This document shows positions 1 to 64,000 of a DNA stretch of 64,000 bases, in pieces. Numbering within the stretch: the stretch's first letter is position 1; each line of letters starts with the position of its first letter. Under the pieces are notes generated by a model that did no database searches, was not told the DNA's origin, and saw nothing but the letters and a program-made list of their open reading frames with translations. The stretch is from Anaerolineae bacterium (GTDB lineage Bacteria > Chloroflexota > Anaerolineae > Aggregatilineales > Phototrophicaceae). The stretch is from positions 1-64,000 of the forward strand of contig JAGWBD010000012.1 of the NCBI GenBank assembly GCA_021296065.1. The letters run 5' to 3'. The position numbers and the translations under genes were made by a program.

Positions 1-92
1 GTTGCTGAGCCGCGCAATGTTGGGCATGGTGCGCTTGTAGTGGTTGGCCTTGACGCGGCGCCAGACGTCCTCGACGAAGTCGCGTTCGAAGC
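1..92 (-). pseudogene. Orphan copy of the nadE 3' coding end (cut by window edge)
   Basis: Read on the minus strand this stretch encodes a segment that aligns with the C-terminal part of the complete nadE gene at 720-793 (FVEDVWRRVKANHY, then ARLSN). It contains 18 extra bases at 17-34 (KRTMPNI where the complete gene has a single N). That KR..P.I pattern is what I expect at this place in bacterial NAD synthetases. Outside the 18 bases the differences lie near the inner end and are mostly synonymous. There is no start codon, and the coding similarity ends about 30 bases after the stop of the preceding small gene. It continues past the left edge, so its full extent is unknown. Confidence 0.75.
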
Positions 93-129
93 TACCCCGT
101 GCATTGAGAATTTCAACAGGCTTGCGGCG

Positions 130-597
130 TCATTCCTCTGACCAGTCCTCAATCTGTATGATTATGAATGCGGCCATGCGAGCATCTGTGTCCAGCGTCC
201 ATGAAATTGTTGCATCACAGTTGAGAATCATTACATCGCGCCGAGAATCATCCACAATCTGGTTGCGCCTACCGCACCTGCTTGCCGTGATTCCGAGATC
301 AACATCACCACTGAACACAGTATCTTCATCGCCTACGTCCAGTTTGTGGACCTCGTAAAATCCCGGGCCGACCGTGAACAGACCAGCTGCACTTCGATCA
401 TACAGGAAACTTTCGGATCCCGTTCTCGTGTTAACAACAACGGGGTAAATCCATCCAATGTCCCTGCTAAGTGAGCCCTTCGTTATTGCAAAACTGCGCG
501 GGCCTTCTGGTTCAGCAGGTGTATCGTCTTCCTGGGCAACCAGCGGCAGTGTTGCTACACAAAGCAGGACCAACATGGTCAGAATGTTGCGATACAC
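130..597 (-). CDS. Small secreted protein of unknown function
   Basis: A 155-residue protein if translation starts at the GTG at 597, which lies 6 bases after a strong AAGGAGAA ribosome binding site; the longer reading upstream has no such site. The N-terminus (about residues 1-22, LTMLVLLCVATLPLVA then Q) is a typical signal peptide, so the product is probably exported. The rest is polar and acidic with two cysteines and no motif I recognise. The gene is visibly less G+C-rich than its neighbours and sits between the complete nadE and an orphan copy of the nadE 3' end, which suggests it is acquired cargo. Function unknown. Confidence 0.65.
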   Translation of the reverse strand: MYRNILTMLVLLCVATLPLVAQEDDTPAEPEGPRSFAITKGSLSRDIGWIYPVVVNTRTGSESFLYDRSAAGLFTVGPGFYEVHKLDVGDEDTVFSGDVDLGITASRCGRRNQIVDDSRRDVMILNCDATISWTLDTDARMAAFIIIQIEDWSEE

Positions 598-671
598 GCG
601 AAGTTCTCCTTGGTCTTGAGCGCAAGCGCATTCATTTATGGAATGAAGAGTCAAGAGATTAAGTTACCCTT

Positions 672-1490
672 TTACCCCACCCAGTCGCGCAGGTAGAGGA
701 AATCGTGGCCGAGGGCGCGGTTGCTGAGCCGCGCATTGTAGTGGTTGGCCTTGACGCGGCGCCAGACGTCCTCGACGAAATTGCGCTCAAAGCCTTCCTC
801 CACCACCTCGTCCACCACGTAGCGTTCATCCACCAGCAGGTAGAGCACCTGGTCGACCTGCTCGTAGGTGAAGCCCAGCTCCTCCTCGTCGGTCTGGCCT
901 TCCCAGAGGTCGGCCGAAGGTGCCTTGTCAAGGATTGATTGCGGCAGGTCCAGCGCCGCGGCCAGTTGCCGCACCTGGGCCTTGTAGAGGTCGGCGATCG
1001 GTTGCAGGGCGACGCCGCTGTCGCCATAGATGGTGGAATAGCCCAGCAGAAATTCGGTCTTGTTGCTGGTGCCCATCACCAGGCCGCCCCAGGCGACCGA
1101 CTGATCGTAAGACACGATCATGCGCTGGCGCGCCATGATGTTGCCGCGCCGGCGCCGGTCCATCTGCGGGAAGCGTTCGAAGAGCGGCAGCACCATCTCG
1201 GTGATCTCGACGGTCAGCGCAGGCAGGCCGAGGGCCTCGATCAACAGGTCGGCGTCGGCCAGGCTGTTGGGCGCGGAATCGCGCCAGGGCATGCGGATGG
1301 CCAGCACGTTTTCCGTCCCCAGGGCGCGGGCCGCCAGCGCCGCCGAAAGCGCCGAATCGATGCCGCCGGACAGCGCGATGACGGCTCGCGGCAGGCCCGC
1401 CTTCTGCGTCTGGTCATGAATGAAACCGCAGAGGACCTGCGTCGCCAGGTCCGTGTCAATGGACAGCCGCGCCAGGACCCCGTCGCCCAT
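672..1490 (-). CDS. nadE: NAD(+) synthetase, ammonia-type
   Basis: Adenylates nicotinate adenine dinucleotide and amidates it to NAD+, the last step of NAD synthesis. The 272-residue length is that of stand-alone ammonia-type NadE. The ATP-pyrophosphatase P-loop SGGIDS is at residues 41-46, followed by the conserved GTSNKTE and YGDSG segments. The start is the ATG at 1490, five bases after the stop of the upstream LLM gene, so the two are probably co-transcribed. Odd point: near the C-terminus the HYKR..P.I segment expected in the family is shortened by six residues to HYNARLSN, whereas the orphan tail at 1-92 keeps the longer form. A separate nitrilase at 3973-4842 could supply ammonia in trans (inference). 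Confidence 0.9.
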   Translation of the reverse strand: MGDGVLARLSIDTDLATQVLCGFIHDQTQKAGLPRAVIALSGGIDSALSAALAARALGTENVLAIRMPWRDSAPNSLADADLLIEALGLPALTVEITEMVLPLFERFPQMDRRRRGNIMARQRMIVSYDQSVAWGGLVMGTSNKTEFLLGYSTIYGDSGVALQPIADLYKAQVRQLAAALDLPQSILDKAPSADLWEGQTDEEELGFTYEQVDQVLYLLVDERYVVDEVVEEGFERNFVEDVWRRVKANHYNARLSNRALGHDFLYLRDWVG

Positions 1491-1495
1491 CGCGT

Positions 1496-2362
1496 TCAGG
1501 CGCTCCCGAATTCGGTCACGAAGCTCTCCACCAGCGCCAGATGCTCCGAAAGCGAGCCGCAGCCGGCATTCATGGTGTCGAGCGCGATGTGGGTCGCGCC
1601 CAGTTCGCGCCACTCGCCCACGAAATCGGCCCACTGCGCCCGCTCGATTTCACCGGCGTTGAGCCAGACGTTGATGCCGAAGTTGTCCGGGTCGCGCCCT
1701 TCTTCCGCCAGGTACTGACGCAAACGCGGCACGCGCGAGCGGCCTTCCGCCAGATCGGAGCCGGGCAACATGCCGTCCGCCAGACGCGCCGCGCGGCGTA
1801 CCACCACGTCGGCATAGCCGCCGATCCAGACGGGAATCGGACGCTGCACCGGCAAGGGATTGATGCCGGTCTGCCGCAACTGGTGGTACTGCCCGTCGAA
1901 GTCGACCACTTCGTCGCTCCACAGGGCGCGCATGAGCCGGATCTGCTCTTCGGCGCGGCGGCCGCGATCGCGGAAATTCATGCCCATGCCCTCCAGCTCG
2001 ACCTGGTTCCAGCCGATGCCGATGCCCAGCTGCAAACGCCCGCCGGAGAGGATGTCGATTTCGGCGGCCTGCTTGGCGACCAGCTGCGCCTGGCGCTGCG
2101 GCAGGATCACGATGCCGCTGAAGAACTCGATGCGCTCCGTGATGGCGGCGGCCCAGGCGAAGAAGGTCAGGATTTCGTGGAAGGAGTGCTGGTCGGTATA
2201 GGGGCCGGGCCAGGCCGCCGGATCGGCCGGTCGGTGCCCCAGCACGTGATCAAAGCAGAGCAGATAGTCGCAGCCCATGGCTTCAACTGTCTGAACATAG
2301 TTTCGCAGGGAGGCCACGTCCGTGCCGCTCTCGGTTTGGGGGAATACTGCGCCAGTTTTCAT
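1496..2362 (-). CDS. LLM-class F420-dependent oxidoreductase
   Basis: Luciferase-like monooxygenase superfamily TIM barrel, 288 residues. The opening MKTGAVFPQTE, the segment CDYLLCFDHVLG, the LSGGRLQLGIGIGW loop and the later PVWIGG are typical of the F420-type subfamily (TIGR03619-like) that moves hydride between a deazaflavin or flavin and an organic substrate. The substrate cannot be read from the sequence. A GGTGAG ribosome binding site precedes the ATG. The gene lies directly upstream of nadE with a 5-base gap, so they probably share a transcript. A second, more distant LLM gene is at 62744-63748. Confidence 0.85.
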   Translation of the reverse strand: MKTGAVFPQTESGTDVASLRNYVQTVEAMGCDYLLCFDHVLGHRPADPAAWPGPYTDQHSFHEILTFFAWAAAITERIEFFSGIVILPQRQAQLVAKQAAEIDILSGGRLQLGIGIGWNQVELEGMGMNFRDRGRRAEEQIRLMRALWSDEVVDFDGQYHQLRQTGINPLPVQRPIPVWIGGYADVVVRRAARLADGMLPGSDLAEGRSRVPRLRQYLAEEGRDPDNFGINVWLNAGEIERAQWADFVGEWRELGATHIALDTMNAGCGSLSEHLALVESFVTEFGSA

Positions 2363-2426
2363 GTCGTTTGTCTCACCTCAATGCAGGGACGTTTAAATTC
2401 TTGCGAGCGATTTGAAAAGCGATAGT

Positions 2427-3374
2427 TCAGCCAATTGCGCTTCCCAGACCCGAGAGATAACCCTCTCTCATTCGTTTGCTGGCCGCTGCGTCCGGCACCA
2501 TCATCTCCACGCCGTGGAACAGTCCATCATACACCAGCAGGTCGGTCGGCACGCCGGCGACCATCAGGCGTTGCGCGTAGTCAATGTTCTCATCCCGGAA
2601 CAGGTCCAGGGTGCCGACGATGACCAGCGCCGGCGGCAATCCGCTCAGGTCTTTGGCGCGCGTCGCTGCCGCATAGGGCGAGACATTATCAGTTCCATAT
2701 TCATCGCCCAGGTACATTTTCCAGGCCTTGAAAGACACCTCCCGATTCCAAACGGTCGGACAGGTATCCGCATGGCCGGAAGGCGTGTCATGCGTGTCGT
2801 CGATCATGGGATAGATCAACAGCTGGTAAGCGAGCTCCGGCCCCCTGTGGTCGCGGTTGTAGAGCGCCAGACCGGCGCTCAGGCCGCCGCCCGCGCTCCC
2901 GCCGCCAATGGCGACCCGCGCCGCATCAATGCCCAGGTCCCCGGCATTCTCGACCATCCAGTTCAACGCCGCAAAACTGTCGGCGATGCTTTCCCTGTAG
3001 GTCGCTTCGGGCGCAAGACGATAATCGACCGAGACCACCGTGCAGCCGATTACTTCGGCGATCTCGATGCAACGCGCGTCATCGCGGGCCAGACCCACGA
3101 TATAGCCGCCGCCATGCAGCCAGAGCAGTCCCCCGCGCGGCGCATTGCCAGGCGGCTGGTAAATCGCAAGGGGAACATCGCAGTCCTGCCCGGCAATCGT
3201 GATTTCCTCGATCGTCACGTCAGTGGGCGGGAGGTTGGCGCGCATTTCGAGATTACTCTCCAGGGTCATCTCGCGCGCCAGGGGAGGATCGTCGCCAATG
3301 GCGATATAGCGCTCGGGCGGGTGTTCATAGATGGCGTGGACGACTTCGGGGTCGATTCTGTCGATGAAGGACAT
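2427..3374 (-). CDS. Alpha/beta hydrolase, hormone-sensitive-lipase (family IV) type
   Basis: A 315-residue esterase-like protein. The oxyanion-hole motif HGGG is at 87-90, the nucleophile elbow GGSAG has Ser160, and the rest of the triad is probably Asp257 (TLDLF) and His287 (LFHGVE). These are hallmarks of bacterial HSL esterases that hydrolyse short acyl esters, probably in the cytoplasm since no signal peptide is seen. I chose the ATG at 3374 because residues from there (MSFIDRIDPE) begin the family-like region; the upstream extension is G+C-biased filler. The substrate is unknown. It runs in the same direction as the LLM gene but with a 64-base gap. Confidence 0.88.
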   Translation of the reverse strand: MSFIDRIDPEVVHAIYEHPPERYIAIGDDPPLAREMTLESNLEMRANLPPTDVTIEEITIAGQDCDVPLAIYQPPGNAPRGGLLWLHGGGYIVGLARDDARCIEIAEVIGCTVVSVDYRLAPEATYRESIADSFAALNWMVENAGDLGIDAARVAIGGGSAGGGLSAGLALYNRDHRGPELAYQLLIYPMIDDTHDTPSGHADTCPTVWNREVSFKAWKMYLGDEYGTDNVSPYAAATRAKDLSGLPPALVIVGTLDLFRDENIDYAQRLMVAGVPTDLLVYDGLFHGVEMMVPDAAASKRMREGYLSGLGSAIG

Positions 3375-3619
3375 GGCGCACCTGCCTTGGGGATTACCAA
3401 CGGGCTCTTTGACTGCCCTCGTCGATAGCCTAACGCAGCCCCCGGGCTGCGACAAACGCGGGATGGATCCGCCAGGCGGTGTTTCCACCTGGTTGGAGAA
3501 GTCGAATTTGGCAGGTGCTCAGCCCGGGCGTCCCTGATACGCGTCTGCCTGAAGTCCGCCAAAACCACTCGCCACAACTTGCCGCCGAAATATGACCTGC
3601 GCCCTTGCACTCACAGAGT

Positions 3620-3976
3620 TTATTCTCCCATCACGCGCTGACTGAACGCCGTGATGCGGTGGGGGTAGTCCTCTTCGACCTTCATCTCGCAGAGCACAAA
3701 AGAGTCGCTGCACTGCGCCTGCATCAGCACCAGCGCGTGATGCTTCTCCAGCGCCAGCACCTGCATCGGCTTCAGCGAGCCGTAGCGCGCCTGGTCCGCC
3801 TGCAGCGCCGCCAGACGCGCCGTCGCGCACGACTCTTGCAACGCCGCCTCCGTGTAGCCCGTGGACACGAAGTCCATCAACCGCATGTCGTCGCCGCGCT
3901 TCAGCAGGCCGCACTGCGCGATCAGGCGCATGCCGGCGTTGCTGCCGCCGAGGTTGGGGCGCCCGCCCGCGCTCAT
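3620..3976 (-). CDS. Conserved-looking small protein, function unknown
   Basis: A 118-residue protein with no signal peptide or membrane segment. Its ATG overlaps the stop of the nitrilase gene (shared ATGA at 3973-3976), so it is probably translationally coupled to it. The C-terminal half (EKHHALVLMQAQCSDSF, then EEDYPHRITAFSQR) weakly recalls NTF2-like or lumazine-binding-like modules found near serine hydrolases. This is an impression only and I assign no function. The 245 bases downstream (3375-3619) contain no gene I can support. Confidence 0.6.
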   Translation of the reverse strand: MSAGGRPNLGGSNAGMRLIAQCGLLKRGDDMRLMDFVSTGYTEAALQESCATARLAALQADQARYGSLKPMQVLALEKHHALVLMQAQCSDSFVLCEMKVEEDYPHRITAFSQRVMGE

Positions 3977-4842
3977 CCCCCGTCCTTCTCAAGGATGCGC
4001 GCCAGTTCGCGTTGCACCAGATACGGCCGTTCGTCGCGCAGCAGCGGCATGTGGGCGCGCGTGCGCCGCAGCTGGTTGAGGTCGATCTCCTGCAGCAGCA
4101 GGGTCTCCTCGAAGTAGGGCGCCTGGGCCAGCAGTTCGCCCTCCGGGTTGGCGATCAGCGAGCCGCCCCAGAAGTTCTTGCCGTCCTCGTAGCCGACGCG
4201 GTTGCACATCAGCACGTAGTTGGTGAAGGTGCTGGCGCAGGCCTGGTTCATCAGTTCGACCCAGCGGGCCACCGTCAAACGCCCGCCCTCGCGGCTGCTG
4301 ATGCCGCGCGTGGGGCTGCTGTTGGCGAAGACCAGCAGATCGGCGCCGTCCATCCACAAGAGCCATGGCGCCGAGAGGTGCCAGAAGTCCTCGCAAATCA
4401 ACATGCCGACGCGCCCGAAGCGCGTCTCGAAGGCGCGCACCTGGTCCCCCTGGGCGAAGTAACGGCTGTCATCGAACATGGTGTAGGTCGGCAGGTAGAG
4501 CTTGTGATGCACGTGCAGGCACTCGCCGCCGGACAGCCAGGCCTGGGCGATGGTGAAGCGGTGACGCCGGTCCACGTGCACGAAGCCGACCACCAGGTCG
4601 AGTGCCAGACTCTTGCTGGCCTCAAGCAGGGTACGGAAGCTCGCATCGTCCTCGCTGGCCGACATGGCCAACTCCGGCACCAGGTCCATCACCTGATAGC
4701 CGGTCAGCGAGAGCTCGGGGAAGACCAGCAGGTCCGCGCCTGCGTCGCGCGCCTCTTCGGCCAGCGCCAGGTGCGCTGCCAGATTGTGCTGCAGATCGCC
4801 CAGTTTGGGGGCCATCTGCGCCAGGCCCACATTGACCCGCAT
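3973..4842 (-). CDS. Nitrilase-superfamily carbon-nitrogen hydrolase, glutaminase-like
   Basis: A 289-residue amidase of the nitrilase fold with a clear Glu-Lys-Cys triad: Glu43 (FPELSLTGY), Lys114 (HHKLYLP) and Cys150 (LICEDFW). The FPELSLTGYQ and CEDFW forms are closest to the glutaminase domain of glutamine-dependent NAD synthetases. Because nadE here is the short ammonia-type enzyme, this protein may release ammonia for it or for another amidotransferase; that is inference, and a general amide hydrolase is the alternative. A GGGAGTGA ribosome binding site precedes the ATG. It is the middle gene of a minus-strand run with the amidohydrolase upstream and a small overlapping gene downstream. 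Confidence 0.85.
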   Translation of the reverse strand: MRVNVGLAQMAPKLGDLQHNLAAHLALAEEARDAGADLLVFPELSLTGYQVMDLVPELAMSASEDDASFRTLLEASKSLALDLVVGFVHVDRRHRFTIAQAWLSGGECLHVHHKLYLPTYTMFDDSRYFAQGDQVRAFETRFGRVGMLICEDFWHLSAPWLLWMDGADLLVFANSSPTRGISSREGGRLTVARWVELMNQACASTFTNYVLMCNRVGYEDGKNFWGGSLIANPEGELLAQAPYFEETLLLQEIDLNQLRRTRAHMPLLRDERPYLVQRELARILEKDGG

Positions 4843-4898
4843 CGCTCACTCCCTGCATCTGGCGGGCATCATACCAGAATCCCCTGCTGCGAGTCGCT

Positions 4899-6533
4899 TC
4901 AGCGCCAGCCCGTCCAGCCCGGGCCGCGCAGCACCTGGCCGGGCAGCGCGCCGGTGTGCTCGCCGTCGCGCAGCACCTGCACGCCGTTGACAAAGACCTG
5001 CTGCATGCCGCTGGCGTAGCGATGCGGCTCCTGCGGCGTGGCGTGGTCCTGCACCTGCGCCGGATCAAAGACCACCACGTCGGCGAAGTAACCCGGTCGC
5101 AGCAGACCGCGCCCGCGCAGCTTCAGGTTTTGCGCCGGCAGGCCGCTCAGTTTGCGCACGGCTTCCGCCAGCGTGAGCAGGCCCTCGTCGCGCACGTACT
5201 TGCCGAGCACGCGCGCGAAAGAACCGTAAGCGCGCGGATGCGGGATGTTGTTGAGGAAGACGCCCTCCGGCGCCTGCGATTCGGCGTCCGAGCAGAAGCT
5301 GACCCAGGGCAACTGCACCTGGCGGCGCAGATTGTCCTCGTCCATGGCGAAGTACATGGTGAAGATGCGGCTTTCGTCCTCGATGATCAGGTCGATCAGG
5401 GTCTCGGCGGCCGAGTCGCTGCCGCGCTCTTGCATGACCTCGGCGAGGGTCACGCCCTGCAGCGATTGCAAATGTGCCTTGCGCAGGCCGGCCAGCAGGA
5501 TGTTTTGCGGCGGCAACATCAGGGCGCGGTTCTCCCAGTCGCCGCCGGGCTGCGTCATCTCGGCGACCAGACGGGCGCGAATATCCGGGTCGCGCAGGCG
5601 TTCGATCAGGGCCGTGATGCCCCCTTCGTGCGCCCAGGGCGGGATGCAGGTGTCGAGGCCGGTGCCGGAGTAGGTGTAGCTGTACATGTCGGCCGTCACG
5701 GGCAAGCCTTCCGCGCGCGCCGCCTCCACGGCCGCGATGGCGTGTTCCATGCGATGCCAGTTGGCGCCCCCGCTGGCCTTGAGGTGATAGATCTCGGCCG
5801 TCACGCCGGTCTCGCGCGCGATGGCGATCAGTTCCTCCACCGCCTGCAGAAAGTCGCCGCCCTCGTTGCGGATGTGCGAGATGTACATGGCGTCGTGTTC
5901 GGCCAGTACGCGCGCCAGTTCGATCAGTTCGTCGGTCTCCGAGTAACAGGCAGGCGCGTAAATCAGGGCGGCGGACATGCCCATGGCGCCCTCGCGCAGC
6001 GCCTGGCGCAAGAGCTGCTTCATTGCGTCCAGTTCCCCGGCTGTCGGCGCGCGATTGTCGCGCCCCATGGCGTGGATGCGCAGCGTGCTGCTGCCCACGA
6101 AAGAGGCGATGTTGCAGGCGACGCCGCGCGCTGCCAGCCATTCCAGATACTCGCCCAGCGTCGTCCATTCGACGTCGTAGAGGATGTCCCCCTGCGACAT
6201 GTAGGAGCCCGGTCCGCTCGCCTTCATCGCCGGGCTGAGCGGGCCCATCGATTCGCCCTCGCCCATCACCTCCAGCGTCACGCCCTGGCGGATTTCACTC
6301 TGCGAGCGACCGTCCTCGATCAGGGACTCGTTCGACCAGCTGAGCATGTTGATGAAGCCGGGGGCGACGGCCAGGCCTTCCACGTCCAGCACGCGCGCAG
6401 CCGTGATGTTCTCATCCGGCGCCGCCAGGGCCTGGATGCGCTCACCGGACAGCGCCAGGTCGGCGCGTCGGGGCGGGCCGCCGCTGCCGTCGTAGATCGT
6501 GCCGCCGCGCAGCAGCAGGTCGCAGTCCGTCAT
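4899..6533 (-). CDS. N-acyl-D-amino-acid deacylase-like amidohydrolase
   Basis: A 544-residue amidohydrolase-superfamily protein of the length of D-aminoacylases, which cleave N-acyl groups from D-amino acids. It begins with the small beta-sandwich (LLLRGGTIYDGSGG) and has barrel motifs such as YISHIRNEGG and IYHLKASGG, which carry histidines, and SFCSDAESQ. The strand that normally carries the HxH metal ligands instead reads GFINMLSWSNE, and the following GVTLEVMGEG lacks the cysteine used by classic D-aminoacylases, so the metal site is altered. The ATG at 6533 overlaps the stop of the Lgt-like gene (ATGA) and has an AAGGAGA site. The long upstream extension of the frame lies inside that gene and is not coding. 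Confidence 0.82.
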   Translation of the reverse strand: MTDCDLLLRGGTIYDGSGGPPRRADLALSGERIQALAAPDENITAARVLDVEGLAVAPGFINMLSWSNESLIEDGRSQSEIRQGVTLEVMGEGESMGPLSPAMKASGPGSYMSQGDILYDVEWTTLGEYLEWLAARGVACNIASFVGSSTLRIHAMGRDNRAPTAGELDAMKQLLRQALREGAMGMSAALIYAPACYSETDELIELARVLAEHDAMYISHIRNEGGDFLQAVEELIAIARETGVTAEIYHLKASGGANWHRMEHAIAAVEAARAEGLPVTADMYSYTYSGTGLDTCIPPWAHEGGITALIERLRDPDIRARLVAEMTQPGGDWENRALMLPPQNILLAGLRKAHLQSLQGVTLAEVMQERGSDSAAETLIDLIIEDESRIFTMYFAMDEDNLRRQVQLPWVSFCSDAESQAPEGVFLNNIPHPRAYGSFARVLGKYVRDEGLLTLAEAVRKLSGLPAQNLKLRGRGLLRPGYFADVVVFDPAQVQDHATPQEPHRYASGMQQVFVNGVQVLRDGEHTGALPGQVLRGPGWTGWR

Positions 6534-7273
6534 GGGGGTCTCCTTCGTCCGCGCCAGAGCGGCCAGGCACAGGCCAGCAGCACGGCCAGGTCCAGCCACT
6601 GGTCGCTGCGCAAACCGGACCACTGCGGCACGTGGTCCGCGCGCCAAAAGCCGATGAAAAGCATCCCCGCCGCCAACAGGGCAAGCAACAGCAAGAAGCG
6701 GAGGCCGCGCAACCAGCGCCGTCGGAAAAGCAGGCCTGCCAGCAACAGGGCAATCACGCCCAGCAGCAGACCGAAGAGCGGCGTATTGTAGCGCGGCGCG
6801 TATATAGCGTAGACGTCCGGCAGCTCGGCCACCAGCAGCGGCGAATGATTCGCCAGGGTGTCGACCTCGCGCCCGTAGCCGCAGCCGGCCGCCATGCAGC
6901 CGCGCCAGGCGCCCAGACAGAGCAGCGCCAGCGCCGGCGTCAGGGCGTCCAGCAGGGCGGGCCAGGCGAGACGGCGCCAGCGCGCCCCCAGCCACAGCCC
7001 GGCGAGCGCGCCGACAAGCCCGCTGTGCCACTCCAGTCCGCCGCTGCTCCAGCGCAGAATGTCTTCCGGCGTGCGGAAAAAATGTTCAAAATGCAGCAGC
7101 ACGTGACCGCCGCGCGCGGCCAGCAGGCCCAGGGCCAGCGCCAGCAAACAGGCATCCAGCACGGCGGCCGGCGGGCCGGGCCGCTGCCACAGGGCGACGG
7201 CGCCGGCCAGCAAAATGGCCAGTGCAAGGACCAGGCTGAAGGTCTGCAGCTGCCAGGGACCGATGGCCGTCAC
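6530..7273 (-). CDS. Prolipoprotein diacylglyceryl transferase (Lgt)-like membrane protein
   Basis: A polytopic membrane protein of about 247 residues with some seven hydrophobic segments. Segments resembling Lgt are ARGGHVLLHFEHF, GGLEWHSGLVGALAG (the arginine/histidine region) and the GCMAAGCGYG loop; a SDQWLDL segment sits where Lgt has its MGQ motif. Lgt attaches diacylglycerol to the lipobox cysteine of lipoproteins at the membrane. The match is looser than for a housekeeping Lgt, so a paralogue with a changed role is possible. The start is uncertain: I prefer the GTG at 7273, but an in-frame TTG at 7300 would add nine residues. Confidence 0.65.
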   Translation of the reverse strand: MTAIGPWQLQTFSLVLALAILLAGAVALWQRPGPPAAVLDACLLALALGLLAARGGHVLLHFEHFFRTPEDILRWSSGGLEWHSGLVGALAGLWLGARWRRLAWPALLDALTPALALLCLGAWRGCMAAGCGYGREVDTLANHSPLLVAELPDVYAIYAPRYNTPLFGLLLGVIALLLAGLLFRRRWLRGLRFLLLLALLAAGMLFIGFWRADHVPQWSGLRSDQWLDLAVLLACAWPLWRGRRRPP

Positions 7274-7360
7274 GGGGACGGGCCTGGTCTTTGCAACCAA
7301 AAGCTGTTGACCAGCGTGTTAAAAGGACGCAAGAATTGCCCTGGACGGGCAGGGACGCGG

Positions 7361-7388
7361 TTCACAACGGGATGCCCCGTGCTATAAT
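7361..7388 (+). promoter_or_regulatory. Sigma-70-type promoter with extended -10, for the SPFH gene
   Basis: TTCACA (7361-7366) is separated by 16 bases from TATAAT (7383-7388). The -10 is preceded by TG and one base, giving TGCTATAAT, an extended -10. It lies about 120 bases before the SPFH start and points at it. Confidence 0.6.
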
Positions 7389-7508
7389 CGGCACAGATTG
7401 TAGCACTTGCCCCGTCCTTTCGTTCACCGGAGGCACCCGCCGCGAGGCCTTTCGGCCTGTCAGCCATGGCATGGCGCGCCGGTTTTAAAAACCACAGGAG
7501 AGAAAAAC

Positions 7509-8552
7509 ATGGGTGGTATCAGTTCACTGCTGGGCGCGGTGGCCCTCGTCGGCTTCCTTGTCTTTCTGGGCGGCATCGGCCTGGTGGTGGTGGCGGCCTC
7601 GCAGGGTCGCAACTTCCGCAGCGGCGTGTCGCTGGCCGGCGTCGGTCTCGTCATCGGCCTTGCCTTCAGCGTCATCAGCCAGGGCATCCTGATCGTCTCG
7701 CCGCAGGAAGTCGCTGTCATTTTCAACACCATCAACGGTGAGCTGGAAGACCCGCCACGGCGTTCGGGTACCTCCATCGTTATCCCGGTACTGCAGTCCT
7801 ACACGATTTACCCGATCGAGCAGCTGGAATACACCATGTCCAGCGCCGCCGGTGAGGGACAGCGCGCCGCCGCGGACGACTCGGTCGAGGGCCGCTCGGT
7901 CGATGGTCAGGTGGTCTTCCTCGACATCACCGTCATCTACAACATCAACGCCCTGCAGGCCAACCTGGTACACGAACGCTGGCGCAACCGCTATCAGGAC
8001 GAGTTCATCCGGCCCGCCGTGCGCGGTCTGGCCCGTGACGTCATCTCGCGCTTCCGCGCAGAGGACATTTTCGGCACCCGCCGTACCGAGGTGCGCGATG
8101 AAATCGACAGTCAACTGCGCGAGCGCATGAAGGCGGAAGGCTTCGACCTTAGCAGCCTTATCGTGCGAAACGTCTCCTTCTCGGCGGAGTTCGCCAACGC
8201 CATCGAGCAGCGTGAGATCGCCGAGCAGGAACGCATCCGCGCCCTGGACGAGGCCGAACGTCTGCGCGTTCAGGCCAGGGGCAGCCGTGATGCCGAAATC
8301 ACCAAGGCGGAAGGCGAGGCCCAGGGCATCGTGTTGCGCGCCCAGGCCCAGGCCGAGGCCCTGCGTCTGGTCAGCGAACAACTGGCCGCCAACCCCTCCC
8401 TGATCCAGTACGAGTACATCCAGAATCTGGCCGACAACATCAATCTGGCGCTGGTGCCTTCCAACAGCCCCTTCCTCTTCGACTTTGACAGCCTGGCCGA
8501 GGCCCAGGCAGATTTCGTGGCGCCGGACTCCGTACTCTCTGAAGACGGCTGA
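7509..8552 (+). CDS. SPFH/Band 7 (prohibitin-like) membrane protein
   Basis: A 347-residue protein. Two hydrophobic segments near the N-terminus (about residues 6-30 and 38-60) are followed by the SPFH domain (about 65-225, starting near SPQEVAVIFNTINGE) and an alanine/glutamate-rich coiled coil (about 230-300, with AEGEAQGIVLRAQAQAEALR-like heptads). Such proteins assemble into membrane-bound cages that organise microdomains and often restrain membrane proteases. The ATG at 7509 has an AGGAGA site and sits below a strong promoter at 7361-7388. The next genes encode a DnaJ-like protein and an HtrA-like protease, so a role in membrane or envelope protein quality control is reasonable inference. 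Confidence 0.9.
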   Translation: MGGISSLLGAVALVGFLVFLGGIGLVVVAASQGRNFRSGVSLAGVGLVIGLAFSVISQGILIVSPQEVAVIFNTINGELEDPPRRSGTSIVIPVLQSYTIYPIEQLEYTMSSAAGEGQRAAADDSVEGRSVDGQVVFLDITVIYNINALQANLVHERWRNRYQDEFIRPAVRGLARDVISRFRAEDIFGTRRTEVRDEIDSQLRERMKAEGFDLSSLIVRNVSFSAEFANAIEQREIAEQERIRALDEAERLRVQARGSRDAEITKAEGEAQGIVLRAQAQAEALRLVSEQLAANPSLIQYEYIQNLADNINLALVPSNSPFLFDFDSLAEAQADFVAPDSVLSEDG

Positions 8553-8574
8553 GGCCGTCCCCGGCAGCAACAGC

Positions 8575-8605
8575 GCGGGACGGGTCGCCCCATGACCCGT
8601 CCCGC
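8575..8605. other. Perfect 12-bp inverted repeat between SPFH and DnaJ-like genes
   Basis: GCGGGACGGGTC (8575-8586) and its exact complement (8594-8605) flank a 7-base loop. There is no T-run after it, so it is not a standard intrinsic terminator; an mRNA-stabilising or processing hairpin, or a protein site, is possible. Confidence 0.6.
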
Positions 8606-8636
8606 GTCAGCGACAGATTGATCGCGGAGATGAAGC

Positions 8637-9488
8637 ATGGAACGCGATCCCTACAAGGTGCTCGGCGTCAGCCGCAACGCCAGCGACGAAGACATCAAGA
8701 AGGCCTTCCGTCGCCTGGCCAAACGCTGGCATCCCGACGCCAACCCGGACAAACCACAGGCCGAGGCACGCTTCAAGGAAATCAGCAGCGCCTACGAAAT
8801 CCTTGAAGACCCCGAAAAACGCAAACTCTTCGATCGCTACGGCCACAACTTCGCCAATATCGCCGGCAACGGTTCCGCCGGCGCGGGCCAGGCACAAAAC
8901 TTTGACGACGCCACGCTGCAGGACATCCTCGAGGGCCTGTTTGGTAGCAGCGGCCGCGGCCAGGGTCGCGGCCGACCGTCCCGCGGGCAGCACGTCGAAC
9001 GGCCGCTGGTCATCAGCCTGCAGGAGGCCTGGAGCGGCGCCAGCCGTCGCATGCACCATCGCGGGCGCAGCATCGAAGTCACCATCCCGCGTGGCGCGCG
9101 CGATGGCACAAAGGTGCGCCTTGCCGGTGAGGGTGAGCAGAACCCCTTTGGCGGCCCGCCCGGCGATCTCTACCTGATCATTGACGTGCAGGATGACCCG
9201 AGCTTCAGCCGCGACGGCGACAACCTGGAGGTCGAGGTGCCGCTGGACATGTTCACCGCCCTGCTGGGCGGCGAGGTGGAAGTTCCTACCCTTTCCGGCA
9301 GCGTGCGCCTCAAGGTGCCGCCCGGCACCCAGTCCGGCCGGCGCTTCCGCCTCAGCGGACGCGGCATGCCCCTGCTGCGCAGAAAGGACCAGTTTGGCGA
9401 CCTGCTGGCGCGCGTCAATATCACCGTGCCCACCCGCCTGAACGCCGAACAGCGCCGCCTCGCCGAGCAACTGCGCGACAGCCTGTGA
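8637..9488 (+). CDS. DnaJ-class co-chaperone (CbpA-like, no zinc finger)
   Basis: A 283-residue type II J-protein. The J domain occupies about residues 4-66 with the HPD motif at 32-34 (RWHPDANPDKP), followed by a short G-rich linker and two beta-barrel C-terminal domains starting near residue 120 (VISLQEAWSGASRRM). The four CxxCxGxG zinc repeats of DnaJ are absent, as in CbpA. It would stimulate an Hsp70 ATPase and deliver substrates; a candidate partner Hsp70 is at 18197-20023. It is the first of four genes whose ends overlap (HtrA-like, then two acetyltransferases), which implies translational coupling. Confidence 0.93.
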   Translation: MERDPYKVLGVSRNASDEDIKKAFRRLAKRWHPDANPDKPQAEARFKEISSAYEILEDPEKRKLFDRYGHNFANIAGNGSAGAGQAQNFDDATLQDILEGLFGSSGRGQGRGRPSRGQHVERPLVISLQEAWSGASRRMHHRGRSIEVTIPRGARDGTKVRLAGEGEQNPFGGPPGDLYLIIDVQDDPSFSRDGDNLEVEVPLDMFTALLGGEVEVPTLSGSVRLKVPPGTQSGRRFRLSGRGMPLLRRKDQFGDLLARVNITVPTRLNAEQRRLAEQLRDSL

Positions 9489-10708
9489 GCGGCCCGCGCC
9501 GCGCCCTGATCGTTCTGCTGCTGCTGACCTGCGCCTGCCAGGCGATCGAGTTGCCGCTGCCAGCCAGTCCCGCGCCAACCCGCTCGCTGCCGACACCTGC
9601 GCCGGTGGCCGCTGCGCCGCTGCCAGCCGCCCGCAGCGACGCGGCTGTCGCTGACGACAACCTGCTGACCGCGCTCTACCAGCGCGTCGCGCCAGCCGTC
9701 GTCGCCATCTCCGTTTACGCGGCGCCGGAGGACAACGCAGGTCAGAAGCGCGGCTCCGGTTTCCTCATCGATGACCTGGGCCACGTCGTGACCAACGCGC
9801 ACGTCATCCGCGACGCCGCCCGCATCGAGCTGGTGTTTCACGACGGCCGCATCGCTCCGGCGACCCTGCGCGGCGCCGATGGCTACAGCGACCTGGCCCT
9901 GCTGCAGGTCGACGCGGCCGCCGTCGCCGGGTTGACTCCGTTGGCACTGGCCGACTCCAATACGCTGCGTCCCGGCCAGCGTATCATCGTCATCGGCAAT
10001 CCCTTCGGCCTGAGCAACTCGATTGCCCAGGGAATCATCGGCGCCACCGGACGACAGTTGCCGCCGGCCCTGCTGACGGACGCCGACTTGCCGCCCGATT
10101 TCAGCAACCCCGCCGTCCTCCAGCTGGACGCCCGCATCAACCCCGGCGATTCGGGTGGCCCCGTCCTCAATTCGGCTGGCGAGGTCATCGGCGTGGCCAC
10201 GGCCATTCGCAGCGCGACCGGCGCCCTTCAGGGGCCGGGCTTCGCCGTCCCGGCCAATACCCTGCGCCGCGTCGCGCCCGAACTCATTGAGCGCGGCAGC
10301 GTGCGCTACGCCTGGCTGGGGATTTCCACCCTGCGCGAAGAAGACGGCTTCAGCGTGGCCGCGCTGGTCGACGCCCTCGGCCTCACGACCAACAAGGGCG
10401 TGCTCATCGACCGCGTCCACGACGCTTCCCCGGCGCAACTGGCCGGCCTGCGCGGCGGCGCGGAGCGGGTCATGTTGCGGGGTGTGGAGGTCTGCGCAGG
10501 GGGCGACATCATCGTGGCCATCAACGGGCACTTTGTCAAAAACCTTGACGAGTTGCTCGCCTGGCTGGTCAGCTACGGCCACCCTGGCGACGAGGTGACC
10601 CTGCTCGTCGTGCGCGGCGCGGAAACGCTGGAACTGCCGCTGGCGTTGGGCGCGCGGCCACGGCCGGGCGATGGCCTGCCCCCCGCCGATTGCCCCGCCG
10701 GTCCATGA
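9485..10708 (+). CDS. HtrA/DegP-like S1C serine protease with PDZ domain
   Basis: A 407-residue envelope protease. A hydrophobic leader (about residues 6-16) ends in cysteines at 16 and 18, so it may be a lipoprotein or a secreted protein. The trypsin-like domain carries the triad His106 (VVTNAHVI), Asp136 (YSDLALL) and Ser223 (NPGDSGGPV). A PDZ domain follows from about residue 290 (GVLIDRVHDASPAQLAGL region). Members degrade or refold misfolded envelope proteins. The GTG start overlaps the stop of the DnaJ-like gene (GTGA) and the gene's own stop overlaps the next start (ATGA), so the chaperone and protease are probably made together. Confidence 0.93.
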   Translation: MSGPRRALIVLLLLTCACQAIELPLPASPAPTRSLPTPAPVAAAPLPAARSDAAVADDNLLTALYQRVAPAVVAISVYAAPEDNAGQKRGSGFLIDDLGHVVTNAHVIRDAARIELVFHDGRIAPATLRGADGYSDLALLQVDAAAVAGLTPLALADSNTLRPGQRIIVIGNPFGLSNSIAQGIIGATGRQLPPALLTDADLPPDFSNPAVLQLDARINPGDSGGPVLNSAGEVIGVATAIRSATGALQGPGFAVPANTLRRVAPELIERGSVRYAWLGISTLREEDGFSVAALVDALGLTTNKGVLIDRVHDASPAQLAGLRGGAERVMLRGVEVCAGGDIIVAINGHFVKNLDELLAWLVSYGHPGDEVTLLVVRGAETLELPLALGARPRPGDGLPPADCPAGP

Positions 10709-11253
10709 TCAACACCACGCTGGAAACGAAACGCCTTGTTCTGCGCCCGCTGCAAGCTGACGATGAGGCGGCCATCACGCGTTACGCCGGCGACCGGCGC
10801 ATCGCCGCCGGCAAACTGAGCATCCCCCACCCCCTGCCGCAGGACTGGACGCGGCGCTACATCCGCTATCACCTGCAGGCCATCGCCGCGCGCGAGGACT
10901 TCTGCCTGGCCCTGACGCGTCGACCGGAGCCAGGCCTCATCGGCGTGATCAACCTGTATCCACAATCCGAATCCATGGGCCAGGTCGGCTTCTGGACGGG
11001 CGTGCCCTGGTGGGGCAAGGGTTACATGACCGAGGCGCTGCGGGCTGTCCTCAGCTTCGCTTTCGAAGACCTTGCACTACAACGCGTGCACGCCTCCCAC
11101 TTCGGCACGAACCCCGCATCGGGCCGCGTCATGCAGAAGGCCGGCATGCGCCAGGAAGGACGCCTGCGGCAACACGTCCTGAAGGATGGCGTGCCGCAGG
11201 ACCTTGTCTGGCATGGCATGCTGCGCGAGGACTTCGAGAGCAACCATGCCTGA
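10705..11253 (+). CDS. GNAT-family N-acetyltransferase (RimJ/RimL-like), copy 1
   Basis: A 182-residue acetyltransferase. It opens with LETKRLVLRPLQADDE and has the long-branched RimJ/RimL layout, with VPWWGKGYMTEALRAVL around the acetyl-CoA binding turn and NPASGRVMQKAGMRQEG near the end. Such enzymes use acetyl-CoA to acetylate protein N-termini, antibiotics or small amines. I chose the ATG at 10705 because it overlaps the stop of the protease gene (ATGA); an upstream ATG at 10690 is inside that gene. Its close paralogue follows immediately. The substrate is unknown. Confidence 0.87.
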   Translation: MINTTLETKRLVLRPLQADDEAAITRYAGDRRIAAGKLSIPHPLPQDWTRRYIRYHLQAIAAREDFCLALTRRPEPGLIGVINLYPQSESMGQVGFWTGVPWWGKGYMTEALRAVLSFAFEDLALQRVHASHFGTNPASGRVMQKAGMRQEGRLRQHVLKDGVPQDLVWHGMLREDFESNHA

Positions 11254-11803
11254 GCTGCGGCGCCTGGAAACGAAGCGGCTGGTCCTGCGTCCCTTGCAAC
11301 TGGACGACGGGGCGACCATCGCCCGCCTCGCCGGCGACTGGCGCGTCGCATGGCCGATCCCCACCATTCCGCATCCCTACAGCCTGGGCAGGGCGCGCGA
11401 CTTCATTCGGGCTACGCGGCGCGGCGCGGCCGAAGGCAGCGAGGCCGTCTACGCCGTGACGCGCAAACCGGAACCGGCGCTCATCGGTATCATCAGCCTG
11501 CGCCCGCAGCAGGGCTTCATCGCGGAGACCGGTTACTGGATGGGCGTCGCCTATTGGGGGCAGGGATACATGACTGAAGCGCTGCGGGCCATCATCCGCC
11601 ACGCCTTCTGCGACCTGCATCTGCAGCGCATCTTCGCCTGGCATATCGGCCGCAACCCTGCTTCCGGCCGCGTCATGCAAAAGGCCGGCATGCGCCATGA
11701 AGCCCGTTTGCGCCAGCACGTCCTGCACCGTGGCGAGGTGGAGGACCAGGTCTACTACGGTCTGCTGCGCGATGAGTACCTGGACGCCGACGCGGGCTGC
11801 TAA
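11246..11803 (+). CDS. GNAT-family N-acetyltransferase (RimJ/RimL-like), copy 2
   Basis: A 185-residue paralogue of the preceding gene, sharing the opening LETKRLVLRPLQ and the block NPASGRVMQKAGMR almost exactly, so the pair arose by tandem duplication. The acetyl-CoA turn reads VAYWGQGYMTEALRAII. The ATG at 11246 overlaps the end of copy 1 by eight bases, consistent with coupled translation. It ends convergently with the NifU_N-like gene, overlapping by four bases. The two copies differ most in the first third after the opening motif, which could mean different substrates. Confidence 0.87.
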   Translation: MPELRRLETKRLVLRPLQLDDGATIARLAGDWRVAWPIPTIPHPYSLGRARDFIRATRRGAAEGSEAVYAVTRKPEPALIGIISLRPQQGFIAETGYWMGVAYWGQGYMTEALRAIIRHAFCDLHLQRIFAWHIGRNPASGRVMQKAGMRHEARLRQHVLHRGEVEDQVYYGLLRDEYLDADAGC

Positions 11804-12081
11804 AGAAAGAAATCGCGCAGGGCGGCGCGGACCGCGTCGACGATCTCTTCCTGCGTGTATTCCGGCAGGTAGCGGACCAACAGACTGTCCTCGCGGATGG
11901 TCAATTCGGCGATGCCGGGCACATTGTCGTAGAGCGTCTGCGCCATGGTCGAGCCGGTCTCGCCAGCCGCCTGGTCCGCATAGAACTCGCGGTCGGCCGC
12001 GGTCAGTTGCTGGTTGGTGTAAATCTCGACGAGGTCCGCCTGCTCGCCCGGCTCGCTCTCGACGGTGACGTACTCGGACAT
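11800..12081 (-). CDS. NifU/Nfu N-terminal-domain-like protein
   Basis: A 93-residue protein. The C-terminal half (MAQTLYDNVPGIAELTIRED, then RYLPEYTQEEIVDAVRAAL) matches the pattern of the Nfu/NifU N-terminal scaffold domain, a small alpha/beta module found with or without an iron-sulfur Nfu domain. No CxxC cysteine pair is present, so it is unlikely to hold a cluster itself. It follows the MOSC gene by one base on the same strand and is probably in the same transcript. The exact role is unknown. Confidence 0.62.
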   Translation of the reverse strand: MSEYVTVESEPGEQADLVEIYTNQQLTAADREFYADQAAGETGSTMAQTLYDNVPGIAELTIREDSLLVRYLPEYTQEEIVDAVRAALRDFFL

Positions 12082-12082
12082 G

Positions 12083-12541
12083 TCACAGGACCTGAACGCT
12101 GTCTCCCCGCGCGATGGCGCCGTCCCGCACCACCCGCGCCATCACGCCCAGACGCCCCGCCACCCGGGTCGCGGGCCGCCCCTGGATGGTCTCAAAGCGA
12201 TCGCAGCCGGTGCGCGCTTCAACCAGCTCGATCACCGCCTGCTCGCCAAGTTGCAGACGGGTGCCACTTGCCAGGGTTTCCAGCGGCTCGACCAGTCCGG
12301 CGATGACCAGTTGCTCACCCATCTCACCGGGCCCGGTGCGCAGGCCCTCGGCGCCCAGCGCATCCAGCGTTTCCCGCCCCATGACGTTAAGTTGACGTTT
12401 CGGATGGCGCCCCTTGCGGTCGCCGCGAATGCCGCCGCTGGTGACCAGGTCGGCGCGTTCCAGTTCCACGCGGGCGTAATGGTCGGCCGGTGCGGCCGGC
12501 ACGTCGGCGGGCCGATATACGATGCTGACGATTTGGGCCAT
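12083..12541 (-). CDS. MOSC-domain protein
   Basis: A 152-residue stand-alone MOSC domain (molybdenum-cofactor sulfurase C-terminal type). Family features are the short strand after MAQIVSIVYRP, the segment RQLNVMGRETLDAL, the GEQLVIAGL block, the LGEQAVIELVEARTGCDRF segment with the conserved cysteine, and the closing GVMARVVRDGAIARGDSVQV. MOSC proteins bind molybdenum cofactor or transfer sulfur to it. The start at 12541 is preceded by GGGAGGAA. Organisation with the NifU_N-like gene suggests a shared sulfur or metal-cofactor task (inference). Confidence 0.88.
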   Translation of the reverse strand: MAQIVSIVYRPADVPAAPADHYARVELERADLVTSGGIRGDRKGRHPKRQLNVMGRETLDALGAEGLRTGPGEMGEQLVIAGLVEPLETLASGTRLQLGEQAVIELVEARTGCDRFETIQGRPATRVAGRLGVMARVVRDGAIARGDSVQVL

Positions 12542-12573
12542 GGGTTCCTCCCTGCCTGGTTGACCGCATGCCA

Positions 12574-13698
12574 TCAGGGGATGACGCGCCGGTTCAACAT
12601 GTCACTGACGCTTTTGACGAGACGGCGCAATTCCAGTTCCATTTCCTCGCTGATGCCTTCCAGAATGGCCGCCTCACGGAAATGCTCGCGCGCCGCGCGC
12701 AATTGCTCCTGCCCGCTGCGCAATTCACTGAGTCCCTGACAAAGCCGGTCGCGCGCATCGCGGCTGGCCACGCTGGCGTAGGCCTCCGGAAAGTCGCGTC
12801 CCAAAGCGGCGCCGGCCTCCTGCACCGCTTCCAGAAACTGGTCCACGGTCGCCAGTTCATGAGCGGCGCCGCGCTGCAGCAGCGAGCGGATTCCCGGGCT
12901 CAGGGTGGGCTCCACGCCGAAATCCAGCTCACGTATGTCACTGTAGCGGCCCTCGACGTCGTTAAGCGTGCCGGGCTGCGGTCGCAAGGAACCCTGCCGT
13001 GGCGACAGGCCGGTGAACACCGGATACAGGATGCCCACGCACAGGTTGTGGATGTCCGTGCGGATTTGCTGCGGGGCGTCGATCACGCTTTCCAGCTGGC
13101 GTGAACTGTTGAAATCAATGACCTGCAGCCGCGTGCCGTCCCAGTAGACGTGTTCCAGCTTGTGGTCCAGGTAGACAATGTCCTGCTGATGCGCCAGACG
13201 TAGCATACTGGCAAATTGCAACGCCAGCGCGATGCCTTCCTCACTGGGCAGGCGTCGACGACTGCCCGACTGGTTGGGCTTCATCAGATAGAGCAGATTG
13301 CGCGTACGCGGCAGGTTGCGCAGCGCCAGCCAGGGACGCCAGCGCTTGTGCGAACGTTCCTCCAGCGCATCGACGAAAGCCTCGACGTTCAGGCCATGCG
13401 CGACGATTTCGCCACGATGCGGCTGATCGCCGTCGCTGTCGATGAAACCGCAATCCAGCAGGTCGACCGCCTGCGGGCTCTCGGCCAGCTTTTGCAGAAT
13501 CTGTGCCTCGTTGCCGAAGGCGCGGTACTCCCAGCGCGGGCGACCGTCGGGCGCCAGATGCTCGTTGCGCATCACCTTGAAGGCCACCGTCTCACCCGTC
13601 AGATGATTGCCGGCGTCCATGACGCGCGCGTAATGGCCGAGAGCAAAGGTGTCGATGAAATTGCCGATTCGATAGCGTGCCGTCAGCGATTCGCTCAT
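12574..13698 (-). CDS. Protein-kinase-like protein with diverged catalytic loops
   Basis: A 374-residue protein with a eukaryotic-type kinase fold: Lys41 in VAFKVM, a catalytic-loop equivalent VYLDHKLEHVYW (Asp178, Lys180) and a metal loop VIDFN (Asp195). HRD has become LDH, the usual asparagine of that loop is histidine, and DFG is DFN, so activity is uncertain though the key lysine and aspartates remain. The C-terminal 90 residues are predicted mostly helical and charged. No membrane segment is seen. It is divergent from the giant PBP-like gene at 13814, sharing the 115-base intergenic region. Confidence 0.7.
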   Translation of the reverse strand: MSESLTARYRIGNFIDTFALGHYARVMDAGNHLTGETVAFKVMRNEHLAPDGRPRWEYRAFGNEAQILQKLAESPQAVDLLDCGFIDSDGDQPHRGEIVAHGLNVEAFVDALEERSHKRWRPWLALRNLPRTRNLLYLMKPNQSGSRRRLPSEEGIALALQFASMLRLAHQQDIVYLDHKLEHVYWDGTRLQVIDFNSSRQLESVIDAPQQIRTDIHNLCVGILYPVFTGLSPRQGSLRPQPGTLNDVEGRYSDIRELDFGVEPTLSPGIRSLLQRGAAHELATVDQFLEAVQEAGAALGRDFPEAYASVASRDARDRLCQGLSELRSGQEQLRAAREHFREAAILEGISEEMELELRRLVKSVSDMLNRRVIP

Positions 13699-13751
13699 GG
13701 CTACAGTCTATCCCCTTTGCTGTATTCCTCACATGGTGAGACCGGCCCAGG

Positions 13752-13781
13752 TTGCAATTTGGCCCCTTCCGGGCTTAAAAT
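13752..13781 (+). promoter_or_regulatory. Candidate promoter for the PBP-like gene
   Basis: TTGCAA (13752-13757), an 18-base spacer, and TAAAAT (13776-13781) lie 33 bases before the ATG at 13814. An AAAGGA stretch follows but is rather far (about 18 bases) from the ATG. Confidence 0.4.
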
Positions 13782-13813
13782 ACGGCTCCCAAAGGAAAAC
13801 CCGGCCACGGCAA

Positions 13814-16800
13814 ATGCCCAACGAGAAAAACCCGGACGACGGCGCTTCCCGTCCCGACGGGGATGAACCCGCCAGCGCGCCGCGCCCCGAAGACACGCTC
13901 CCCGCCAGCGGTCCCGAGCCGCCCGCGTCGCCAGGCCCTGACGCCGGCGTCGAGGAACTGACCGCGCTGGTCGACGCCCTGGGCGACCCGGCTTCGCCTG
14001 CGGCGGATCTGCCCGCCCCGGAGGACACCCTGCCCGACTTGCCGGCATCGCTGCCGGAAGAAGACGACGCGTCGCCACATCCCGAAGGGGACGACGAACG
14101 CGCCGCCCGTTTTCGCGCCACCGAAGCCGAAGTGCGCAGCCTGCGTCAACGCAAACGTGATGGCCTGATCACGCAGGAGCAACTGCTGGAAGAGTTGCGG
14201 CGTCACATGATCGAGGATGAAGGCGTCTGGTGGATGCTGGGCGTCGAAACCGACACCTGGTACCGCTACGACGAGGTCGCCGGTGGCTGGGTCATTGCCT
14301 CGCCGCCGGCCCATGCGGGCGTTTCCCCTGGCAGCAGCATCGACATCCAGGAGGGTCTGGCCGGACCGGAAGAGACCCTGTCCGGCGCCATGCCGCCCGG
14401 CTTCGCACTTGAAGAGGAAGAGTTGCCGCGCACCGACACGCCGCTCTACGACGAAGAGGCGACCATCCCCGGCATGGCGGCCATCCACCAGGGCACGCTG
14501 CGCCTCAGCGAGGAAGAAGCGCCCCGGGCCAGCGTCCTCGCCGTCACCCGACCGGCGCAGCAACTGCGTGAGCGGCAGGCGCCGCGCACGCTGGTGCCGC
14601 CACCCCGCCCTGCCCCCGCCACGGCGCCTGGCCGCAACCTGCTGCCGCAACGCCTTTTGCTGCTGGCGGTACTGCTCGGCGGGGCCTTTCTGGTGCTCAT
14701 CGCGTTGACGGGGCTGGTCGTCCTGTTGCGCTACAACAGCATCGTCGGGCGTTACAGCGAGGAAATCGACGCGCTGGCCCAGGCGCAAACCGCCTTTCAG
14801 AGCCTGCGCATCCTTGATGGCAACGGTGAACTGCTGGCCGAACGTGACAGCGAGGACGGTCGGCGCGAGCCACGCGCCCTCGCTGATATCTCGCCATGGC
14901 TGATCGCGGCCGTCATCGGCGCGCAGGAGCCACAATTCTATGGCAGTTCCGATTTCAACCTGCCGCGCATCGCCAGCGACCTTTTCGGCAGCGCGCCCGG
15001 CGCGCCCGTCACCATCGCCCGGCGCCTGGCTGATCTGAGCATTCGCAATGAGGGCGTGGGCGCCGCTGCCCAGGCGCGACACCGCAACGTCGTCGCTGCC
15101 GAGCTGGCCCGCCGTTACGACCGCAACACCCTGCTTGAACGCTACCTGAACAAGGCCGAATTTGGCCCGCGCGTCTTCGGCGCCCAGGCGGCTGCCAAAT
15201 TCTGGTTCGGGCTGGACGCGAGCCAGTTACAGCCGGTCGAGTCGGCCCTGCTGGTCAGTTTTCTGACCCACCCGGGCGTCACGCCACTGGACGCGGCGAC
15301 GCGCGACGAGGCTTTCGTCAACGCCGACGCGCTGCTGCGCGATCTGGCCGGCTTGCACTGCCTCAACCTGCAACACGAGTCGACTCACCCGGATTTCGCG
15401 ACGCCTTTCTGCGCCCACCGCCAGCAGATCCTCGACGACCAGGGCAACTTCAGTCCCACCGTTAACCTGCAACGCGCCACCCTCGGCACGCGCGATTTCG
15501 CCGCGCCGGCCGCAGAGGCCGCCTGGCCGCACTTCAGCGCCCATGTCGTCGCCGAATTGCGCGCGCTTTACGGCGAGGACGCCTTCCGTAGCGGGGCAAC
15601 CGTTCACACGACGCTCGACCCGGTCATCCAGCAGGTCGCCGCCGACGCCCTGCGCGACCAGTTGCGCTCCAGCGCCATGAACCGCAACGTGCAGACCGGC
15701 GCGGTCAGCGTGGTGGACCCCGCCAGCGGCGGGTTGCTGGCCCTGGTCGGCGGAGACGGCGACCCGCAGACCATTCCCGGTTTCCAGGCGCCGGACGCAG
15801 CCCTCATGCCCCTGCTCTACGCCGCCGCGCTGGAAGGTGTCGGCGACCGCAACGGCAACGGTCAGCTGGACCATGAAGAGTACCTGACGGCGGCTTCCAT
15901 TCTCTGGGACGTGCCGGGCCAGGCGCCCAATCCCTTCTTCCCGCCCCTGCCGCACGCCAACCTGACCCGCGGCCCGGTCTCCCTGCGCAGCGCGCTGGCC
16001 AACGCCCTCAACATCCCCGCCGCGCGAGTCTGGGACTTCGTGACCCGTGAACGCTTTCTGGAAACGGCCGCCCGCCTCGGCCTGAAGACCTTTCAGACCG
16101 CGAGCGGTGAAGGCCTCGGCGACACGCCTGGCGAGACCGGCGTGCTGCTGCCGGAACTGATGCAGGCTTACAGCACGCTCGCCAATTACGGCCGCTTCCA
16201 GCCCCTGAGCGCCATCCGCGCCGTGACCCTGGCTGATGGCAGTGAAGTGCCGCGCGTGAACGCGCCTGACAGCGGCGACGTGCTGCACCCCGGAATCGCG
16301 CTGCTCGTCGGCAACCTGATGGCGGAGGACAGTGGCCGCAGCATCATCGGCGAGGACAGCCCCCTCAACCTGCCCGGTCACGAGGGCGCCATCGCCGCCA
16401 TCGCCAACACCACCCTCGGCTCGCGCGATCTCTGGGCCATGGGCTACAGCAACAACCTCGTCGTGGGCGTCTGGCTGGGCCGCCACGATGACCAGCCGAC
16501 CGCTTCCAGCGGCCTGCTGGAGGCCGCGCCGGTCTTCCGCCGCGTCATGCAGGCGGCCTTGCAGGGACGGCCGCAACCCACCCGCTTCTCCGGCGCGCAG
16601 GCCACGCTGGCGCTGGCGCCGGTCTGTCGCCTGAGCGGCGCCCTGCCGGATGCCAGCTGCCCGGGCGGACAACGCGACGAACTCTTCGTGCCGGGCTACC
16701 CGCCACCACCACCGGATCAGGGAGTCATCGTGTCACGCACGATTGACACCTGGAGCGGTCTGCTGGCCAATGAGTTTTGTCCGGAATTCCACAGCGAGCA

Positions 16801-17263
16801 GACCTTCCTGCGCCTGGAAGCGGAAGATCCGCTGATCACGGCCTGGCTGGGTTCGGCGGCCGGCCAAAACTTCCTGAGCGTCAACGGCCTTTCCGGCCTG
16901 CCCGCCAGCACAACACCAGGCGCCTCCTGCGATGTCTCCACGCGCCAGCCGACGCTGGAGTTACTCAACCCGCCCCACAACTCGGTCGTGCAGGGCAGCA
17001 TCACGGTCACCGGCACGGTGGCCGCGCAAAACATGGAACGATTCGAGCTTTCACTGGTCACGACCCGCGGCGCGCTGATCCAGCAGCTGGGCAACTGGGA
17101 GCAGCAGCGACCGGGCCAGGGCGAATCGCTGGTGGAATGGAACACGGCTGCCGTGCCCGATGGTCAGTACCTGCTGCGCCTGATCGCCCGCTCCATCGGC
17201 GGCGGCTACGCGCAGCGCGAGGCCTTCGTCGTTATCAGCAATGCCGCCGCGGCCGGCGGCTGA
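13814..17263 (+). CDS. Class A penicillin-binding-protein homologue with degenerate active sites
   Basis: A 1149-residue membrane-anchored protein. Order: acidic/proline-rich cytoplasmic region (1-100), a small domain around WWMLGVETDTWYRYD (about 110-165), a single membrane helix (279-306), a GT51 glycosyltransferase-like domain (about 350-500), a transpeptidase-like domain (about 600-930) and a C-terminal beta-sandwich (NPPHNSVVQGSITVTG onward). Many structural motifs align with PBP1a, e.g. LLERYLNKAEFG. The catalytic ones do not: the GT51 glutamate is Gln371 (IGAQEPQFY), the transpeptidase SxxK region reads DAALMP (661-666), SxN is ALN (731-733) and KTG is IAN. It may be a scaffold or regulator rather than a wall synthase. 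ATG 13814 is the first plausible start after a promoter. Confidence 0.82.
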   Translation: MPNEKNPDDGASRPDGDEPASAPRPEDTLPASGPEPPASPGPDAGVEELTALVDALGDPASPAADLPAPEDTLPDLPASLPEEDDASPHPEGDDERAARFRATEAEVRSLRQRKRDGLITQEQLLEELRRHMIEDEGVWWMLGVETDTWYRYDEVAGGWVIASPPAHAGVSPGSSIDIQEGLAGPEETLSGAMPPGFALEEEELPRTDTPLYDEEATIPGMAAIHQGTLRLSEEEAPRASVLAVTRPAQQLRERQAPRTLVPPPRPAPATAPGRNLLPQRLLLLAVLLGGAFLVLIALTGLVVLLRYNSIVGRYSEEIDALAQAQTAFQSLRILDGNGELLAERDSEDGRREPRALADISPWLIAAVIGAQEPQFYGSSDFNLPRIASDLFGSAPGAPVTIARRLADLSIRNEGVGAAAQARHRNVVAAELARRYDRNTLLERYLNKAEFGPRVFGAQAAAKFWFGLDASQLQPVESALLVSFLTHPGVTPLDAATRDEAFVNADALLRDLAGLHCLNLQHESTHPDFATPFCAHRQQILDDQGNFSPTVNLQRATLGTRDFAAPAAEAAWPHFSAHVVAELRALYGEDAFRSGATVHTTLDPVIQQVAADALRDQLRSSAMNRNVQTGAVSVVDPASGGLLALVGGDGDPQTIPGFQAPDAALMPLLYAAALEGVGDRNGNGQLDHEEYLTAASILWDVPGQAPNPFFPPLPHANLTRGPVSLRSALANALNIPAARVWDFVTRERFLETAARLGLKTFQTASGEGLGDTPGETGVLLPELMQAYSTLANYGRFQPLSAIRAVTLADGSEVPRVNAPDSGDVLHPGIALLVGNLMAEDSGRSIIGEDSPLNLPGHEGAIAAIANTTLGSRDLWAMGYSNNLVVGVWLGRHDDQPTASSGLLEAAPVFRRVMQAALQGRPQPTRFSGAQATLALAPVCRLSGALPDASCPGGQRDELFVPGYPPPPPDQGVIVSRTIDTWSGLLANEFCPEFHSEQTFLRLEAEDPLITAWLGSAAGQNFLSVNGLSGLPASTTPGASCDVSTRQPTLELLNPPHNSVVQGSITVTGTVAAQNMERFELSLVTTRGALIQQLGNWEQQRPGQGESLVEWNTAAVPDGQYLLRLIARSIGGGYAQREAFVVISNAAAAGG

Positions 17264-17265
17264 AC

Positions 17266-18135
17266 TCAGCAACCGGCGAGGAAGCGGGCCCCCTGCAGCA
17301 CCCCCAGTTGGGTGGCCTCGTCCGTCACGTTGAAGAAATGGTCTTCCAGTTCAACCGAGATCGCGCCCGCATAGTTGTTGTCGCGCAGGATGCTGCAGAT
17401 CTCAATCCAGTCCGACACGCCATGGCCGGGGATCGTGTAACGCCAGTGGAAGCTGCCGTAGGCGTAGGGCTCGGAGAAGGTCGCTTCCTGTTCGTGGCCG
17501 TAACGGTAAAGGTTCTCGGCCATGATCATGCAGTCCTTGCCGTGCACGTGTTTGACGCGCCCGACGAAATCGCGCAGGAAGCGCAGCGGGTCGATGCCCA
17601 TGCGCAGCAGATGCGAGGGATCGTAATTGACCGCCATGGCTTTCGACGGCACTTCGCGGAACATGGCGCCAAAGGTCTCCGGCGTGCAGACCACGGATCC
17701 CGGCCCCGGCCAGCCTTCAATCACGATGTGCGAGTCGCATTCCTCCAGGGTTGGCGCCAGCGCGCTGAAGCTTTCGACCGCGTAGCCAAAGTTCTGCTGG
17801 CGCGGCAGCGAGGGGTCCTTCGGCAGCACGACGATGAAGTAGTTGCGCGCGCCATGCGGCGAGAGCTTGCGTATCGTCTCGGCGCAGAGCGCGACGGCCT
17901 CGCGGCGTTCACCGGGGTCGGGCGAGACCAGCGGCTGAAAGACTGGGAAGTCGACCGAGCCGATACGGAAGCCTGCTTCGCTCAACGCTGCCGTGTCGTC
18001 GAGGTTGTAGGGCGCCAGGTCGATCACGTTCAGGTCGTTGGCCCTGGCCCAGGCGATCATGCCCTGCAGGTCCCGCTCCCAGTTGAATCGTACCCTCCGC
18101 CAGCCAATGGGGAAATTGCCGGTGCGCGTCTTCAT
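17266..18135 (-). CDS. Sugar phosphate isomerase/epimerase (AP endonuclease family 2 fold)
   Basis: A 289-residue TIM-barrel protein of the xylose-isomerase-like superfamily. Metal-site segments are visible: IVIEGWPGPG (Glu), VNYDPSHLLRMG (Asp and His), VKHVHGKD (His) and the late VELEDHFF (Glu). These proteins isomerise or epimerise sugars or inositols using divalent metal. No substrate can be assigned. Its stop lies two bases from the end of the convergent PBP-like gene. A lone sugar isomerase next to a wall-related protein does not by itself show a link. Confidence 0.87.
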   Translation of the reverse strand: MKTRTGNFPIGWRRVRFNWERDLQGMIAWARANDLNVIDLAPYNLDDTAALSEAGFRIGSVDFPVFQPLVSPDPGERREAVALCAETIRKLSPHGARNYFIVVLPKDPSLPRQQNFGYAVESFSALAPTLEECDSHIVIEGWPGPGSVVCTPETFGAMFREVPSKAMAVNYDPSHLLRMGIDPLRFLRDFVGRVKHVHGKDCMIMAENLYRYGHEQEATFSEPYAYGSFHWRYTIPGHGVSDWIEICSILRDNNYAGAISVELEDHFFNVTDEATQLGVLQGARFLAGC

Positions 18136-18196
18136 GCTGCCCCTTGTCCCTTACCTGAAATGGCCTGGTCCCGTAGCGGCCGCAGTATAGCGCGCT

Positions 18197-20023
18197 TCAG
18201 TCCAGCGCCTTGATGACAACGACGTAGTTTACCGGCGTTTCGCCGGCATGGCCGCGCGCCCGGTTGCCGCCCAGCGCCAGTTCGCCGGCCTCGTAAACCC
18301 GACTGTAGAGGTTCAGCAGGCGCGGGTAACGCCACTCATCGCGCAACTCGAGGTGATGCCGGTCGCGTTGCCAGTCGCGCAGCCAGCGCGGCAATTCAAC
18401 GGCGCCGGAATCGTAGCCCACGTAGAGCCGCGCGCGCCGCGTGAGTCGCAGCCGCAGGTACGTTTCGTCGTCGCAATCGCGGTCGACGGCGGCGAGGCGC
18501 AGGGCCGGCAGTCCGCTCAGTTCGGCCGGCATGCGGTCCAGCGCGAAACCGTCCTGCAGATAGGCGGCCTCGCCCGCGCGAAAGGCATAGCGTTGATGGC
18601 CGGCGCCACTGCTGGTTTGCACCCCGTCGAAGAGGATGTTGTCCGGCCCTTCGTAGCGAATGGCGCCGGGCGGAAGCGGACGCTCATGCGTGCCGGCGAT
18701 GACCGCCATGCCGCCCACCACCGAGACCAGCGGCTCCAGTTCGGTCAGCCGTTCTTCGCCAAAGCGCCGCTCCAGCAGGTCCACGAAGGCCGGCACCGCC
18801 GAGGAACCGCCGGTGCGCAGCACGACGTCGATGTCCTCCGCCTGCAGGCCGGCGTCCGCCACCACCTGTTGCAGGCCCTCGTCCACGGCGTCCAGCTCGC
18901 GCGCGATCATGCGCTCGAAGCGCACACGCGTTATCTGCTCGCGGATCCGGATCGGCCCCTCTTCAAAGACCAGTTCGGTTTCCGTCTCTTCCGACAGACG
19001 ACGTTTGGCCCCCTCGATTTCGCGGAAAAGCTGGAAACCGAGGTTGCGCGTGACCAGGGCCTCCAGCGCTTTCAGCGCCTGCGGGTCGCTGCTGGTCTGC
19101 TGAAACTCGCGGATGCGTTCCAGGTTGTGCGGACGCGAGAGGTCCGACATGGTCTGCCAGCTCGTCAGCATCTCCAGCCAGTCCGAAGGAAAGAGACGTC
19201 GCTCGCGGTCGGTCACGCCGCGGCCGAAATAACGCGTCAGCGAGCGCATGATGGCCCGGTCAAGGTCGTCGCCGCCGACCAGCACGCCGCGGCTGGCGAG
19301 GATCTCCGGCGCCTGTTCACCGCCGAGCCGCGCCACCGTCAGGTCCAGCGTGCCGCCGCCGAAGTCGAAAACCAGGCAGGTCTCGCGCCTTTCGCTGCGC
19401 ACGTGGTGCAGCCAGGCGACGGCCAGCGGCTCGGTGGCGAAGCGGATATCGCGGAAGCCGGCCTCCAGCGCCGCCGTGTAGAGAATCTCCTCGGCGCGGG
19501 CGTCGACACGCGAGTCCTGCGAAAAGCGCACCGGCCGGCCGATGACCACATCCTCGCAGTCGGCCCCGAAGTGCAATTGCGCGCTGTTGCGCAGCGCCGT
19601 CAGCAGCAGCGCGATGAGCTGGTCGACCGTGAAATAGCGCTCAAAGATGCGCGTGCCTTCGTAGTCCGGGTTGCGCAAAATGGTCTTGACCGACTGCAGC
19701 AGGCGGCCATGGGCCGCCACGTCGACCAGCGCCGCCAGTTCCTGCTCGTAGCTGATGGCGTCGGCGTCGCGGCCGGCCACGACGATCTCGGCCGAGCCGA
19801 CGATCTGCCGCCGCCAGCGCACCGGGCGACCCGTGTCGTGCTCCAGATAGGCGAAGGCGGCCTCAATGCCAACGGTGCTCTGCTGCTCGCGGTCGATGTA
19901 GATCAGCGAGGGCAGCACGAAGGGGTTTTCGTTGTCCGGGTTGGTGCGCACCGCCGTGAGCCGCTCGCCGTCGTAAAAGGCGACGGCCGAATTGGTGGTG
20001 CCGAAGTCTATGCCGAGGCGCAC
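18197..20023 (-). CDS. Hsp70-family chaperone (YegD-like)
   Basis: A 608-residue actin-like ATPase. Phosphate loop 1 is IDFGTTNSAVAFYDG at the N-terminus, phosphate loop 2 is VFDFGGGTLDLTVARLGG and the adenosine motif is VVLRTGGSSAVPAFVDLL. The C-terminal 170 residues are beta-rich but do not resemble the canonical DnaK substrate-binding domain and lid, which places it with the YegD-like Hsp70s of unknown clients. It has no grpE or dnaJ directly beside it, but a J-protein is at 8637-9488. Its start faces the helix-hairpin-helix gene across a 116-base divergent region. Confidence 0.92.
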   Translation of the reverse strand: MRLGIDFGTTNSAVAFYDGERLTAVRTNPDNENPFVLPSLIYIDREQQSTVGIEAAFAYLEHDTGRPVRWRRQIVGSAEIVVAGRDADAISYEQELAALVDVAAHGRLLQSVKTILRNPDYEGTRIFERYFTVDQLIALLLTALRNSAQLHFGADCEDVVIGRPVRFSQDSRVDARAEEILYTAALEAGFRDIRFATEPLAVAWLHHVRSERRETCLVFDFGGGTLDLTVARLGGEQAPEILASRGVLVGGDDLDRAIMRSLTRYFGRGVTDRERRLFPSDWLEMLTSWQTMSDLSRPHNLERIREFQQTSSDPQALKALEALVTRNLGFQLFREIEGAKRRLSEETETELVFEEGPIRIREQITRVRFERMIARELDAVDEGLQQVVADAGLQAEDIDVVLRTGGSSAVPAFVDLLERRFGEERLTELEPLVSVVGGMAVIAGTHERPLPPGAIRYEGPDNILFDGVQTSSGAGHQRYAFRAGEAAYLQDGFALDRMPAELSGLPALRLAAVDRDCDDETYLRLRLTRRARLYVGYDSGAVELPRWLRDWQRDRHHLELRDEWRYPRLLNLYSRVYEAGELALGGNRARGHAGETPVNYVVVIKALD

Positions 20024-20139
20024 GGGAATCCCCTGTCAGGATTGGCTGGAAGAATTGTACTTGCCGGTCAATTGCTCTGGCGGTGAATGGCCTGGCAGAG
20101 TACACTGGCGCCCGTTCCTGGTCAAGCGGGGAGAGGCTC

Positions 20140-20625
20140 GTGTCGCGCGAATTTCGTCATCTGGTTGCCACCCTGTTGCTGACGCTGGCCGGTTTTCAGT
20201 TCATCCGGCTGTGGATCATTGAGGAAGGCGCATTACCCGACTGGCCGTTGCCGCTGGCGCTGGCGATTGTCGGCCTCGTGCTGGCCGCCTGGCCGCAGCG
20301 CGCAGAGGTCGAGACCAGCCTCGTGGCACTGGATGGCAGCGACGCCCTGCCCCAGGTCGCTGGCGACGACCTGACGCTCATCAAGGGCATCGGACCGCAG
20401 CGGGCCCGTAACCTGGCGCAGGCCGGTTGCCCGCGTTTCAGCGACCTCGCGCGCCTCAGCGAATCCGAACTGGCGCGCCTGCTGGAAGACGTCGGCGCCG
20501 TGCCACCCTCGGCGGCCGCCCTGCGCTCCTGGATCCGCCAGGCGCAGATCGCCGGCGACGGCGACATGGCCTGGCTGCGCGAGTATCAGGCGACGCTCAA
20601 CCCCGCCGGTGAAGAAATCGCGTAG
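20140..20625 (+). CDS. Two-helix membrane protein with helix-hairpin-helix domain
   Basis: A 161-residue protein. Two hydrophobic segments (about residues 6-25 and 32-50) are followed after a linker by DDLTLIKGIGPQRARNLAQ, a helix-hairpin-helix motif of the kind found in ribosomal-protein-like and DNA-binding proteins, and a second helical half to the C-terminus. The KGIGP core usually binds DNA or RNA backbone or serves as a protein interface. I use the GTG at 20140 because a GGGGAGAGG site lies just before it; the upstream ATG has none. Function unknown; a membrane tether for nucleic acid is one possibility. Confidence 0.68.
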   Translation: MSREFRHLVATLLLTLAGFQFIRLWIIEEGALPDWPLPLALAIVGLVLAAWPQRAEVETSLVALDGSDALPQVAGDDLTLIKGIGPQRARNLAQAGCPRFSDLARLSESELARLLEDVGAVPPSAAALRSWIRQAQIAGDGDMAWLREYQATLNPAGEEIA

Positions 20626-20637
20626 CAACCAACCCTG

Positions 20638-20988
20638 TCAGGCAGGCTCACAGAATTTGTAAAGGTTGCCGTCCACGTCCAGCACGGCAAATTCGAGGCC
20701 CCATGGCTGCTCTTGCAGCGGCCCGTTGGGATGGATGATCCCCTGCGCCTGGTAATCCTCGTAAAGTGAACGCGCGTCGCTGACATACACGTAGCAGCTG
20801 GTGTTCTGGGCAATGTAACGATCGCTGCAGAGCCAGTAATGCACGCTGACCTCGTCGCGCTGGAAGATGGCGTAGTCCTCGTGTTGCGCGACGCAGCGAA
20901 AGCCCAGGCGTTGCTCGCAAAACCCGACCGTGCGCGCAATATCCAGAGAGGCCAGCACGGCAGCGATGCGCTTCAGTCGGGTTGTCAT
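20638..20988 (-). CDS. VOC-superfamily (glyoxalase/bleomycin-resistance-like) protein
   Basis: A 116-residue single VOC module with paired beta-alpha-beta-beta-beta units. Characteristic segments are RTVGFCEQRLGFRC, the middle QRDEVSVHYWLCSDRY and the ending WGLEFAVLDVDGNLYKFCEP, which has a family-type Glu near the C-terminus. Members bind metal and open or sequester small molecules, including antibiotics such as bleomycin. It ends 12 bases from the convergent upstream gene, and clpC lies downstream on the same strand after a 30-base gap. Confidence 0.82.
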   Translation of the reverse strand: MTTRLKRIAAVLASLDIARTVGFCEQRLGFRCVAQHEDYAIFQRDEVSVHYWLCSDRYIAQNTSCYVYVSDARSLYEDYQAQGIIHPNGPLQEQPWGLEFAVLDVDGNLYKFCEPA

Positions 20989-21018
20989 GATTAAGGTTAC
21001 TGTGCCATGCGCCAGGGC

Positions 21019-23529
21019 TCAGGCCGGAGCGGCTTCCTCGCCCTCTTCTTCCATGGCCTCCAGCGTCAAATGGCCGTCCTCATCGACGTCGGTCAGCACG
21101 ATGCCCGCCAGCGGGAAGCGCCCGGAGAGGATGCCGTCGGAGAGCACGTCCTCGACCTCGTTCTGAATCAGGCGCCGCAGCGGTCGCGCGCCGAATTCGG
21201 GATCGTAGCCGTGGTCGGCCAGCCAGCCGCGCGCCTCGTCGCTCACCTCCAGCGTCATGGCATGTTCCAGCAGACGCTCGCGCACCTTGTCCAGCTCCAG
21301 CTCCACGATGTCGCGGATTTCGTCGCGCGTCAGGGAGCGGAAGACGACGGTGGCATCGACGCGATTGAGGAATTCGGGCCGGAAGGCGCGGCGCAACTGC
21401 TCCATCACGTTGCGGCGCATGTCCACGTAGGCTTCCTGTTCGCTGACGGATTCGTCGCGCTGCAGGTCAAAGCCAAGGCTGGTGTTGCGCTTGATGGTGT
21501 CCGCGCCGACGTTGCTGGTCATGACGATGATGGCGTTGCGGAAGTTGATATTGCGGCCGCGCGCGTCGCTCAACTGCCCCTCTTCCATCACCTGCAGCAG
21601 CATGTTGAAGGCCTCCGGATGGGCCTTCTCGATCTCGTCAAAGACGACGATGCTGTAGGGGCGGCGGCGAATGGCCTCGGTCAACTGGCCGGCGTCCTCG
21701 TAACCCACGTAGCCGGGCGGGGCGCCCACCAGGCGCGCCACCGAATGCCGCTCCATAAACTCCGACATGTCCAGCTGCACCAGGGCGTCCTCGCTGCCGA
21801 AGAGAAACTCGGCCAGGGCCTTGGTCAGCTCTGTCTTGCCGACCCCCGTCGGCCCGAGGAACATGAAGGAGCCGATCGGCCGGCGCGGGTCTTTCAGACC
21901 GGCGCGGGCGCGGCGCACCGCCTTGCTGATGGCGTCAATGGCCTCGTTCTGGCCGACGATGCGCTGGTGCAGGGCCTCTTCCATCTGCATCAGCCGTTCG
22001 CTTTCCTCGCCGGCAATGCGCATCACCGGGATGCCGGTCCACATCGAGACGACCTCGGCGATGTCCTCGGCCGTCAGGCGCGGCTGGTTGTTCTGTGCGT
22101 TCCAATTGGCCTTGAGCCCGTCCAGCGATTCACCCAGAGTTTCGCGCTGTTGCTCCAGGTGGCCCAGACGCTCGTCACGCGCCGGGTCCACCGGCCCTTC
22201 CTCCGCCTCCAGCGCCAGCAAGGCGATATCTTCGCGTACGCGCCGCAGTTCCTTCTCCATGTTGCGCACGCGCGCCGCCTCGGGGCTCTTGTACATGCGC
22301 AGGCGCGCGGCGGCCTCGTCAATCAGGTCGATGGCCTTGTCCGGCAGGAAGCGGTCCGGCACGTAGCGCGCCGACAGGTGAGCGGCCTGCTCGATGGCGT
22401 CGTTGGTAATCTCGACGTTGTGATGTTCCTGATAGGGGACGCGAATCCCCTGCAGAATCTCGATGGTCTCGTCCACGCCGGGCTCGTCCACCTGAATCTG
22501 CTGAAAACGACGCTCCAGCGCGGCGTCGTTCTCAATGTGCTTGCGGTATTCGTCCATGGTGGTGGCGCCGATGCACTGCAGTTCGCCGCGTGAGAGGGCC
22601 GGCTTGAGGATGTTGGCCGCGTCGACGCTGCTGCCGGCCGAGCCGGCGCCCACCAGCATGTGCACCTCGTCGATGAAAAGTATGCTGTCCGAGGACTTGA
22701 GTTCCTCAATGACCCGCTTGAGCCGTTCCTCGAACTGGCCGCGGTACATCGTGCCCGCCACCAGCGAGCCGACGTCCAGTTGCAGCACACGTTTGTTCAG
22801 CAGGGGTCGCGGCGTGTCGCCGCTGACGATACGCTGCGCCAGGCCCTCGACGATGGCCGTCTTGCCCACGCCAGGCTCGCCGATCAGCGCCGGGTTGTTC
22901 TTGCGCCGCCGGCTGAGCACCTGGATCACGCGCTCGATCTCGATTTCACGACCCACCACCGGGTCCAGCTTGCCCTCCTGGGCCGCCGCGGTCAGGTCCG
23001 TCGCCAACTGGTCGACCAGTTGCGTCTTGCCTTCCCGCTGGCGCGAACGACGCTCTTCCTGCGGCGCCTGGCGGGGTTGCAGGGGGCTCTCCTGCAGCAC
23101 ACGGCGCGTCTGACGCCGCACTTCTTCCGGGCTGACGCCCAGACGCTTCAGCACCTCGATGGCGACGCCATCGGTCTGGCGCACCAGGCCCAGCAGCAAA
23201 TGCTCCGTGCCAATGTAATGGTGGCCGAGGCGCCGCGCCTCGTCGACGGCCAGTTCCAGCACGCGCTTGGTGCCCGGTGACAAGTCTATCTGGGTGTCGC
23301 CGTTGCGGGTGCCGGCGCGCGTCAGCCGTTCGACCAGTTCCTCAATGCGCCGTTGCTCAAGACCCAGGTCGCGCAGCACGCGACCGGCCACGCCACCTTC
23401 CTCGCGCATCAGGCCCATCAGCAAGTGTTCGGTGCCAATGGTGCTGTGTCGAAAACGCTCCGCCTCCTCCTGCGCCAGGCTGAGGACGCGTCGGGCCCGC
23501 TGGGTGAAACGTTCCATCTTGTTTGGCAC
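21019..23529 (-). CDS. clpC: ATP-dependent Clp protease ATP-binding subunit ClpC
   Basis: An 836-residue Hsp100 unfoldase. Two Clp N-repeats (about 1-140) precede AAA-1 with Walker A GEPGVGKT (217-224), a short middle region (about 400-480) and AAA-2 with Walker A GPTGVGKT (559-566). The middle region is the short ClpC type, not the long ClpB coiled coil. It unfolds proteins for ClpP; clpP is not in the window. I choose the GTG at 23529 because GGGAGGT lies 5 bases before it; the ATG four codons on is too far from that site. An extended -10 promoter is at 23600-23608. Confidence 0.95.
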
Positions 23530-23599
23530 GTTGACCTCCCTTCGCGGGACCCCGTCGTTCAGGCGCGTTCGACCTTGCGGGGTCATGGCGGCGTCAATC

Positions 23600-23608
23600 A
23601 GTATACCA
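23600..23608 (-). promoter_or_regulatory. Extended -10 promoter for clpC
   Basis: On the minus strand the sequence reads TGGTATACT, an extended -10 element about 70 bases before the clpC GTG. No good -35 is seen, as is usual for extended -10 promoters. Confidence 0.45.
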
Positions 23609-23677
23609 CCGCCATCCCGCGGACAAGGCCGGATTCACAGCTTGTCAACAGATATCCTGGAGAATCTTAATGTTGCT

Positions 23678-25246
23678 TCAGGAAAGCCAGTCCTGGTCGA
23701 GGTACTCGGCGGAGTTGACGGCCTTCAGGCTGAGGCCCAGTCGGCGGGCCGCGACGTCCATCTTGACGACGCGCAACGTCAGCGTCTCACCTTCATTGAC
23801 CACGTCGCGCGGGTGGTTGATGCGCTGCTCGGCGAGTTCCGAGATGTGAATCAGGCCCTCGATCTCGGGCGCGGCCACCAGGCGCGCAAAGGCGCCGAAA
23901 TTCGTCAGCTTGGTGACCAGCCCCTGAACCAGCTGGCCGACCTTGTAGTCGATAGCGACCGTGTCCCAGGGGTCAGCCGCCTGGCGGCGGATGCTGAGCC
24001 CGATGCGCTTGCGCTGCGTGTCCACGCTGATCACCTCGACGCGCACCTCGTCACCCACCTTGAGGGCATCGCGCGGGTGGTTGACGTGCTGCCAGGAGAT
24101 TTCTGTCAGGTGCACCAGCCCTTCGGCGCCGCCAATGTCGACGAAAGCGCCAAAATCCACCAGGCTGACGACGCGTCCCTCGCGCACCTCACCGACGCGC
24201 AGTTCCTGCACCAGCTTTTCCTTGCGGGATTCGCGCTGTTCCCTGGCAGCGGCCCGTTCGGACAGGATCAGGCGGTTGCGACTGCGGTCCACCTCAATCA
24301 CCTTGACGGCGATCGGCTGGTTGACCATGCCGCCCCAGCGCTCCTGCGGCGTCGAGCCGGAGGCACTGCGTCGTTCGTTGCCGATCTGACTCTGCGGCAC
24401 AAAGCCGCGCACCAACCCGAAACGTACGATCAGCCCGCCCTTGTTGTAACCGGCGATCAGACTGTCAAAGACTTCCTGGCTCTTGTGGCAGGCTTCCGCC
24501 TTGCGCCAGTCCATTTCTTCCTGGGCATGCGTCACCGAGAGGCGAATGTTGCCCTGGTGATCATGGGGGTTGACGATGTAGACGGGGAGCGTCGCGCCGG
24601 GTTGCAACTGCTCAATTTGCTCGCGTTGCATGCGCTCCAGTTCACGACCGGGCACAATGCCTTCGTGCCCGTCGCCGAGGTCGATGCGCACCTCGGTCGG
24701 AGACGTGCTCAACACCGTGCCATCGACCACCTCACCGCGCTGAAAGGGTGTGGCAGGCGGTGGCGCTTCACTTTCAGCGGCCGGCGTTGCAGCAGCCGCG
24801 TCCACAGCGTCCTCGACAGCGCCCTGCTCTTGCGCCTCGTCAACGGGCGCTGCCACGACCGGGTCGGCCGGGGTCGCATCGGCGGCAGGTTCTGCTTCGT
24901 CGACCGTCGCAGCAGCGATTTCCTCTTGCGCCTCGTCAGCAGGCGCCGCCGCTACGGGTTCGGCCGGGGCCGCATCAGCCGCAGGTTCGATTTCGTCGAC
25001 CGCAGCAGCAGCGCTTGCCCCCTGCGCCTCATCGACGGTCTCCGCCGGAGTCTTGTCGGCAGTTGTGACCGTGGCGTCCGCCTCTTCCACACCGTTGCAG
25101 GCAGCGTCAACAGGCGCTTCGCCTGTTACATCATTTTTGTCTGCCAGAGGCGCCGTCTCTGCCACAACCGGAACTTCATCAGGTTGCGACTGACCCTCCG
25201 GACGGGCCAGCGGCTCGGCCTCAGCACCTGCTTGTTTTGCTTCCAT
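23678..25246 (-). CDS. S1 RNA-binding-domain protein (ribosomal protein S1-like) with Ala/Glu-rich N-terminal extension
   Basis: A 522-residue protein with four S1 (OB-fold) domains from about residue 168 to the end; the third and fourth are typical (VVSLVDFGAFVDIGGAEGLVH and TKLTNFGAFARL cores, each ending in a NHPRD segment). Residues 1-165 are low-complexity Ala/Glu/Pro with a roughly 31-residue repeat occurring twice. S1 proteins help mRNA bind the ribosome and, in shorter forms, act in RNA decay; the four-domain form is common outside Proteobacteria. It follows a well-formed promoter at 25285-25313. Confidence 0.88.
   Translation of the reverse strand: MEAKQAGAEAEPLARPEGQSQPDEVPVVAETAPLADKNDVTGEAPVDAACNGVEEADATVTTADKTPAETVDEAQGASAAAAVDEIEPAADAAPAEPVAAAPADEAQEEIAAATVDEAEPAADATPADPVVAAPVDEAQEQGAVEDAVDAAAATPAAESEAPPPATPFQRGEVVDGTVLSTSPTEVRIDLGDGHEGIVPGRELERMQREQIEQLQPGATLPVYIVNPHDHQGNIRLSVTHAQEEMDWRKAEACHKSQEVFDSLIAGYNKGGLIVRFGLVRGFVPQSQIGNERRSASGSTPQERWGGMVNQPIAVKVIEVDRSRNRLILSERAAAREQRESRKEKLVQELRVGEVREGRVVSLVDFGAFVDIGGAEGLVHLTEISWQHVNHPRDALKVGDEVRVEVISVDTQRKRIGLSIRRQAADPWDTVAIDYKVGQLVQGLVTKLTNFGAFARLVAAPEIEGLIHISELAEQRINHPRDVVNEGETLTLRVVKMDVAARRLGLSLKAVNSAEYLDQDWLS
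24824..25012 (-). repeat. Two-copy imperfect repeat in the S1-protein N-terminal extension
   Basis: Two tandem units of about 31 codons, each running roughly AAA(T)VDE.EPAADA.PA.PV and ending in DEAQE. The conserved positions are the acidic VDE, EPAADA and DEAQ blocks. Confidence 0.7.
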
Positions 25247-25284
25247 GCCGTTCGACTTGTCCCTGAAGTTGCGCTCTGCGCGAC

Positions 25285-25313
25285 AGTATACCTGAACAGG
25301 ACGTTAATTCCAA
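25285..25313 (-). promoter_or_regulatory. Sigma-70-type promoter for the S1-domain gene
   Basis: On the minus strand TTGGAA (25308-25313), a 17-base spacer and TATACT (25285-25290) lie about 40 bases before the ATG at 25246. Confidence 0.5.
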
Positions 25314-25388
25314 ACACAACTGTTATGTCCGTCTTGTTCGCGTTCCGGCCCTGCGCTAGAGTCGAAGGCAGCAAAGGCAAGGCTTGAT

Positions 25389-26090
25389 GTGAAGACCTCC
25401 TGTTTCTCACTGTACAAGGGACCGGGCCGCGTCGGCATTTCCGTCGGCCGACCGCGCAATGTCAGGCGCAGCGACTATGAAGTGTATCCGGCGCTGGCGC
25501 CCGAGTGGAGTTGGCTGGGTCTGCCTCAGGCGGAGTATTTGACCCTCTATCACAAGCGCCTGGCCGCTCTGGACGCGCAAATGGTCTGGGACGAGTTGCA
25601 CGCGCTCGTGCCAGGTGAGGAGCCCGTGCTGCTGTGTTTCGAGGAGCCACCGTTGACGGAGGACCACTGGTGCCACCGTCAAATCGTGGCGCAGTGGTTC
25701 CGCGAGGAACTGGGACAGGAAGTGACGGAGCTTGAGACTGGATTGAGCCGCAACCCGCCTTCGCCAGTCACGGACAGTCAACGGGATTTGGCCGCGTCAC
25801 AAGAACGCTTGATAGACCACATAGACTATGTTGACCCCCGTTCCCGTTCACTGGACCAGCCAGTTTCACTGGAAGAACTGCAGGAACATTGTGAACGCCA
25901 CTACGGGGCGCTGGAGGCCCTTTGGCAGGCGCAACGCAAGGGCGATCAGGAGGCGAGCGACCAGGCTGGCGTTGAAGTCGCCCTGGCGCGCGTACAGGTG
26001 CTCGCCGGCTGGCAGCGCATGAGGAAAATCGAGCGCGCGCTGGCAGTTCGGCGCCGCATGATTCCAGACTCAATTATCAGGGACGTGTAA
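25389..26090 (+). CDS. DUF488-family-like protein
   Basis: A 233-residue protein. The N-terminal half resembles DUF488, with LTLYHKRLAALDAQMVWDEL, the strand PVLLCFEEPPLTEDHWCHR holding a conserved cysteine and the CHR motif, and an acidic segment after it. The C-terminal 100 residues (SLEELQEHCERHYGALEALW and on) are helical and charged and not recognised. Translation starts at the GTG at 25389. The gene is somewhat less G+C-rich than its neighbours, which may indicate transfer. DUF488 proteins are of unknown function. Confidence 0.72.
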   Translation: MKTSCFSLYKGPGRVGISVGRPRNVRRSDYEVYPALAPEWSWLGLPQAEYLTLYHKRLAALDAQMVWDELHALVPGEEPVLLCFEEPPLTEDHWCHRQIVAQWFREELGQEVTELETGLSRNPPSPVTDSQRDLAASQERLIDHIDYVDPRSRSLDQPVSLEELQEHCERHYGALEALWQAQRKGDQEASDQAGVEVALARVQVLAGWQRMRKIERALAVRRRMIPDSIIRDV

Positions 26091-26105
26091 GCAAAGGAGT
26101 TGAAA

Positions 26106-26540
26106 ATGGCCGTACGCAAGGCAGACGCAACCTGGAACGGCAACCTGGGCGATGGCAGCGGGACCATGAACATGGCCAGCGGCGCCTGGTCGGGCCCCTA
26201 CTCGGTCGGCTCGCGCTTCGGTGAGGACGCCGGCACCAACCCCGAGGAACTCATCGCCGCCGCGCATGCCGGCTGCTTCTCAATGGCCCTCAGCGCCGGT
26301 CTCACCCGCGCCGGCCTTGAACCCACGCGCGTGAGTACCAGCGCCCGCGTGCACATCAACAGCGTGCCTGGCGGCTTCGCCATCGACAAAATCGAGCTGG
26401 ACTGCGAGGCCGTCGTGCCTGGCATCGACGACGCGCAGTTCCAGGAAATGGCCAACGCCACCAAAACCGGCTGCCCGGTGTCCGCGGCGCTGGCCGCCGT
26501 CCCGGAAATCACGCTTGACGCCCGCCTGCTGGAGGCCTGA
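26106..26540 (+). CDS. OsmC-family peroxiredoxin
   Basis: A 144-residue OsmC/Ohr-type hydroperoxide reductase. The two redox cysteines are in HAGCFSMALS and TKTGCPVSAAL, and the family segments TNPEELIAAAHAGC and NGNLGDGSGTMN are present. It reduces organic or inorganic hydroperoxides in the cytoplasm with dithiol reductants. The ATG at 26106 has an AAAGGAG site 6 bases before it, and an intrinsic terminator follows at 26566-26594. It may share a transcript with the DUF488 gene 15 bases upstream. Confidence 0.93.
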   Translation: MAVRKADATWNGNLGDGSGTMNMASGAWSGPYSVGSRFGEDAGTNPEELIAAAHAGCFSMALSAGLTRAGLEPTRVSTSARVHINSVPGGFAIDKIELDCEAVVPGIDDAQFQEMANATKTGCPVSAALAAVPEITLDARLLEA

Positions 26541-26565
26541 GGCCGGTTAAGCGACCAGAGTGACG

Positions 26566-26594
26566 GGGCGCTTCTGCCGCGAAGCGCCCTTTTT
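26566..26594 (+). terminator. Intrinsic terminator after the OsmC gene
   Basis: A 9-bp perfect stem (GGGCGCTTC at 26566-26574 with GAAGCGCCC at 26581-26589), a 6-base loop and a run of five T. Confidence 0.85.
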
Positions 26595-26620
26595 CGCGCC
26601 CCGTCCCCCACCGGCACCGG

Positions 26621-28027
26621 ATGTCGCACACGCTCGCCCTCGATATCGGCACCTCGTCGCTGCGCGCCATGCTCCTCGACGCGCAGGGCGTGGCCCTGCC
26701 CGGCGTCCTCGTGCGCAAGGGTTACAACCTGGCAACCACGCCGGATGGCGGCGTCACGCTCGACCCGCAGCACTTGTTGCAACTCTGCGTCACGGCCATC
26801 GACGAGGTCCTGCAGCAGGCCGGCTCCCGCCGCATTGCGCGCGTGGCCATGGACACCCTGGTGGCCAACCTGCTCGGCGTTGACGGCGCCGGGGAGCCGC
26901 TCACCCCGCTCTACACCTGGGCCGACACGCGCGGCGCGGAACTGGCCGACCGTCTCGACACCTCCGGTTACACGCAACGCAGCGGCTGCCGCCTGCATAC
27001 CAGTTACTGGCCGCTGCGCATCCTCTGGCTGCAGACGGCACAGCCGCAGCTGTTTCGCCGCGTAAAACACTGGCTGTCCTTCGGCGAGTACCTCTTTTAC
27101 AAACTCTTTGGCCAGCGTCGTATCAGCATCAGCGTCGCCTCCTGGAGCGGCCTGCTCGACCGCCATCGCCTGACCTGGGACAGGCCCATGCTGGAGCAGT
27201 TGCCGTTGGATTCGGGCCAGCTTTCCGCCATCAGCAACGAAGCCCTGCAGGGTCTGGCGACTCCCTGGGCCGCGCGCTGGCCGGCGCTAAAAGATGCGCT
27301 CTGGTTCCCCGCCATCGGCGATGGCGTGGCCGCCAACCTCGGCGCCGGCTGTTCCCGGCCAGGCCACGTGGCGCTCAGCCTCGGCACCAGCGGCGCCATG
27401 CGCGTCGTCGTGCCGGGCACGCCGGTTCAGACGCCGGCCGGTCTCTTTGTCTACCGCATTGACGACGCGCGCTCGCTGGTGGGCGGCGCGCTCAGCAATG
27501 CCGGTAACCTCTACGCCTGGCTGCAACGCGTTCTGGCTGATGTCGACGAGGAGGTCCTCGCCGCCATGGCACCCGACAGCCATGGTCTGACCGTGTTGCC
27601 TTTCCTCGCCGGCGAGCGCGCGCCCGGCTGGCGCGACGAGGCGCGCGCGGTCTTCGCCGGCATGACCTTCGACACCGCCCAGGAGCATCTGCTGCGGGCC
27701 GCGCTGGAAGCCGTCGCCTGCCGCTTCGCGCTCATCCTGCAGCGTCTGCGCCCCCTGCTGCCGGCGGACCCGCGTTTCATCGCCAACGGCGCGGCCCTGC
27801 GCCAGTCGCCCCTCTGGTTGCAGATCATGGCGGATGTGCTGGGCGCGCCCGTGCATCTCTGCGCAGAGGAAGAAGCGACGATCCGCGGCGCTGCCCTGCT
27901 GGCCATGCGGCGCGAACCGGCGCCAGAGACCGGAGCCGGTTGCCAGCCGCGAATGGAGTATTATCCGGTCTATCAGGAAGCCATCGCCCGCCAGCAGGGA
28001 CTCTATGACCGGCTTCTTCTTCATTAG
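26621..28027 (+). CDS. FGGY-family carbohydrate kinase, gluconokinase-like
   Basis: A 468-residue sugar kinase with the two-domain FGGY actin-like fold. The first phosphate loop is LALDIGTSSLRAML, a central strand reads FPAIGDGVAANLGAGC, and the second ATP-site motif is LSLGTSGAMRVV; the late block FIANGAALRQSPLWLQIMAD is the adenosine region. The pattern is closest to gluconokinase, which makes 6-phosphogluconate, but xylulose or other polyol kinases are possible. It begins after a terminator and is followed by a damaged alcohol dehydrogenase gene, a plausible partner in polyol or aldonate use. Confidence 0.85.
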   Translation: MSHTLALDIGTSSLRAMLLDAQGVALPGVLVRKGYNLATTPDGGVTLDPQHLLQLCVTAIDEVLQQAGSRRIARVAMDTLVANLLGVDGAGEPLTPLYTWADTRGAELADRLDTSGYTQRSGCRLHTSYWPLRILWLQTAQPQLFRRVKHWLSFGEYLFYKLFGQRRISISVASWSGLLDRHRLTWDRPMLEQLPLDSGQLSAISNEALQGLATPWAARWPALKDALWFPAIGDGVAANLGAGCSRPGHVALSLGTSGAMRVVVPGTPVQTPAGLFVYRIDDARSLVGGALSNAGNLYAWLQRVLADVDEEVLAAMAPDSHGLTVLPFLAGERAPGWRDEARAVFAGMTFDTAQEHLLRAALEAVACRFALILQRLRPLLPADPRFIANGAALRQSPLWLQIMADVLGAPVHLCAEEEATIRGAALLAMRREPAPETGAGCQPRMEYYPVYQEAIARQQGLYDRLLLH

Positions 28028-28077
28028 CCACCAGGGCGCCGGAGCGACCATTCGGTAAAAAAACCGGGAGAGAGAAC

Positions 28078-29156
28078 ATGAAAGCCGCCGTCAGCTACGA
28101 CATGAACCAGCCGCTCGTCATAGAAGAGGTGTCGCTGGACCCGCCGCAGCAGGGTGAGGTCAGGGTGCGCGTCGCCGCTACCGCCATCTGCCATTCCGAC
28201 GTGCATTACCTGCGTGGCGATTGGGAGATATCGCGCCCCTTCATCGCCGGCCACGAGAGCGCCGGCGTCGTCGTGGAGACCGGCCCCGGCGCCACGCTGG
28301 TGCAGCCGGGGGATCGCGTCGTGGTCTCCTTGTTGCGCTCCTGCGGCCGCTGCGATTTCTGCCTCTCCGGCGACCCCAACCATTGCTCCGCGACCTGGCC
28401 GCTGGACACGGAGAGCCGTATTCGCAACAGTGACGGCCAGTCGATCAAGCATGGCGTTCGAGTTGCCAGCTTCGCGGAATACGTCATCGTGGACCAGTCG
28501 CAACTGGCTACCATACCGGACTCGATGAGCCTTGAGGCGGCCTCGTTGCTGGCCTGCGGAGTCATTACCGGTTTCGGCGCCGTCGTCAACACAGCCCAGG
28601 TGGAAACGGGCAGCGCGGTCGTCGTCATTGGCACCGCAGCGTTCTGGGCGCCGCTATCTCCGGCGCGCGCCAGGTGATCGCCGTCGATCTCTTGCCCAAC
28701 AAACTGGACGCGGCGCGCGACTTCGGCGCCAGTGACCTGGTCAACGCCGCCGACGTGGACCCCGTCGCGGCGGTGAAGGAGCTGACGGGCGGCCGCATGG
28801 CCGACTACGTTTTCGTCACGGTGGGCAGCGAGCGGGCCGTTTCACAGGCGCTGGCGATGGTGCGCCGCGGCGGCACGGTCGTGTTGGTCGGCATGCCGCC
28901 GGAAAGCCTGGTTGTCCCGCTCGTCGTGCGCGACCTGGCCTTTCGCGGTCTGCGCGTGCTCGGCAGCTTCATGGGGTCCACGCGCCTGCAGGTCGATATT
29001 CCGCGCCTGATCGCGCATTACGAACGCGGCAACCTGCAACTTGACGAACTGATCACAAAGACCTGGCCACTTGAGGAAATCAACGAGGCCATCGAATCCA
29101 TGGAACGCGGCGAAGCGCTGCGCAACGTCATCGTCTTCGATTCGACTGCCGCCTGA
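28078..29156 (+). pseudogene. Zinc-dependent alcohol dehydrogenase (MDR), frameshifted
   Basis: The first frame (28078-28677) encodes the catalytic domain, with Cys38 (AICHSDVHYL), GHESAGV and the structural-zinc cluster CGRCDFCLSGDPNHC. It runs out of frame at VVVIGT, just where the NAD-binding GxGxxG turn should begin. The second frame (to 29156) resumes with GAAISGARQVIAVDLLPNK and the rest of the Rossmann domain. Comparison with the family indicates loss of one base plus several codons around 28635-28650. As written no intact enzyme can be made; an assembly error is the alternative. A GGGAGAGAG site precedes the ATG. Confidence 0.85.
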
Positions 29157-29170
29157 TTCGACCGTCAACC

Positions 29171-30772
29171 GTGCCTGCCAGTCGCGCCCTGTTATGCGCC
29201 CTGTGTCTGCTGCTGGTGACCGTTCCGGTCATGGCCCAGGCGGAGCCGCCCTGTGGCATCGTCGACAGCATCGGCTACCCCGTCAACGACCTGGTTGAAG
29301 GTTACGACGACTTCAGTCGCTTCCGCTCGCGCTTTGGCGGTATTCACGTCGGCATCGACCTGGCCTTCGACCGCTGGGGCGAACCCGTGCGGGCCGCCAT
29401 GCGCGGCGTGGTGACCTATGCCGACGTCGCTGGCTGGGACAGCGAAAAGGGGGTGGTCATCGTCGCTCACGACATGCCGGATGCCAGCCGGGTCTACACG
29501 CTTTACGGCCACATGGAACAATTCGATGAACTGCCCTTCCCCGCCGTCGGCGACTGCGTTACGCCGGAGACTGTGCTGGGCGGGGTCGGCTGGCCCTCAC
29601 GCGGGCGGCCGCACCTGCACTATGAAATCCGCAACTTCCTGCCGGATGACGGTGGTCCCGGTTACATTGAGGGCGACCCACTGGCGGCCGGCTGGTTTCA
29701 TCCGCTGGCATTCACCGCCCTGTGGCAATTGCGCCTGGCCGCGGGCCACCTCGCCACTGTGGCCTTCAACGCCATCCCCACGCGACTGACGCTGCTGCCG
29801 TCAAACGGGGCCTATGCACTGGCCAGCGAGGAGAGCGTCGCCAGCGCTGCCCTGGGAACAGAAAATGCCGCCTGGCAGGTAGAGACCGACAGCGAGGTCG
29901 TGGGCCTGGCGGCCCTGCCCTCCGGCCGCGTAGTGGCCTACACGCGGGAGGGTCAGGTCATCCTGCTCGACAATGGCCGCTACGAAGCCCTTTGGCAATC
30001 GCCCGATCCCGCTGCCCTGCTCCAGACTTTGGGGGAGACACTCGTCTTCGCCCTCGCCGACGGCGCCCTGCAGGCCTTCAGCCCGGCTGGCGACGGACTG
30101 TGGCAATTGCCGCCGGACCCGGCCCCTTCACGGCTGCTGTCCTTCAGCAGCGACGGGGAAACCCTGGCGCTCGGCCTGCGCAGGGACGCAGGCGAGGTCC
30201 ACTGGCGCCTGATCGGCGACGGCGGTGTCATCCGTCATGAGGCGCATCTCGCCCGGCTGTCGCTGCTGACGCCCGCCGGCGATGGCAGCTGGCTGGGCCT
30301 CGATGGCCGGCGTTTCTTCCGCATCGTTGCGGACCAGGTGCAGGAACTGGCGACGCTCGACCGCAGTCCCGGCAACGCCGCGGCGGTGACCATGGACATG
30401 CATGGCAACAGCTACGTCTACGCCGGCGGCGCCGACCTGCTTTCGCTCGATGCGCAGGGCAGGCAGCGCTGGCGCGTCGACTGGCCCGGCGCCCGCTCGG
30501 CCCTGCCACCCTTGCTGGATACCGGCAGCGGCTGTCTGCTGTATGCGCTGGACGCGCGCGGCGACCTCAGTCTGATCAACGGCGCCGATGGCAGCCTGCA
30601 GCGGCGCATCGAACTTTACGCCGGCGGCGACGGCAACAGTCGTCCCCTGGCGCGCCTGTTGCAGGTAGACGTGGACGAACGCGTCTACGTCAGCAGCGGA
30701 TTCCTGTCGCTGGCGCTGCTGGATGGCTGGTTGCTGGGCGGCGCGGCGACGCAGGACTGCCTGCTGGGCTGA
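29171..30772 (+). CDS. Secreted M23 (LytM) peptidase fused to a beta-propeller-like domain
   Basis: A 533-residue protein. Residues 1-22 are a signal peptide. An M23 metallopeptidase domain follows with the zinc motif H59xxxD63 (IHVGIDLAF) and H148xH150 (RPHLHYEIRN), as in peptidoglycan-cutting LytM enzymes. Residues from about 215 to the end are a series of beta-strand repeats (GLAALPSGRVVAYTREGQV, SLDAQGRQRWRVDWPG and similar) typical of PQQ/WD-like propellers. The combination suggests a wall hydrolase or inactive anchor with a sensing or binding propeller. It starts with GTG at 29171, 14 bases after the damaged dehydrogenase. Confidence 0.83.
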   Translation: MPASRALLCALCLLLVTVPVMAQAEPPCGIVDSIGYPVNDLVEGYDDFSRFRSRFGGIHVGIDLAFDRWGEPVRAAMRGVVTYADVAGWDSEKGVVIVAHDMPDASRVYTLYGHMEQFDELPFPAVGDCVTPETVLGGVGWPSRGRPHLHYEIRNFLPDDGGPGYIEGDPLAAGWFHPLAFTALWQLRLAAGHLATVAFNAIPTRLTLLPSNGAYALASEESVASAALGTENAAWQVETDSEVVGLAALPSGRVVAYTREGQVILLDNGRYEALWQSPDPAALLQTLGETLVFALADGALQAFSPAGDGLWQLPPDPAPSRLLSFSSDGETLALGLRRDAGEVHWRLIGDGGVIRHEAHLARLSLLTPAGDGSWLGLDGRRFFRIVADQVQELATLDRSPGNAAAVTMDMHGNSYVYAGGADLLSLDAQGRQRWRVDWPGARSALPPLLDTGSGCLLYALDARGDLSLINGADGSLQRRIELYAGGDGNSRPLARLLQVDVDERVYVSSGFLSLALLDGWLLGGAATQDCLLG

Positions 30773-30782
30773 AGCGCGACCG

Positions 30783-30791
30783 TGCTATACT
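30783..30791 (+). promoter_or_regulatory. Extended -10 promoter for Uma2 copy 1
   Basis: TGCTATACT (TG at 30783-30784, TATACT at 30786-30791) lies 29 bases before the ATG, with no clear -35. Uma2 copy 2 has TGCTATAAT in the same relative place. Confidence 0.5.
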
Positions 30792-30819
30792 CCAGTCACA
30801 AACAAGGGAGACCCGGACG

Positions 30820-31370
30820 ATGGCCGTCAGGGACCTGACGCTGCGCACGGCAGCCGACTTCGACAACTTCATCGCAGACCACGTGGGCGACGAAATCTAC
30901 GAGTTCGTCGACGGGAAAGCAACCCCTGGGTCAGCAAAATCGCCGGAATCATTTTTTCCTTGATCTGGTTGCACCTGCGGCAACACAGATTGCCTGGAAA
31001 CCTTACCACCGCCGATGGCGGCTTCCTGGTAAACGGTCAGCGCCTTGTGCCCGACGTCACTTACGTCGGCCCCGACAAACGCTTTGTCGATCGTGGTTAC
31101 AACCCGGACCCGCCCGACCTCGCCGTCGAGGTCGTCTCCGACGAAAGCAACCGGACGAAACTGGACGATCTGCTGACCAAACTGCGCCACTACCGCGCTG
31201 CCGGCGTGACCGTCTGGGTCGTCCTGCCGCGGGCGCAACGCGCGGAGGTCCATGACCCTGACGCCGACCCCTCGCAGGGACCTGTCACGCTCGGCCCCGA
31301 CGACGCGCTGGAAGCGCCGGGGCTGCTGCCCGGTTTCTCCCTGCCACTGCGAGAAATCTTCAGCGAGTAG
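30820..31370 (+). pseudogene. Uma2-family nuclease, copy 1, frame-disrupted
   Basis: The first 32 codons (MAVRDLTLRTAADFDNF to EFVDG) are in one frame; the rest of a Uma2-type PD-(D/E)xK protein follows in another frame from about 30916 (SNPWVSKIAG, then PDVTYVGPD, DLAVEVVSDES and AAGVTVWVVL, the restriction-nuclease-like core). Compared with the family, about six codons between VDG and SNPW are missing, with a net frame change. A GGGAGA site precedes the ATG. Uma2 proteins are abundant in Cyanobacteria and Chloroflexota and have unclear roles. Copy 2 at 33006-33547 is broken at the same place. Confidence 0.8.
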
Positions 31371-31401
31371 AACCGCCCGACGGGAGCCGGCCGAATTCAG
31401 G

Positions 31402-32841
31402 TCACCGGACCCTTCCCAGCCGCCACGCCTGCATTCGCGTGACGCTCGTACTGCCGCCCCGGCTGAACAATCGCACACCCTGCGCTTCAGGGCCGGGATA
31501 GATCCGCTGCGCCAGGTACCGCTGGCGACCGGCAAACACTTCCAGCACGGAGCGATCAAGAAACACGCGCAGGCACGACGGCGCTTCCAGGTCCGGCCGT
31601 AAAGGCACTTCCTGCACCGTCCGACCTTGCAGGTAATGCAGATCGCCGCGTCCACTGGACCGGCTGAAGTCAATGCGAATGGCGGCGGGGTTGCGGGTGA
31701 AGGAGACGCGGGTCTGCTCCGCTCCGTCAGGCGAACGGCGCAAAACCAGTCCGTATTCTTCAGCGTCCGTCTGCCCAAACTCAACGTCAATCTCGAGACT
31801 GTCGCCCTGTATGTCCGGCAGGTCGAGTTCCGTATCCGCTGCCACGTGCACAGCACGTGGCTCGCTGGCCTCCTGACGCAGCGCCTCCAGCTCCGCCACC
31901 GGCGCATACTCGACGGCGTTCCCGTCCGCGCCGGGCGAGAGGACCACCGGCATGCTCAACATGCCGGACCAGCCTGACGCTTCGCATTCGGTCTGGCTGC
32001 GTCCCTCGTTGAGATTGGCGAAGAAGATGCGCCGCCCGTCTTCGTCGAGCAGGCTGCGGGGCGCGTGCACGTTGCCGCCTGGCCAGTTGATGTTGTCAAA
32101 GACTTCCGGCTGAAAGCGCTGGTCCTGGTAGCGCCCCAGATAGTAGCGACTGCCCGACGCCGTCGTGTAGCCGGCTGGCCGTCGATGGCAGAAATGCAGC
32201 AGCATCCAGCGTTCACCAAAGCGGAATAACTGGGGGCAGGCGCAATCGTCGCCCTCATCGGTCCAGCGCCGCCGAGACTTGTAGAACCGGTGCATGTGTT
32301 CCCAGTCTTGCAATGCGCGTGAGCGGAAGAGATGCAGGGTGTCGCCGCCATCCCTGTCGTCCCGCTGACCGGTCAACGCATAACACCATTCATCTTCCTG
32401 CCAGGCGGTGACGTCGTTGCTGCGCGGATACAGCCCATCGCCCTGCACCGGATGGCGCAGGACGGGGTCTTTGGGGTCAAAGCGCCAGGACAGCAGATCG
32501 CCGTCGGGATTGCTGGCGAAACAACTGGCTCCGCCGCCGTCGGGATGCGGGAAGACGAGGGTCGGCGTCCCGTTGAACACGAAGAGGCCGCCCGTCTGGC
32601 CCCGTTTCAGGGCGTCGGGATGTTGCTCCCATTGGACAAGATCGCTCGACGAAATGTGCGCCCAGGCCTTGTAAACGTAGCCGTCGCTGCGGCGCGGCGC
32701 GCCGGCTTCAGCCCAGGAACTGTGCAGGAAGAACACATGGTAGCGCCCCTGCCACTTGATGGCCGCGCAGGGATCCCAAAGCAGACCCTCCGCCGGCTGG
32801 TAATGCCAGACCGGTCGATCGTTGTCCTGCAGTGGCTTCAT
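31402..32841 (-). CDS. Glycoside hydrolase family 32 (sucrose/fructan hydrolase-like)
   Basis: A 479-residue five-bladed propeller glycosidase with a C-terminal beta-sandwich (about 350-479). The nucleophile aspartate is Asp23 in LLWDPCAAIKWQGRYHVFF, a changed form of WMNDPNG. The acid/base motif is TECEASGWSG (EC) and the strand before it is GRRIFFANLNEGR. GH32 enzymes split sucrose, levan or inulin; no signal peptide is present, so the substrate is probably taken up first. It lies between the two broken Uma2 copies and near a sugar ABC transporter on the same strand, which suggests the transporter imports its substrate. Confidence 0.88.
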   Translation of the reverse strand: MKPLQDNDRPVWHYQPAEGLLWDPCAAIKWQGRYHVFFLHSSWAEAGAPRRSDGYVYKAWAHISSSDLVQWEQHPDALKRGQTGGLFVFNGTPTLVFPHPDGGGASCFASNPDGDLLSWRFDPKDPVLRHPVQGDGLYPRSNDVTAWQEDEWCYALTGQRDDRDGGDTLHLFRSRALQDWEHMHRFYKSRRRWTDEGDDCACPQLFRFGERWMLLHFCHRRPAGYTTASGSRYYLGRYQDQRFQPEVFDNINWPGGNVHAPRSLLDEDGRRIFFANLNEGRSQTECEASGWSGMLSMPVVLSPGADGNAVEYAPVAELEALRQEASEPRAVHVAADTELDLPDIQGDSLEIDVEFGQTDAEEYGLVLRRSPDGAEQTRVSFTRNPAAIRIDFSRSSGRGDLHYLQGRTVQEVPLRPDLEAPSCLRVFLDRSVLEVFAGRQRYLAQRIYPGPEAQGVRLFSRGGSTSVTRMQAWRLGRVR

Positions 32842-32968
32842 CAGATGACCTGCGCAATGCCATGGCCGACCCGCGGCATTGTATTCAATGGCAAGGTCCC
32901 GGCGCCAGGGCCTGAAGCGCAGCACCTGCCTGGGACGGACGGCCAGCTGAAGACGCCAGGCAGCGTCA

Positions 32969-32977
32969 TGCTATAAT
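32969..32977 (+). promoter_or_regulatory. Extended -10 promoter for Uma2 copy 2
   Basis: TGCTATAAT (TATAAT at 32972-32977) lies 28 bases before the ATG; no convincing -35. Confidence 0.55.
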
Positions 32978-33005
32978 CGACTGACAGGCAAGGGAGACCC
33001 GGACG

Positions 33006-33547
33006 ATGGCCGTCAGGGACCTGGCGCTGCGCACGGCAGCCGACTTCGACAACTTCATCGCAGACCACGTGGGCGACGAAATCTACGAGTTCGTCGACGG
33101 GAATGGGTAAGCAGCATTGCTGCGGAAATCATCTTTTACATTTTGTTGCATCTGCGCCAACACAATGCTGGTGGCAATCTGGCGGGCGCCGACGGTGGCT
33201 TCATGGTCAACGGCCAGCGCGTCGCGCCGGACGTGGCTTACGTCGGTCCAGACAAACGCTTCGTCGACCGCGGCTACAACCCCGACCCGCCCGATCTCGC
33301 CGTCGAGGTCGTCTCCGACGAGAGCAACCGGTCTGAACTGGACGATCTGCAGGCCAAACTGCGCCACTACCATGCCGCCGGCGTGACCGTCTGGGTCGTG
33401 CTGCCGCGGGCGCAGCGGGCAGAAGTCCATGAGCCTGACGCCGACCCCTCGCAAGGACCCGTTACCCTCGGCCCCGGGGACGCCCTGGAAGCGCCGGACA
33501 TCCTGCCCGGCTTTTCCCTGCCCATACGCGAACTCTTCAGCGAGTAA
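33006..33547 (+). pseudogene. Uma2-family nuclease, copy 2, frame-disrupted
   Basis: The leader, ribosome binding site and first 32 codons are almost base-identical to copy 1 at 30820. Right after the same VDG codons the frame ends (GGG AAT GGG TAA), and the remainder continues in a shifted frame from about 33104 (WVSSIAAEIIFYI, PDVAYVGPD, DLAVEVVSDES). About nine codons appear to be missing, compared with six in copy 1. The 3' halves of the two copies are clearly more diverged than the 5' ends, so the leaders may have been homogenised by gene conversion. Confidence 0.8.
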
Positions 33548-33553
33548 GGCCGC

Positions 33554-34744
33554 TCAGCCGCCCTTCACCGAGCCGGCCAGCAGACCGCGCACGAAGTAAC
33601 GCTGCAGGGCAAAGAACACGACCAGCGGCACCACGATCGACACGAAGGCGCTGCTTGTCAGAATCTCCCAGTTGTCGCCGCGCGAGCCCAGCAACTCGCG
33701 CAGTTGCGAAGTCATCACGATCTGGTCCGGGTCCTTGCTGAGGAACACCAGCGCCACCAGCAGATCGTTCCACACCCACAGGAACTGGAAGATGGCGAAG
33801 GAGGCCAGCGCCGGCATGGACAGGGGCAGGATCAGACGCGTGAAGGTCTGAAAGTGCGAGGCGCCGTCGATGCGGGCCGATTCGATGATTTCCTTCGGCA
33901 GACCGGCGATATAGTTACGCAGCAAAAAAATCGCCAGCGGCAGGCCGAAGCCGGCATGTGCCAGCCAGATGCCGGGGTAGGACTTGGCCTCAAAGAAGGG
34001 CAGGATGTGCGACACCTGGTTATACATGCGCAGCAGTGGGATCAGCGACATCTGCAAGGGCACAACCAGCAGGCCCACCACCACTGCGAAGAGCAGTTGC
34101 CGCCCGGGGAATTCCGTCCAGGAGAAGGCGTAGGCGGCGAAGGCAGCGATGGCGATCGGGATAATGGTTGCCGGAATGGTCACCGTAAAGGTGTTAATGA
34201 AAGCCTGATCGACGCCCTCGGTGTCCAGGATTTCTTCGTAATTCGACAATGTGAACTTCGGCGGCACGGCAGCCCGAAAATAGATGCGTCGACCCCGGTT
34301 CATGTCGAACTCGACCGGGGAGCGCAATTCATATCGCCCGTCGGCTTGCACCGTCAGGGTCATGCCGTCGCCCAGGTCCGCGCTTTCACCCGGTGCCCAG
34401 GTTTCCGGCTCGGTGGAGCGGATACCGAAGGCCTGCACCTCTTTCTCTCCGGCGGGGAAGACCTCGCCGCGGATGAACCAGGCGCCGTTCTCTTCCACCT
34501 GGTCCTCGTCCGTGCCGGTGCGCGCCGCCTCACCGCGCTCGGTGACGCTCAACGCCGTCCACCAGCCGGAGACGGCCAGCAGGTCCTTGTCGCGGAAGGA
34601 ACTGATGAAGAGACCAAAGGTCGGGATTGTCCAGAGGACCACGATCAGCAGCAGGGCCAGACGCGCCAGCAAGGCGCCAGGCGACATGTTGACCAGAGGC
34701 AACTGCATGCTGGTGTCGCCAACTTTTTCCATGCGGACGCTCAT
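33554..34744 (-). CDS. Sugar ABC transporter permease, MalG type, with a periplasmic insertion
   Basis: A 396-residue inner-membrane subunit of a carbohydrate ABC importer. Six membrane segments are apparent, and the ATPase-contact EAA loop is EIIESARIDGASHFQTFTRL. Between the first segment (about 25-50) and the second (about 185) lies a roughly 115-residue soluble insertion, beta-rich and acidic, longer than in standard MalG. The ATG overlaps the stop of the upstream permease (ATGA). No ATPase gene accompanies the operon; as in many carbohydrate importers a shared MsiK-like ATPase elsewhere may serve it (inference). Confidence 0.9.
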   Translation of the reverse strand: MSVRMEKVGDTSMQLPLVNMSPGALLARLALLLIVVLWTIPTFGLFISSFRDKDLLAVSGWWTALSVTERGEAARTGTDEDQVEENGAWFIRGEVFPAGEKEVQAFGIRSTEPETWAPGESADLGDGMTLTVQADGRYELRSPVEFDMNRGRRIYFRAAVPPKFTLSNYEEILDTEGVDQAFINTFTVTIPATIIPIAIAAFAAYAFSWTEFPGRQLLFAVVVGLLVVPLQMSLIPLLRMYNQVSHILPFFEAKSYPGIWLAHAGFGLPLAIFLLRNYIAGLPKEIIESARIDGASHFQTFTRLILPLSMPALASFAIFQFLWVWNDLLVALVFLSKDPDQIVMTSQLRELLGSRGDNWEILTSSAFVSIVVPLVVFFALQRYFVRGLLAGSVKGG

Positions 34745-35736
34745 CGCATTGCCTCCTCGCGATTCATGCGGCGGATGTTGACGACCATGATGGGCACCAC
34801 CGCCACCATGATCACCAGCGCCAGAAAACTGGCATAGCCGGTGTCAAAGGCGCGGAACATCTGGTCGAACATCAGGTTCGCCATCACCTGCGTGTTCCAG
34901 TTGCCGTTGGTCATCGCCAGTACGATGTCGAAGACCTTGAGCACCGTGATGACGATCGTCGTCCAGACCACGAATATGGTGCCCATAATCTGCGGCACCA
35001 TAATGCGAAAGAAGGTCTGCACCTCGTTGGCGCCGTCGATGCGCGCGGCTTCCAGGGTCTCCTCCGGGACGCCGCGCAGCGCCGCCGAGAGCAGCACCAT
35101 GGCGAAGCCGGTCTGAATCCAGACAAGAATGAGCATCAGAAAGAAGCTGTTCCAGAAGGGGATCTGCAACACGTCAATGGATTCATTGCCGCCGCCGGTG
35201 TAAATCGCATTCAGCAAACCGATGTCCGGGTTGATGGCGTAGACAAACTTCCAGATGACGCTGGCGCCGACGAAGGAAATGGCCATCGGCATGAAAATGA
35301 GCGATTTGGCGATGTTGCCCCAGCTCACACGGTCGGCCAGCACGGCGATCACCAACCCGAAGATCACGCTGAAGGTCGGAACGAATATGAGCCACAGGAT
35401 ATTGTTGCCGATCGATTCCACAAAGCGACTGTCGCCCAGGGCGCGTTCATAATTCGCCAGACCAACAAAAGCTTCACCATCGCTGTCGTGGAAACTCAGA
35501 AACAGGGTCTGTACAGCCGGATAGACGAGGTAGACGCCGAGGATCACCAGCGCCGGCCCCACAAAGAGCCAGGGGCGGATGCGTTCGCGTTGTTTTTCGC
35601 GGCTTTGAAAGACCCCGTTCACGAGGCCCTGGTCCGGCAACAAACGGTCCAGCAGCCAGTTGCTGCCATAAAAATAGAGCAACATCAGGCCAACGCCGAA
35701 GACGATGGCCACTATGGCGTTTAACAATCTCTCCAC
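34741..35736 (-). CDS. Sugar ABC transporter permease, MalF type
   Basis: A 331-residue permease with about seven hydrophobic segments (the first at residues 5-24) and the EAA loop ETLEAARIDGANEVQTFFRI. It pairs with the MalG-type protein to form the transmembrane channel. It is the second gene of the solute-binding-protein/permease/permease operon; its first codons overlap the 3' end of the longest reading of the binding-protein gene, which has a damaged end. No unusual insertion is present. Confidence 0.92.
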   Translation of the reverse strand: MERLLNAIVAIVFGVGLMLLYFYGSNWLLDRLLPDQGLVNGVFQSREKQRERIRPWLFVGPALVILGVYLVYPAVQTLFLSFHDSDGEAFVGLANYERALGDSRFVESIGNNILWLIFVPTFSVIFGLVIAVLADRVSWGNIAKSLIFMPMAISFVGASVIWKFVYAINPDIGLLNAIYTGGGNESIDVLQIPFWNSFFLMLILVWIQTGFAMVLLSAALRGVPEETLEAARIDGANEVQTFFRIMVPQIMGTIFVVWTTIVITVLKVFDIVLAMTNGNWNTQVMANLMFDQMFRAFDTGYASFLALVIMVAVVPIMVVNIRRMNREEAMR

Positions 35737-37190
35737 GGGGAAATCCTCCGTAATCGGGAGGCTTGCGGGGATGGCGACCGGGGTGGCATGGCGCCACCCC
35801 GGCCCTCCTGTACGCCCGCAGCAAGGCGGGCCGCAAGCTTACTTGATTGCGTCCCAGGCAGCCTGCTTGCGGCAGAAGCGCCGCTGACAAAGTCGACCAT
35901 GCCGGTCCAGAAGGCGCCGGCGCCCACGGCGCCCGGCATCAGGTCGGAGCCGTCAAAGCGGAAGGTGGTCGCCGCCAGCAGAATCTCGCCCTGGCCGCGC
36001 AGCGCGTCGTTGGCGTAGGCATCGATGTTGACGCCCTTGTGCGGGGTCAGGAAGCCGCTCTGCGCCATCCAGATCTCATGCGCCAGCGGGGTCATCAGAA
36101 AGTCCAGGAAGACATGGGTGGCGTCACTGTCTTCCGTGATGGCCCACAGGGTGCCGGCGCCCAGTACCGGGTTGCCGAGGTCCATGCCGGCGAAGGACGG
36201 GAAGTAGAAGAAGTCCGCGTCCAGTCCCAGCTCGGTGCCCTCCGGGAAGAAGGTCGGAATGAAGCTGGCCTGACGGTGCATGTAGCACTTCGGCGGCACG
36301 GTGAACATGCCGGCCGGGCTCTCGCGGAAGTCGGTGCCGGCTACTGCTGAAGCGCCGCCATCGACCCAGGCGTCATTCTTGGCGAACATGCCAAAGGTCT
36401 CAAGCGCGCTGACGATGCGTTCGTCGGTGAAGGGGATCTCGTTGGTCACCCAGCCGTCATAGACCTCGGGCGGCTGCGTGCGCAGCATGATGTCCTCGAC
36501 CCAGTCGGTCGCCGGCCAGCCAGTGGCGGAACCGCTGCCCAGACCGATGCACCAGGGGGTACCCCCGTCGGCCACGATCTGCTCGCTGAGCGCGATCAGG
36601 TCTTCCATCGTGCCCGGGATGTCGTAGCCGGCCTCGTCAAAGGCGTCCGGCGAATACCACACCAGGCTCTTGACATCAACCTTGTAGAAGAAGCCATAGT
36701 ACTGCGGATCACCCATCGGATCGGCGTAGGTGCCGAGGTCAACCCAGGACTGGCCGGCGGCGTAGTTCTCCAGCACCGCGTCACGCAGCGAATCGGAGAG
36801 CGGGACGAGGCCGCCATCACTGGCGACGTCCGCTGCCAGACCGGGCTGCGGGAAGACCGCGATGTTGGGTGGACTGCCCGCCTCGATATCGATGATGATC
36901 TGCTGCTCGAAATCGTCGGAACCCGCGTAGACGATGTCGGCGCCGGTCGCTTCCTCAAAGTAGGCGTACACGGCCTCGAAAAGCTCGCGGTCACCGCCCA
37001 GCCAGGGGCCGAAGACGCGGATTTCCTCACCGCTGAGGTCCATCATGGAAAAGGCGTCCAGGTCCTCCCAGTGGAAGGGGCCCTCGCCGACCGGGAACAT
37101 CAGATGCCCGTCCGCGCTGGCGAGGCCGCCGCCCAAAAGGCCGGTGACCAGCAAAAGCGCCAGGCCAAAAGTAAAGGTCTTGCGATTCAT
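35721..37190 (-). CDS. Extracellular sugar-binding protein of an ABC transporter, C-terminus frameshifted
   Basis: A solute-binding protein (family 1, carbohydrate) with a signal peptide (residues 1-26, ending LASADG). It has typical features such as EEIRVFGPWLGGDRELFEAV and the LWAITEDSDATHVFLDFLM block. The frame as written gives 489 residues, but its last 40 or so (RLPGTQSSKL onward) are unlike the family. In another frame just before, the sequence reads AAWDAIK followed by TAA at 35839-35841, the usual C-terminus of such proteins. So a small deletion near 35870 has shifted the frame past the proper stop. The core is intact and may still work. GGAGAA precedes the ATG. Confidence 0.88.
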   Translation of the reverse strand: MNRKTFTFGLALLLVTGLLGGGLASADGHLMFPVGEGPFHWEDLDAFSMMDLSGEEIRVFGPWLGGDRELFEAVYAYFEEATGADIVYAGSDDFEQQIIIDIEAGSPPNIAVFPQPGLAADVASDGGLVPLSDSLRDAVLENYAAGQSWVDLGTYADPMGDPQYYGFFYKVDVKSLVWYSPDAFDEAGYDIPGTMEDLIALSEQIVADGGTPWCIGLGSGSATGWPATDWVEDIMLRTQPPEVYDGWVTNEIPFTDERIVSALETFGMFAKNDAWVDGGASAVAGTDFRESPAGMFTVPPKCYMHRQASFIPTFFPEGTELGLDADFFYFPSFAGMDLGNPVLGAGTLWAITEDSDATHVFLDFLMTPLAHEIWMAQSGFLTPHKGVNIDAYANDALRGQGEILLAATTFRFDGSDLMPGAVGAGAFWTGMVDFVSGASAASRLPGTQSSKLAARLAAGVQEGRGGAMPPRSPSPQASRLRRISPWRDC

Positions 37191-37429
37191 ACAATTTCTC
37201 CTCGTAACCTGCTCTCGCTTCTCGTCTCAAGACAGGCCTGCACTCGATAGCGACCGCCCAGGCGCTCGCTGCGCACCGTCATCCTTCCGCTTCCGGTTTG
37301 TGCCCGTCCAGGGAACCGGCCCCGTTTGTGGCGTGGGACACGTCACCGGCAGGAAAGTCGGAGCCTGCCGCCGCTGAGTCTACCAGCCCTGCTCTGGTGG
37401 GGATAGTGTGAAATAGCAGAGGATGCAAC

Positions 37430-37461
37430 AAAAAAGAGGGCGCCCGCAGTGGACGCCCCCT
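37430..37461 (-). terminator. Intrinsic terminator after glnA
   Basis: On the minus strand an 8-bp stem (one G-T pair) with an 16-base-or-shorter loop is followed by six T (A-run at 37430-37435 on the plus strand). It lies 22 bases past the glnA stop. The rest of 37191-37429 shows nothing I can call. Confidence 0.75.
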
Positions 37462-37483
37462 GTGTTTCGGCCCGCCAGCGGCG

Positions 37484-38914
37484 CTAGCAGCCGAGGTAAA
37501 GCTGGAACTCGTAGGGATGCGGCCGCATGGCGACGGCGTCCGCCTCTTCCACGCGCTTGTATTCGATGTAGGACTGAATGATGTCCTCGGTGAAGACGCC
37601 ACCCTTCAGCAGATAGTCGTGGTCGTCCTGCAGGGCATCCAGCACCGCGCCGAGGTTGCCCGGCACCACCGGCGTACCGATGTCCTCCTCGTAAAGGTCG
37701 ACGTCGCCCGGGTCGCCGGGGTCAATCTGCTTCTCAATGCCGTCCAGACCGGCCAGCATCAGCGCCGGCAGGGCATAGTAGCAGTTGGCGGCCGGATCCG
37801 GGAAGCGCACCTCGACGCGCTTGGTCTTGGGGTTGTTGCTGTAGACCGGAATGCGGATGGCGGCCGAGCGGTTGCGGTTGGAGTAGACGAGGTTCACCGG
37901 CGCCTCGTAACCCGGCACCAGGCGACGGTAGCTGTTGGTGATCGGGTTGGTGAAGGCCAGCAGCGAGGCCGCGTGCTTCAGGATGCCGCCCATGTACCAC
38001 ATCGCGTCCTGGCTGAGATTGGCGTACTTGTCGCCGAAGAACAGCGGCTGACCGTCCTTCCACAGGCTCTGGTGCACGTGCATGCCGGAGCCGTTCTCCT
38101 CAAAGAGCGGCTTGGGCATGAAGGTCGCAATCAGACCATGTTGTTGCGCCACGTTCTTGACCACGTACTTGTAAAGACTCACCGCGTCGCACATTTGCAA
38201 CAGGGGCTGGTAACGCAGGTCGATTTCCGCCTGGGCGCCGCCACCGACCTCGTGGTGGTGCACTTCGACGTCAATGCCCAGCCCCAGCAACATGGCGACC
38301 ATGTCGGCGCGCACGTCCTGGGTCTTGTCCAGCGGCGGCAGGGGGAAGTAGCCCTGCTTGATGGGGTTCAGGTAACTCATGCGCGGGTCCGGGTCGTCCG
38401 TGTTCCAGAAACCCTCGTGCGAGTCAACCTCATAGTAGCTGCTGTGTTGATCGACCTTGTAGCGCACGTTGCTGAACATAAAGAATTCGAGTTCCGGCCC
38501 GAAGTAGGCTGTGTCCGCGAGGTCCAGGTTCTCCAGGTAGGCCTCGGCGCGGTGAGCCACGCCGCGCGGGTCCCGCCCGTAGGGCTCTTCCTGGACGGGG
38601 TCGTACACGTCGCAGATGAAAGCCAGGGTCTTGCGGTCGAAAAACGGGTCCAGGTAGGCCGTGCTCAGGTCGGCCCGCAGGATCAGGTCGGACTGGTCAA
38701 TGCTCTGAAAACCGCGCACGGAGGAACCGTCAAAGCCAAAGCCCTCCTCAAACAGGGCGGCATCCGCGCCACCAATGGGCATACTGAAATGCTGCGGCAT
38801 TCCCCGAATGTCGGTAAAGCGGATGTCCAGCGACTCCACCTCGTTGGCGCTGGCCCAGGCCAGCAGCGCGTCGGCCGACTCCCGGGCTTCGGCGGGCACC
38901 GTATAATCCTTCAT
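37484..38914 (-). CDS. glnA: Glutamine synthetase, type I
   Basis: Condenses ammonia and glutamate to glutamine with ATP. The 476-residue length is typical of GS-I. Visible motifs are FGFDGSSVRGF at the N-terminal domain, ELEFFMFSNV (metal glutamate), the HHHEVGGGAQAEIDLRY loop, NGSGMHVHQSLWKDG (ATP site), and NRSAAIRIPV with the glutamate flap arginine. The C-terminal loop contains a tyrosine (VDLYEED) near where adenylylated GS has its target, but that form is not proved. A TATAAT element lies about 50 bases upstream and a terminator follows. The ATG has a GAGGAGCAG site. Confidence 0.96.
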   Translation of the reverse strand: MKDYTVPAEARESADALLAWASANEVESLDIRFTDIRGMPQHFSMPIGGADAALFEEGFGFDGSSVRGFQSIDQSDLILRADLSTAYLDPFFDRKTLAFICDVYDPVQEEPYGRDPRGVAHRAEAYLENLDLADTAYFGPELEFFMFSNVRYKVDQHSSYYEVDSHEGFWNTDDPDPRMSYLNPIKQGYFPLPPLDKTQDVRADMVAMLLGLGIDVEVHHHEVGGGAQAEIDLRYQPLLQMCDAVSLYKYVVKNVAQQHGLIATFMPKPLFEENGSGMHVHQSLWKDGQPLFFGDKYANLSQDAMWYMGGILKHAASLLAFTNPITNSYRRLVPGYEAPVNLVYSNRNRSAAIRIPVYSNNPKTKRVEVRFPDPAANCYYALPALMLAGLDGIEKQIDPGDPGDVDLYEEDIGTPVVPGNLGAVLDALQDDHDYLLKGGVFTEDIIQSYIEYKRVEEADAVAMRPHPYEFQLYLGC

Positions 38915-38962
38915 GCTCTGCTCCTCTTTGGCAAATTTGCCCAGACTTTACGGGACGGCAGC

Positions 38963-38968
38963 ATTATA
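38963..38968 (-). promoter_or_regulatory. Perfect TATAAT -10 element upstream of glnA
   Basis: TATAAT on the minus strand, about 49 bases before the glnA ATG; no good -35 found. The 272-base divergent region (38915-39186) is AT-richer than the genes, and also holds TTGACA at 39000-39005 on the plus strand, a possible -35 for the LysM gene without a matching clear -10. Confidence 0.45.
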
Positions 38969-39186
38969 GACAAGGGTCAGGCAGCGTTTAGCGAAATTGT
39001 TGACAAAATGCGCCAGCCGTCACTTTTAACTTTGGCCATGAACCATCTTTTGGATGCCAGTCCTTGCAAAACGAAAATCGTGGTAGACTTCAGCCGCGGT
39101 CCGGACATTGATCGGCCAAAACCCTGCGCGGCACGCCACCCGGTCAGGGCCGAAAAGCGGGCCTGGTGAAAGAAACGGGAGGAAAT

Positions 39187-40803
39187 ATGCGTCGTCTAAT
39201 TTTTTTGGCCATTGTCCTGGCCCTGCTTTTGCCGGTCGCAGCCGTGACCGCGCAAACCACCCACACGGTCCAGCGCGGCCAGACCCTGTACTCCATCGGC
39301 CTTCGCTACGGCGTAACGGTGGCGGACATTCTCGCGGCCAATCCCTGGCTGGGCAGCGGCAACATTCTCCACGCCGGCAACCAGCTGATCATTCCGGTGC
39401 CCGGTCAACCGGCCGCACCCGCCGGACAACCCGGCCAGCCGGCGCCGACGACCACGGAAGTTCGTCATACGGTCGCCCCTGGCGAATACCTTAGCCAGAT
39501 TGGCGTCCGCTACGGCGTTTCCTACATCGACATCATCAATCGCAACAACATCCCCAACCCCGACGTCCTGCACGTGGGCACGGTGCTCATCATTCCGGGT
39601 GTGACCGTCGCCCCGACCGAAGCGCCGACAGCCGCACCCGAAGGCCAGCCGCAACCCTCCGCCGAATTGCGACATACTGTCGCCAGGGGCGAATACCTTG
39701 GCCTTATCGCCGAACGTTACGGCGTGCTGGTGGCCGATATCCTCCGCCGCAACAACATCGCCAACCCCGACCTCGTTTACCCGGGTACGGTGCTGATCAT
39801 CCCGGGCGTGGCCGCCGCTCCTGAAACCGGCGAAGCGCCAACGTCACCGCCACCGGTGAACGTGCCGGCGATCGGCGGTGGCTTTGCCCTGGGCGGCCAG
39901 GCGCTCAGCTTCGCCTGGCCACACCACATGCACGCAGCGCGCATGACCTGGGTCAAGCGCCAGGTGCGCTACCACGCGGGCGACAATGCGGCCAACGTGC
40001 GCGGCGTCATCGATCAGGCGCATGGCGCCGGTTTCCGCGTCCTGCTCAGCGTCGTCGGCGAGCCCGGCCAGATGGCAGGCAACCCCTCCGGCTACATTCA
40101 GGAATTTGCCAGTTTCCTCGGCGGCGTGGCGTCGCTGGGGCCGGACGCCATCGAGGTCTGGAACGAGCAGAACATCGACCGCGAATGGCCCAGCGGTCAG
40201 ATCGGACCCCAGGCCTATACCTCCATGCTCAGCCAGGCCTGGAACGCCATCAAGGGCGCCAATGCCAACGTGATGGTCATCAGCGGCGCGCCGGCGCCGA
40301 CCGGCTTCTTCGGCGGTTGCAGCGGCGGCGGTTGTGACGACCTGCCCTTCATCCAGGGCATGGCCGCGGCCGGCGCCGCCAACTACATGGATTGCGTTGG
40401 CGTGCACTACAACGAGGGCATCCTCGGGCCGGACGCCCGCAGCGGTGACCCGCGCGGCAGCAGCGGTCATTACACCCGTTACTATTCGCGCATGTTCGAG
40501 ACCTACGCCTCGGTCTTCCCCGGCAAGCCGCTCTGTTTCACCGAGATCGGTTACCTGACATCCGAAGGTTACGGCCCGCTGCCCGCCAGTTTCGCCTGGG
40601 CCGCCAACGTCACCGTCGCCAACCAGGCCGCCTGGCTCGGACGCGCGGTCACGCTGGCGCGCAACAGCGGCCGCGTACGACTCTTCATCGTCTGGAACGT
40701 CGATGCCACGCGTTACGACTCAGATCCCCAGGCCGGTTTCGCCATCGTGCGCCCTGGCGGGGACTGCCCCGCCTGCGGCCACCTGGCGGCAGCCATGGCC
40801 TGA
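39187..40803 (+). CDS. Secreted protein with three LysM domains and a glycosidase-like TIM barrel
   Basis: A 538-residue protein. Signal peptide 1-23; LysM domains at about 25-70, 93-137 and 162-206, joined by Pro/Ala linkers; then a catalytic-type module to the end. LysM binds GlcNAc-containing glycans such as peptidoglycan. The module has WNEQN (Glu327) and LCFTEIGYL (Glu453), the acid/base and nucleophile positions of clan-A glycosidases (GH5/GH39-like), so it probably cuts a wall or extracellular polysaccharide; substrate unknown. The same barrel recurs at 53140-54090 fused to different domains. The ATG at 39187 has GGGAGGAAAT directly before it; an in-frame GTG at 39166 lacks a site. Confidence 0.85.
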   Translation: MRRLIFLAIVLALLLPVAAVTAQTTHTVQRGQTLYSIGLRYGVTVADILAANPWLGSGNILHAGNQLIIPVPGQPAAPAGQPGQPAPTTTEVRHTVAPGEYLSQIGVRYGVSYIDIINRNNIPNPDVLHVGTVLIIPGVTVAPTEAPTAAPEGQPQPSAELRHTVARGEYLGLIAERYGVLVADILRRNNIANPDLVYPGTVLIIPGVAAAPETGEAPTSPPPVNVPAIGGGFALGGQALSFAWPHHMHAARMTWVKRQVRYHAGDNAANVRGVIDQAHGAGFRVLLSVVGEPGQMAGNPSGYIQEFASFLGGVASLGPDAIEVWNEQNIDREWPSGQIGPQAYTSMLSQAWNAIKGANANVMVISGAPAPTGFFGGCSGGGCDDLPFIQGMAAAGAANYMDCVGVHYNEGILGPDARSGDPRGSSGHYTRYYSRMFETYASVFPGKPLCFTEIGYLTSEGYGPLPASFAWAANVTVANQAAWLGRAVTLARNSGRVRLFIVWNVDATRYDSDPQAGFAIVRPGGDCPACGHLAAAMA

Positions 40804-40843
40804 GTCCCTTCACCCGGGTAGAAGACCTGGGTGAAATCCACTG

Positions 40844-40877
40844 CAGGGCGCTCCCAGGCGGGGCGCCCTGTTTTTTT
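40844..40877 (+). terminator. Intrinsic terminator after the LysM glycosidase gene
   Basis: CAGGGCGC (40844-40851) pairs with GCGCCCTG (40863-40870) across an 11-base loop, followed by seven T (40871-40877). The T-run overlaps the end of the convergent small gene. Confidence 0.85.
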
Positions 40878-41083
40878 CAGACTGTGAGCGCCGCAGCGGA
40901 TCGGCCCAGGGTGGCCAGTAGCAGCGCCAGAAAAGCCAGGGACAGCAGAATCAGGCCCACGGCGCGCCAGCTGCGCGCCCCGCGAATCATGCCGATGATG
41001 ATGTGACCCGCGGCGAAGACCAGCACCAGGGTGCAGAGGTAAAGTCGCTGGTCCGTCGCAGGCGCGGTCGCGGCCGTGTCCAT
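40877..41083 (-). CDS. Small two-helix membrane protein, unknown
   Basis: A 68-residue protein with hydrophobic segments at about residues 14-32 and 39-60 and short polar ends. It resembles no family I recognise. It runs in the same direction as the five-gene membrane operon and begins 50 bases after its last stop, so it may be a sixth member. Its stop overlaps the T-run of the convergent terminator. Confidence 0.5.
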   Translation of the reverse strand: MDTAATAPATDQRLYLCTLVLVFAAGHIIIGMIRGARSWRAVGLILLSLAFLALLLATLGRSAAALTV

Positions 41084-41133
41084 TGCCTCAGGTCCCGGGC
41101 CTCATGGCTGGTGGAATACTCACCTGGCCCGCC

Positions 41134-41820
41134 CTAGGCACCCGGCGCCGGTGTGGGAGTCGGCGTGGGCAGCAGGACCTGCGCCTGCTGCACCACAAAG
41201 CCAAGGCGTTCGCTGAAAATAGTCAGGCTGGTGAGGATGGCAGCCCCGTAGATCGCGCCGAGCGTGATGACGATGACCCCCTGCCCCAGCACGGCCAGCA
41301 ACTGGACGTGGCGCCGGCGCCGGCCCGCTCCTTCCGGCACGCGCCGCGCCTGGTATTGAAAGTACACCAGCGTGCAGATGACGCCGGCCGGCAGCAGGAT
41401 GCTGTCGAGGTTGCCTGCCACGACTCCTTCGCCGGTGTCAAATAGCAGCGGGATCAGCGTGCCGTTGATGGCGCCATCCAGCGCCACCGCCGTGCCCACC
41501 CCGATGAGCAGGGCCAGCGCCAGGCGACTCAGCCCGTCCCCCCGCGTTGACCAGGAGCGGGCCAGCAACAGCAGGCCGATCAGCAGGGGCGCAGCGCCCA
41601 GGGTCAGTTGGTCCAGCGTGGCGTTGGGAACGAGCAGGGTATCGTGAAGCCAGGGGATCAGGATGCCATCCCAGATGACGATGGCGCTGTAACCGGCGGC
41701 CACGCCGGCGAAGACGAACACCGCCAGACGATAAAGCAGGTTGTCGCCCAGCAAATAACTGAAAACCATCAGGGTGAGGAGAAAGGACGTCCACAGGCCG
41801 ATCTGTTCCACGCTCGCCAT
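41134..41820 (-). CDS. Polytopic membrane protein, last gene of the DUF6754-type operon
   Basis: A 228-residue protein with about six hydrophobic segments (first at residues 10-28, last near 190-210) and a Pro/Thr tail. No enzymatic motif is seen. I take the ATG at 41820, one base from the stop of the Fn3/SH3 gene; the longer frame begins inside that gene. The position suggests it works with the other membrane proteins of the operon. In Chloroflexota such uncharacterised membrane proteins are often clustered with DUF6754. Confidence 0.7.
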   Translation of the reverse strand: MASVEQIGLWTSFLLTLMVFSYLLGDNLLYRLAVFVFAGVAAGYSAIVIWDGILIPWLHDTLLVPNATLDQLTLGAAPLLIGLLLLARSWSTRGDGLSRLALALLIGVGTAVALDGAINGTLIPLLFDTGEGVVAGNLDSILLPAGVICTLVYFQYQARRVPEGAGRRRRHVQLLAVLGQGVIVITLGAIYGAAILTSLTIFSERLGFVVQQAQVLLPTPTPTPAPGA

Positions 41821-41821
41821 C

Positions 41822-43972
41822 TCAGTCCCTTCTGCCCCGGCGCAAGGCGGCGCTGCCCATGTTGCCCAGCGCCCCCAGCGCAATGATCACGATGCTGAGC
41901 GCCACACCGATGTGGATGGAGGATTCCCTTTCTGCCGCCTGCAGAATCGTCCCCGGCCGGCTGGCAGGAGCCGCATCGGCAGGCGCTTGCGCCGCCGTGC
42001 CGCCGGGGGACTCGACAGCCACGCTTGCGGGCGTCGCCTGTGGCGTCGCCGTGGGCTGTGGCGCTGCCTGCTGCGGCACATCCTCAATATCAACCGGGCC
42101 CAGATCCAGGCTGGCGGCCGGCAGCCAGCCCCGCAGACCGTCATTGGTCTGCACAAAGAGCCAGGTGCTGGCGACGTTGCGCAGGAGTACCAGCACGTTG
42201 TCGCCAGGGTTGACAATGCCAAGCACCGCTCCGGCGGTATCCGCCCTGTCGTGCAGGGAGAGTTCACTGGCTCCCGTAACCACCGTGCCCAGGAAGATGG
42301 CGGGCGTTGCCGTGGCGACCGCCGGGGCCTGCTGGCTGTTGGCCGCAGCGTTTGCCAGCGCCTGGCTGCCAGCCGTCGGCGTCGCCGTCTCGGCGGCGCT
42401 CCAGTCCCCCGCGCCGGCCCGGTTGACGGCCCGCACCTGGAATTCCCAGACGTCGTCATTGGTGAGCCCGGTCGCCGTGAAACTGGTCACGTCATCAGCG
42501 GTATCCGCCGTACGCCAGTCGTCCGTGCCCCTGCGCCAGCGCAGACGGTAGCCGGTAAGCGCAGAGCCGCCATCGTCGTCCGGCGCGCTCCAGCTGGCCT
42601 CTACACTGGCGTCTCCGGCGGTCAACGAGAGCGCCTGCGCTTGCGACGGCACGCTGCGCGGCACGTCAGTGATCTGTTCGCTCCATGGGCCGTCGCCCTC
42701 GGCGTTGCGGGCCCGCAACTGAATGTCGTAGGCCGTGCCGTTGTCCAGCCCGGTCAGAACGTGGTTTGTGTCGCTGCCGGCGAGCGGCACTTCCACCCAG
42801 TCCAGATAAGGCGTGGAGAGGTGACGAATGGTGTAGGCGGTGATCGGGGAACCGCCGTTGGAAAGCGGTCGGTCCCAGTTCAGTTCGATACTGGCGTCGA
42901 GGCTCAGGGCCCGCAAATTCCGGGGCGCCGAGGGCGGCCCGACAGTCACTTCCAGCTCCTGCAGCAGCAACGAGTCGTAGGTCAAGGCGTCGCGAAAGCC
43001 GCTGATGGTGCCGCTCAGGGCCACCCGCAGCCAGGGTCGGGCCAGCGGCGCGGCGGCCTGGCCAGTCGCGCCCAGCATCTCACTTCCCGCCAGTGGCGCG
43101 ATCTGCTCCGCCCACTGGCGCAGGTCTTCCGGCCGCTCGGCAATGACGAGGATCTGCGCGAAATCGCCTGGCTGGCGGATGTTAAGCCCGGTCGCCGCGC
43201 CGCGCAGGTCCGTGGCCAGCTGCTTCTGCAAATTCATGCTCAATGAACGCAGGCCCGCCAGGTCGCCCGCCAGAAAACGGGTCACAAACCAGTCCGCATT
43301 GGCAGCCAGGGCGTTGTCACGTTCCAGGCGTGTGGCCAAAGCCGACCCTGCCTGGCCCAGGTTCGTCAACAGCTGTTCCGTACGCAGCAGGGTTACCGGA
43401 TAGCGGCTGACGACAACCGGCACCGCCCGGCGCAGCAGGATGTGACGCAGCAACACAGTGGCGACCGTGTCCAGCTCGCCGGCGGCTGTCGCTCCGTATT
43501 CCATACCAACCAGCACCAGATCGCCGGAAGACAGCGCGTCCAGCGTCTCGTAGAGCGTCTCCTGCGGGCTGTCCGCGTTGAATGTTGTCGGAGCGCTTTC
43601 CCCAAAGCGGGTTTGCACGCTCGAAAAGGGCAACAGCATCCCGCTGACCAGCACCAGCGACAAAAAGAAGCGGTCTCCGCCCACGCGCAAGCGTCGCCGC
43701 CGTCGCCGCCGGGGGGCGCTGCTGGCTTCAGCCCCGGGGACAGGCACAAAAACATTGGGTACCGCCGTGGGATCGCGTCGCGCCAGTTGGTCACTGCGCG
43801 CGCGCAGGCGCCGCAGGCGCCGCGACAGGCGATTAAGCGGACGATCCCGCAACTGGCCCAGCAGGGCCAGCAGCGGCGACGTGGCCGCGGGATCCCCGGC
43901 CCAGGCCGGCGGTGGACCTCCGCCAGGCGGCCAGGGATCGTCGCCGGCACCCTGGCCGTACACGTCACTCAT
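41822..43972 (-). CDS. Membrane protein with two fibronectin-III domains and an SH3b domain
   Basis: A 716-residue protein. A cytoplasmic Arg-rich region (1-100) precedes a membrane helix (about 105-122). A domain containing SGDLVLVGMEYGATAAGEL and RRAVPVVVSRYPVTLLRTEQ (about 145-330) is of unknown type. Two Fn3 domains follow (about 350-540; GPPSAPRNLRALSL, then PSQAQALSL), then an SH3b domain (about 575-640) and a C-terminal helix (about 690-708). So two membrane spans hold an outward-facing adhesion-like body. Start ATG 43972 overlaps the previous stop by 8 bases. The function is unknown; a surface or envelope scaffold is plausible. Confidence 0.75.
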   Translation of the reverse strand: MSDVYGQGAGDDPWPPGGGPPPAWAGDPAATSPLLALLGQLRDRPLNRLSRRLRRLRARSDQLARRDPTAVPNVFVPVPGAEASSAPRRRRRRRLRVGGDRFFLSLVLVSGMLLPFSSVQTRFGESAPTTFNADSPQETLYETLDALSSGDLVLVGMEYGATAAGELDTVATVLLRHILLRRAVPVVVSRYPVTLLRTEQLLTNLGQAGSALATRLERDNALAANADWFVTRFLAGDLAGLRSLSMNLQKQLATDLRGAATGLNIRQPGDFAQILVIAERPEDLRQWAEQIAPLAGSEMLGATGQAAAPLARPWLRVALSGTISGFRDALTYDSLLLQELEVTVGPPSAPRNLRALSLDASIELNWDRPLSNGGSPITAYTIRHLSTPYLDWVEVPLAGSDTNHVLTGLDNGTAYDIQLRARNAEGDGPWSEQITDVPRSVPSQAQALSLTAGDASVEASWSAPDDDGGSALTGYRLRWRRGTDDWRTADTADDVTSFTATGLTNDDVWEFQVRAVNRAGAGDWSAAETATPTAGSQALANAAANSQQAPAVATATPAIFLGTVVTGASELSLHDRADTAGAVLGIVNPGDNVLVLLRNVASTWLFVQTNDGLRGWLPAASLDLGPVDIEDVPQQAAPQPTATPQATPASVAVESPGGTAAQAPADAAPASRPGTILQAAERESSIHIGVALSIVIIALGALGNMGSAALRRGRRD

Positions 43973-44651
43973 CGCGCCCGCTCCTGAGGCTGCGGTCCTG
44001 ACCGATGAGGACCCGCGCGCCGACGACGATGGTGGCCAGCGCGATCCCCAGCAGGATGCCGCGCGCGCCGGCATTCACGGGCACGGCCAGCAGCCAGTCG
44101 CGCAGGGGGACCAGGGGCGCCAGTTCGGGCAGCGGCAAGGCGGCCCCCAGCACCAGCAGCACGGTCAACACAAAGAGCGAGCCCCAGCCGTTGACGCGCA
44201 GGGCCATAACCCGCCAGGCGCCGTACACCAGGCCGAAGAGCAGCAGGCCGGCCAGCGAGGACTCGACCGTGACCTGCACCTGTTCCAGCAACAGCACGCG
44301 CCATTCCGCGCCTGTCGTGAGCAGGTTTTCGCGTTCCAGGTAGGTCAGGCCGATGACTGTCGCTGCGCTGAGAAAGAGAACGAAGCTGTAGCCGCAACCG
44401 GTCTCGCGCCGGCCGCTGCGCCGCAAATGCACCAGCAGCAGGTTCAATATGCCGATGATGATGGAGACCGCCACGCTGATCGAGAAGACTTGCAGCAGCG
44501 TCGCGCTCCACTCGCGAATCAGGGGCTCCCAGGTGGCGAGCGCGCCCGCCAGCAGCACCGGCTGCCGTTCCAGCAGCAAACCGGCCAGCGTCACCAGCGC
44601 GGTTGTCAGTGCCAGCAACACCGCGAGCATGGTGAAGAAACTGCGCATCAT
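43965..44651 (-). CDS. Polytopic membrane protein of the DUF6754-type operon
   Basis: About 228 residues with roughly six hydrophobic segments (residues 5-25, 50-72, 83-100, 128-147, 155-180, 195-215). No soluble domain or motif is recognised. The ATG overlaps the stop of the DUF6754-like gene (ATGATG containing TGA), so translation is probably coupled; a start at the second ATG would shorten it by one residue. Unknown function, inferred to form part of one membrane assembly with its neighbours. Confidence 0.72.
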   Translation of the reverse strand: MMRSFFTMLAVLLALTTALVTLAGLLLERQPVLLAGALATWEPLIREWSATLLQVFSISVAVSIIIGILNLLLVHLRRSGRRETGCGYSFVLFLSAATVIGLTYLERENLLTTGAEWRVLLLEQVQVTVESSLAGLLLFGLVYGAWRVMALRVNGWGSLFVLTVLLVLGAALPLPELAPLVPLRDWLLAVPVNAGARGILLGIALATIVVGARVLIGQDRSLRSGRDE

Positions 44652-45430
44652 GCCGGGGCGGCTCCCCCGCTGTTGTAGGCCAGGAAAGCCAGGATCAGCA
44701 AGGCCGCGATCAGCAACCAGCGCAGGGTATCCTGCATCACGACCGCCGCCTGGTTGGCGGGCGTGGGGTGCAGCCAGGCGCCGGCAAAATAAAGTTCTTC
44801 CCCGATCAGGGGTTCGTCAGCGCTGGCCCAGGCGACGGCCTGGCCGTCCAGCTGGTCGCTGGCGGCCAGCAGGGGCTGGCCGCGCCGCGCCGCCGCATGG
44901 CTGACCAGGGCCAGTTCCGGCCCGAAGCCGCCAACCAACAGATTGGCGCCGACGTACTCGCTCGACATCAACGCACTGGCCGCACCGGCCCAGGCCAGCG
45001 AACGCGGCCCGTCCGGGAACCAGCGCAGGGTGCCGGCCTGCATGCTGCCGGCGAAGCCGCGCGCCCGCTGGGCGCGGCGCAACACCTCGTAGCCCAGGGG
45101 GATCATGGTGCTGTCGCTGGTCGTCAGAATGACCGGCCCCTGCGCCAGGCGCGCCGCCTGATAAAGCGCTTCCGCACTCGCCAGCGCCAGCAGGCTGTCA
45201 CTGCCCTGCAGCCCGGCGCCGCCGCTGGAAAGATGCACCGGTTGCCCTTGCGCGGCGGCTTGCTCCAGCATGCGTGGCAGGGCGCGCCAGGCGGGCATGA
45301 CCCGCAAAGTGCGCGCGCTGCGGCGTCCGACGGCGAAGGACGACAGGCCCAGGCCCAGCGCCACCAGCAAGGGAAAAACGATGCTGGCGTTTTCCTGCAA
45401 AAAAATCAGAAAGGGGTCAGTGGAGGCCAT
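44648..45430 (-). CDS. DUF6754-like membrane protein
   Basis: A 260-residue protein with an N-terminal helix (about 15-33), a soluble Ala-rich alpha/beta domain (about 45-225: LPRMLEQAAAQGQPVHLSSG, ILTTSDSTMIPLGYEVL, EYVGANLLVGGFGPELALV) and a C-terminal helix (about 232-250). The layout and the phrase LLVGGFGPE...L fit a family I recall from Chloroflexota as DUF6754, usually found with Fn3/SH3 membrane proteins. Function unknown. The ATG at 45430 overlaps the stop of the small first gene. Confidence 0.68.
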   Translation of the reverse strand: MASTDPFLIFLQENASIVFPLLVALGLGLSSFAVGRRSARTLRVMPAWRALPRMLEQAAAQGQPVHLSSGGAGLQGSDSLLALASAEALYQAARLAQGPVILTTSDSTMIPLGYEVLRRAQRARGFAGSMQAGTLRWFPDGPRSLAWAGAASALMSSEYVGANLLVGGFGPELALVSHAAARRGQPLLAASDQLDGQAVAWASADEPLIGEELYFAGAWLHPTPANQAAVVMQDTLRWLLIAALLILAFLAYNSGGAAPA

Positions 45431-45669
45431 CAGCGCCCGCTTTCCAGCATCTCACGCAGGCGTTCGATGCCATCCGGCTCCTGCAACAGCCTGGCCAATT
45501 GTCCGGTCAACTCCGCGCCGCCGAACAGGCCACTAAAGGGCTGGGCGACCCACAGGAGTTGCGCGCCCGGCGCACCCAGCGGTTCCATCACATCCAGCAA
45601 CAACAGCGTGGGGCCAACCAGACCGCGCGCCTGCAACTCGCGTATCCAGTCCTGCCCGGTCATGCGCAC
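45430..45669 (-). CDS. Small protein, first gene of the DUF6754-type operon, probably leaderless
   Basis: A 79-residue soluble protein (77 if the ATG at 45663 is used instead of the GTG at 45669). It has a hydrophobic strand (GPTLLLLDVMEPLG) and a C-terminal helix (LTGQLARLLQEPDGIERLRE). No family is recognised. A TGCTATACT -10 ends one base before the GTG, so transcription should start at or within a few bases of the start codon and the mRNA would have no room for a ribosome binding site. Its stop overlaps the next start (ATGA). Confidence 0.62.
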   Translation of the reverse strand: MRMTGQDWIRELQARGLVGPTLLLLDVMEPLGAPGAQLLWVAQPFSGLFGGAELTGQLARLLQEPDGIERLREMLESGR

Positions 45670-45670
45670 C

Positions 45671-45679
45671 AGTATAGCA
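45671..45679 (-). promoter_or_regulatory. Extended -10 promoter directly at the start codon (leaderless)
   Basis: On the minus strand TGCTATACT (TATACT at 45671-45676) is followed by G-GTGCGC-ATG. A start site six to eight bases past the -10 falls on the coding start. Confidence 0.5.
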
Positions 45680-45771
45680 CAGCGGCACCTGCCACAACAT
45701 CAGACGCCGTCTCGCATTCGGCAGCGCCCGGCAGCATAATGACCGGCATCGACCATCCACCGCGGCAGGCC

Positions 45772-46923
45772 ATGGCCCGCAATCTGCTCTTCGTCAACAG
45801 TTACAGCAACCTGGGGGGCGGCGAGACCACGCTGCTGTCGATCGCGCAGAATCTCGACCCCGCGCGCTGGCGACCCCACTTGCTGCTGCAGCGACCGGGT
45901 CAGTTCAGCGACGCGTGGGAAAAGCGCGGCTGGCCCGTGCATTTCGCCCGCTGGCGCGGCGCCAGCGTCTTCTTCCTGCCGGCGCTGTGGGGAAAATTGC
46001 CCGGTTCGCGCCGCATGGAGCGCGTCCTGCGCAGCGCCGACTTCGCCGCCGCCCATGGCGAATACCACTGCCTGCCCCTGTTGCTGCCGGCGGCCGAACG
46101 CGCAGGCGTGCCGGTGACCTGGCTCTGCAGTGGCTGGCGCTTTCGCCCGCGCCCCTGGCAGCGCGGCTTCTTTCGCCGCCCGGACGCCACCTTCGCCGAA
46201 ACACGTATGGTGCGCGACGGTTTTCTGGGGCTACCACCCTTCATGCCGGCAGAAAATGTCGAGATTCTGAACCCGGGTGTGGACTGCGAACGCTTCCGGC
46301 CACGCGCGGACCTGACGTCGCTGCGCGCTGATTTTGGACTGGCGCCGGAGGCACCGGTGGCCGTTCTGCTGGCGCGCTTCCAGAACGTGAAAGGGCACGA
46401 CGTCTTCCAGGCCATGGCGCGCCAGGTGGCCGCCGACCTGCCCCAGGCGCGCTTCCTCGTCGCCGGCGACAACCCGCACACCCGCACCGACCGACGCTAT
46501 CGCGAGCGCATGCACGAAAATGCCCGTCAAGACCCGCTGCTGCGTGAACGCCTGCGCTATCTCGGCTTCCGCGCGGATACCGAGCGCGTCATCGCCGCCG
46601 CCGACGTCGTGGTCTGCAGTTCCTGGTTTGAGGGCTTCGGCACCGTCAACCTGGAGGCCATGGCCAGCGCGCGGCCGGTGGTCAGCACCAACCGCGGCGG
46701 GCCTTCCGAGACCGTGGTCGATGGCGTCACCGGCTTCCTCGTGCCGCCCGGCGACCCCTCCGCCCTGGCGCAACGCGTGCTGCAACTGCTGCGCGACCCG
46801 GCGTTGTGCGCTCGCATGGGCGCGGCCGGCCGCGAGCACGTGCTGCGCCACTTCACCGCCGCCGCCAGCGCGCGTACCTTCGAACGCACGCTGGAACGGG
46901 TGTTGGCGGCGCGGCGCGCTTGA
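45772..46923 (+). CDS. GT4-family glycosyltransferase
   Basis: A 383-residue retaining GT-B enzyme. The N-terminal domain opens with NLLFVNSYSNLGGGETTLL, the glycine-rich acceptor-side loop. The linker has ILNPGVDCERFRP, the donor domain starts with AVLLARFQNVKGHDVF, and the sugar-nucleotide motif is SSWFEGFGTVNLEAMASARP (E..E spacing). Typically it adds a sugar from a nucleotide donor to a lipid or polysaccharide at the cytoplasmic face. I prefer the ATG at 45772; an ATG at 45739 would add 11 residues, but a CATAAT-like -10 covers it. Confidence 0.88.
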   Translation: MARNLLFVNSYSNLGGGETTLLSIAQNLDPARWRPHLLLQRPGQFSDAWEKRGWPVHFARWRGASVFFLPALWGKLPGSRRMERVLRSADFAAAHGEYHCLPLLLPAAERAGVPVTWLCSGWRFRPRPWQRGFFRRPDATFAETRMVRDGFLGLPPFMPAENVEILNPGVDCERFRPRADLTSLRADFGLAPEAPVAVLLARFQNVKGHDVFQAMARQVAADLPQARFLVAGDNPHTRTDRRYRERMHENARQDPLLRERLRYLGFRADTERVIAAADVVVCSSWFEGFGTVNLEAMASARPVVSTNRGGPSETVVDGVTGFLVPPGDPSALAQRVLQLLRDPALCARMGAAGREHVLRHFTAAASARTFERTLERVLAARRA

Positions 46924-46972
46924 CAGTGCGCGCGTGTCTCCCCTATCATCGCGGGAAGGCGATTCCGGCGAA

Positions 46973-47539
46973 ATGGCAGCCCAGGTGAACGAGACTTCAC
47001 ACCCCCTGAAACAGCGTGTGTTGCGCCTTAACGTCGGTGATATCACCGGCGCCGGCCCCGGTTATCGCCAGCAAGCCAGCCTCGACATGCCCGCCCTGCA
47101 GGTCGCCGGCGACCTTGTCCTGGCTTTCCTGCGCGGCCCCTTTCGCCTAAGCCGCACGCGCGAGGGGGTCCTGCTCCAGGGGGAATTGCTGGCCGGCCTG
47201 CGCGGCGAATGCGGCCGCTGCCTGACTCCGATGCTGGCGGAATTGCCCCTTCAACTGGAAGAACTCTTCACTTATCCGGTCGCGTCCGGCGTGGAATTTG
47301 GCGTCGGCGAGGACGGCATGCTCGATCTGGCGCCGCTGCTGCGCGCCGAGGTGCTGATTGCCAGCGCGAATGGTCTGGTCTGCAAGACAGATTGCCGCGG
47401 TCTTTGCCCGCAATGCGGCGCCAACCTCAACGATACGGACTGCGGCTGCCAGCTGGACGACGTCGATCCGCGTCTGGCGGCCCTGCGTCAACTGCTGGAC
47501 GAGGCGCCTGCCACGAGCGGGCCGGAGCTCGAGCCGTGA
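46973..47539 (+). CDS. YceD/DUF177 family protein
   Basis: A 188-residue protein. The middle block GECGRCLTPMLAELPLQLEE and the C-terminal cysteine set (CKTDCRGLCPQCGANLN, then CGC) are characteristic of DUF177/YceD, which in several bacteria is linked to 23S rRNA accumulation and usually sits just before rpmF (ribosomal protein L32). Here rpmF does not follow; a PucR regulator does. The four-cysteine knuckle probably binds zinc. The ATG at 46973 is the only plausible start after the end of the glycosyltransferase gene. Confidence 0.85.
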   Translation: MAAQVNETSHPLKQRVLRLNVGDITGAGPGYRQQASLDMPALQVAGDLVLAFLRGPFRLSRTREGVLLQGELLAGLRGECGRCLTPMLAELPLQLEELFTYPVASGVEFGVGEDGMLDLAPLLRAEVLIASANGLVCKTDCRGLCPQCGANLNDTDCGCQLDDVDPRLAALRQLLDEAPATSGPELEP

Positions 47540-47582
47540 AGCACGCGCCCGTCTGCCAAACGCCACGCAACCCTGAACGCCT

Positions 47583-49175
47583 GTGTTAACGGTAGCCGAT
47601 GCCCTGCAACTGCCCGCCTTCGAAGGCGCTCGCCTGGTCGCCGGCGAGGCAGGTCGTATGCGCCCCATTCGCCAGGTCCACCCTGTCAGCGTGTCGGACG
47701 CCGCCCGCTGGCTAAATGGTGGCGAATTTATTCTGATCACCGCAATACTCCTGCCTGAAGACAAGCAGCAACAATTCACCTGGCTGAAGGCCCTCGTCGA
47801 CGTCGGCGCCGTCGGCATGGGGCTTGCCGTCGGCAACAGCATCGAAAGCGCGCCGGAAGCCTTGCGTCGGGCGGCGGGCCAGCACGACTTTCCCCTGGTT
47901 GAATTGCCCTCGCGCCTGCGCTTTGTCGATATCGCCCGCAGCGCCAACGAGCGCATCGCCCAGGAACACATGGCCCTGCTGCAGCGCGCCGTCACAATCC
48001 AGCGTGTGCTGACGCAACTGGTGCTGGATGGCGGCGACCTGCAGCAACTGGCCCACACCCTCGCCAGCCTCATTAACCAGTCCGTCAGCATCGAGAACAG
48101 CCGCTTCGTGGCGCTCGCCGGCGCCAACATCAGCACCTTCGACGAGGCGCGCCGCTATACCCTGCGCGAGGGCCGCACCGACCCGCGCCTTTTGCGCGCC
48201 CTGCGCGAGCGCGGCGACCTCGCCGCCATCCGCGACAATCTGCGACCGCTGGCCCTGCCGGCGCTGCCCCAAGTCGGCCTCGAGATGGAACGCATCCTCG
48301 CGCCGGTCGTTGTGCACGGCCACATCCGCGGCTACCTCTGGATCATCGCCGACGGCCGCCCCCTGACCGACATCGACCACATGGCCATCGAAAGCGGCGC
48401 CACCATCGCAGCCCTGATGATGCTGCACCAGGAAGTAGTGCAAAACGCCGAGATGTCCATGAAAGGCAGCTTCTTCGCGCGTCTGATTGAAGGCGATGCG
48501 GACCAGCTGGCCCTGTTAAGCGACCAGGCGATGCGCTTTGGCATCGACCTCAATGTCCCCTGGCGTCTGCTGCTGGTCGCCGCGCCGGAGCAGCAGCGCC
48601 AGCCCTCGCTGCAGGGCCGCATCCACCAGCTGGCCGCCAGCGAAGACTGGCCCGTGGTCGTCGGCCACTTCGCCGGCCAAACGCTGCTGCTGATGCCGGC
48701 CGACGAGGACTATGCCGCCCTTGCGTCGCAGTTGCGACGCCTGGCGCGCAATCTGCGCATCGCCGTCAGCGCCGCGCAGCGCGAGGTCGCCAGTATGCGC
48801 CTGGCCTGGGAGCAGTGTCAGCAGGCCCTGCAGATTGCGCGGCGCCTGGACCTGCCGCCGTTGACCGACCATGCGCAACTGGGCTACCTGCTCACCCTGT
48901 GGCAGGCCGGGCCGCAGGAGCTGGCGCGCAACCCGCACGTGCCGGCCCTGCGCCAGTTGCAGCAGGAACGGCAGGCGGAGCTTTTCCACACGCTGGAGAC
49001 CTGGCTGGACGCCGGCGGCAACAGCGTGCGCACGGCCCGCACCCTGCACATTCACCGCAGCACGCTCAACTATCGCCTGAAACGCATCCGCGAGATCTGT
49101 GGCAACCCCCTCAGCGAGCCCGCCGCCCGGCTGGACCTGCTGCTGGCGCTCAAGCAACTGCGCCTCTTCGGTTGA
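47583..49175 (+). CDS. PucR-family transcriptional regulator
   Basis: A 530-residue regulator. The N-terminal PucR ligand domain (about 1-125; TVADALQLPAFEGARLVAGE, then LADGGEFILITAILL-like) is followed by a central GGDEF-related region (about 270-420) and a C-terminal helix-turn-helix (LDAGGNSVRTARTLHIHRS, then TLNYRLKRIREIC). PucR members activate purine or amino-acid/aromatic catabolism genes; the target here is unknown, though the catabolic cluster at 54.8-64 kb is a candidate. It starts with GTG at 47583. Its last 22 codons (49107-49175) recur, slightly diverged, after the next gene. Confidence 0.9.
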   Translation: MLTVADALQLPAFEGARLVAGEAGRMRPIRQVHPVSVSDAARWLNGGEFILITAILLPEDKQQQFTWLKALVDVGAVGMGLAVGNSIESAPEALRRAAGQHDFPLVELPSRLRFVDIARSANERIAQEHMALLQRAVTIQRVLTQLVLDGGDLQQLAHTLASLINQSVSIENSRFVALAGANISTFDEARRYTLREGRTDPRLLRALRERGDLAAIRDNLRPLALPALPQVGLEMERILAPVVVHGHIRGYLWIIADGRPLTDIDHMAIESGATIAALMMLHQEVVQNAEMSMKGSFFARLIEGDADQLALLSDQAMRFGIDLNVPWRLLLVAAPEQQRQPSLQGRIHQLAASEDWPVVVGHFAGQTLLLMPADEDYAALASQLRRLARNLRIAVSAAQREVASMRLAWEQCQQALQIARRLDLPPLTDHAQLGYLLTLWQAGPQELARNPHVPALRQLQQERQAELFHTLETWLDAGGNSVRTARTLHIHRSTLNYRLKRIREICGNPLSEPAARLDLLLALKQLRLFG

Positions 49176-49293
49176 TCTTCATTTTTCAAACGAGACTCTG
49201 ACAGAAGTTGTTGCTGGTTTCTTCTATGCTTCTCCGGCTTGTGCAAGAGTGGAGGAAGTTGCGACTTTGGACTTTGGTAGCGGAGTTACCCAT

Positions 49294-50112
49294 GTGGCAT
49301 TTGCCGACGAAGCATACAGGGATTCCGGGCGCTTTCGATCGGTTGCCTGCATTTCCATGCCAGTGGATTGCTTTGAAAGCAACATCAAAACCATCCTGAA
49401 CTCCCGCACTTCCTCCTCGGAACTCAAGTGGAGCAAAATCAAAGGTGACGACAAGGCAAGAGATGCCATCCAGTTATTCGACAATGTTGTTCAACTGACC
49501 CTTCAGCGAACCATGCGGGCAGATGTCCTGACTTGGGATATGCATGATTCACGACATCACAATGTGTTTCGTCGCGATGATGCCCAGAACCAACAGAACA
49601 TGTTTCGTATGTTATTCCGTGATGTCTTCGCGAAGCGGTGGGGAAGTTCAATCAACTACTGGAATCTTTCCGTAGATGCACAAGGTTTAAAGTCGCCCGA
49701 GTTACTTGGGCGGCACCTTGACATTTTTGGCGACCTTTCAGTTGAAGTTTTGGAGGCAGATTCCCAGGATGTTCCTTTCATTCAAGTAGCAGATGTCTTT
49801 GCAGCGATTGGAGCCTACTCCAGGCAGAAGGCCGACAGCTTCCACAACTGGAAAAGGCAGCTAAATGGTCAACAATCGCTCCTGGGATTCGGGCAGCCCT
49901 TGCCGTACGAAAGTGTGACCAAAGTTGATGAGCACAGATTCAAACTGTTGGGAGCATTCGATGCTGTGTTACGAAGATGCGATATGCCCATAGTCCTAGA
50001 CTCAAAGCGAGGACTGTGGACCAAAAATCCAAACGAAGAAAACTGCAACATAAACTTCTGGCCATACACTCCTCAAGGAGACTATGACAAGGCCCCGGTG
50101 AAGGTCAGGTAA
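49294..50112 (+). CDS. DUF3800-family protein (RNase H-like fold), AT-richer insert
   Basis: A 272-residue protein. DUF3800 features are the N-terminal strand VAFADEAYRDSG (normally DESG), the SELKWSKIKGDD helix, DVLTWDMHDSRH and the late LQ/VADVFAAIGAYSRQ helix; acidic residues at these positions suit an RNase-H-like metal site. The GTG at 49294 has GGAG eight bases before it. The gene is clearly lower in G+C than its neighbours and lies between pucR and an orphan copy of the pucR 3' end, so it is probably acquired. DUF3800 genes are frequent in phages and defence-rich regions. Biochemical role unknown. Confidence 0.82.
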   Translation: MAFADEAYRDSGRFRSVACISMPVDCFESNIKTILNSRTSSSELKWSKIKGDDKARDAIQLFDNVVQLTLQRTMRADVLTWDMHDSRHHNVFRRDDAQNQQNMFRMLFRDVFAKRWGSSINYWNLSVDAQGLKSPELLGRHLDIFGDLSVEVLEADSQDVPFIQVADVFAAIGAYSRQKADSFHNWKRQLNGQQSLLGFGQPLPYESVTKVDEHRFKLLGAFDAVLRRCDMPIVLDSKRGLWTKNPNEENCNINFWPYTPQGDYDKAPVKVR

Positions 50113-50119
50113 CCTCATT

Positions 50120-50188
50120 CCCCTCAGCGAGCCCGCCGCCCGGTTGGACCTGCTGCTGGCGCTCAAGCAACTGCGCGTATTCGGCTAA
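50120..50188 (+). pseudogene. Orphan copy of the pucR 3' coding end
   Basis: A 69-base stretch matching the last 22 codons plus stop of pucR (49107-49175) at 64 of 69 positions. The five differences are synonymous (CTG/TTG, GGT/GGC), a Leu-to-Val codon (two bases) and a changed stop codon (TGA/TAA). It keeps the reading frame to its own stop and starts eight bases after the DUF3800 stop, with no start codon of its own. Confidence 0.85.
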
Positions 50189-50611
50189 AGACAAGTATTC
50201 CCGTTACATAGCCTCAAGACGCAAACTTCAAAGCGCCATATTTTCCTTGACGTCTGGTTAACGTCCCAATCTTCGTAAACGATAGTTCACGACATTGTTC
50301 GGATTCAGCGCCCGGGATCCCCAAACGGCTTTACGCACAGCGCCAACCAGGCGACCATGAAGGTGACGCTGTGAATCCAGGCGGGCGGCAGCGAAAGACG
50401 ATCGCAGCGGCCATGGCGCGCCCGGCAGCGTCCGGTCGACGGTCCTGCAGCGGTGACGACAGCGCCATAGAACACAGCATTGGTGTAGACTGGGCGTCCG
50501 TCTTGATCAATGGTCAACGCGGCCTGCAATCTTACGCAGTTAACATCGTTGCCTCCTCGCACCCTTCACACTGCGTTGCGCAAGTGAAGCGGATAGTCGG
50601 GGAGAACCTGC
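50189..50611. other. Intergenic region without a supported gene
   Basis: 423 bases between the orphan pucR tail and the HNH/SH3 gene. The first 110 bases are AT-richer, like the DUF3800 insert; the rest returns to typical composition. Short frames of 85 and about 80 codons on either strand have no recognisable content or ribosome binding site. I see no terminator or RNA gene; a promoter for the gene at 50612 should lie here but I could not place it confidently. Confidence 0.6.
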
Positions 50612-51934
50612 ATGCGTCGAAATCTGTTTGCCGGTCTGCTGTTCGCCATGGCGGCGCTGACCTTCTTCGGCCTGCTCCTGCCGGGCCTGTCGCTGGCCCA
50701 GGACGGGAGCGGGCTCTGGCGCGGTATTCGCGTCGCGCCCGAGAACCGCTGCTCGCCCTACGACCGCGACGACTACCGCTACTCCCAGTCCGTCGAACTG
50801 CGGATCATCGCGCGCGAGGGCAGCCAGATCTGCAGCCCCTACACCAACGAATGTTTCGCGTCACGCTCGGAAACCGACATCGAACACATCATCGCCGTCT
50901 CGGAGGCCCATGACAGCGGCCTCTGCGCCGCCAGCGCCAGAGTCCGGGCGCAATTCGCCTCCGACCTGCGCAACCTGACCCTCGCCTCGCCGGCGCTCAA
51001 CCGCTACCAGAAGGTCGCCAAGGACGCCGCCGACTGGCTGCCGGCGCAGAACCGCTGCTGGTTCGCCAACCAGATCATCACCGTGCGCCGCGCCTACGAC
51101 CTAAGCATCGACCGGCGCGAGGCCAACGCGCTGGACCGCGTCCTCGCTGCCTGCGAACCCGCCGTGGAAGCCAACCTGACACCGGTCCACCTGGTGGCGG
51201 GCAGCGGCACGGTGAATGCGCGCGCCTGCGCCGACACCGCCTGCGAACTGGTGACCCGATTCCAGGGAGGTCAGGCGCTGGACGTCATTGAAGAGGTGGA
51301 GGGCGTTGCCTGGCGCGGGGACTCGCGCTGGCTGAAAGTCCGGCATGAGGAAGACGAGGTCTACGTCCACGCTGCCCTGGTCCGCCTGGTCGCGCCCACG
51401 GTCACGCCCTGGCCGACGTCGACTCCCGCCCCTGGAAGCGCTCCCGTCGTCAACCCCAACCAGGCGACCACCCGCTACTACGTCGTCGCGCCGACCCACG
51501 CCAACGCCCGCAGCTGTCCGCAGACCACCTGCCGCATCGTCACCAGTTTCGCGCGCGGCAACGAAGTCGCCGTGCTGCAACGCGTGAGCGGCCAGTCGGT
51601 CAGCGGCAACTCGACCTGGCAGGCGGTGAAGCACGGCAGTCAGGTGGTCTACGTCCACGGCCCGCTGCTCTCCCGCAGCCGCCCGGCGCCGGTCAGCGCG
51701 CCTGCCAGACAGGCGGGTTCCAGAAAGGCGGGTTCCAGTCAGGGTCAGTCCGGTGCTGCGGCAGCGCAACCCACCGCGGTTCCCGGCCCGCAGTTCAGTT
51801 GCGACTGTTCGAAGTCCTGTTCGGCGATGGCCTCCTGCGAGGAAGCCCGCTTCCAGTTGAACACTTGCGGCTGCTCGCGCCGCGACAGTGACCGGGACGG
51901 CGTCCCCTGCGAAAGCATCTGCCCGGGCGGCTGA
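50612..51934 (+). CDS. Secreted HNH-type nuclease with two SH3b domains and an excalibur-like C-terminus
   Basis: A 440-residue protein. Signal peptide 1-29. The nuclease domain (about 35-180) has [17 protein letters not shown] (His92), LRNLTLASPALNRYQK and DWLPAQNRCWF, the layout of GmrSD/DUF1524-type HNH nucleases in secreted form. Two SH3b domains follow (about 192-262 and 285-355), then a Cys-rich excalibur-like segment (about 397-440; CDCSKSCSAM, DSDRDGVPCESICPG) that in other proteins binds calcium. It probably degrades extracellular nucleic acid while attached to the wall. GGGGAGAACC precedes the ATG. Confidence 0.82.
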   Translation: MRRNLFAGLLFAMAALTFFGLLLPGLSLAQDGSGLWRGIRVAPENRCSPYDRDDYRYSQSVELRIIAREGSQICSPYTNECFASRSETDIEHIIAVSEAHDSGLCAASARVRAQFASDLRNLTLASPALNRYQKVAKDAADWLPAQNRCWFANQIITVRRAYDLSIDRREANALDRVLAACEPAVEANLTPVHLVAGSGTVNARACADTACELVTRFQGGQALDVIEEVEGVAWRGDSRWLKVRHEEDEVYVHAALVRLVAPTVTPWPTSTPAPGSAPVVNPNQATTRYYVVAPTHANARSCPQTTCRIVTSFARGNEVAVLQRVSGQSVSGNSTWQAVKHGSQVVYVHGPLLSRSRPAPVSAPARQAGSRKAGSSQGQSGAAAAQPTAVPGPQFSCDCSKSCSAMASCEEARFQLNTCGCSRRDSDRDGVPCESICPGG

Positions 51935-52050
51935 GGTCCCGGAAAATGTAAGTGGACCCTGACAGCTCTCCCGGCCTGAAACCCGCACTCATACCGACGC
52001 GCCGCTTCGCGTACAATGGCGGGCCGTTCGTCGCTGCAAGGGAACATGCC

Positions 52051-54090
52051 GTGATTCGCTATTTCGCAATCCTGCTTCTGGCGCTGATCGGCGCCGGCGC
52101 GCTGCAGGCGCAGGACCGCTGGCTCGGCCTGGTGGTCACGCCCGAAGCGCGTTGCGCGCCCTTCAACCCCGCTGACTATCCCGTCCCCGCGGTCCCTGAC
52201 TCGCCATCGATCGATGATGAGGCCAGGACGCTTTGCAGTCTCTACACAAACCAGTGCCGCGGCGCGAACCAGGACCTGCTGCTCGATCCCGTCATCCCCC
52301 TCGCCGAGGCGCATGACAGCGGCCTCTGCGCCGCCGACGGCGAGACCCGCAGCGCCTTCGCCGCGGACCCGCTTAACCTGGCCGTCGCCGTCCCCGGTAC
52401 CCTCCTTGAACAGAAGCGTGACCTGGACGCCGCCGACTGGCTGCCAGCGCGCAATCGCTGCTGGTACGCCGAAACCGTCGTCCGCGTGCGCCAGGCCTAC
52501 GGCCTGAGCATCGACCTGCCGGAAGTGGACGCGTTGATCGAGGTGCTGACCCGCTGCATCGTTGAGAACGCCCGTTTCCGACCCGGCGAGTACGTCGTCA
52601 CGGGCAGCGGCGCGGTGAATGTGCGCGCCTGTCCTGCCATCGGTTGCACCATCGTCACCAGGTTTGTCGAGGGCCAGTTGCTGGAAGTTACCGGGCAGCT
52701 GACCGGCGTGCCCCTGGGCGGCGAGCCACGCTGGCTGAAACTGCGTCACGCCGAAAGCGAAGTCTATCTGCATTCTTCGCTCGCCGAACCCTACCTGCCC
52801 GACGGGACGCCCACAGCGCCGGTCCCGGTCCAGGCGTCGGTGGCCGACACTGCCCGGACGACCACGACCATGTACGTCGTCGCTTCACGTTTTGCCAACG
52901 CGCGCAACTGCCCGGATACCAATTGCGCCATCGCCAACAGCTTCCCGCGCGGCGCGGAAGTGGCCGTCCTGCAGCGCGTCACCGGCCAGGCCGTGAACGG
53001 CATTGCCGACTGGCAGGCGCTGCAACACGGGGACGAGGTGCTATACGTCCACGCCCCCCTGCTCTCGCGCAACAGGCCCGCGCCGCTGGCGCCAACGCCG
53101 GTACCAGTCCCGCCGCAGCAAGGGCAGGGTCCGGCCCGTGTCAGCGCGCCGGCGATCGGCGGCGGCTTCGAGCTTGGCGGCCAGGCCCTCGGCTTCACCT
53201 CTCCGCAACACATGCACGCGGCGCGTATGACCTGGGTCAAGCGCCAGGTGCGCTATCACCGGGGCGACAACCCCGCTGACGTCCAGTGGGTCATCGGTCA
53301 GGCGCATGGCGCCGGTTTCAGGGTGCTGCTCAGCATTGTCGGCGAGCCCGGCCAGATGGCGCCCGACCCGGCGGGCTATACCCGCGATTTCGTCAGCTTC
53401 CTCGCGGGCGTGGCGGCTCTGGGGCCGAACGCCATCGAGGTCTGGAACGAACAAAACATTGACCGCGAATGGCCCAACGGCCAGATCAACCCCCAGGCCT
53501 ACACCGCCATGCTCAGAGACGCCTGGAATGCCATCAAGGGCGCCAACGCCAACGTGATGGTCATCAGCGGCGCCCCCGCCCCCACCGGTTTCTTCGGCGG
53601 TGGCTGCCATGCTTCCGGGTGCGATGACCTGCCCTTCATCCGCGGCATGGCCGCGGCCGGCGCCGCCAGTTATATGGATTGCGTCGGCGTCCATTACAAC
53701 GAAGGCATCCTGCCCCCTGATGCCCGCAGTGGCGACCCGCGCGGCAACAGCGGCCACTACACCCGTTACTACTCGCGCATGTTCGAAGTTTACGCCGCTG
53801 CTTTCCCGGGCAAGCCGCTCTGCTTCACCGAACTTGGTTACCTCAGCAGTGAAGGTTACGGACCCCTGCCTGGCGGTTTCGCCTGGGCCGCCAACGTGAG
53901 CGTCGCCGACCAGGCCGCCTGGCTCGGCCGCGCGGTCACGCTGGCGCGTAGCAGCGGCCGTGTGCGACTCTTCATCGTCTGGAACGTCGACGCCACCCGC
54001 TACGACTCCGACCCCCAGGCCGGCTTCGCCATCGTGCGCCCCGACGGCACTTGCCCCGCCTGCGGCCACCTGGCAGCAGCCATGGGTTGA
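52051..54090 (+). CDS. Secreted fusion: decayed HNH domain, two SH3b domains, glycosidase-like barrel
   Basis: A 679-residue protein. Signal peptide 1-20. The N-terminal domain aligns with the nuclease of the preceding gene ([24 protein letters not shown]), but its DIEHIIAV segment has become LLLDPVIPL, so the catalytic histidine is gone. Two SH3b domains follow (about 195-260 and 285-350). The C-terminus (about 365-679) is a close paralogue of the barrel in 39187-40803, with WNEQN and LCFTELGYL glutamates conserved. It probably acts as a wall-anchored glycosidase. Start is the GTG at 52051 after AAGGGAA; TACAAT at 52012-52017 is a possible -10. Confidence 0.82.
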
Positions 54091-54145
54091 CGGCCAACGA
54101 AGCGGCTGCAAGCCTCGCCCGGCATGCCTTATGCAAGGCGCGCCA

Positions 54146-54154
54146 TGCTACAAT
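54146..54154 (+). promoter_or_regulatory. Extended -10 promoter for the ATC-hydrolase-like gene
   Basis: TGCTACAAT lies 31 bases before the ATG at 54186; it matches the extended -10 form seen at several other genes here. Confidence 0.5.
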
Positions 54155-54185
54155 CCCGTGCAGCCAGGGCATTCGGAGAGTTGCC

Positions 54186-54689
54186 ATGACGAGCAGCGAT
54201 GACCTTAACCAGCGCATCGGCGTGCTGACGCGCCGCGAGACCGAGGCGCGCATCCTCGCGCCGCTGATCGACGCCCTCGGCGAGGAATTCGGGCGCGAAC
54301 GCGTGCTGGAGGTCCTGCGCGAGGCGATTATCGACATTGCGCGGCAGCAGGGCGCGGCCATGGCGGAACAGACGGACGATACCGACCTCGACGCCTTCGC
54401 CGATACGCTGCCCGCCTGGCAGCAGGACGACGCCATGCGCATCGAGACCCTGCGCCAGGACGACGAGGCCTTCCACTTCAACGTGACGCGCTGCCGCTAT
54501 GCCGAGATGTACCGCGCCCTGGGCATCCCGGAGCTGGGCGCGCTGCTCTCCTGCAACCGCGATTTCGCGCTGATCGAGGGCTTCAACCCCAACGTGCAGC
54601 TGGAGCGCACGCAGACCATCATGCAGGGCGCGACCCACTGCGATTTTCGTTATGCGTTGCCTGGACGGGACAGGCCCGCAGACCCGTAA
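54186..54689 (+). CDS. L-2-amino-thiazoline-4-carboxylic acid hydrolase-like protein
   Basis: A 167-residue protein resembling the ATC hydrolase family (PF14196 type), which opens the thiazoline ring in the route to cysteine; most relatives have unproven substrates. Family-like segments are [40 protein letters not shown] with its conserved cysteine, and [17 protein letters not shown] at the end. The ATG has GGAGAG six bases before it. It has its own promoter and stands just before the NicX-like cluster, so it could be part of the same nitrogen-compound pathway (inference). Confidence 0.75.
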
Positions 54690-54823
54690 AACGCCTCACC
54701 ATCCCTTCCATCGCCAGACCGGCGCCTGCCTTTTGATGCGACGACGCCCCTGTAACGGCAACCACCGCCACGACCCGGCCCACGCAGGGCAATTCGGATT
54801 CCCTGCGGCTTCGTGCTATCTTA

Positions 54824-54832
54824 CGACGCACA
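54824..54832 (+). promoter_or_regulatory. Extended -10-like promoter for the first NicX-like gene
   Basis: TGCTATCTT is 27 bases before the GTG at 54860. The 170-base gap between the genes (54690-54859) otherwise shows no gene. Confidence 0.4.
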
Positions 54833-54859
54833 TATCGAAATTCTTTCAGGAGATGAAAC

Positions 54860-55918
54860 GTGGTCGAATCACTGGCTCTGGATTATTCAGCAAGTACCCA
54901 ACTGGTCGACATGTTCCGCCGGCACCTAAAACTGTGCAAGGTGCATGCGGGCGAACACGTCCTCATCCACACCGATCCGGGCAGCTACCCCCATTACGCC
55001 GCCGCCTACATGGGCGCGGCCATTGAACTCGGCGCCGACGTTTTCCAGATCGTGCACCCCAACCGTGAGGAAAAGGCGGTCATCGACGCCTGGAAACGCG
55101 CCGACCTGGTCATCGACGTCTCCTCCGGCCCCCATGCCTACGGCCACATCATGCGCGAATCGATGGACTCCGGCACGCGCCTGCAACGCATCGGCGTGGC
55201 CGTCAACACCATGCGCCGCCTCTTCCCCACCCAGGAACTGCGCGAGCGCGTCCTCGCCGGCCAGGAACTCATGAAGAACGCCAAAACCATGCGCATCACC
55301 TCGCCCGGCGGCACTGACCTCACCTTCTACAAGGAGGGGCGCGACCCGATGGGCATCTACAGCGTCTCCGACGTCCCCGGCCGCTGGGACATCTGGCCCA
55401 GCGGCATGGTCTGCTGCGCGCCGGAAGAGCACAAGGGCGGCGGCGTGCTGGTGCTTTCGCCGGGCGACTACATGCTCGTGATCAACCAGTATGTGAACGA
55501 CTACATTTATCTGGAGATGAACGACGGCCGCATCACCGACATCAAGGGCGGCATGCAGGCCGAATTGCTGAAGCGCTGGTTCGCCCAGTTCAACTCCGAG
55601 GATTCCTACCGCATCGCCCACGTCGGCTGGGGCTGCGAGCGGCGCGCCAACTGGCTCATCCCGGGCCAGGACAACGAGTGTATGTACGCCAACATGCAGA
55701 TCGCCTTCGGCTCCAACCTCGGCATCTTCAAGGGCGCCACAACCCTCACCAATTCGCATATCGATTTCCCCAGCCTCAACAACAGCTACTGGGTGGATGA
55801 CATCCAGATCATGGAGAACGGCGAATTCCTGCTTGACGAACTGCGCCACAAGGGCGACGTCGGGATCACGACCGAAACCGGTGGCACCCAGACCGGCCAC
55901 GGCTCCCGTCCAGGTTGA
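54860..55918 (+). CDS. NicX-like (2,5-dihydroxypyridine 5,6-dioxygenase family) protein, copy A
   Basis: A 352-residue protein of the NicX/M29-related family. NicX opens the ring of 2,5-dihydroxypyridine using Fe(II); its metal triad is one His and a later His-x-Asp. The same pattern is visible here in RIAHVGWGCERRANW and NSHIDFPSLNNSYW. The N-terminal half (HAGEHVLIHTDPGSYPHYAA) is the Rossmann-like lobe. It starts with GTG at 54860 after CAGGAG. Two paralogues lie within 5 kb. Family members also include aminopeptidase-like proteins, so the reaction is uncertain. The M24 peptidase gene follows after 12 bases. Confidence 0.75.
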   Translation: MVESLALDYSASTQLVDMFRRHLKLCKVHAGEHVLIHTDPGSYPHYAAAYMGAAIELGADVFQIVHPNREEKAVIDAWKRADLVIDVSSGPHAYGHIMRESMDSGTRLQRIGVAVNTMRRLFPTQELRERVLAGQELMKNAKTMRITSPGGTDLTFYKEGRDPMGIYSVSDVPGRWDIWPSGMVCCAPEEHKGGGVLVLSPGDYMLVINQYVNDYIYLEMNDGRITDIKGGMQAELLKRWFAQFNSEDSYRIAHVGWGCERRANWLIPGQDNECMYANMQIAFGSNLGIFKGATTLTNSHIDFPSLNNSYWVDDIQIMENGEFLLDELRHKGDVGITTETGGTQTGHGSRPG

Positions 55919-55930
55919 CCGGGTTGAAGC

Positions 55931-57061
55931 ATGGCCACGTCCAACCAGCCCTTTGACTACGCATTGCGCTGCCAGCGGGTGCGCGAAGGCCTGCGCAATG
56001 CCGGCATCGATGCCCTGCTCGTCGGCCCGTCCAGCGATCTTTTCTACCTGATCGGACTGAACCGGCCGCAATCCGAGCGCCTGACGCACTTCATCCTGCC
56101 CGCCGCCGAAGATGAGACGCCGCGCCTGATCCTGCCCTCCTTCGAGACGGCCCTGGCGGAGCCCCTGGCGCATTTCTTCGACCTCGTCCCCTGGGAGGAG
56201 ACCGAAAGCCCCTTCGAGCGTTTCGCCGACTCCCTGCCCGCCGCAAGGTCCGGGCAGCAGTTGCGCCTGGCCGTCGCCGACCAGATCTACGCCCACTTTC
56301 TCTATCGCCTGCAGGCCGCCGCACCACAGGCTGAATTTGTGCCCGGCGGCAATCTGCTCAACCCCATCCGTATGGTCAAGGAAGCGCGCGAACTCGACTA
56401 CCTGACCCAGGCCGGCGCCGCCGCCGACCGCACGTACATGGCCCTGCTGCAGCTGCCTCTCACTGGCATGAGCGAAGCGGAGGTCAAACAACAACTGGTG
56501 GCGCTTCTGCCGCAACACGGCCACGACCCCGGCGCGCCAGCCGGCGCCATCGTCGGCGTCGGCGAGAATGGCGCCTCGCCGCACCATCACGTGGGCCCGC
56601 GCCGCATTGCGTCCGGGGATGCCGTCGTCGTCGATTTTGGCAGCACCGTGAATGGCTACTGGTCCGACATGACCCGCAGCTTCCACGTCGGCCCGCCATC
56701 GGACGACTATCGCCGCGTCTACGACGTGGTCAACGAAGCCAACCAGGTGGCCTTCGAGGCCATCCGGCCCGGCGTCACCGCCGAATCAATCGACGCGGTC
56801 GCCCGCGCCCACATGACAGCCGCCGGCTATGGTCACGGCATCCTGCATCGCACCGGTCATGGCCTCGGTTTTGACCTCCACGAAGCGCCCTACATCGTGA
56901 GCGGCGACACCACCGTCCTGCGCGAGGGGATGGTCTTCAGCGTCGAGCCCGGCATTTACCTCAAGGGCCGCTTCGGCGTGCGCATCGAGGACATCGTCAC
57001 CGTGACGGCCGACGGCGCGCGGCGCTTCAACCACAGCACGCACGACCTGCAGGTCCTGTGA
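55931..57061 (+). CDS. M24-family metallopeptidase (Xaa-Pro dipeptidase/creatinase-like)
   Basis: A 376-residue pita-bread-fold protein. An N-terminal creatinase-type domain (1-130; LRNAGIDALLVGPSSDLFYL) precedes the catalytic domain with the five metal ligands: Asp in VVVDFGSTVNG, Asp in YWSDMTRSF, His in RTGHGLGFDLHE, Glu in VFSVEPGIYL and Glu in VRIEDIVTV. All five are present, so a dinuclear metallopeptidase is expected, cleaving X-Pro peptides or a small amide. It overlaps the next gene (GTGA) and is probably in one transcript with the first NicX-like gene. Confidence 0.92.
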   Translation: MATSNQPFDYALRCQRVREGLRNAGIDALLVGPSSDLFYLIGLNRPQSERLTHFILPAAEDETPRLILPSFETALAEPLAHFFDLVPWEETESPFERFADSLPAARSGQQLRLAVADQIYAHFLYRLQAAAPQAEFVPGGNLLNPIRMVKEARELDYLTQAGAAADRTYMALLQLPLTGMSEAEVKQQLVALLPQHGHDPGAPAGAIVGVGENGASPHHHVGPRRIASGDAVVVDFGSTVNGYWSDMTRSFHVGPPSDDYRRVYDVVNEANQVAFEAIRPGVTAESIDAVARAHMTAAGYGHGILHRTGHGLGFDLHEAPYIVSGDTTVLREGMVFSVEPGIYLKGRFGVRIEDIVTVTADGARRFNHSTHDLQVL

Positions 57062-58152
57062 CCATGGGCGCCATCGAACGCGTCCTGGTCATGGGCGCCG
57101 GCCCGGGGGGGATGGCGGCGGCCGCCGCCCTCTCCCGCCGCGGCTACCACGTCCACCTCTACAACCGCAGTCCCGAGCGTATGGCGGCCGTGCTCGAGCA
57201 GGGTGGCGTCGCCATCGAAGGGGACCTGATTGGGGGGGATGAAACCGAAGAGCTGGTGCCGCTGGCCCTCATCAGCACCGACGTCGCCGCCGCCATGGAG
57301 CACGTCGAACTGATACTCATCGCCGTGCCCGCCTACGGGCAGAGGGCGATGCTGGAGGCCTGCCTGCCCCACCTGCGCAGCGGCCAGATCATCCTCCTGC
57401 TGACCGGCTCGGCCGGCTCGCTGGAACTGGCAATGCTGCTGCGCGATGCCGGGCACAGTCTGGATGACGTCCTGCTGGGGGAAACGGTCACCCTGCCGCA
57501 ATCGGCACGCATGGTCGCGCCGGGCAAGCTACGCATTCGTCTGCCCTCAAACCTGCGCTTCTCGGCCTTCCCCGGCCGCAACACCGAAGCGCTGCATGAT
57601 CGCCTCGGCGATACGCTGCGCCTGATCCCCAAACCCAACGTGCTGGATCCCGGCCTCAACAACCCCAATTTCATGATTCACCCCGCGCCGATGCTGCTCA
57701 ACTACGCCGCCGTCGAGCGCCAGGATGGCTACCTTTCCATCATGAACGAGGGGATGACGCCCGGCGTGTTGCGCCTGCTGGACGCCGTCGACGAGGAGAA
57801 AATGGCCCTGCAGCGCGCGCTGGGGCTGGACGTCGTCCTGATCGATGACCTTTACCGCGAGACGGGCAGCGGCCCGCACGTCTATCGCGTGCAGGGCGAG
57901 CCCTTCAACCTGCGCGACCGCATCTGGGACCGCTATATCACCGAAGACGTCCCCTACGGTTCCGTGCTCTATTCAGCGATAGGGCGTTTGCTCGACGTGC
58001 CGACCCCCGTCAACGACAGTATCAACCACATCTTCTGCGTGACGGAAGAAGAGGACTACTGGGCGACGGGACGCAACGCCGACGCGCTGGGCGTCGCCGG
58101 CATGAATCGCGAAGCGTTGTTGCACTACCTGGAAACTGGCGAACGTCTTTAG
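57058..58152 (+). CDS. Octopine/opine-dehydrogenase-family NAD(P)-dependent oxidoreductase
   Basis: A 364-residue two-domain dehydrogenase. A Rossmann motif VLVMGAGPGGMAAAAALS opens the protein, and the C-terminal helical domain (HPAPMLLNYAAVERQDGYL onward) is that of the NAD/NADP octopine/nopaline dehydrogenase family, which reduces or oxidises C-N linked amino/keto acids. The GTG at 57058 overlaps the stop of the peptidase gene; an ATG six bases later is the alternative. Opine-type chemistry fits a pathway that handles nitrogen-containing conjugates (inference). Its end converges with the second NicX-like gene. Confidence 0.85.
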   Translation: MTMGAIERVLVMGAGPGGMAAAAALSRRGYHVHLYNRSPERMAAVLEQGGVAIEGDLIGGDETEELVPLALISTDVAAAMEHVELILIAVPAYGQRAMLEACLPHLRSGQIILLLTGSAGSLELAMLLRDAGHSLDDVLLGETVTLPQSARMVAPGKLRIRLPSNLRFSAFPGRNTEALHDRLGDTLRLIPKPNVLDPGLNNPNFMIHPAPMLLNYAAVERQDGYLSIMNEGMTPGVLRLLDAVDEEKMALQRALGLDVVLIDDLYRETGSGPHVYRVQGEPFNLRDRIWDRYITEDVPYGSVLYSAIGRLLDVPTPVNDSINHIFCVTEEEDYWATGRNADALGVAGMNREALLHYLETGERL

Positions 58153-58182
58153 CGCAAGCGGGGACTGCAACCGCAGCCGCAC

Positions 58183-59229
58183 TCAATCGAGCGTAATGTG
58201 CGCCAGTTCCGGGTGGACGAAGCGCCCGTTCTCCGTGACCGGCTCGCCATCCAGCCAGATGCTGTGCGCCAGGCCGTTGAAATCGATGTGGGCGACCACG
58301 TCGTTTGTGCCGTCGCCAATGTACCAGGAGGTATCGCGCCCGAAGGCGATCTGGAAGACGCCCGGGTAGGATTCCGCGTCGCCGATGCCGCCGGTCGGTC
58401 CGGCCATGCGCCCCCAGTCGGCGCGTTCGTCGCAGCCCCAGCCGACGTGCGAAATGTGGTACGCGCGCTCGTCACCCCAGCTGGCGAACCAGGTGCGCAG
58501 CAAGTGCGCGTCCAGGCCCTCGCCCTCAATGCGGGTGATGATCCCTTCCTCGATGAGGATATCGATGCGCGTGGTGGCGTAGCGCCGCATGCCGAGAATG
58601 ATGTCGCCGACGTCGATGACCAGCCGCCCGTTGCTGTTGGGGCGGTTGGCGCCACCAACAACGACCGCCACCGACCAGTGGTCCCACTTGCCCGGCTGGT
58701 CGGCCGCGCCCCAGAGCCCGAAGGCCTGGCGCTCCGCGGTATTCAACACCAGGTCCGTCCCGGCCGGCGAGGTCGCCCGCAACTCGCGCGCCCCGGCCAG
58801 CAGCGCTTCGCAGCGATTGACACGGTCCCGCAAGGCGGTCTGGGGCCGCAGGCGCGACAGCACGTCCTCCGGCTGGGTGACGCGCAAGACGCGCACCCCC
58901 GCTTCCAGCGCGCTGACCCGCAGGGGCCGGTAAATGCTGGTTCCGATCGATTCCAGGTCCACCACCAGATCGACCGCGTGCCAGATGTCCCACACCGGCC
59001 CGGAGAGAATGTCGCCGCCCTCCGTGGGCACTTCCAGTTGAAAGACGTCCGCGCCCAGGCCCTGGGCCGCCGCCATGGACGCCTTGGCGTAGTGCATCGG
59101 GCTGTGGTGGTCGCAATAGACCATCACGCGCTCGCCCTCACGCAGCTGGCACAGCTCAAGCGTGTGCCGGAAGAGCGGGATCAGGTCCGTCAGCGCCCCG
59201 CCGGAATCGCGATAGGTCCAGTGAAACAT
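58183..59229 (-). CDS. NicX-like family protein, copy B
   Basis: A 348-residue paralogue of the genes at 54860 and 59336. The metal triad pattern is kept (YHISHVGWGCDERADW and VAHIDFNGLAHSIW). It is the most diverged of the three, with a distinct N-terminus (MFHWTYRDSGGALT) and differing loops (GGANRPNSNGRL). It lies on the opposite strand to the rest of the cluster and is divergent from copy C, sharing a 106-base intergenic region that could co-regulate both. The specific substrate is unknown. Confidence 0.73.
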   Translation of the reverse strand: MFHWTYRDSGGALTDLIPLFRHTLELCQLREGERVMVYCDHHSPMHYAKASMAAAQGLGADVFQLEVPTEGGDILSGPVWDIWHAVDLVVDLESIGTSIYRPLRVSALEAGVRVLRVTQPEDVLSRLRPQTALRDRVNRCEALLAGARELRATSPAGTDLVLNTAERQAFGLWGAADQPGKWDHWSVAVVVGGANRPNSNGRLVIDVGDIILGMRRYATTRIDILIEEGIITRIEGEGLDAHLLRTWFASWGDERAYHISHVGWGCDERADWGRMAGPTGGIGDAESYPGVFQIAFGRDTSWYIGDGTNDVVAHIDFNGLAHSIWLDGEPVTENGRFVHPELAHITLD

Positions 59230-59335
59230 GAATCCCCCCGCCCTTGCCCGCCTGACCGCCAGGGTGTCGGTTTGCGGTGGTCAGTTGTGCATGAGTATAG
59301 TCCCTGTCCGGGAGCGAACCAACGGAGAGGCAAAC

Positions 59336-60358
59336 GTGAAAAAATTTCCCTTAAATTACAGCGCGTCGACCGAACTGATTCCACTCTTCAAGCGCAGTTT
59401 CGAACTCTGCAATCTGCGCGCAGGCGAGACCCTGCTCATTTATTGCGACACGCATACCTCACCGCATTATCCGGCCGCCGCGCTGGGCGCGGCCATCGAC
59501 CTGGGCGTGGAGGCCTTTCAGGTCACCGTGCCCACCACCGTGCCGGAAAACGACAAGGGCGTCATCGCCGACATCTGGGCCAGCGTGGACATGGTGATCG
59601 ACCTGGTCAGCACCGTCGCCCATGCCTATTCGCTGCTCAACGCGGCGGCACTTGAGAATGGCGGTCGCGTCCTCCGTTGCGGCCAGCCGCAGGATGTGCT
59701 GATGCGCCTGGCGCCCGACCCCGTCATTCGTCGCCGCGCCCTGGCCGGCGCCGACCTGCTGCGGGTGGCGGAAACGATGCGCGTCACCTCCGCCATGGGG
59801 ACGGACCTGAGCTGCAACGTCAAGGACCGCGTGGTCCTCGGCCTCTACAGCCTCGCCGACGAACCCGGCCGCTGGGACAACTGGCCGAGCGGCATGGTCA
59901 CCGTCGGCCCGGATGAATACAGCGCCAATGGCACACTGGTGCTCGACGTCAATGACGTCATCCTGCGCCTCGGGCGCTACGTCACCTCACCGGTGAAGAT
60001 GACCATCCGCGACGGCCTGATCGTCAAAATTGATGGCGGTCTGGACGCGCGCCTGCTGGAGGACTGGTTCTCCGCCTTCAACGACGAGACGGCCTACCGC
60101 ATCGCCCACATCGGCTGGGGTTGCGAGCACCGCGCCGACTGGAACCGCATGGGCGCCTACCTGATGGAAGGCGCCGTCCAGGACCAGGAGGCCTTCTACG
60201 GCAACATGCAGATCGCCTTCGGCGCCAACACCGCCATCTTCGAGGGGCAGAACGTCTCAAAGGCGCACATGGACTTCCCCTGTCGCAACAAGAGCATCTG
60301 GCTCGACGACCTGCAGGTCATGGAAGCCGGCCAGTTCCTGATCCCCGAGTTGCAATGA
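59336..60358 (+). CDS. NicX-like family protein, copy C
   Basis: A 340-residue paralogue closest to copy A. Triad pattern: RIAHIGWGCEHRADW and KAHMDFPCRNKSIW. I choose the GTG at 59336 because GGAGAGG lies five bases before it; the earlier ATG at 59228 starts in the divergent promoter region. A TATAGT (59296-59301) with TTGCGG at 59272-59277 is a weak promoter candidate. Its stop overlaps the aminotransferase start (ATGA), so the two are probably translated together. Confidence 0.75.
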   Translation: MKKFPLNYSASTELIPLFKRSFELCNLRAGETLLIYCDTHTSPHYPAAALGAAIDLGVEAFQVTVPTTVPENDKGVIADIWASVDMVIDLVSTVAHAYSLLNAAALENGGRVLRCGQPQDVLMRLAPDPVIRRRALAGADLLRVAETMRVTSAMGTDLSCNVKDRVVLGLYSLADEPGRWDNWPSGMVTVGPDEYSANGTLVLDVNDVILRLGRYVTSPVKMTIRDGLIVKIDGGLDARLLEDWFSAFNDETAYRIAHIGWGCEHRADWNRMGAYLMEGAVQDQEAFYGNMQIAFGANTAIFEGQNVSKAHMDFPCRNKSIWLDDLQVMEAGQFLIPELQ

Positions 60359-61551
60359 AGGACGGCGGCGCTCCCCCACCCCTGCCCTACCGACGCCTCA
60401 ACCCGCCGGAACGCACCCTGCTCGGCCCGGACCTGAGCAACGCCTCGCCGCGCGCGCGCCAGGGGCTTATCGGCGTCCTCGAAGGCGCCAACGACCCCGG
60501 CTTTCTGGCCGTGCTTGATGAAGCCATCGCGCGCCTGCGCCAGCTCTGGCGCACGGAGAATGAAGACTCTTTCCTGGTCCCCGGCTCAGAAGAGACCGCG
60601 CTCGAAGCGGCCCTGCTGAACGCCCTGCAGCCAGGCGAAACCGCCGTCGTCGCCATCAGCGGCTTCTTCGGCGAGCGCCTGGCCGAGGCCGCCGAACGCT
60701 GCGGCGCGAAGGTGGTGCGCGTCGTGGCGCCGCCGGGCGAGGCCGTATCGCCGGCGGCCCTTGAAGAAGCCCTCAACGGCCAGGAGACGCGCCTGCTGGC
60801 TACCCTCCATGGCGACGGCTCGACCGGCATCCAGCAGCCCCTGGCCGGCCTGGGCGACCTGGCGCACGCGCACGACGCCCTGCTGCTGGTCGATTCGCGC
60901 TGGACGATCAGCGCCGTCGACGTGCCCCACGACGAACTGGGCATCGACGTCGGCGTCGCCGGCAGCCAGAAGGCCATCAGCGCCTACCCGGGCCTGGGCC
61001 TGATCACTTTCAGCCAGCGCGCCGCCGCCGCCCACAATGCCCGTCAGCGACCCGTCGCCAGTCCCTCGCTGGATCTGGCGCAACTGCGCCGCTTCCGCGA
61101 AGAGGAACGCGCCGCCCAGACCATGCCCGCGCCGATCGTCTACGCGCTCACCGAGTTGCTGCAGCTGATTTCCGAGCAGGGCATGGCATACCGCGCCAGC
61201 CGCATGGTGAACCGACGCGATGCCCTGGTCGCCGCCTTCGCGGAACTGGGGCTCTCCGTCCATGCCCGGCCCGCCTTCCGCCTGCCGACCGTAACCGCCT
61301 TCAAGGTGCCCGCCGGCATCGACGCCGACGCCATCCGCCAGCAGTTGCTGGCCCCCTACCGCATCGACATCGGCGGCGGCCTGGGCGAATTGCGCGGCCT
61401 GGTCTGGCGCGTGGGCGTGCTCGGCCATTCCGCCCAGCCGACCTTCCTGCTGGCCCTGGTCACGCTGCTGGAAATTCTTCTGGAAGAGGCCGGACACAAT
61501 GTCCGCGAACGGGGCGCGGCCGGGCGCACCCTGCTCAATAACCTGGACTGA
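60355..61551 (+). CDS. Class V (fold-type I) PLP-dependent aminotransferase-like protein
   Basis: A 398-residue protein of the alanine-glyoxylate/serine-pyruvate aminotransferase group. The cofactor lysine is in GVAGSQKAISAYPG; LLLVDSRWTISAVDV gives the PLP-ring aspartate and the start PPERTLLGPDLSNASPR is family-typical. Such enzymes move amino groups between small amino and keto acids such as glyoxylate or pyruvate. It is coupled to the third NicX-like gene by an ATGA overlap, which ties it to the same pathway (inference). Confidence 0.88.
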   Translation: MKDGGAPPPLPYRRLNPPERTLLGPDLSNASPRARQGLIGVLEGANDPGFLAVLDEAIARLRQLWRTENEDSFLVPGSEETALEAALLNALQPGETAVVAISGFFGERLAEAAERCGAKVVRVVAPPGEAVSPAALEEALNGQETRLLATLHGDGSTGIQQPLAGLGDLAHAHDALLLVDSRWTISAVDVPHDELGIDVGVAGSQKAISAYPGLGLITFSQRAAAAHNARQRPVASPSLDLAQLRRFREEERAAQTMPAPIVYALTELLQLISEQGMAYRASRMVNRRDALVAAFAELGLSVHARPAFRLPTVTAFKVPAGIDADAIRQQLLAPYRIDIGGGLGELRGLVWRVGVLGHSAQPTFLLALVTLLEILLEEAGHNVRERGAAGRTLLNNLD

Positions 61552-61579
61552 TACGAGAGAACACGGGAAAGGAAATTTA

Positions 61580-62710
61580 ATGAAAATCACGCACGCCGAA
61601 CTGATTCTGACCAGGGTGCCGACCGTACGCACGCACCGCATGTCCTTCGCCACCACGCGCCACCAGGAATGCGTCTACCTGCGCCTGCACACCGACGAAG
61701 GCATCGTCGGCCTCGGCGAGGCGCCGCACATGGCCGGCTTTTCCGGCGCCGGGGAGACGCAACTGACCGTCGCCCTGCAGCTGCGCGAGCGATTGTTGCC
61801 CGCCGTCCTCGGCAAGGACCCGCGCGAGATCGAGGCCCGTCAACTGGACATGGACCGTGCTTTACCCTGGAACCCGCGCGCCAAGAGCGTCGTCAACATC
61901 GCCCTCTACGACATCGTCGGCAAGGCCCTGAATACGCCGGTCTACAACCTGCTGGGCGGCCTGTACCGCGACCGCATCCCGCTCAGCTGGTCGATCCCCA
62001 TCACCGACCACGACCACGCCGCCGAAGATGCCGAAACGGCCCTCTCGCGCGGCATCCGCATCCTCAAGATGAAGACCGGCCACGAAGACCCCGACCACGA
62101 CATCGAACGCACCCGTCGCGTCCGCAGCGTCGCCGGCGACGCGGTCCGCCTGCGCGCCGACGCAAACCAGGCCTGGGACGTCAACACGGCCATCTACGTC
62201 ATTAACGCCCTCGCCGAAAGCGGCCTGGAATTCATGGAGCAGCCGGTCAAGGCCTGGGACCTGGACGGCATGGCCGAGGTGCGCCGCGCCACCAACACCT
62301 ACATCATGGCGGACGAGGGCGCCAACTCGCCGCGCGACGTCTTTGAACACGCCAGAAGGCGCGCCTGCGACCTGATCAGCGTCTACATCAACAACGGCGG
62401 CGGCATCATCAGCGCCAAGAAGATGGCCATCGTCGCCGAGCCGGCCGGCATCGGCTGCTACGTCGGCGGCGCGCTGGAGGGGGCCATCGCCTCACGCGCC
62501 TGCCTGCACTTCGCCGCCTCGACGCCCAACGTCACCTGGGGCTGCGAAATGGGCGGCCAGTTCCTGCTCGAAGCCGACCTGAGCGCCGAGCCCGTCCCCC
62601 TTGAAGATGGCGCCATGGTCGTGCCGCAGGGCCCCGGCCTCGGTGGCGATCTGGACCCGGCTCTGGTCGCCCGCTACCAGAGCGATTTCTTCGAAGTCCA
62701 CCCGGCCTGA
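61580..62710 (+). CDS. Enolase-superfamily enzyme (mandelate racemase/muconate lactonizing type)
   Basis: A 376-residue protein with capping domain and TIM barrel. Second-strand base motif KxK is LKMKTG; metal ligands are Asp in RADANQAW, Glu in FMEQPV and Asp in IMADEG. The sixth-strand lysine of the MLE group is absent: the segment reads SVYINNGGGI where SIKI..GG is usual, and no MR-type His-Asp pair is obvious. So the second catalytic base is missing or replaced and the reaction may be a one-base dehydration or epimerisation. GAAAGGAAAT precedes the ATG. Confidence 0.87.
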   Translation: MKITHAELILTRVPTVRTHRMSFATTRHQECVYLRLHTDEGIVGLGEAPHMAGFSGAGETQLTVALQLRERLLPAVLGKDPREIEARQLDMDRALPWNPRAKSVVNIALYDIVGKALNTPVYNLLGGLYRDRIPLSWSIPITDHDHAAEDAETALSRGIRILKMKTGHEDPDHDIERTRRVRSVAGDAVRLRADANQAWDVNTAIYVINALAESGLEFMEQPVKAWDLDGMAEVRRATNTYIMADEGANSPRDVFEHARRRACDLISVYINNGGGIISAKKMAIVAEPAGIGCYVGGALEGAIASRACLHFAASTPNVTWGCEMGGQFLLEADLSAEPVPLEDGAMVVPQGPGLGGDLDPALVARYQSDFFEVHPA

Positions 62711-62743
62711 GTCGGCCCGGATATCCCCCGAAAGGAGCGTCAG

Positions 62744-63748
62744 ATGCGTTTCGGTTTCGGTTTTGTGCCCTCCCTGCCGCCGGCGGACAGCCTGCGCGTG
62801 GTCCGGCTCGGCGAGCGTCTGGGCTACGAGATGGCCTGGATCCCGGACCAGACTTTCTACCGCGATCCCTTCGTGGTGATGGCGCAATGGGCGCAGGCGA
62901 CGGAAAACATTGAGCTGATGATCGGCGTCACCAACCCCTACACGCGTCACCCGGCCCAGGTCGCCCGCTCCATCGCCACCGCGGACGAAATCAGCGGCGG
63001 CCGCGCCAATCTGGGCATCGGCAGCGGCAACCGGCGCGAGCTGCTGCTGCCCATGGGCCATGAGCAGGACGCCGCCGCGGCCCGCACGCGCGAGATGCTG
63101 ACCCTGGTGCGCGCCCTCCTGCAGGGGGAGACCCTGCAGCACGAGTCCGCCTACGTCACCGCCAAAGACCTGCAGCTGACCTGGCGCCCCGGGCGCGCGG
63201 ACATCCCGATCTACATCGCGGCCCGCGGCGCGCGCATGCTGGCAGCGGCGGGCGAACTGGCCGACGGCGCGGCCATCGGCGCGCTGGTCTCCGAAGACGG
63301 GCTGGATTACGCCTTTGGCGCCCTGCAACGTGGCGCGGCCAGCGCCGGCCGCAACCTGAAGGACCTGGAAATCGTCAGCTGGGTCACCTGCCGCGTGGTC
63401 GATGACGAAGAAGCGGCCCACGAACGACTCAAGCCCTCCGTGGCCCACATCATCGGCGGCGCGCCGCTCTCGCTGCTAAGGGCCATCGGCATGCAGGAGG
63501 ATGCGATCGCCGATCTGAAACGCGCCTACGCCGCCGGCGGCCCGGCCGGCGCCGCGCCCCTGGTCACCCGGCGCGATATCGACATGCTGACGATTGTGGG
63601 CAACGCCGCGAGCGTGTGCGCAACCTGCGAGCGCCTGGCGGCCCGCGGCGTCGATCAAATCGGCATCCTGCTGACAGGCGCTGACGCCGACAGCAATTGC
63701 CAGGTGCTGGAACGCATCGCCCGAGACGTGATGCCGCACTTCGTGTAG
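62744..63748 (+). CDS. LLM-class flavin/F420-dependent oxidoreductase (Mer-like)
   Basis: A 334-residue luciferase-like TIM barrel. The signature ISGGRANLGIGSGNRRELLLP and the opening LGERLGYEMAWIPDQTFYRD resemble the methylenetetrahydromethanopterin reductase-like branch that commonly uses F420. The end segment AARGVDQIGILLTGADAD is family-typical. It follows the enolase-family gene by 33 bases with an AAAGGAG site, and is likely in the same transcript. Substrate unknown; the cluster suggests a step in nitrogen-compound or aromatic breakdown. Confidence 0.86.
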   Translation: MRFGFGFVPSLPPADSLRVVRLGERLGYEMAWIPDQTFYRDPFVVMAQWAQATENIELMIGVTNPYTRHPAQVARSIATADEISGGRANLGIGSGNRRELLLPMGHEQDAAAARTREMLTLVRALLQGETLQHESAYVTAKDLQLTWRPGRADIPIYIAARGARMLAAAGELADGAAIGALVSEDGLDYAFGALQRGAASAGRNLKDLEIVSWVTCRVVDDEEAAHERLKPSVAHIIGGAPLSLLRAIGMQEDAIADLKRAYAAGGPAGAAPLVTRRDIDMLTIVGNAASVCATCERLAARGVDQIGILLTGADADSNCQVLERIARDVMPHFV

Positions 63749-63776
63749 TGCGCCGCTCTTTCGCCCTTGCAGGAAC

Positions 63777-64000
63777 GTGAAAGACCAACAACGCAACACC
63801 CTGCCGCCGCGCCATACCTTGCTGCTCGCGCTGCAAATGGCCGCCGAGCAGACCCTGCTCTACGGCATCGTGCTCTTCGATGCCGTGCTGGCCGGGCAAC
63901 TGGGCGTTGACCCGCTGGCGGCCCAGGTCGTCGTCGCCCGTCTGGTGGCGATGACCGCGGTCCTCTTCCAGATCACCGCGATTGGCGGCTCGATCCTGGT
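63777..64000 (+). CDS. N-terminus of a probable NCS2 (xanthine/uracil-type) permease, cut by window edge
   Basis: A GTG at 63777 with AGGAA just before it (spacing short) opens 74 codons to the window end. The sequence LLLALQMAAEQTLLYGIVLF then LGVDPLAAQVVVARLVAM has the amphipathic/hydrophobic pattern of the first two helices of NCS2 nucleobase permeases. Such transporters import purines, pyrimidines or related heterocycles by proton symport, which would suit a cluster that degrades heterocyclic nitrogen compounds. The assignment rests on a short stretch, so it is tentative. Confidence 0.5.
   Translation, partial: MKDQQRNTLPPRHTLLLALQMAAEQTLLYGIVLFDAVLAGQLGVDPLAAQVVVARLVAMTAVLFQITAIGGSIL

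Follow-up and report, generated by a model that had tools for sequence, protein, structure and literature searches.

Class A penicillin-binding proteins (PBPs) such as PBP1a, PBP1b, and PonA1 are the closest described counterparts of the protein considered here, which shares with them the domain order, the fold, and a membrane helix that precedes the enzymatic part. It differs from them in that key residues are replaced in both the glycosyltransferase (GT) and the transpeptidase (TP) domains, and in that it carries an additional cytoplasmic domain and an additional C-terminal β domain. BlaR1 and MecR1 use a PBP-like fold to sense rather than to build the wall and keep the nucleophile serine, which becomes acylated; the present protein, unlike these two, lacks this serine. 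PBP2B of Bacillus subtilis is a class B PBP and is naturally active. When inactivated by mutation, it still fulfills a structural role without catalysis (PMC5656894), whereas the present protein is of class A and appears to be inactive by nature, in both domains. In mycobacterial PonA1, a class A PBP, the cytoplasmic region is phosphorylated and has a bearing on wall synthesis; PonA1 is, however, catalytic and its activities are needed (PMC4483258), while for the present protein phosphorylation is only suggested by the neighboring genes. A literature search covering titles and abstract openings, with few subscription journals and preprints among them, returned no paper on class A PBPs that are inactive by nature in Chloroflexota.

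In the window, i.e., the whole 64,000-nucleotide stretch of DNA analyzed here, the gene occupies positions 13814–17263 of the plus strand as an open frame that translates into 1149 residues plus a stop (protein P0001, one of the 114 distinct orthologue frames discussed below). An ATG further upstream, at 13697, would give a protein of 1188 residues. From the sequence, 13814 is the likelier start, because the divergent neighboring gene starts at 13698 and positions 13752–13781 contain a weak promoter-like site. A chance or misframed reading is rejected on the basis of G001 and G002, which represent the two remaining species of the genus and whose proteins are 88% identical over all 1149 residues, and the frame contains no stop in any of the three species.

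A class A PBP fold is well supported by the AlphaFold2 model, which was predicted with 51 window and orthologue sequences as input and has a mean pLDDT of 79.8 and a pTM of 0.67. The top match among the chains realigned with VIA is PBP1a (4oon, Z 35.9, rmsd 2.9, 374 residues aligned), and further class A PBPs come next, the PonA1 chains having Z values of 32.5–33.0. The domain order is that of class A PBPs as well, with one membrane helix, then a GT51 domain, then a transpeptidase domain. At the profile level, Pfam Transgly matches residues 338–493 (E 1.8e-18), the NCBIfam PBP_1c and PBP_1a profiles span residues 350–974 with scores far under their cut-offs, and no Pfam Transpeptidase match is obtained in the 1149-residue protein at E ≤ 1. 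The membrane helix (residues 277–313, positions 14642–14752), assigned from the model and the hydrophobic sequence, leads into the pseudo-glycosyltransferase domain (residues 338–495, 14825–15298) and the pseudo-transpeptidase domain (residues 591–930, 15584–16603). These are followed by a region with conserved cysteines at 938, 949, 989, and 1039 (residues 931–1040, 16604–16933) and by a C-terminal β domain (residues 1041–1149, 16934–17260), which is Ig-like according to the model and a weak Pfam Big_7 match. All of these parts are encoded on the plus strand.

The extra cytoplasmic domain that the initial annotation had mentioned is real. It covers residues 93–165 (14090–14308, plus strand) and is predicted, with a pLDDT of about 90 as part of the complete model and of 91 if modeled by itself, as a helical hairpin and a small four-strand sheet bearing a WWM...WYR...W motif. 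The hairpin is weakly SHOCT-like. With a Pfam score of 13.6 bits, where 27 is the cut-off, it does not qualify as a SHOCT domain, and weak SHOCT matches are seen in 11 of 20 orthologue cytoplasmic domains. No convincing fold match was found in the PDB (lowest E with Foldseek 0.58; highest Z with VIA 4.8), nor was a second copy found in the organism's own genome. This stretch (14084–14311, plus strand), confidently predicted and without a convincing Pfam or PDB match, is possibly an undescribed domain of Chloroflexota.

The catalytic columns were set by a phmmer alignment to the solved PBP1A structure 4oon and by a MAFFT alignment to the orthologues. The two give the same residues at these columns, and the possibility that the catalytic residues are hidden elsewhere was rejected on this ground. 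In both, the GT51 catalytic glutamate of the first GT motif is replaced by Q371 (14924–14926), which is followed by E372, SxxK is replaced by A662-A-L-M665 (15797–15808), and KTG by I863-A-N865 (16400–16408). The orthologue alignments further show A731-L-N733 (16004–16012) in place of SxN and R424 (15083–15085) in place of the glutamate of RKxxE, the Lys column of the latter being occupied by A421. The TQQ motif has become A402-R-R, with R403 reported at the column of the first Gln. All these codons lie on the plus strand. The initial annotation had listed Gln371, DAALMP, ALN, and the loss of the KTG lysine, all correctly, and the loss of the second GT glutamate (R424) is to be added to them. 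The protein accordingly has neither the two GT51 catalytic glutamates nor the SxxK, SxN, and KTG motifs of a class A PBP enzyme, and G001 and G002 show identical losses, so that 3/3 species of the genus are affected. Judged by these residues, the GT and TP sites are both dead, which bears out the earlier description of a class A PBP homologue with two inactive sites, and the protein should neither polymerize glycan nor bind penicillin covalently.

It is very improbable that catalysis survives through other residues in a rebuilt site. The fold and the framework of the cleft are kept by prediction, which would allow for this, but the nucleophile, both TP lysines, the SxN serine, and both GT glutamates have given way to Ala, Met, Ile, Gln, and Arg. 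Moreover, the residue at the nucleophile position varies between the inactive lineages (Ala, Asp, Gly, or Thr), and such variable replacement is unlike a rebuilt site.

Orthologues of the protein were matched below E 1e-70 in 93 of the 98 genomes of the family. After 68 duplicates were dropped from the 182 loci, 114 distinct frames were read and scored for seven residues, namely the two GT glutamates, the Ser and Lys of SxxK, the Ser and Asn of SxN, and the Lys of KTG. All seven are retained in 93 frames and losses are seen in 17, while the other 4, fragments that do not include the GT part, retain all five TP residues. Of the 114 rows, 16 lack the nucleophile serine. The column of the first GT glutamate is covered by 110 rows, 9 of which have lost this residue; the usual form of the first GT motif in this lineage is EN and not ED (87 of 114 rows). 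The weaker rows among the 17 are L067, L073, and L078, with partial losses (the first two on short contigs), and L193, which is a fragment. Two genomes, G042 (L057, L078) and G045 (L067, L148), each hold two copies of this PBP, one intact and one with altered catalytic residues. A further PBP contig, L064, is of the Chloroflexota kind and is found in a record titled Bacteroidetes bacterium, which is probably mislabelled or a mixed bin.

On a quick IQ-TREE tree (LG+G4) of the 114 rows, with the catalytic columns blanked, the inactive state of the 17 rows needs 7 changes. Stricter rules give 6 changes each for a nucleophile that is not Ser, for one that is not Ser or Thr, and for the first GT glutamate, as well as 5 (both) and 4 (Ser and Lys both lost). 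Forcing the 17 inactive rows into one clade costs 742 log-likelihood units (AU p 5.5e-7), on which ground one ancient dead paralogue is rejected in favor of repeated loss, with the caveats that the 17-row group was named after the sequences were seen and that the tree is a quick one. The window genus joins its sister genus g9 (L016 and L045) with an SH-aLRT of 98. The g9 proteins are only about 40% identical, yet their frames are open over the full length and they also miss the nucleophile; the loss of catalysis probably arose in the ancestor of the two genera. The join may reflect a long-branch effect, because the stem of the window genus is long (1.11). Habitat was considered as the sole cause of the losses and rejected: the large genus g18, some bins of which share COS/RHO prefixes with the window genus, has intact motifs in the rows read. 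These bin names would permit no more than a guess at a sponge origin, and they do not occur in the passages of PMC8163846 searched for them.

These results qualify the initial annotation, which had raised the question of shared losses and had taken standard motifs in orthologues as a refutation of its reading. The losses are indeed common to the three species of the genus and extend, for the nucleophile, to g9, but 93 of the 114 orthologues are standard. We do not consider non-catalysis refuted here by such orthologues, since the losses have arisen repeatedly, each in particular lineages, and since the nucleophile is also gone in g9.

The calculated dN/dS ratios (Nei–Gojobori, three species pairs within the genus) are 0.21, 0.21, and 0.27 for the whole gene, the intact class A PBP gene of the same species (C30-type, see below) having 0.15–0.19. 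By domain, they are 0.08–0.12 for the cytoplasmic, 0.12–0.26 for the GT, and 0.16–0.19 for the TP domain. Region 931–1040, at 0.26–0.36, belongs to the parts that evolve faster in the genus, although its long-conserved positions are kept. No other large domain is as well conserved within the genus as the TP domain (92–96% identity), whose dN/dS values show that, although dead, it is still constrained. The earlier suggestion that selection keeps the frame is supported, and the protein presents what is expected of a pseudoenzyme, namely catalytic residues lost within an otherwise preserved fold and a gene under purifying selection.

The constraint is unevenly distributed. Of the positions that are at least 90% conserved among the orthologues scored intact, the cytoplasmic and C-terminal parts keep 35/38 vs 86/141 for the GT and TP domains (Fisher p 1.5e-4, a test that omits the membrane-linker, with 2/3 kept, the GT-TP linker, with 8/12 kept, and conserved positions outside the named regions). 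The individual values are 11/11 for the cytoplasmic domain, 2/2 for its tail, 13/14 and 9/11 for the two C-terminal regions, 28/56 for GT, and 58/85 for TP. Two fast-evolving intact orthologues keep far more of the GT and TP positions (L029: 52/56 and 76/85, 128/141 combined; L038: 49/56 and 79/84), and evolutionary speed alone therefore does not explain the losses. A slow decay, in which a gene whose catalysis is no longer needed still awaits its loss, would agree with the many conserved GT positions that are gone, with the long stem branch, for which a phase of relaxed constraint would account as well, and with genomes of 2.8–3.3 Mb, smaller than most relatives. We consider it improbable nevertheless, in view of a dN/dS of about 0.2 and the stop-free frame in 3/3 species, of the intact frame in g9, where the nucleophile is also missing, and of the cytoplasmic domain, in which no conserved position has been lost.

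The other class A PBPs of these genomes provide a useful comparison. There are three GT51 genes in the window genome, in G001, and in G002 and four in two g9 genomes; the types are named here by contig. The C30-type is present in 92 of the 98 family genomes (E 1e-150) and has all 13 scored motif residues intact in 34/34 copies read, and each of the three species of the genus encodes it together with three FtsW/RodA genes. The initial annotation's question of whether the genome holds another intact class A PBP is thus answered in the affirmative. The C2-type (L011:2237–5011, minus strand, contig C2 of G000; further members L215–L244) is a lineage that, in family f1, lacks the SxxK Ser and Lys, the SxN Ser, and the KTG Lys in 35/35 copies read, keeps the two GT glutamates in 35/35 and 34/35, and has its substituted TP motifs conserved in a new form. 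In family f4, 3/3 copies are TP-dead with different replacing residues, while all 13 residues are intact in the 14/14 loci of other families of the order; 3 duplicate loci were dropped from these counts and L260 was tallied apart. The latter is dead and of the same kind as the C2-type genes of f1, but it was found in G141 of family f8, a genome that also has an intact copy, L261; this points to transfer or contamination. A further type of about 850 residues is intact in four genomes outside the genus (L200, L203, L208, and L211) and is not among the three GT51 genes of any genome of the genus. By their motif residues, two of the three class A PBPs in the genus are TP-dead, one GT51 gene per genome being intact. 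PF00905 matches occur in five genes of the genome, one of them the C30-type gene, and together with the three FtsW/RodA genes they indicate that wall synthesis itself is encoded. The "poorly understood" wall of the initial annotation is therefore a loose description, as the genome encodes an intact class A PBP along with three FtsW/RodA-type proteins and several transpeptidases.

The gene next to the PBP gene, at 12574–13698 on the minus strand, is divergent and encodes a single-copy protein-kinase-like protein with a weak Pfam Pkinase match (28.7 bits, under the cut-off of 31.7). It has one match each in 96 of the 98 family genomes, with 54–66% identity outside the genus. Its catalytic loop is unusual, LDHKLEH, the usual kinase loop being HRDLKPEN, and it has DFN for DFG. 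The distance to the PBP gene is 119 bases in all three species of the genus. Among the 60 genomes compared, a count that leaves out genus g18, the two genes are within 10 kb in 18, far apart on one contig in 5, and on different contigs or without a kinase match in 37. The two are separated by a PP2C phosphatase gene (Pfam PP2C_2, 72.6 bits) in L046, and likewise in G010, which has a dead PBP and where the kinase-like gene is about 3 kb away. A PP2C gene is found upstream of 14 of the 69 orthologues having at least 1.5 kb of upstream sequence; the L046 protein has no match in the three genomes of the genus (E 1e-5). This neighborhood suggests a phospho-signaling context. Upstream of the kinase-like gene, two similar tandem frames (10690–11253 and 11186–11803, plus strand) are GNAT-type acetyltransferase-like by eye.

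The main rival to the reading that we prefer below is a sensor, in which the dead GT and TP clefts would bind lipid II, glycan strands, or muropeptides noncovalently and signal via the membrane helix. We regard this as rather unlikely, and likewise that the signal would reach the cytoplasmic domain and the kinase-like protein as well as, outside the genus, PP2C. The high conservation of the dead TP domain within the genus speaks for ligand sensing, as do the kinase-like and PP2C genes adjoining several orthologues and the parallel dead C2-type lineage, with its new conserved form of the TP motifs and both GT glutamates kept. However, no more than 28/56 conserved GT positions remain here, and PP2C has been lost from the genus.

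We consider it reasonably probable that a class A PBP has here become a pseudoenzyme, retained for a non-catalytic task, most likely that of a scaffold or regulator. The whole class A architecture, from the cytoplasmic domain through the membrane helix, the GT51 fold, and the transpeptidase fold to the C-terminal β domain, appears to be kept, and the protein would act as a bitopic scaffold or regulator, whose conserved cytoplasmic WWM/WYR domain and conserved extracellular surfaces would hold or tune wall machinery that is still catalytic. Non-catalysis itself, the role, the partners, and the signaling are what we infer. The C30-type class A PBP, which is intact, would be served in this way together with the FtsW/RodA enzymes, and input may come from the adjacent kinase-like protein, the connection with this gene and with the PP2C gene being a possible one. 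Such a mechanism is plausible because of the precedents of PBP2B (PMC5656894) and PonA1 (PMC4483258). Counting against the scaffold are the dN/dS of region 931–1040, the long stem branch of the genus, the proximity of the kinase-like gene in no more than 18/60 genomes, the absence of PP2C from the genus, and the cytoplasmic domain's want of a convincing fold match.

More tentatively, and with somewhat less confidence than for the protein itself, we propose that class A PBPs of this order have turned into pseudoenzymes recurrently, with about 4–7 independent losses, depending on the rule, in the lineage of the present protein and two in the second lineage (the whole family; f4). The dead proteins might form a regulatory layer that senses or organizes wall synthesis, wired via the WWM/WYR domain to the kinase-like protein and the PP2C phosphatase, with one always-intact class A PBP left for the chemistry. 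Earlier evidence for structural roles of PBPs comes from engineered mutants, such as inactive PBP2B, while here the inactivation is natural and has occurred several times. Counts of PBP genes by domain matches overestimate the number of penicillin targets, since only one of the three GT51 genes per genome of the genus is intact. With dead class A PBPs beside live sister lineages and a control enzyme intact in every copy read, a non-catalytic job of class A PBPs becomes directly testable, and the cytoplasmic domain and the kinase-like/PP2C neighborhood are the places to look.

Follow-up and report, generated by a model that had tools for sequence, protein, structure and literature searches.

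Three NicX-fold paralogues in a conserved Anaerolineae gene island: a possible route for degrading a peptide- or opine-like compound

Three genes whose products resemble NicX, the 2,5-dihydroxypyridine (DHP) dioxygenase, lie near the end of the window, i.e. the whole 64,000-nucleotide stretch of Anaerolineae contig JAGWBD010000012.1 that was analysed. A sequence-only reading had seen in them and their neighbours a catabolic route for a nitrogen heterocycle or an amide conjugate, which raises the question of what these proteins (here NX) do, and on which compound the cluster acts. The genes named in that reading are all present, at about the places noted (54860-63748), and are arranged as follows.

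54780-54859, + strand: region upstream of nx1 (four-genome alignment by eye)
54860-55918, + strand: nx1, NicX-fold protein (phmmer to 7cn3, E 8e-40)
55931-57061, + strand: M24 peptidase, prolidase / Xaa-Pro peptidase type (PF00557, 2e-58; PF01321)
57058-58152, + strand: opine dehydrogenase-like protein, Octopine_DH (PF02317, 1e-26; 1bg6, E 2e-38)
58183-59229, - strand: nx2, NicX-fold protein (7cn3, E 7e-45)
59230-59335, no strand: divergent intergenic region between nx2 and nx3 (four-genome alignment by eye)
59336-60358, + strand: nx3, NicX-fold protein (7cn3, E 2e-54)
60355-61551, + strand: class V aminotransferase, alanine-glyoxylate / ureidoglycine-glyoxylate type (PF00266, 1e-20)
61577-62710, + strand: enolase superfamily protein, muconate cycloisomerase / dipeptide epimerase subgroup (PF13378, 2e-56)
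62744-63748, + strand: luciferase-like (LLM) oxidoreductase, F420 / Mer type (PF00296, 8e-59)
63777-64000, + strand: MATE exporter, 5' end (PF01554, 1e-44)

The mechanical reading frame of nx3 opens at 59228, while the conserved start is the GTG at 59336, which has a ribosome-binding site. The tight overlaps are real, GTGA at 57058-57061 and ATGA at 60355-60358, whereas what was taken for a possible nucleobase-type permease is most probably the MATE exporter starting at 63777. Purifying selection acts on all eight window genes tested (dN/dS 0.06-0.23), the NX genes giving 0.11-0.15 for nx1, 0.09-0.11 for nx2 and 0.06-0.08 for nx3; orthologues of nx1 are found at 87-95% in the loci L001-L003. 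By-eye inspection of the four-genome alignment revealed a conserved, candidate sigma-70-like promoter for nx3 (TTGCGG, 18 bp, TATAGT) and, upstream of nx1, a moderately conserved promoter-like TATCTT together with a ribosome-binding site, AGGAGA.

The contig reaches 73734, and a conserved block runs beyond the window to about 72346, adding to the MATE exporter two further M24 genes (M24b and M24c), a second LLM gene (LLMb), and DppC, DppB and SBP genes. The block thus comprises 15 genes, from nx1 through the SBP_bac_5 peptide-type importer, and its gene order is shared by four genomes from two Anaerolineae genera: G000, G347 and G348, and G394 of the other genus. The claim that the genes serve one pathway is supported, because this order is kept although the flanking regions in G394 differ from those in the other genus. 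The bacteria that carry the block are probably sponge symbionts. The PucR gene at 47583, once considered as a regulator, is rejected as a member of the system, since it lies outside the conserved block; upstream in G347 there is a partial match only, about 100 residues long at 38-39%, and the surroundings of the G394 block showed none. Likewise, the ATC hydrolase at 54189 adjoins nx1 in one genus only.

The partner enzymes have recognizable relatives. The block contains three M24 peptidases whose metal ligands are all intact; in the one at 55931-57061 the alignment identifies all five (D, D, H, E, E), and a creatinase-type M24 is rejected here, all metal ligands being present. Together with the peptide-type importer, these peptidases make the amide conjugate the better half of the earlier guess. 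The opine dehydrogenase-like protein combines PF02317 with a NAD-binding Rossmann domain and contains NFMIHP and TEDVP stretches, noted without residue-by-residue alignment to 1bg6. Structure matches of the aminotransferase include 1vjo (E 2.5e-71) and PucG (3isl). The enolase-superfamily protein matches the structures 3i4k and 1jpm and is closest to muconate cycloisomerases, with a TIGR02534 score of 290.8 bits, below the curated cut-off of 334.95. The LLM protein at 62744-63748 matches Mer structures (E 6e-46), LLMb is likewise Mer-like, and cofD, for F420 biosynthesis, is present in the genome. M24 relatives on haloarchaeal and Thermomicrobium plasmids have uninformative neighbours.

Importer genes recur beside NX genes: SBP_bac_5 and DppBC are found near them in the window block, L004, genus g310, G595 and G331, peptide-type importers adjoin NX-clade members in four separate lineages, and in g310 an NX gene abuts dppB. 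From gene densities, an SBP gene would occur by chance in such a stretch at about 6-26% per locus; SBP_bac_5 importers are common in these genomes (23 in 2.8 Mb) and the cargo of this type is not limited to peptides. In G443 and G468, also genomes with NX-clade members, no such importer lies directly beside the NX gene.

The central question concerns the NX proteins themselves. According to published work, iron binding in NicX needs both Ser302, the fourth ligand, and the second-shell Arg293, while DHP is bound by His105, Glu177 and His189 (PMC7910607). All three NX proteins keep His265, His318 and Asp320, and to this extent the Fe(II)-type triad attributed to them stands; beyond it the likeness fails, Ser302 being Ala, Arg293 being Glu and Glu177 being lost in every copy. 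Position 177 is Ile in nx1 and Leu in nx2 and nx3, position 189 is Ile in nx1, His in nx2 and Asn in nx3, and position 105 is Tyr throughout. The residues that hold the NicX substrate are mostly missing; therefore, the NX proteins probably do something else. The nitrogen heterocycle, taken as a DHP-type route, is not supported either: the conserved block has no NicD-type gene, and a search of G000, G347 and G348 (genome 85% complete) for homologues of NicE and NicF gave none, so that the DHP pathway is rejected for want of its partner genes.

In the phylogenetic tree, true NicX sequences make up one clade (support 100/99), and nx1-nx3 fall outside it, in its sister clade (98/95). His265, His318 and Asp320 are found in 30/30 members of the NX clade, as are Glu293 and Tyr105, which occur in 0/17 true NicX sequences; Trp91, Asp32 and Arg172 are also fixed in the clade, Glu177 is found in none of the 30, and the position of the iron ligand Ser302 is Ala in 27 of them. 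The search covered Chloroflexota genomes and plasmids; plasmid matches to NX all have less than 60% identity, and those placed in the tree fall in the NicX clade. The AlphaFold model of nx3 (mean pLDDT 83) matches NicX 7cn3 with Z 37.0 over 327 residues and the M29 peptidases 2ayi, 1zjc and 4ics with Z 20-22. We infer from the sequences that the NX proteins form a distinct NicX/M29-fold subfamily, in which His265, His318 and Asp320 would make up a single metal site, and they are probably metal-binding. Glu293, which is clade-specific, should be located at this site, by analogy with the position published for Arg293 of NicX. No assay of any NX-clade protein was found in the literature.

The most likely reading, and a tentative one, is that the block is an island that imports and degrades a peptide- or opine-like compound with the help of NicX/M29-fold proteins forming a new subfamily with a mononuclear metal site. 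The importer (DppBC and SBP_bac_5) would bring in an N-substituted amino-acid compound that resembles a peptide or opine, which would then be converted to amino acids and keto acids. In the NX proteins the metal would activate water, Glu293 serving as the base, so that it attacks an amide bond or a similar C-N bond, and each copy may be tuned to a different intermediate. For the chemistry itself we lean towards metal-water hydrolysis or a lyase reaction with Glu293 in that role.

The NX proteins may instead have oxygenase chemistry, because NicX, the nearest enzyme of known function, cleaves its ring with O2, and the triad is kept. A non-DHP oxygenase is thus the main rival to hydrolysis or lyase chemistry: the NX proteins would be Fe(II) ring-cleaving dioxygenases for other hydroxylated rings, and the enolase, LLM and aminotransferase proteins would process the opened products. 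NicX is indeed the best match in both structure and sequence, the triad is present in all 30 clade members, muconate cycloisomerases are the closest relatives of the enolase protein, and an attack on aromatic compounds has been proposed for sponge Chloroflexi (PMC6306507). However, the changes at Ser302, Arg293 and Glu177 affect all three copies, the genome yielded no homologue of NicE or NicF, and the block lacks a ring-hydroxylating enzyme and holds instead three peptidases and a peptide-type importer; this explanation is unlikely, although it carries real weight. The trio may also be a single enzyme, a hetero-oligomer with some non-catalytic subunits. NicX, for its part, forms a hexamer, tandem NX trios arose twice, in the window lineage and in genus g310, by separate expansions in the tree, and the middle copy of g310 has lost Asp320 in 10/10 cases; yet nx2 is encoded on the opposite strand behind a promoter region of its own, and the triad is kept in all three window copies, which makes this arrangement improbable.

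It is very improbable that the NX proteins are typical M29-type aminopeptidases with generic peptides as substrates, one of the findings by which the sequence-only reading was ready to be overturned. The fold likeness (Z about 21), a profile match, the peptidase neighbourhood and the annotation of some NX relatives as “leucyl aminopeptidase” point that way; however, no match to PF02073 above the gathering score was obtained for nx1, nx2 or nx3, and the metal site is different. The co-catalytic ligands of M29, in AmpS numbering, are E253, E319 (bridging), H348, H381 and D383 (PMC7023490); in all clade members E253 and H348 are replaced by non-ligand residues and E319 by His, while H381 and D383 are kept. 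H348 is found in 26/26 M29-like outgroup proteins counted, a set picked by having E253 and E319. Because three of the five metal ligands are gone, the NX proteins are not M29 aminopeptidases. Finally, SAR202-like Chloroflexi with expanded enolase and LLM families often have catabolic genes that lie together without being related, and enolase and flavin-monooxygenase expansions are known in SAR202 (PMC6946804; PMC5395668); such a loose grouping is hardly credible here against overlapping genes and a 15-gene order kept between genera with different flanks.

Returning to the importing and degrading island, and equally tentatively, the NX proteins may be a functional class of their own within the NicX/M29 fold, the third besides the aminopeptidases and the pyridine dioxygenase: mononuclear metalloenzymes with His265, His318 and Asp320 plus an active-site Glu293, which would open or cleave an amino-acid-derived compound imported by the probable sponge symbionts and which expand repeatedly into trios beside peptide-type importers. 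Sequence profiles and the model tie NicX, published as having no full-length structural homologues (PMC7910607), to the M29 aminopeptidases; nothing on point was found in the literature on M29 together with pyridine dioxygenase. The sister group keeps part of each active site and offers a testable case of the passage from a two-metal peptidase fold to a one-metal oxygenase. Naming such genes by best hit, “leucyl aminopeptidase” or “2,5-dihydroxypyridine dioxygenase”, is thus risky. The island may mark a nutrient that sponge-associated Chloroflexota draw from the host or its community; that the sponge itself supplies opines was set aside as a guess only; the opine dehydrogenases of sponge type come from a different protein family (PMC4575208).

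Among known systems, NicX of Pseudomonas putida KT2440 (7cn3, 7cup) shares with NX the whole fold, about 34% identity and the triad, and differs at Ser302, Arg293, Glu177 and His105, with His189 kept in nx2 only; true NicX genes neighbour NicD/E/F-type genes, whereas the block of nx1-nx3 is without them. The M29 aminopeptidases (AmpS 1zjc, AmpT 2ayi, PepS 4icq) share the fold and the second-metal ligands H381 and D383, but not the first-metal residues E253 and H348, the bridging E319 or a Pfam M29 match. On rhizobial plasmids an opine dehydrogenase gene adjoins a Dpp importer and hydantoinases (Neorhizobium NCHU2750), or an enolase-type and an M24-family gene (Shinella WSD5-1, Aminobacter SR38), and no NicX-fold gene was seen in these clusters; kinship with the Shinella and Aminobacter clusters is rejected, and they serve as an analogy only, because the gene types in common have 27-33% identity and the M24 ligands in Shinella are degenerate. 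The M24 proteins of the block resemble prolidase / Xaa-Pro peptidases in having Creatinase_N and Peptidase_M24 domains and five metal ligands, and differ in their three copies per block. The nearest solved relative of the opine dehydrogenase-like protein is CENDH, N-(1-D-carboxylethyl)-L-norvaline dehydrogenase (1bg6), matched over nearly the full length; the protein differs from CENDH in that its gene sits in an importer/peptidase island.

The eight genes that the sequence-only reading had listed in the window are all present, in the order and on the strands proposed: nx1 (54860-55918, plus strand), an M24 peptidase, an opine dehydrogenase-like protein, nx2 (58183-59229, minus strand), nx3 (59336-60358, plus strand), a class V aminotransferase, an enolase-superfamily protein and an LLM (luciferase-like/Mer-like) protein. 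The products of nx1-nx3 resemble NicX, the 2,5-dihydroxypyridine (DHP) dioxygenase of P. putida (7cn3), and no further proteins of this type turned up in the source genome, a 2.8 Mb Anaerolineae draft that is 85% complete; their clade is here called NX. The nearest other records are the MAGs Anaerolineaceae bacterium RHO3_bin_8 and COS1_bin_10 and Chloroflexi bacterium CO36387bin_22, presumably sponge-derived, as we read their isolate names and from general knowledge of such MAGs. The contig extends to 73734, past the end of the window, and the conserved block, larger than these eight genes, continues 3' of the LLM gene.

Genes of the block located 3' of the first LLM gene
63777-65102, MATE exporter, after the LLM gene
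65133-66341, M24 peptidase, second of the block
66341-67435, M24 peptidase, third of the block, 48% identity to the first M24 of the window
Minus strand, 3' of the two further M24 genes, second LLM protein
Minus strand, to the block end near 72346, DppC, DppB and SBP_bac_5 protein

These 15 genes recur in unchanged order in two genomes of the same genus (G347 and G348) and in one of another genus (G394); in the latter, the genes beyond nx1 and beyond the SBP gene differ, thus the block has natural borders there. The trio is carried by four of 98 genomes of the family, all four with the block. The dN/dS values of the eight window genes range from 0.06 to 0.23 (Nei-Gojobori), nx3 being the most constrained, indicating that all eight are maintained. 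The island is likely to be one catabolic unit. By eye, in four-genome alignments, a short conserved promoter-like stretch (TTGCGG - 18 bp - TATAGT) lies upstream of nx3, which has a GTG start at 59336, and another, of less clear conservation, upstream of nx1; no support was found for control of the block by PucR, which the earlier reading had raised.

In one genus, the gene immediately 5' of nx1 codes for an ATC hydrolase family protein (54189-54689; PF14196, 4e-43), unmatched beside the G394 block. Before it, 50612-51934 and 51952-54090 code for adjoining proteins with bacterial SH3 domains, one of which adds a weak GH113-like region; further genomes of this genus contain relatives of both.

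Against solved structures, NicX is the sole match of nx2 and nx3 at E 1e-5, and matches nx1 at 8e-40, besides weak antibody matches only. An AlphaFold model of nx3, built from 14 window and related sequences (mean pLDDT 83), aligned to NicX with Z 37.0 over 327 residues and to the M29 aminopeptidases AmpT, AmpS and PepS with Z 20-22. A profile built on M29-like proteins of Chloroflexota recovers NicX (1e-23) as well as the M29 structures (7e-15 to 1e-9), and its alignment with the NX profile reaches E 2e-38; NicX, M29 and NX are therefore a single superfamily. Next after M29 come the crocagin RiPP proteins CgnE and CgnB (6zsu, 6zsv; Z 13-14), so that members of the superfamily may have a role in peptide natural-product pathways too; below these, the matches of the model are unrelated folds with Z under 10.

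Residue roles were assigned from published work on NicX (PMC7910607) and M29 (PMC7023490) and read on an alignment of 30 NX-clade, 17 NicX-clade and 26 M29-like rows, the last selected for carrying Glu at the positions aligned with AmpS E253 and E319; the rows are related, so that counts are not independent events. The His plus His-x-Asp pattern noticed earlier holds throughout, His265, His318 and Asp320 being present in every NX-clade and NicX-clade row. The M29 ligand His348 is kept in 26/26 M29-like rows, and both it and Glu253 are absent from NX and NicX. Fifteen columns fully separate NX from NicX. Position 302 is Ser in 17/17 NicX-clade rows and Ala in 27/30 NX-clade rows; position 293 is Arg in 14/17 and Glu in 30/30, respectively; Glu177 occurs in 9/17 NicX-clade rows versus 0/30 in NX, whereas Tyr105 occurs in all 30 NX-clade rows and in 0/17 of the others. 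In NicX, either S302A or R293A alone removes both iron binding and activity, and the E177A/H189A variant is inactive (PMC7910607). In a maximum-likelihood tree of 80 rows, nx1-nx3 fall in one clade (support 98/95), sister to the NicX clade (100/99). Glu293 and Ala302 are common in the M29-like group as well, so that they are likely to be ancestral, with the NicX residues having arisen later.

NicX-clade genes on annotated plasmids adjoin genes for an alpha/beta hydrolase, an isochorismatase-type amidohydrolase, an Asp/Glu racemase and a hydroxylase; as a positive control, the contig with the NicX-clade gene of the Chloroflexota genome G038 also codes for a maleamate amidohydrolase relative (46%). 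No relatives of the DHP-pathway partners NicE and NicF were found in the source genome (85% complete), G347 or G348. It is very likely that the NX proteins are not DHP dioxygenases.

Of 396 genomes of the class, 17 were found to have NX-clade genes; G331 and G348 add to these. Genus g310 has three tandem NX-family genes in ten genomes; at the two loci inspected (L097, L106) genes for Dpp-type permeases, for ATPases (checked for the oligo_HPY domain in L097) and for an SBP_bac_5 protein come next, the last NX gene overlapping dppB by one base, and in L097 an FCD regulator lies 5' of the trio. In all ten sequences of the middle g310 copy (L072:2562-3650, minus strand; L075:392-1480, plus strand; eight orthologues), His stands in place of Ser302 and Gly in place of Asp320; the outcome would be either a site of three histidines or an inactive subunit. 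Chloroflexota CSMAG_1213 (L004) combines two NX genes with an FCD regulator, SBP and DppBC; beside the NX genes and this peptide-type importer are a tandem two-creatininase-domain protein (L004:10372-11964) and AroM (L004:12762-13442). G595 and G331 show a LacI-type regulator (named by eye), SBP, DppBC, an ATPase and one NX gene; G443 and G468 have no such importer set directly adjoining the NX gene. With one SBP_bac_5 gene per 98 kb to 315 kb in these genomes, the likelihood that one falls by chance in the stretch inspected is roughly 6-26% for each locus; on this estimate, which is not a formal test, an importer beside NX genes in four separate lineages is unlikely to be due to chance.

Of the remaining enzymes, the opine dehydrogenase-like protein has CENDH as its closest relative, and the aminotransferase most resembles alanine-glyoxylate and ureidoglycine-glyoxylate aminotransferases. 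The enolase-superfamily protein scores below the curated muconate cut-off; its best matches are muconate cycloisomerases and L-Ala-D/L-Glu epimerase. For the LLM protein the closest match is F420-dependent Mer, and cofD is present in the genome. From these families, a compound would be taken up by SBP/DppBC, the block itself containing no ATPase genes, and cleaved by the M24 peptidases, whose five metal ligands are intact in all three. The NX proteins would act through a mononuclear site that has gained a Glu, a combination reminiscent of mononuclear metallohydrolases. Arg293 of NicX adjoins Asp320 and is some 4 A away from the ring in its bound state (PMC7910607), a placement that would bring Glu293 near metal or substrate. 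The opine dehydrogenase, epimerase-like enzyme and aminotransferase may then yield keto acids. Taken whole, a catabolic island with NX proteins of hydrolase-like chemistry is put forward tentatively, as a serious possibility that stops short of being probable.

Some of the same gene types are found on Shinella and Aminobacter plasmids (L112:4371-14133, L113:339-14134), which have in common a cluster of enolase-type, M24-family, opine dehydrogenase, amidohydrolase, isochorismatase and tautomerase genes; however, the M24-family copy of the Shinella plasmid has degenerate metal ligands, unlike the complete ones of the block.
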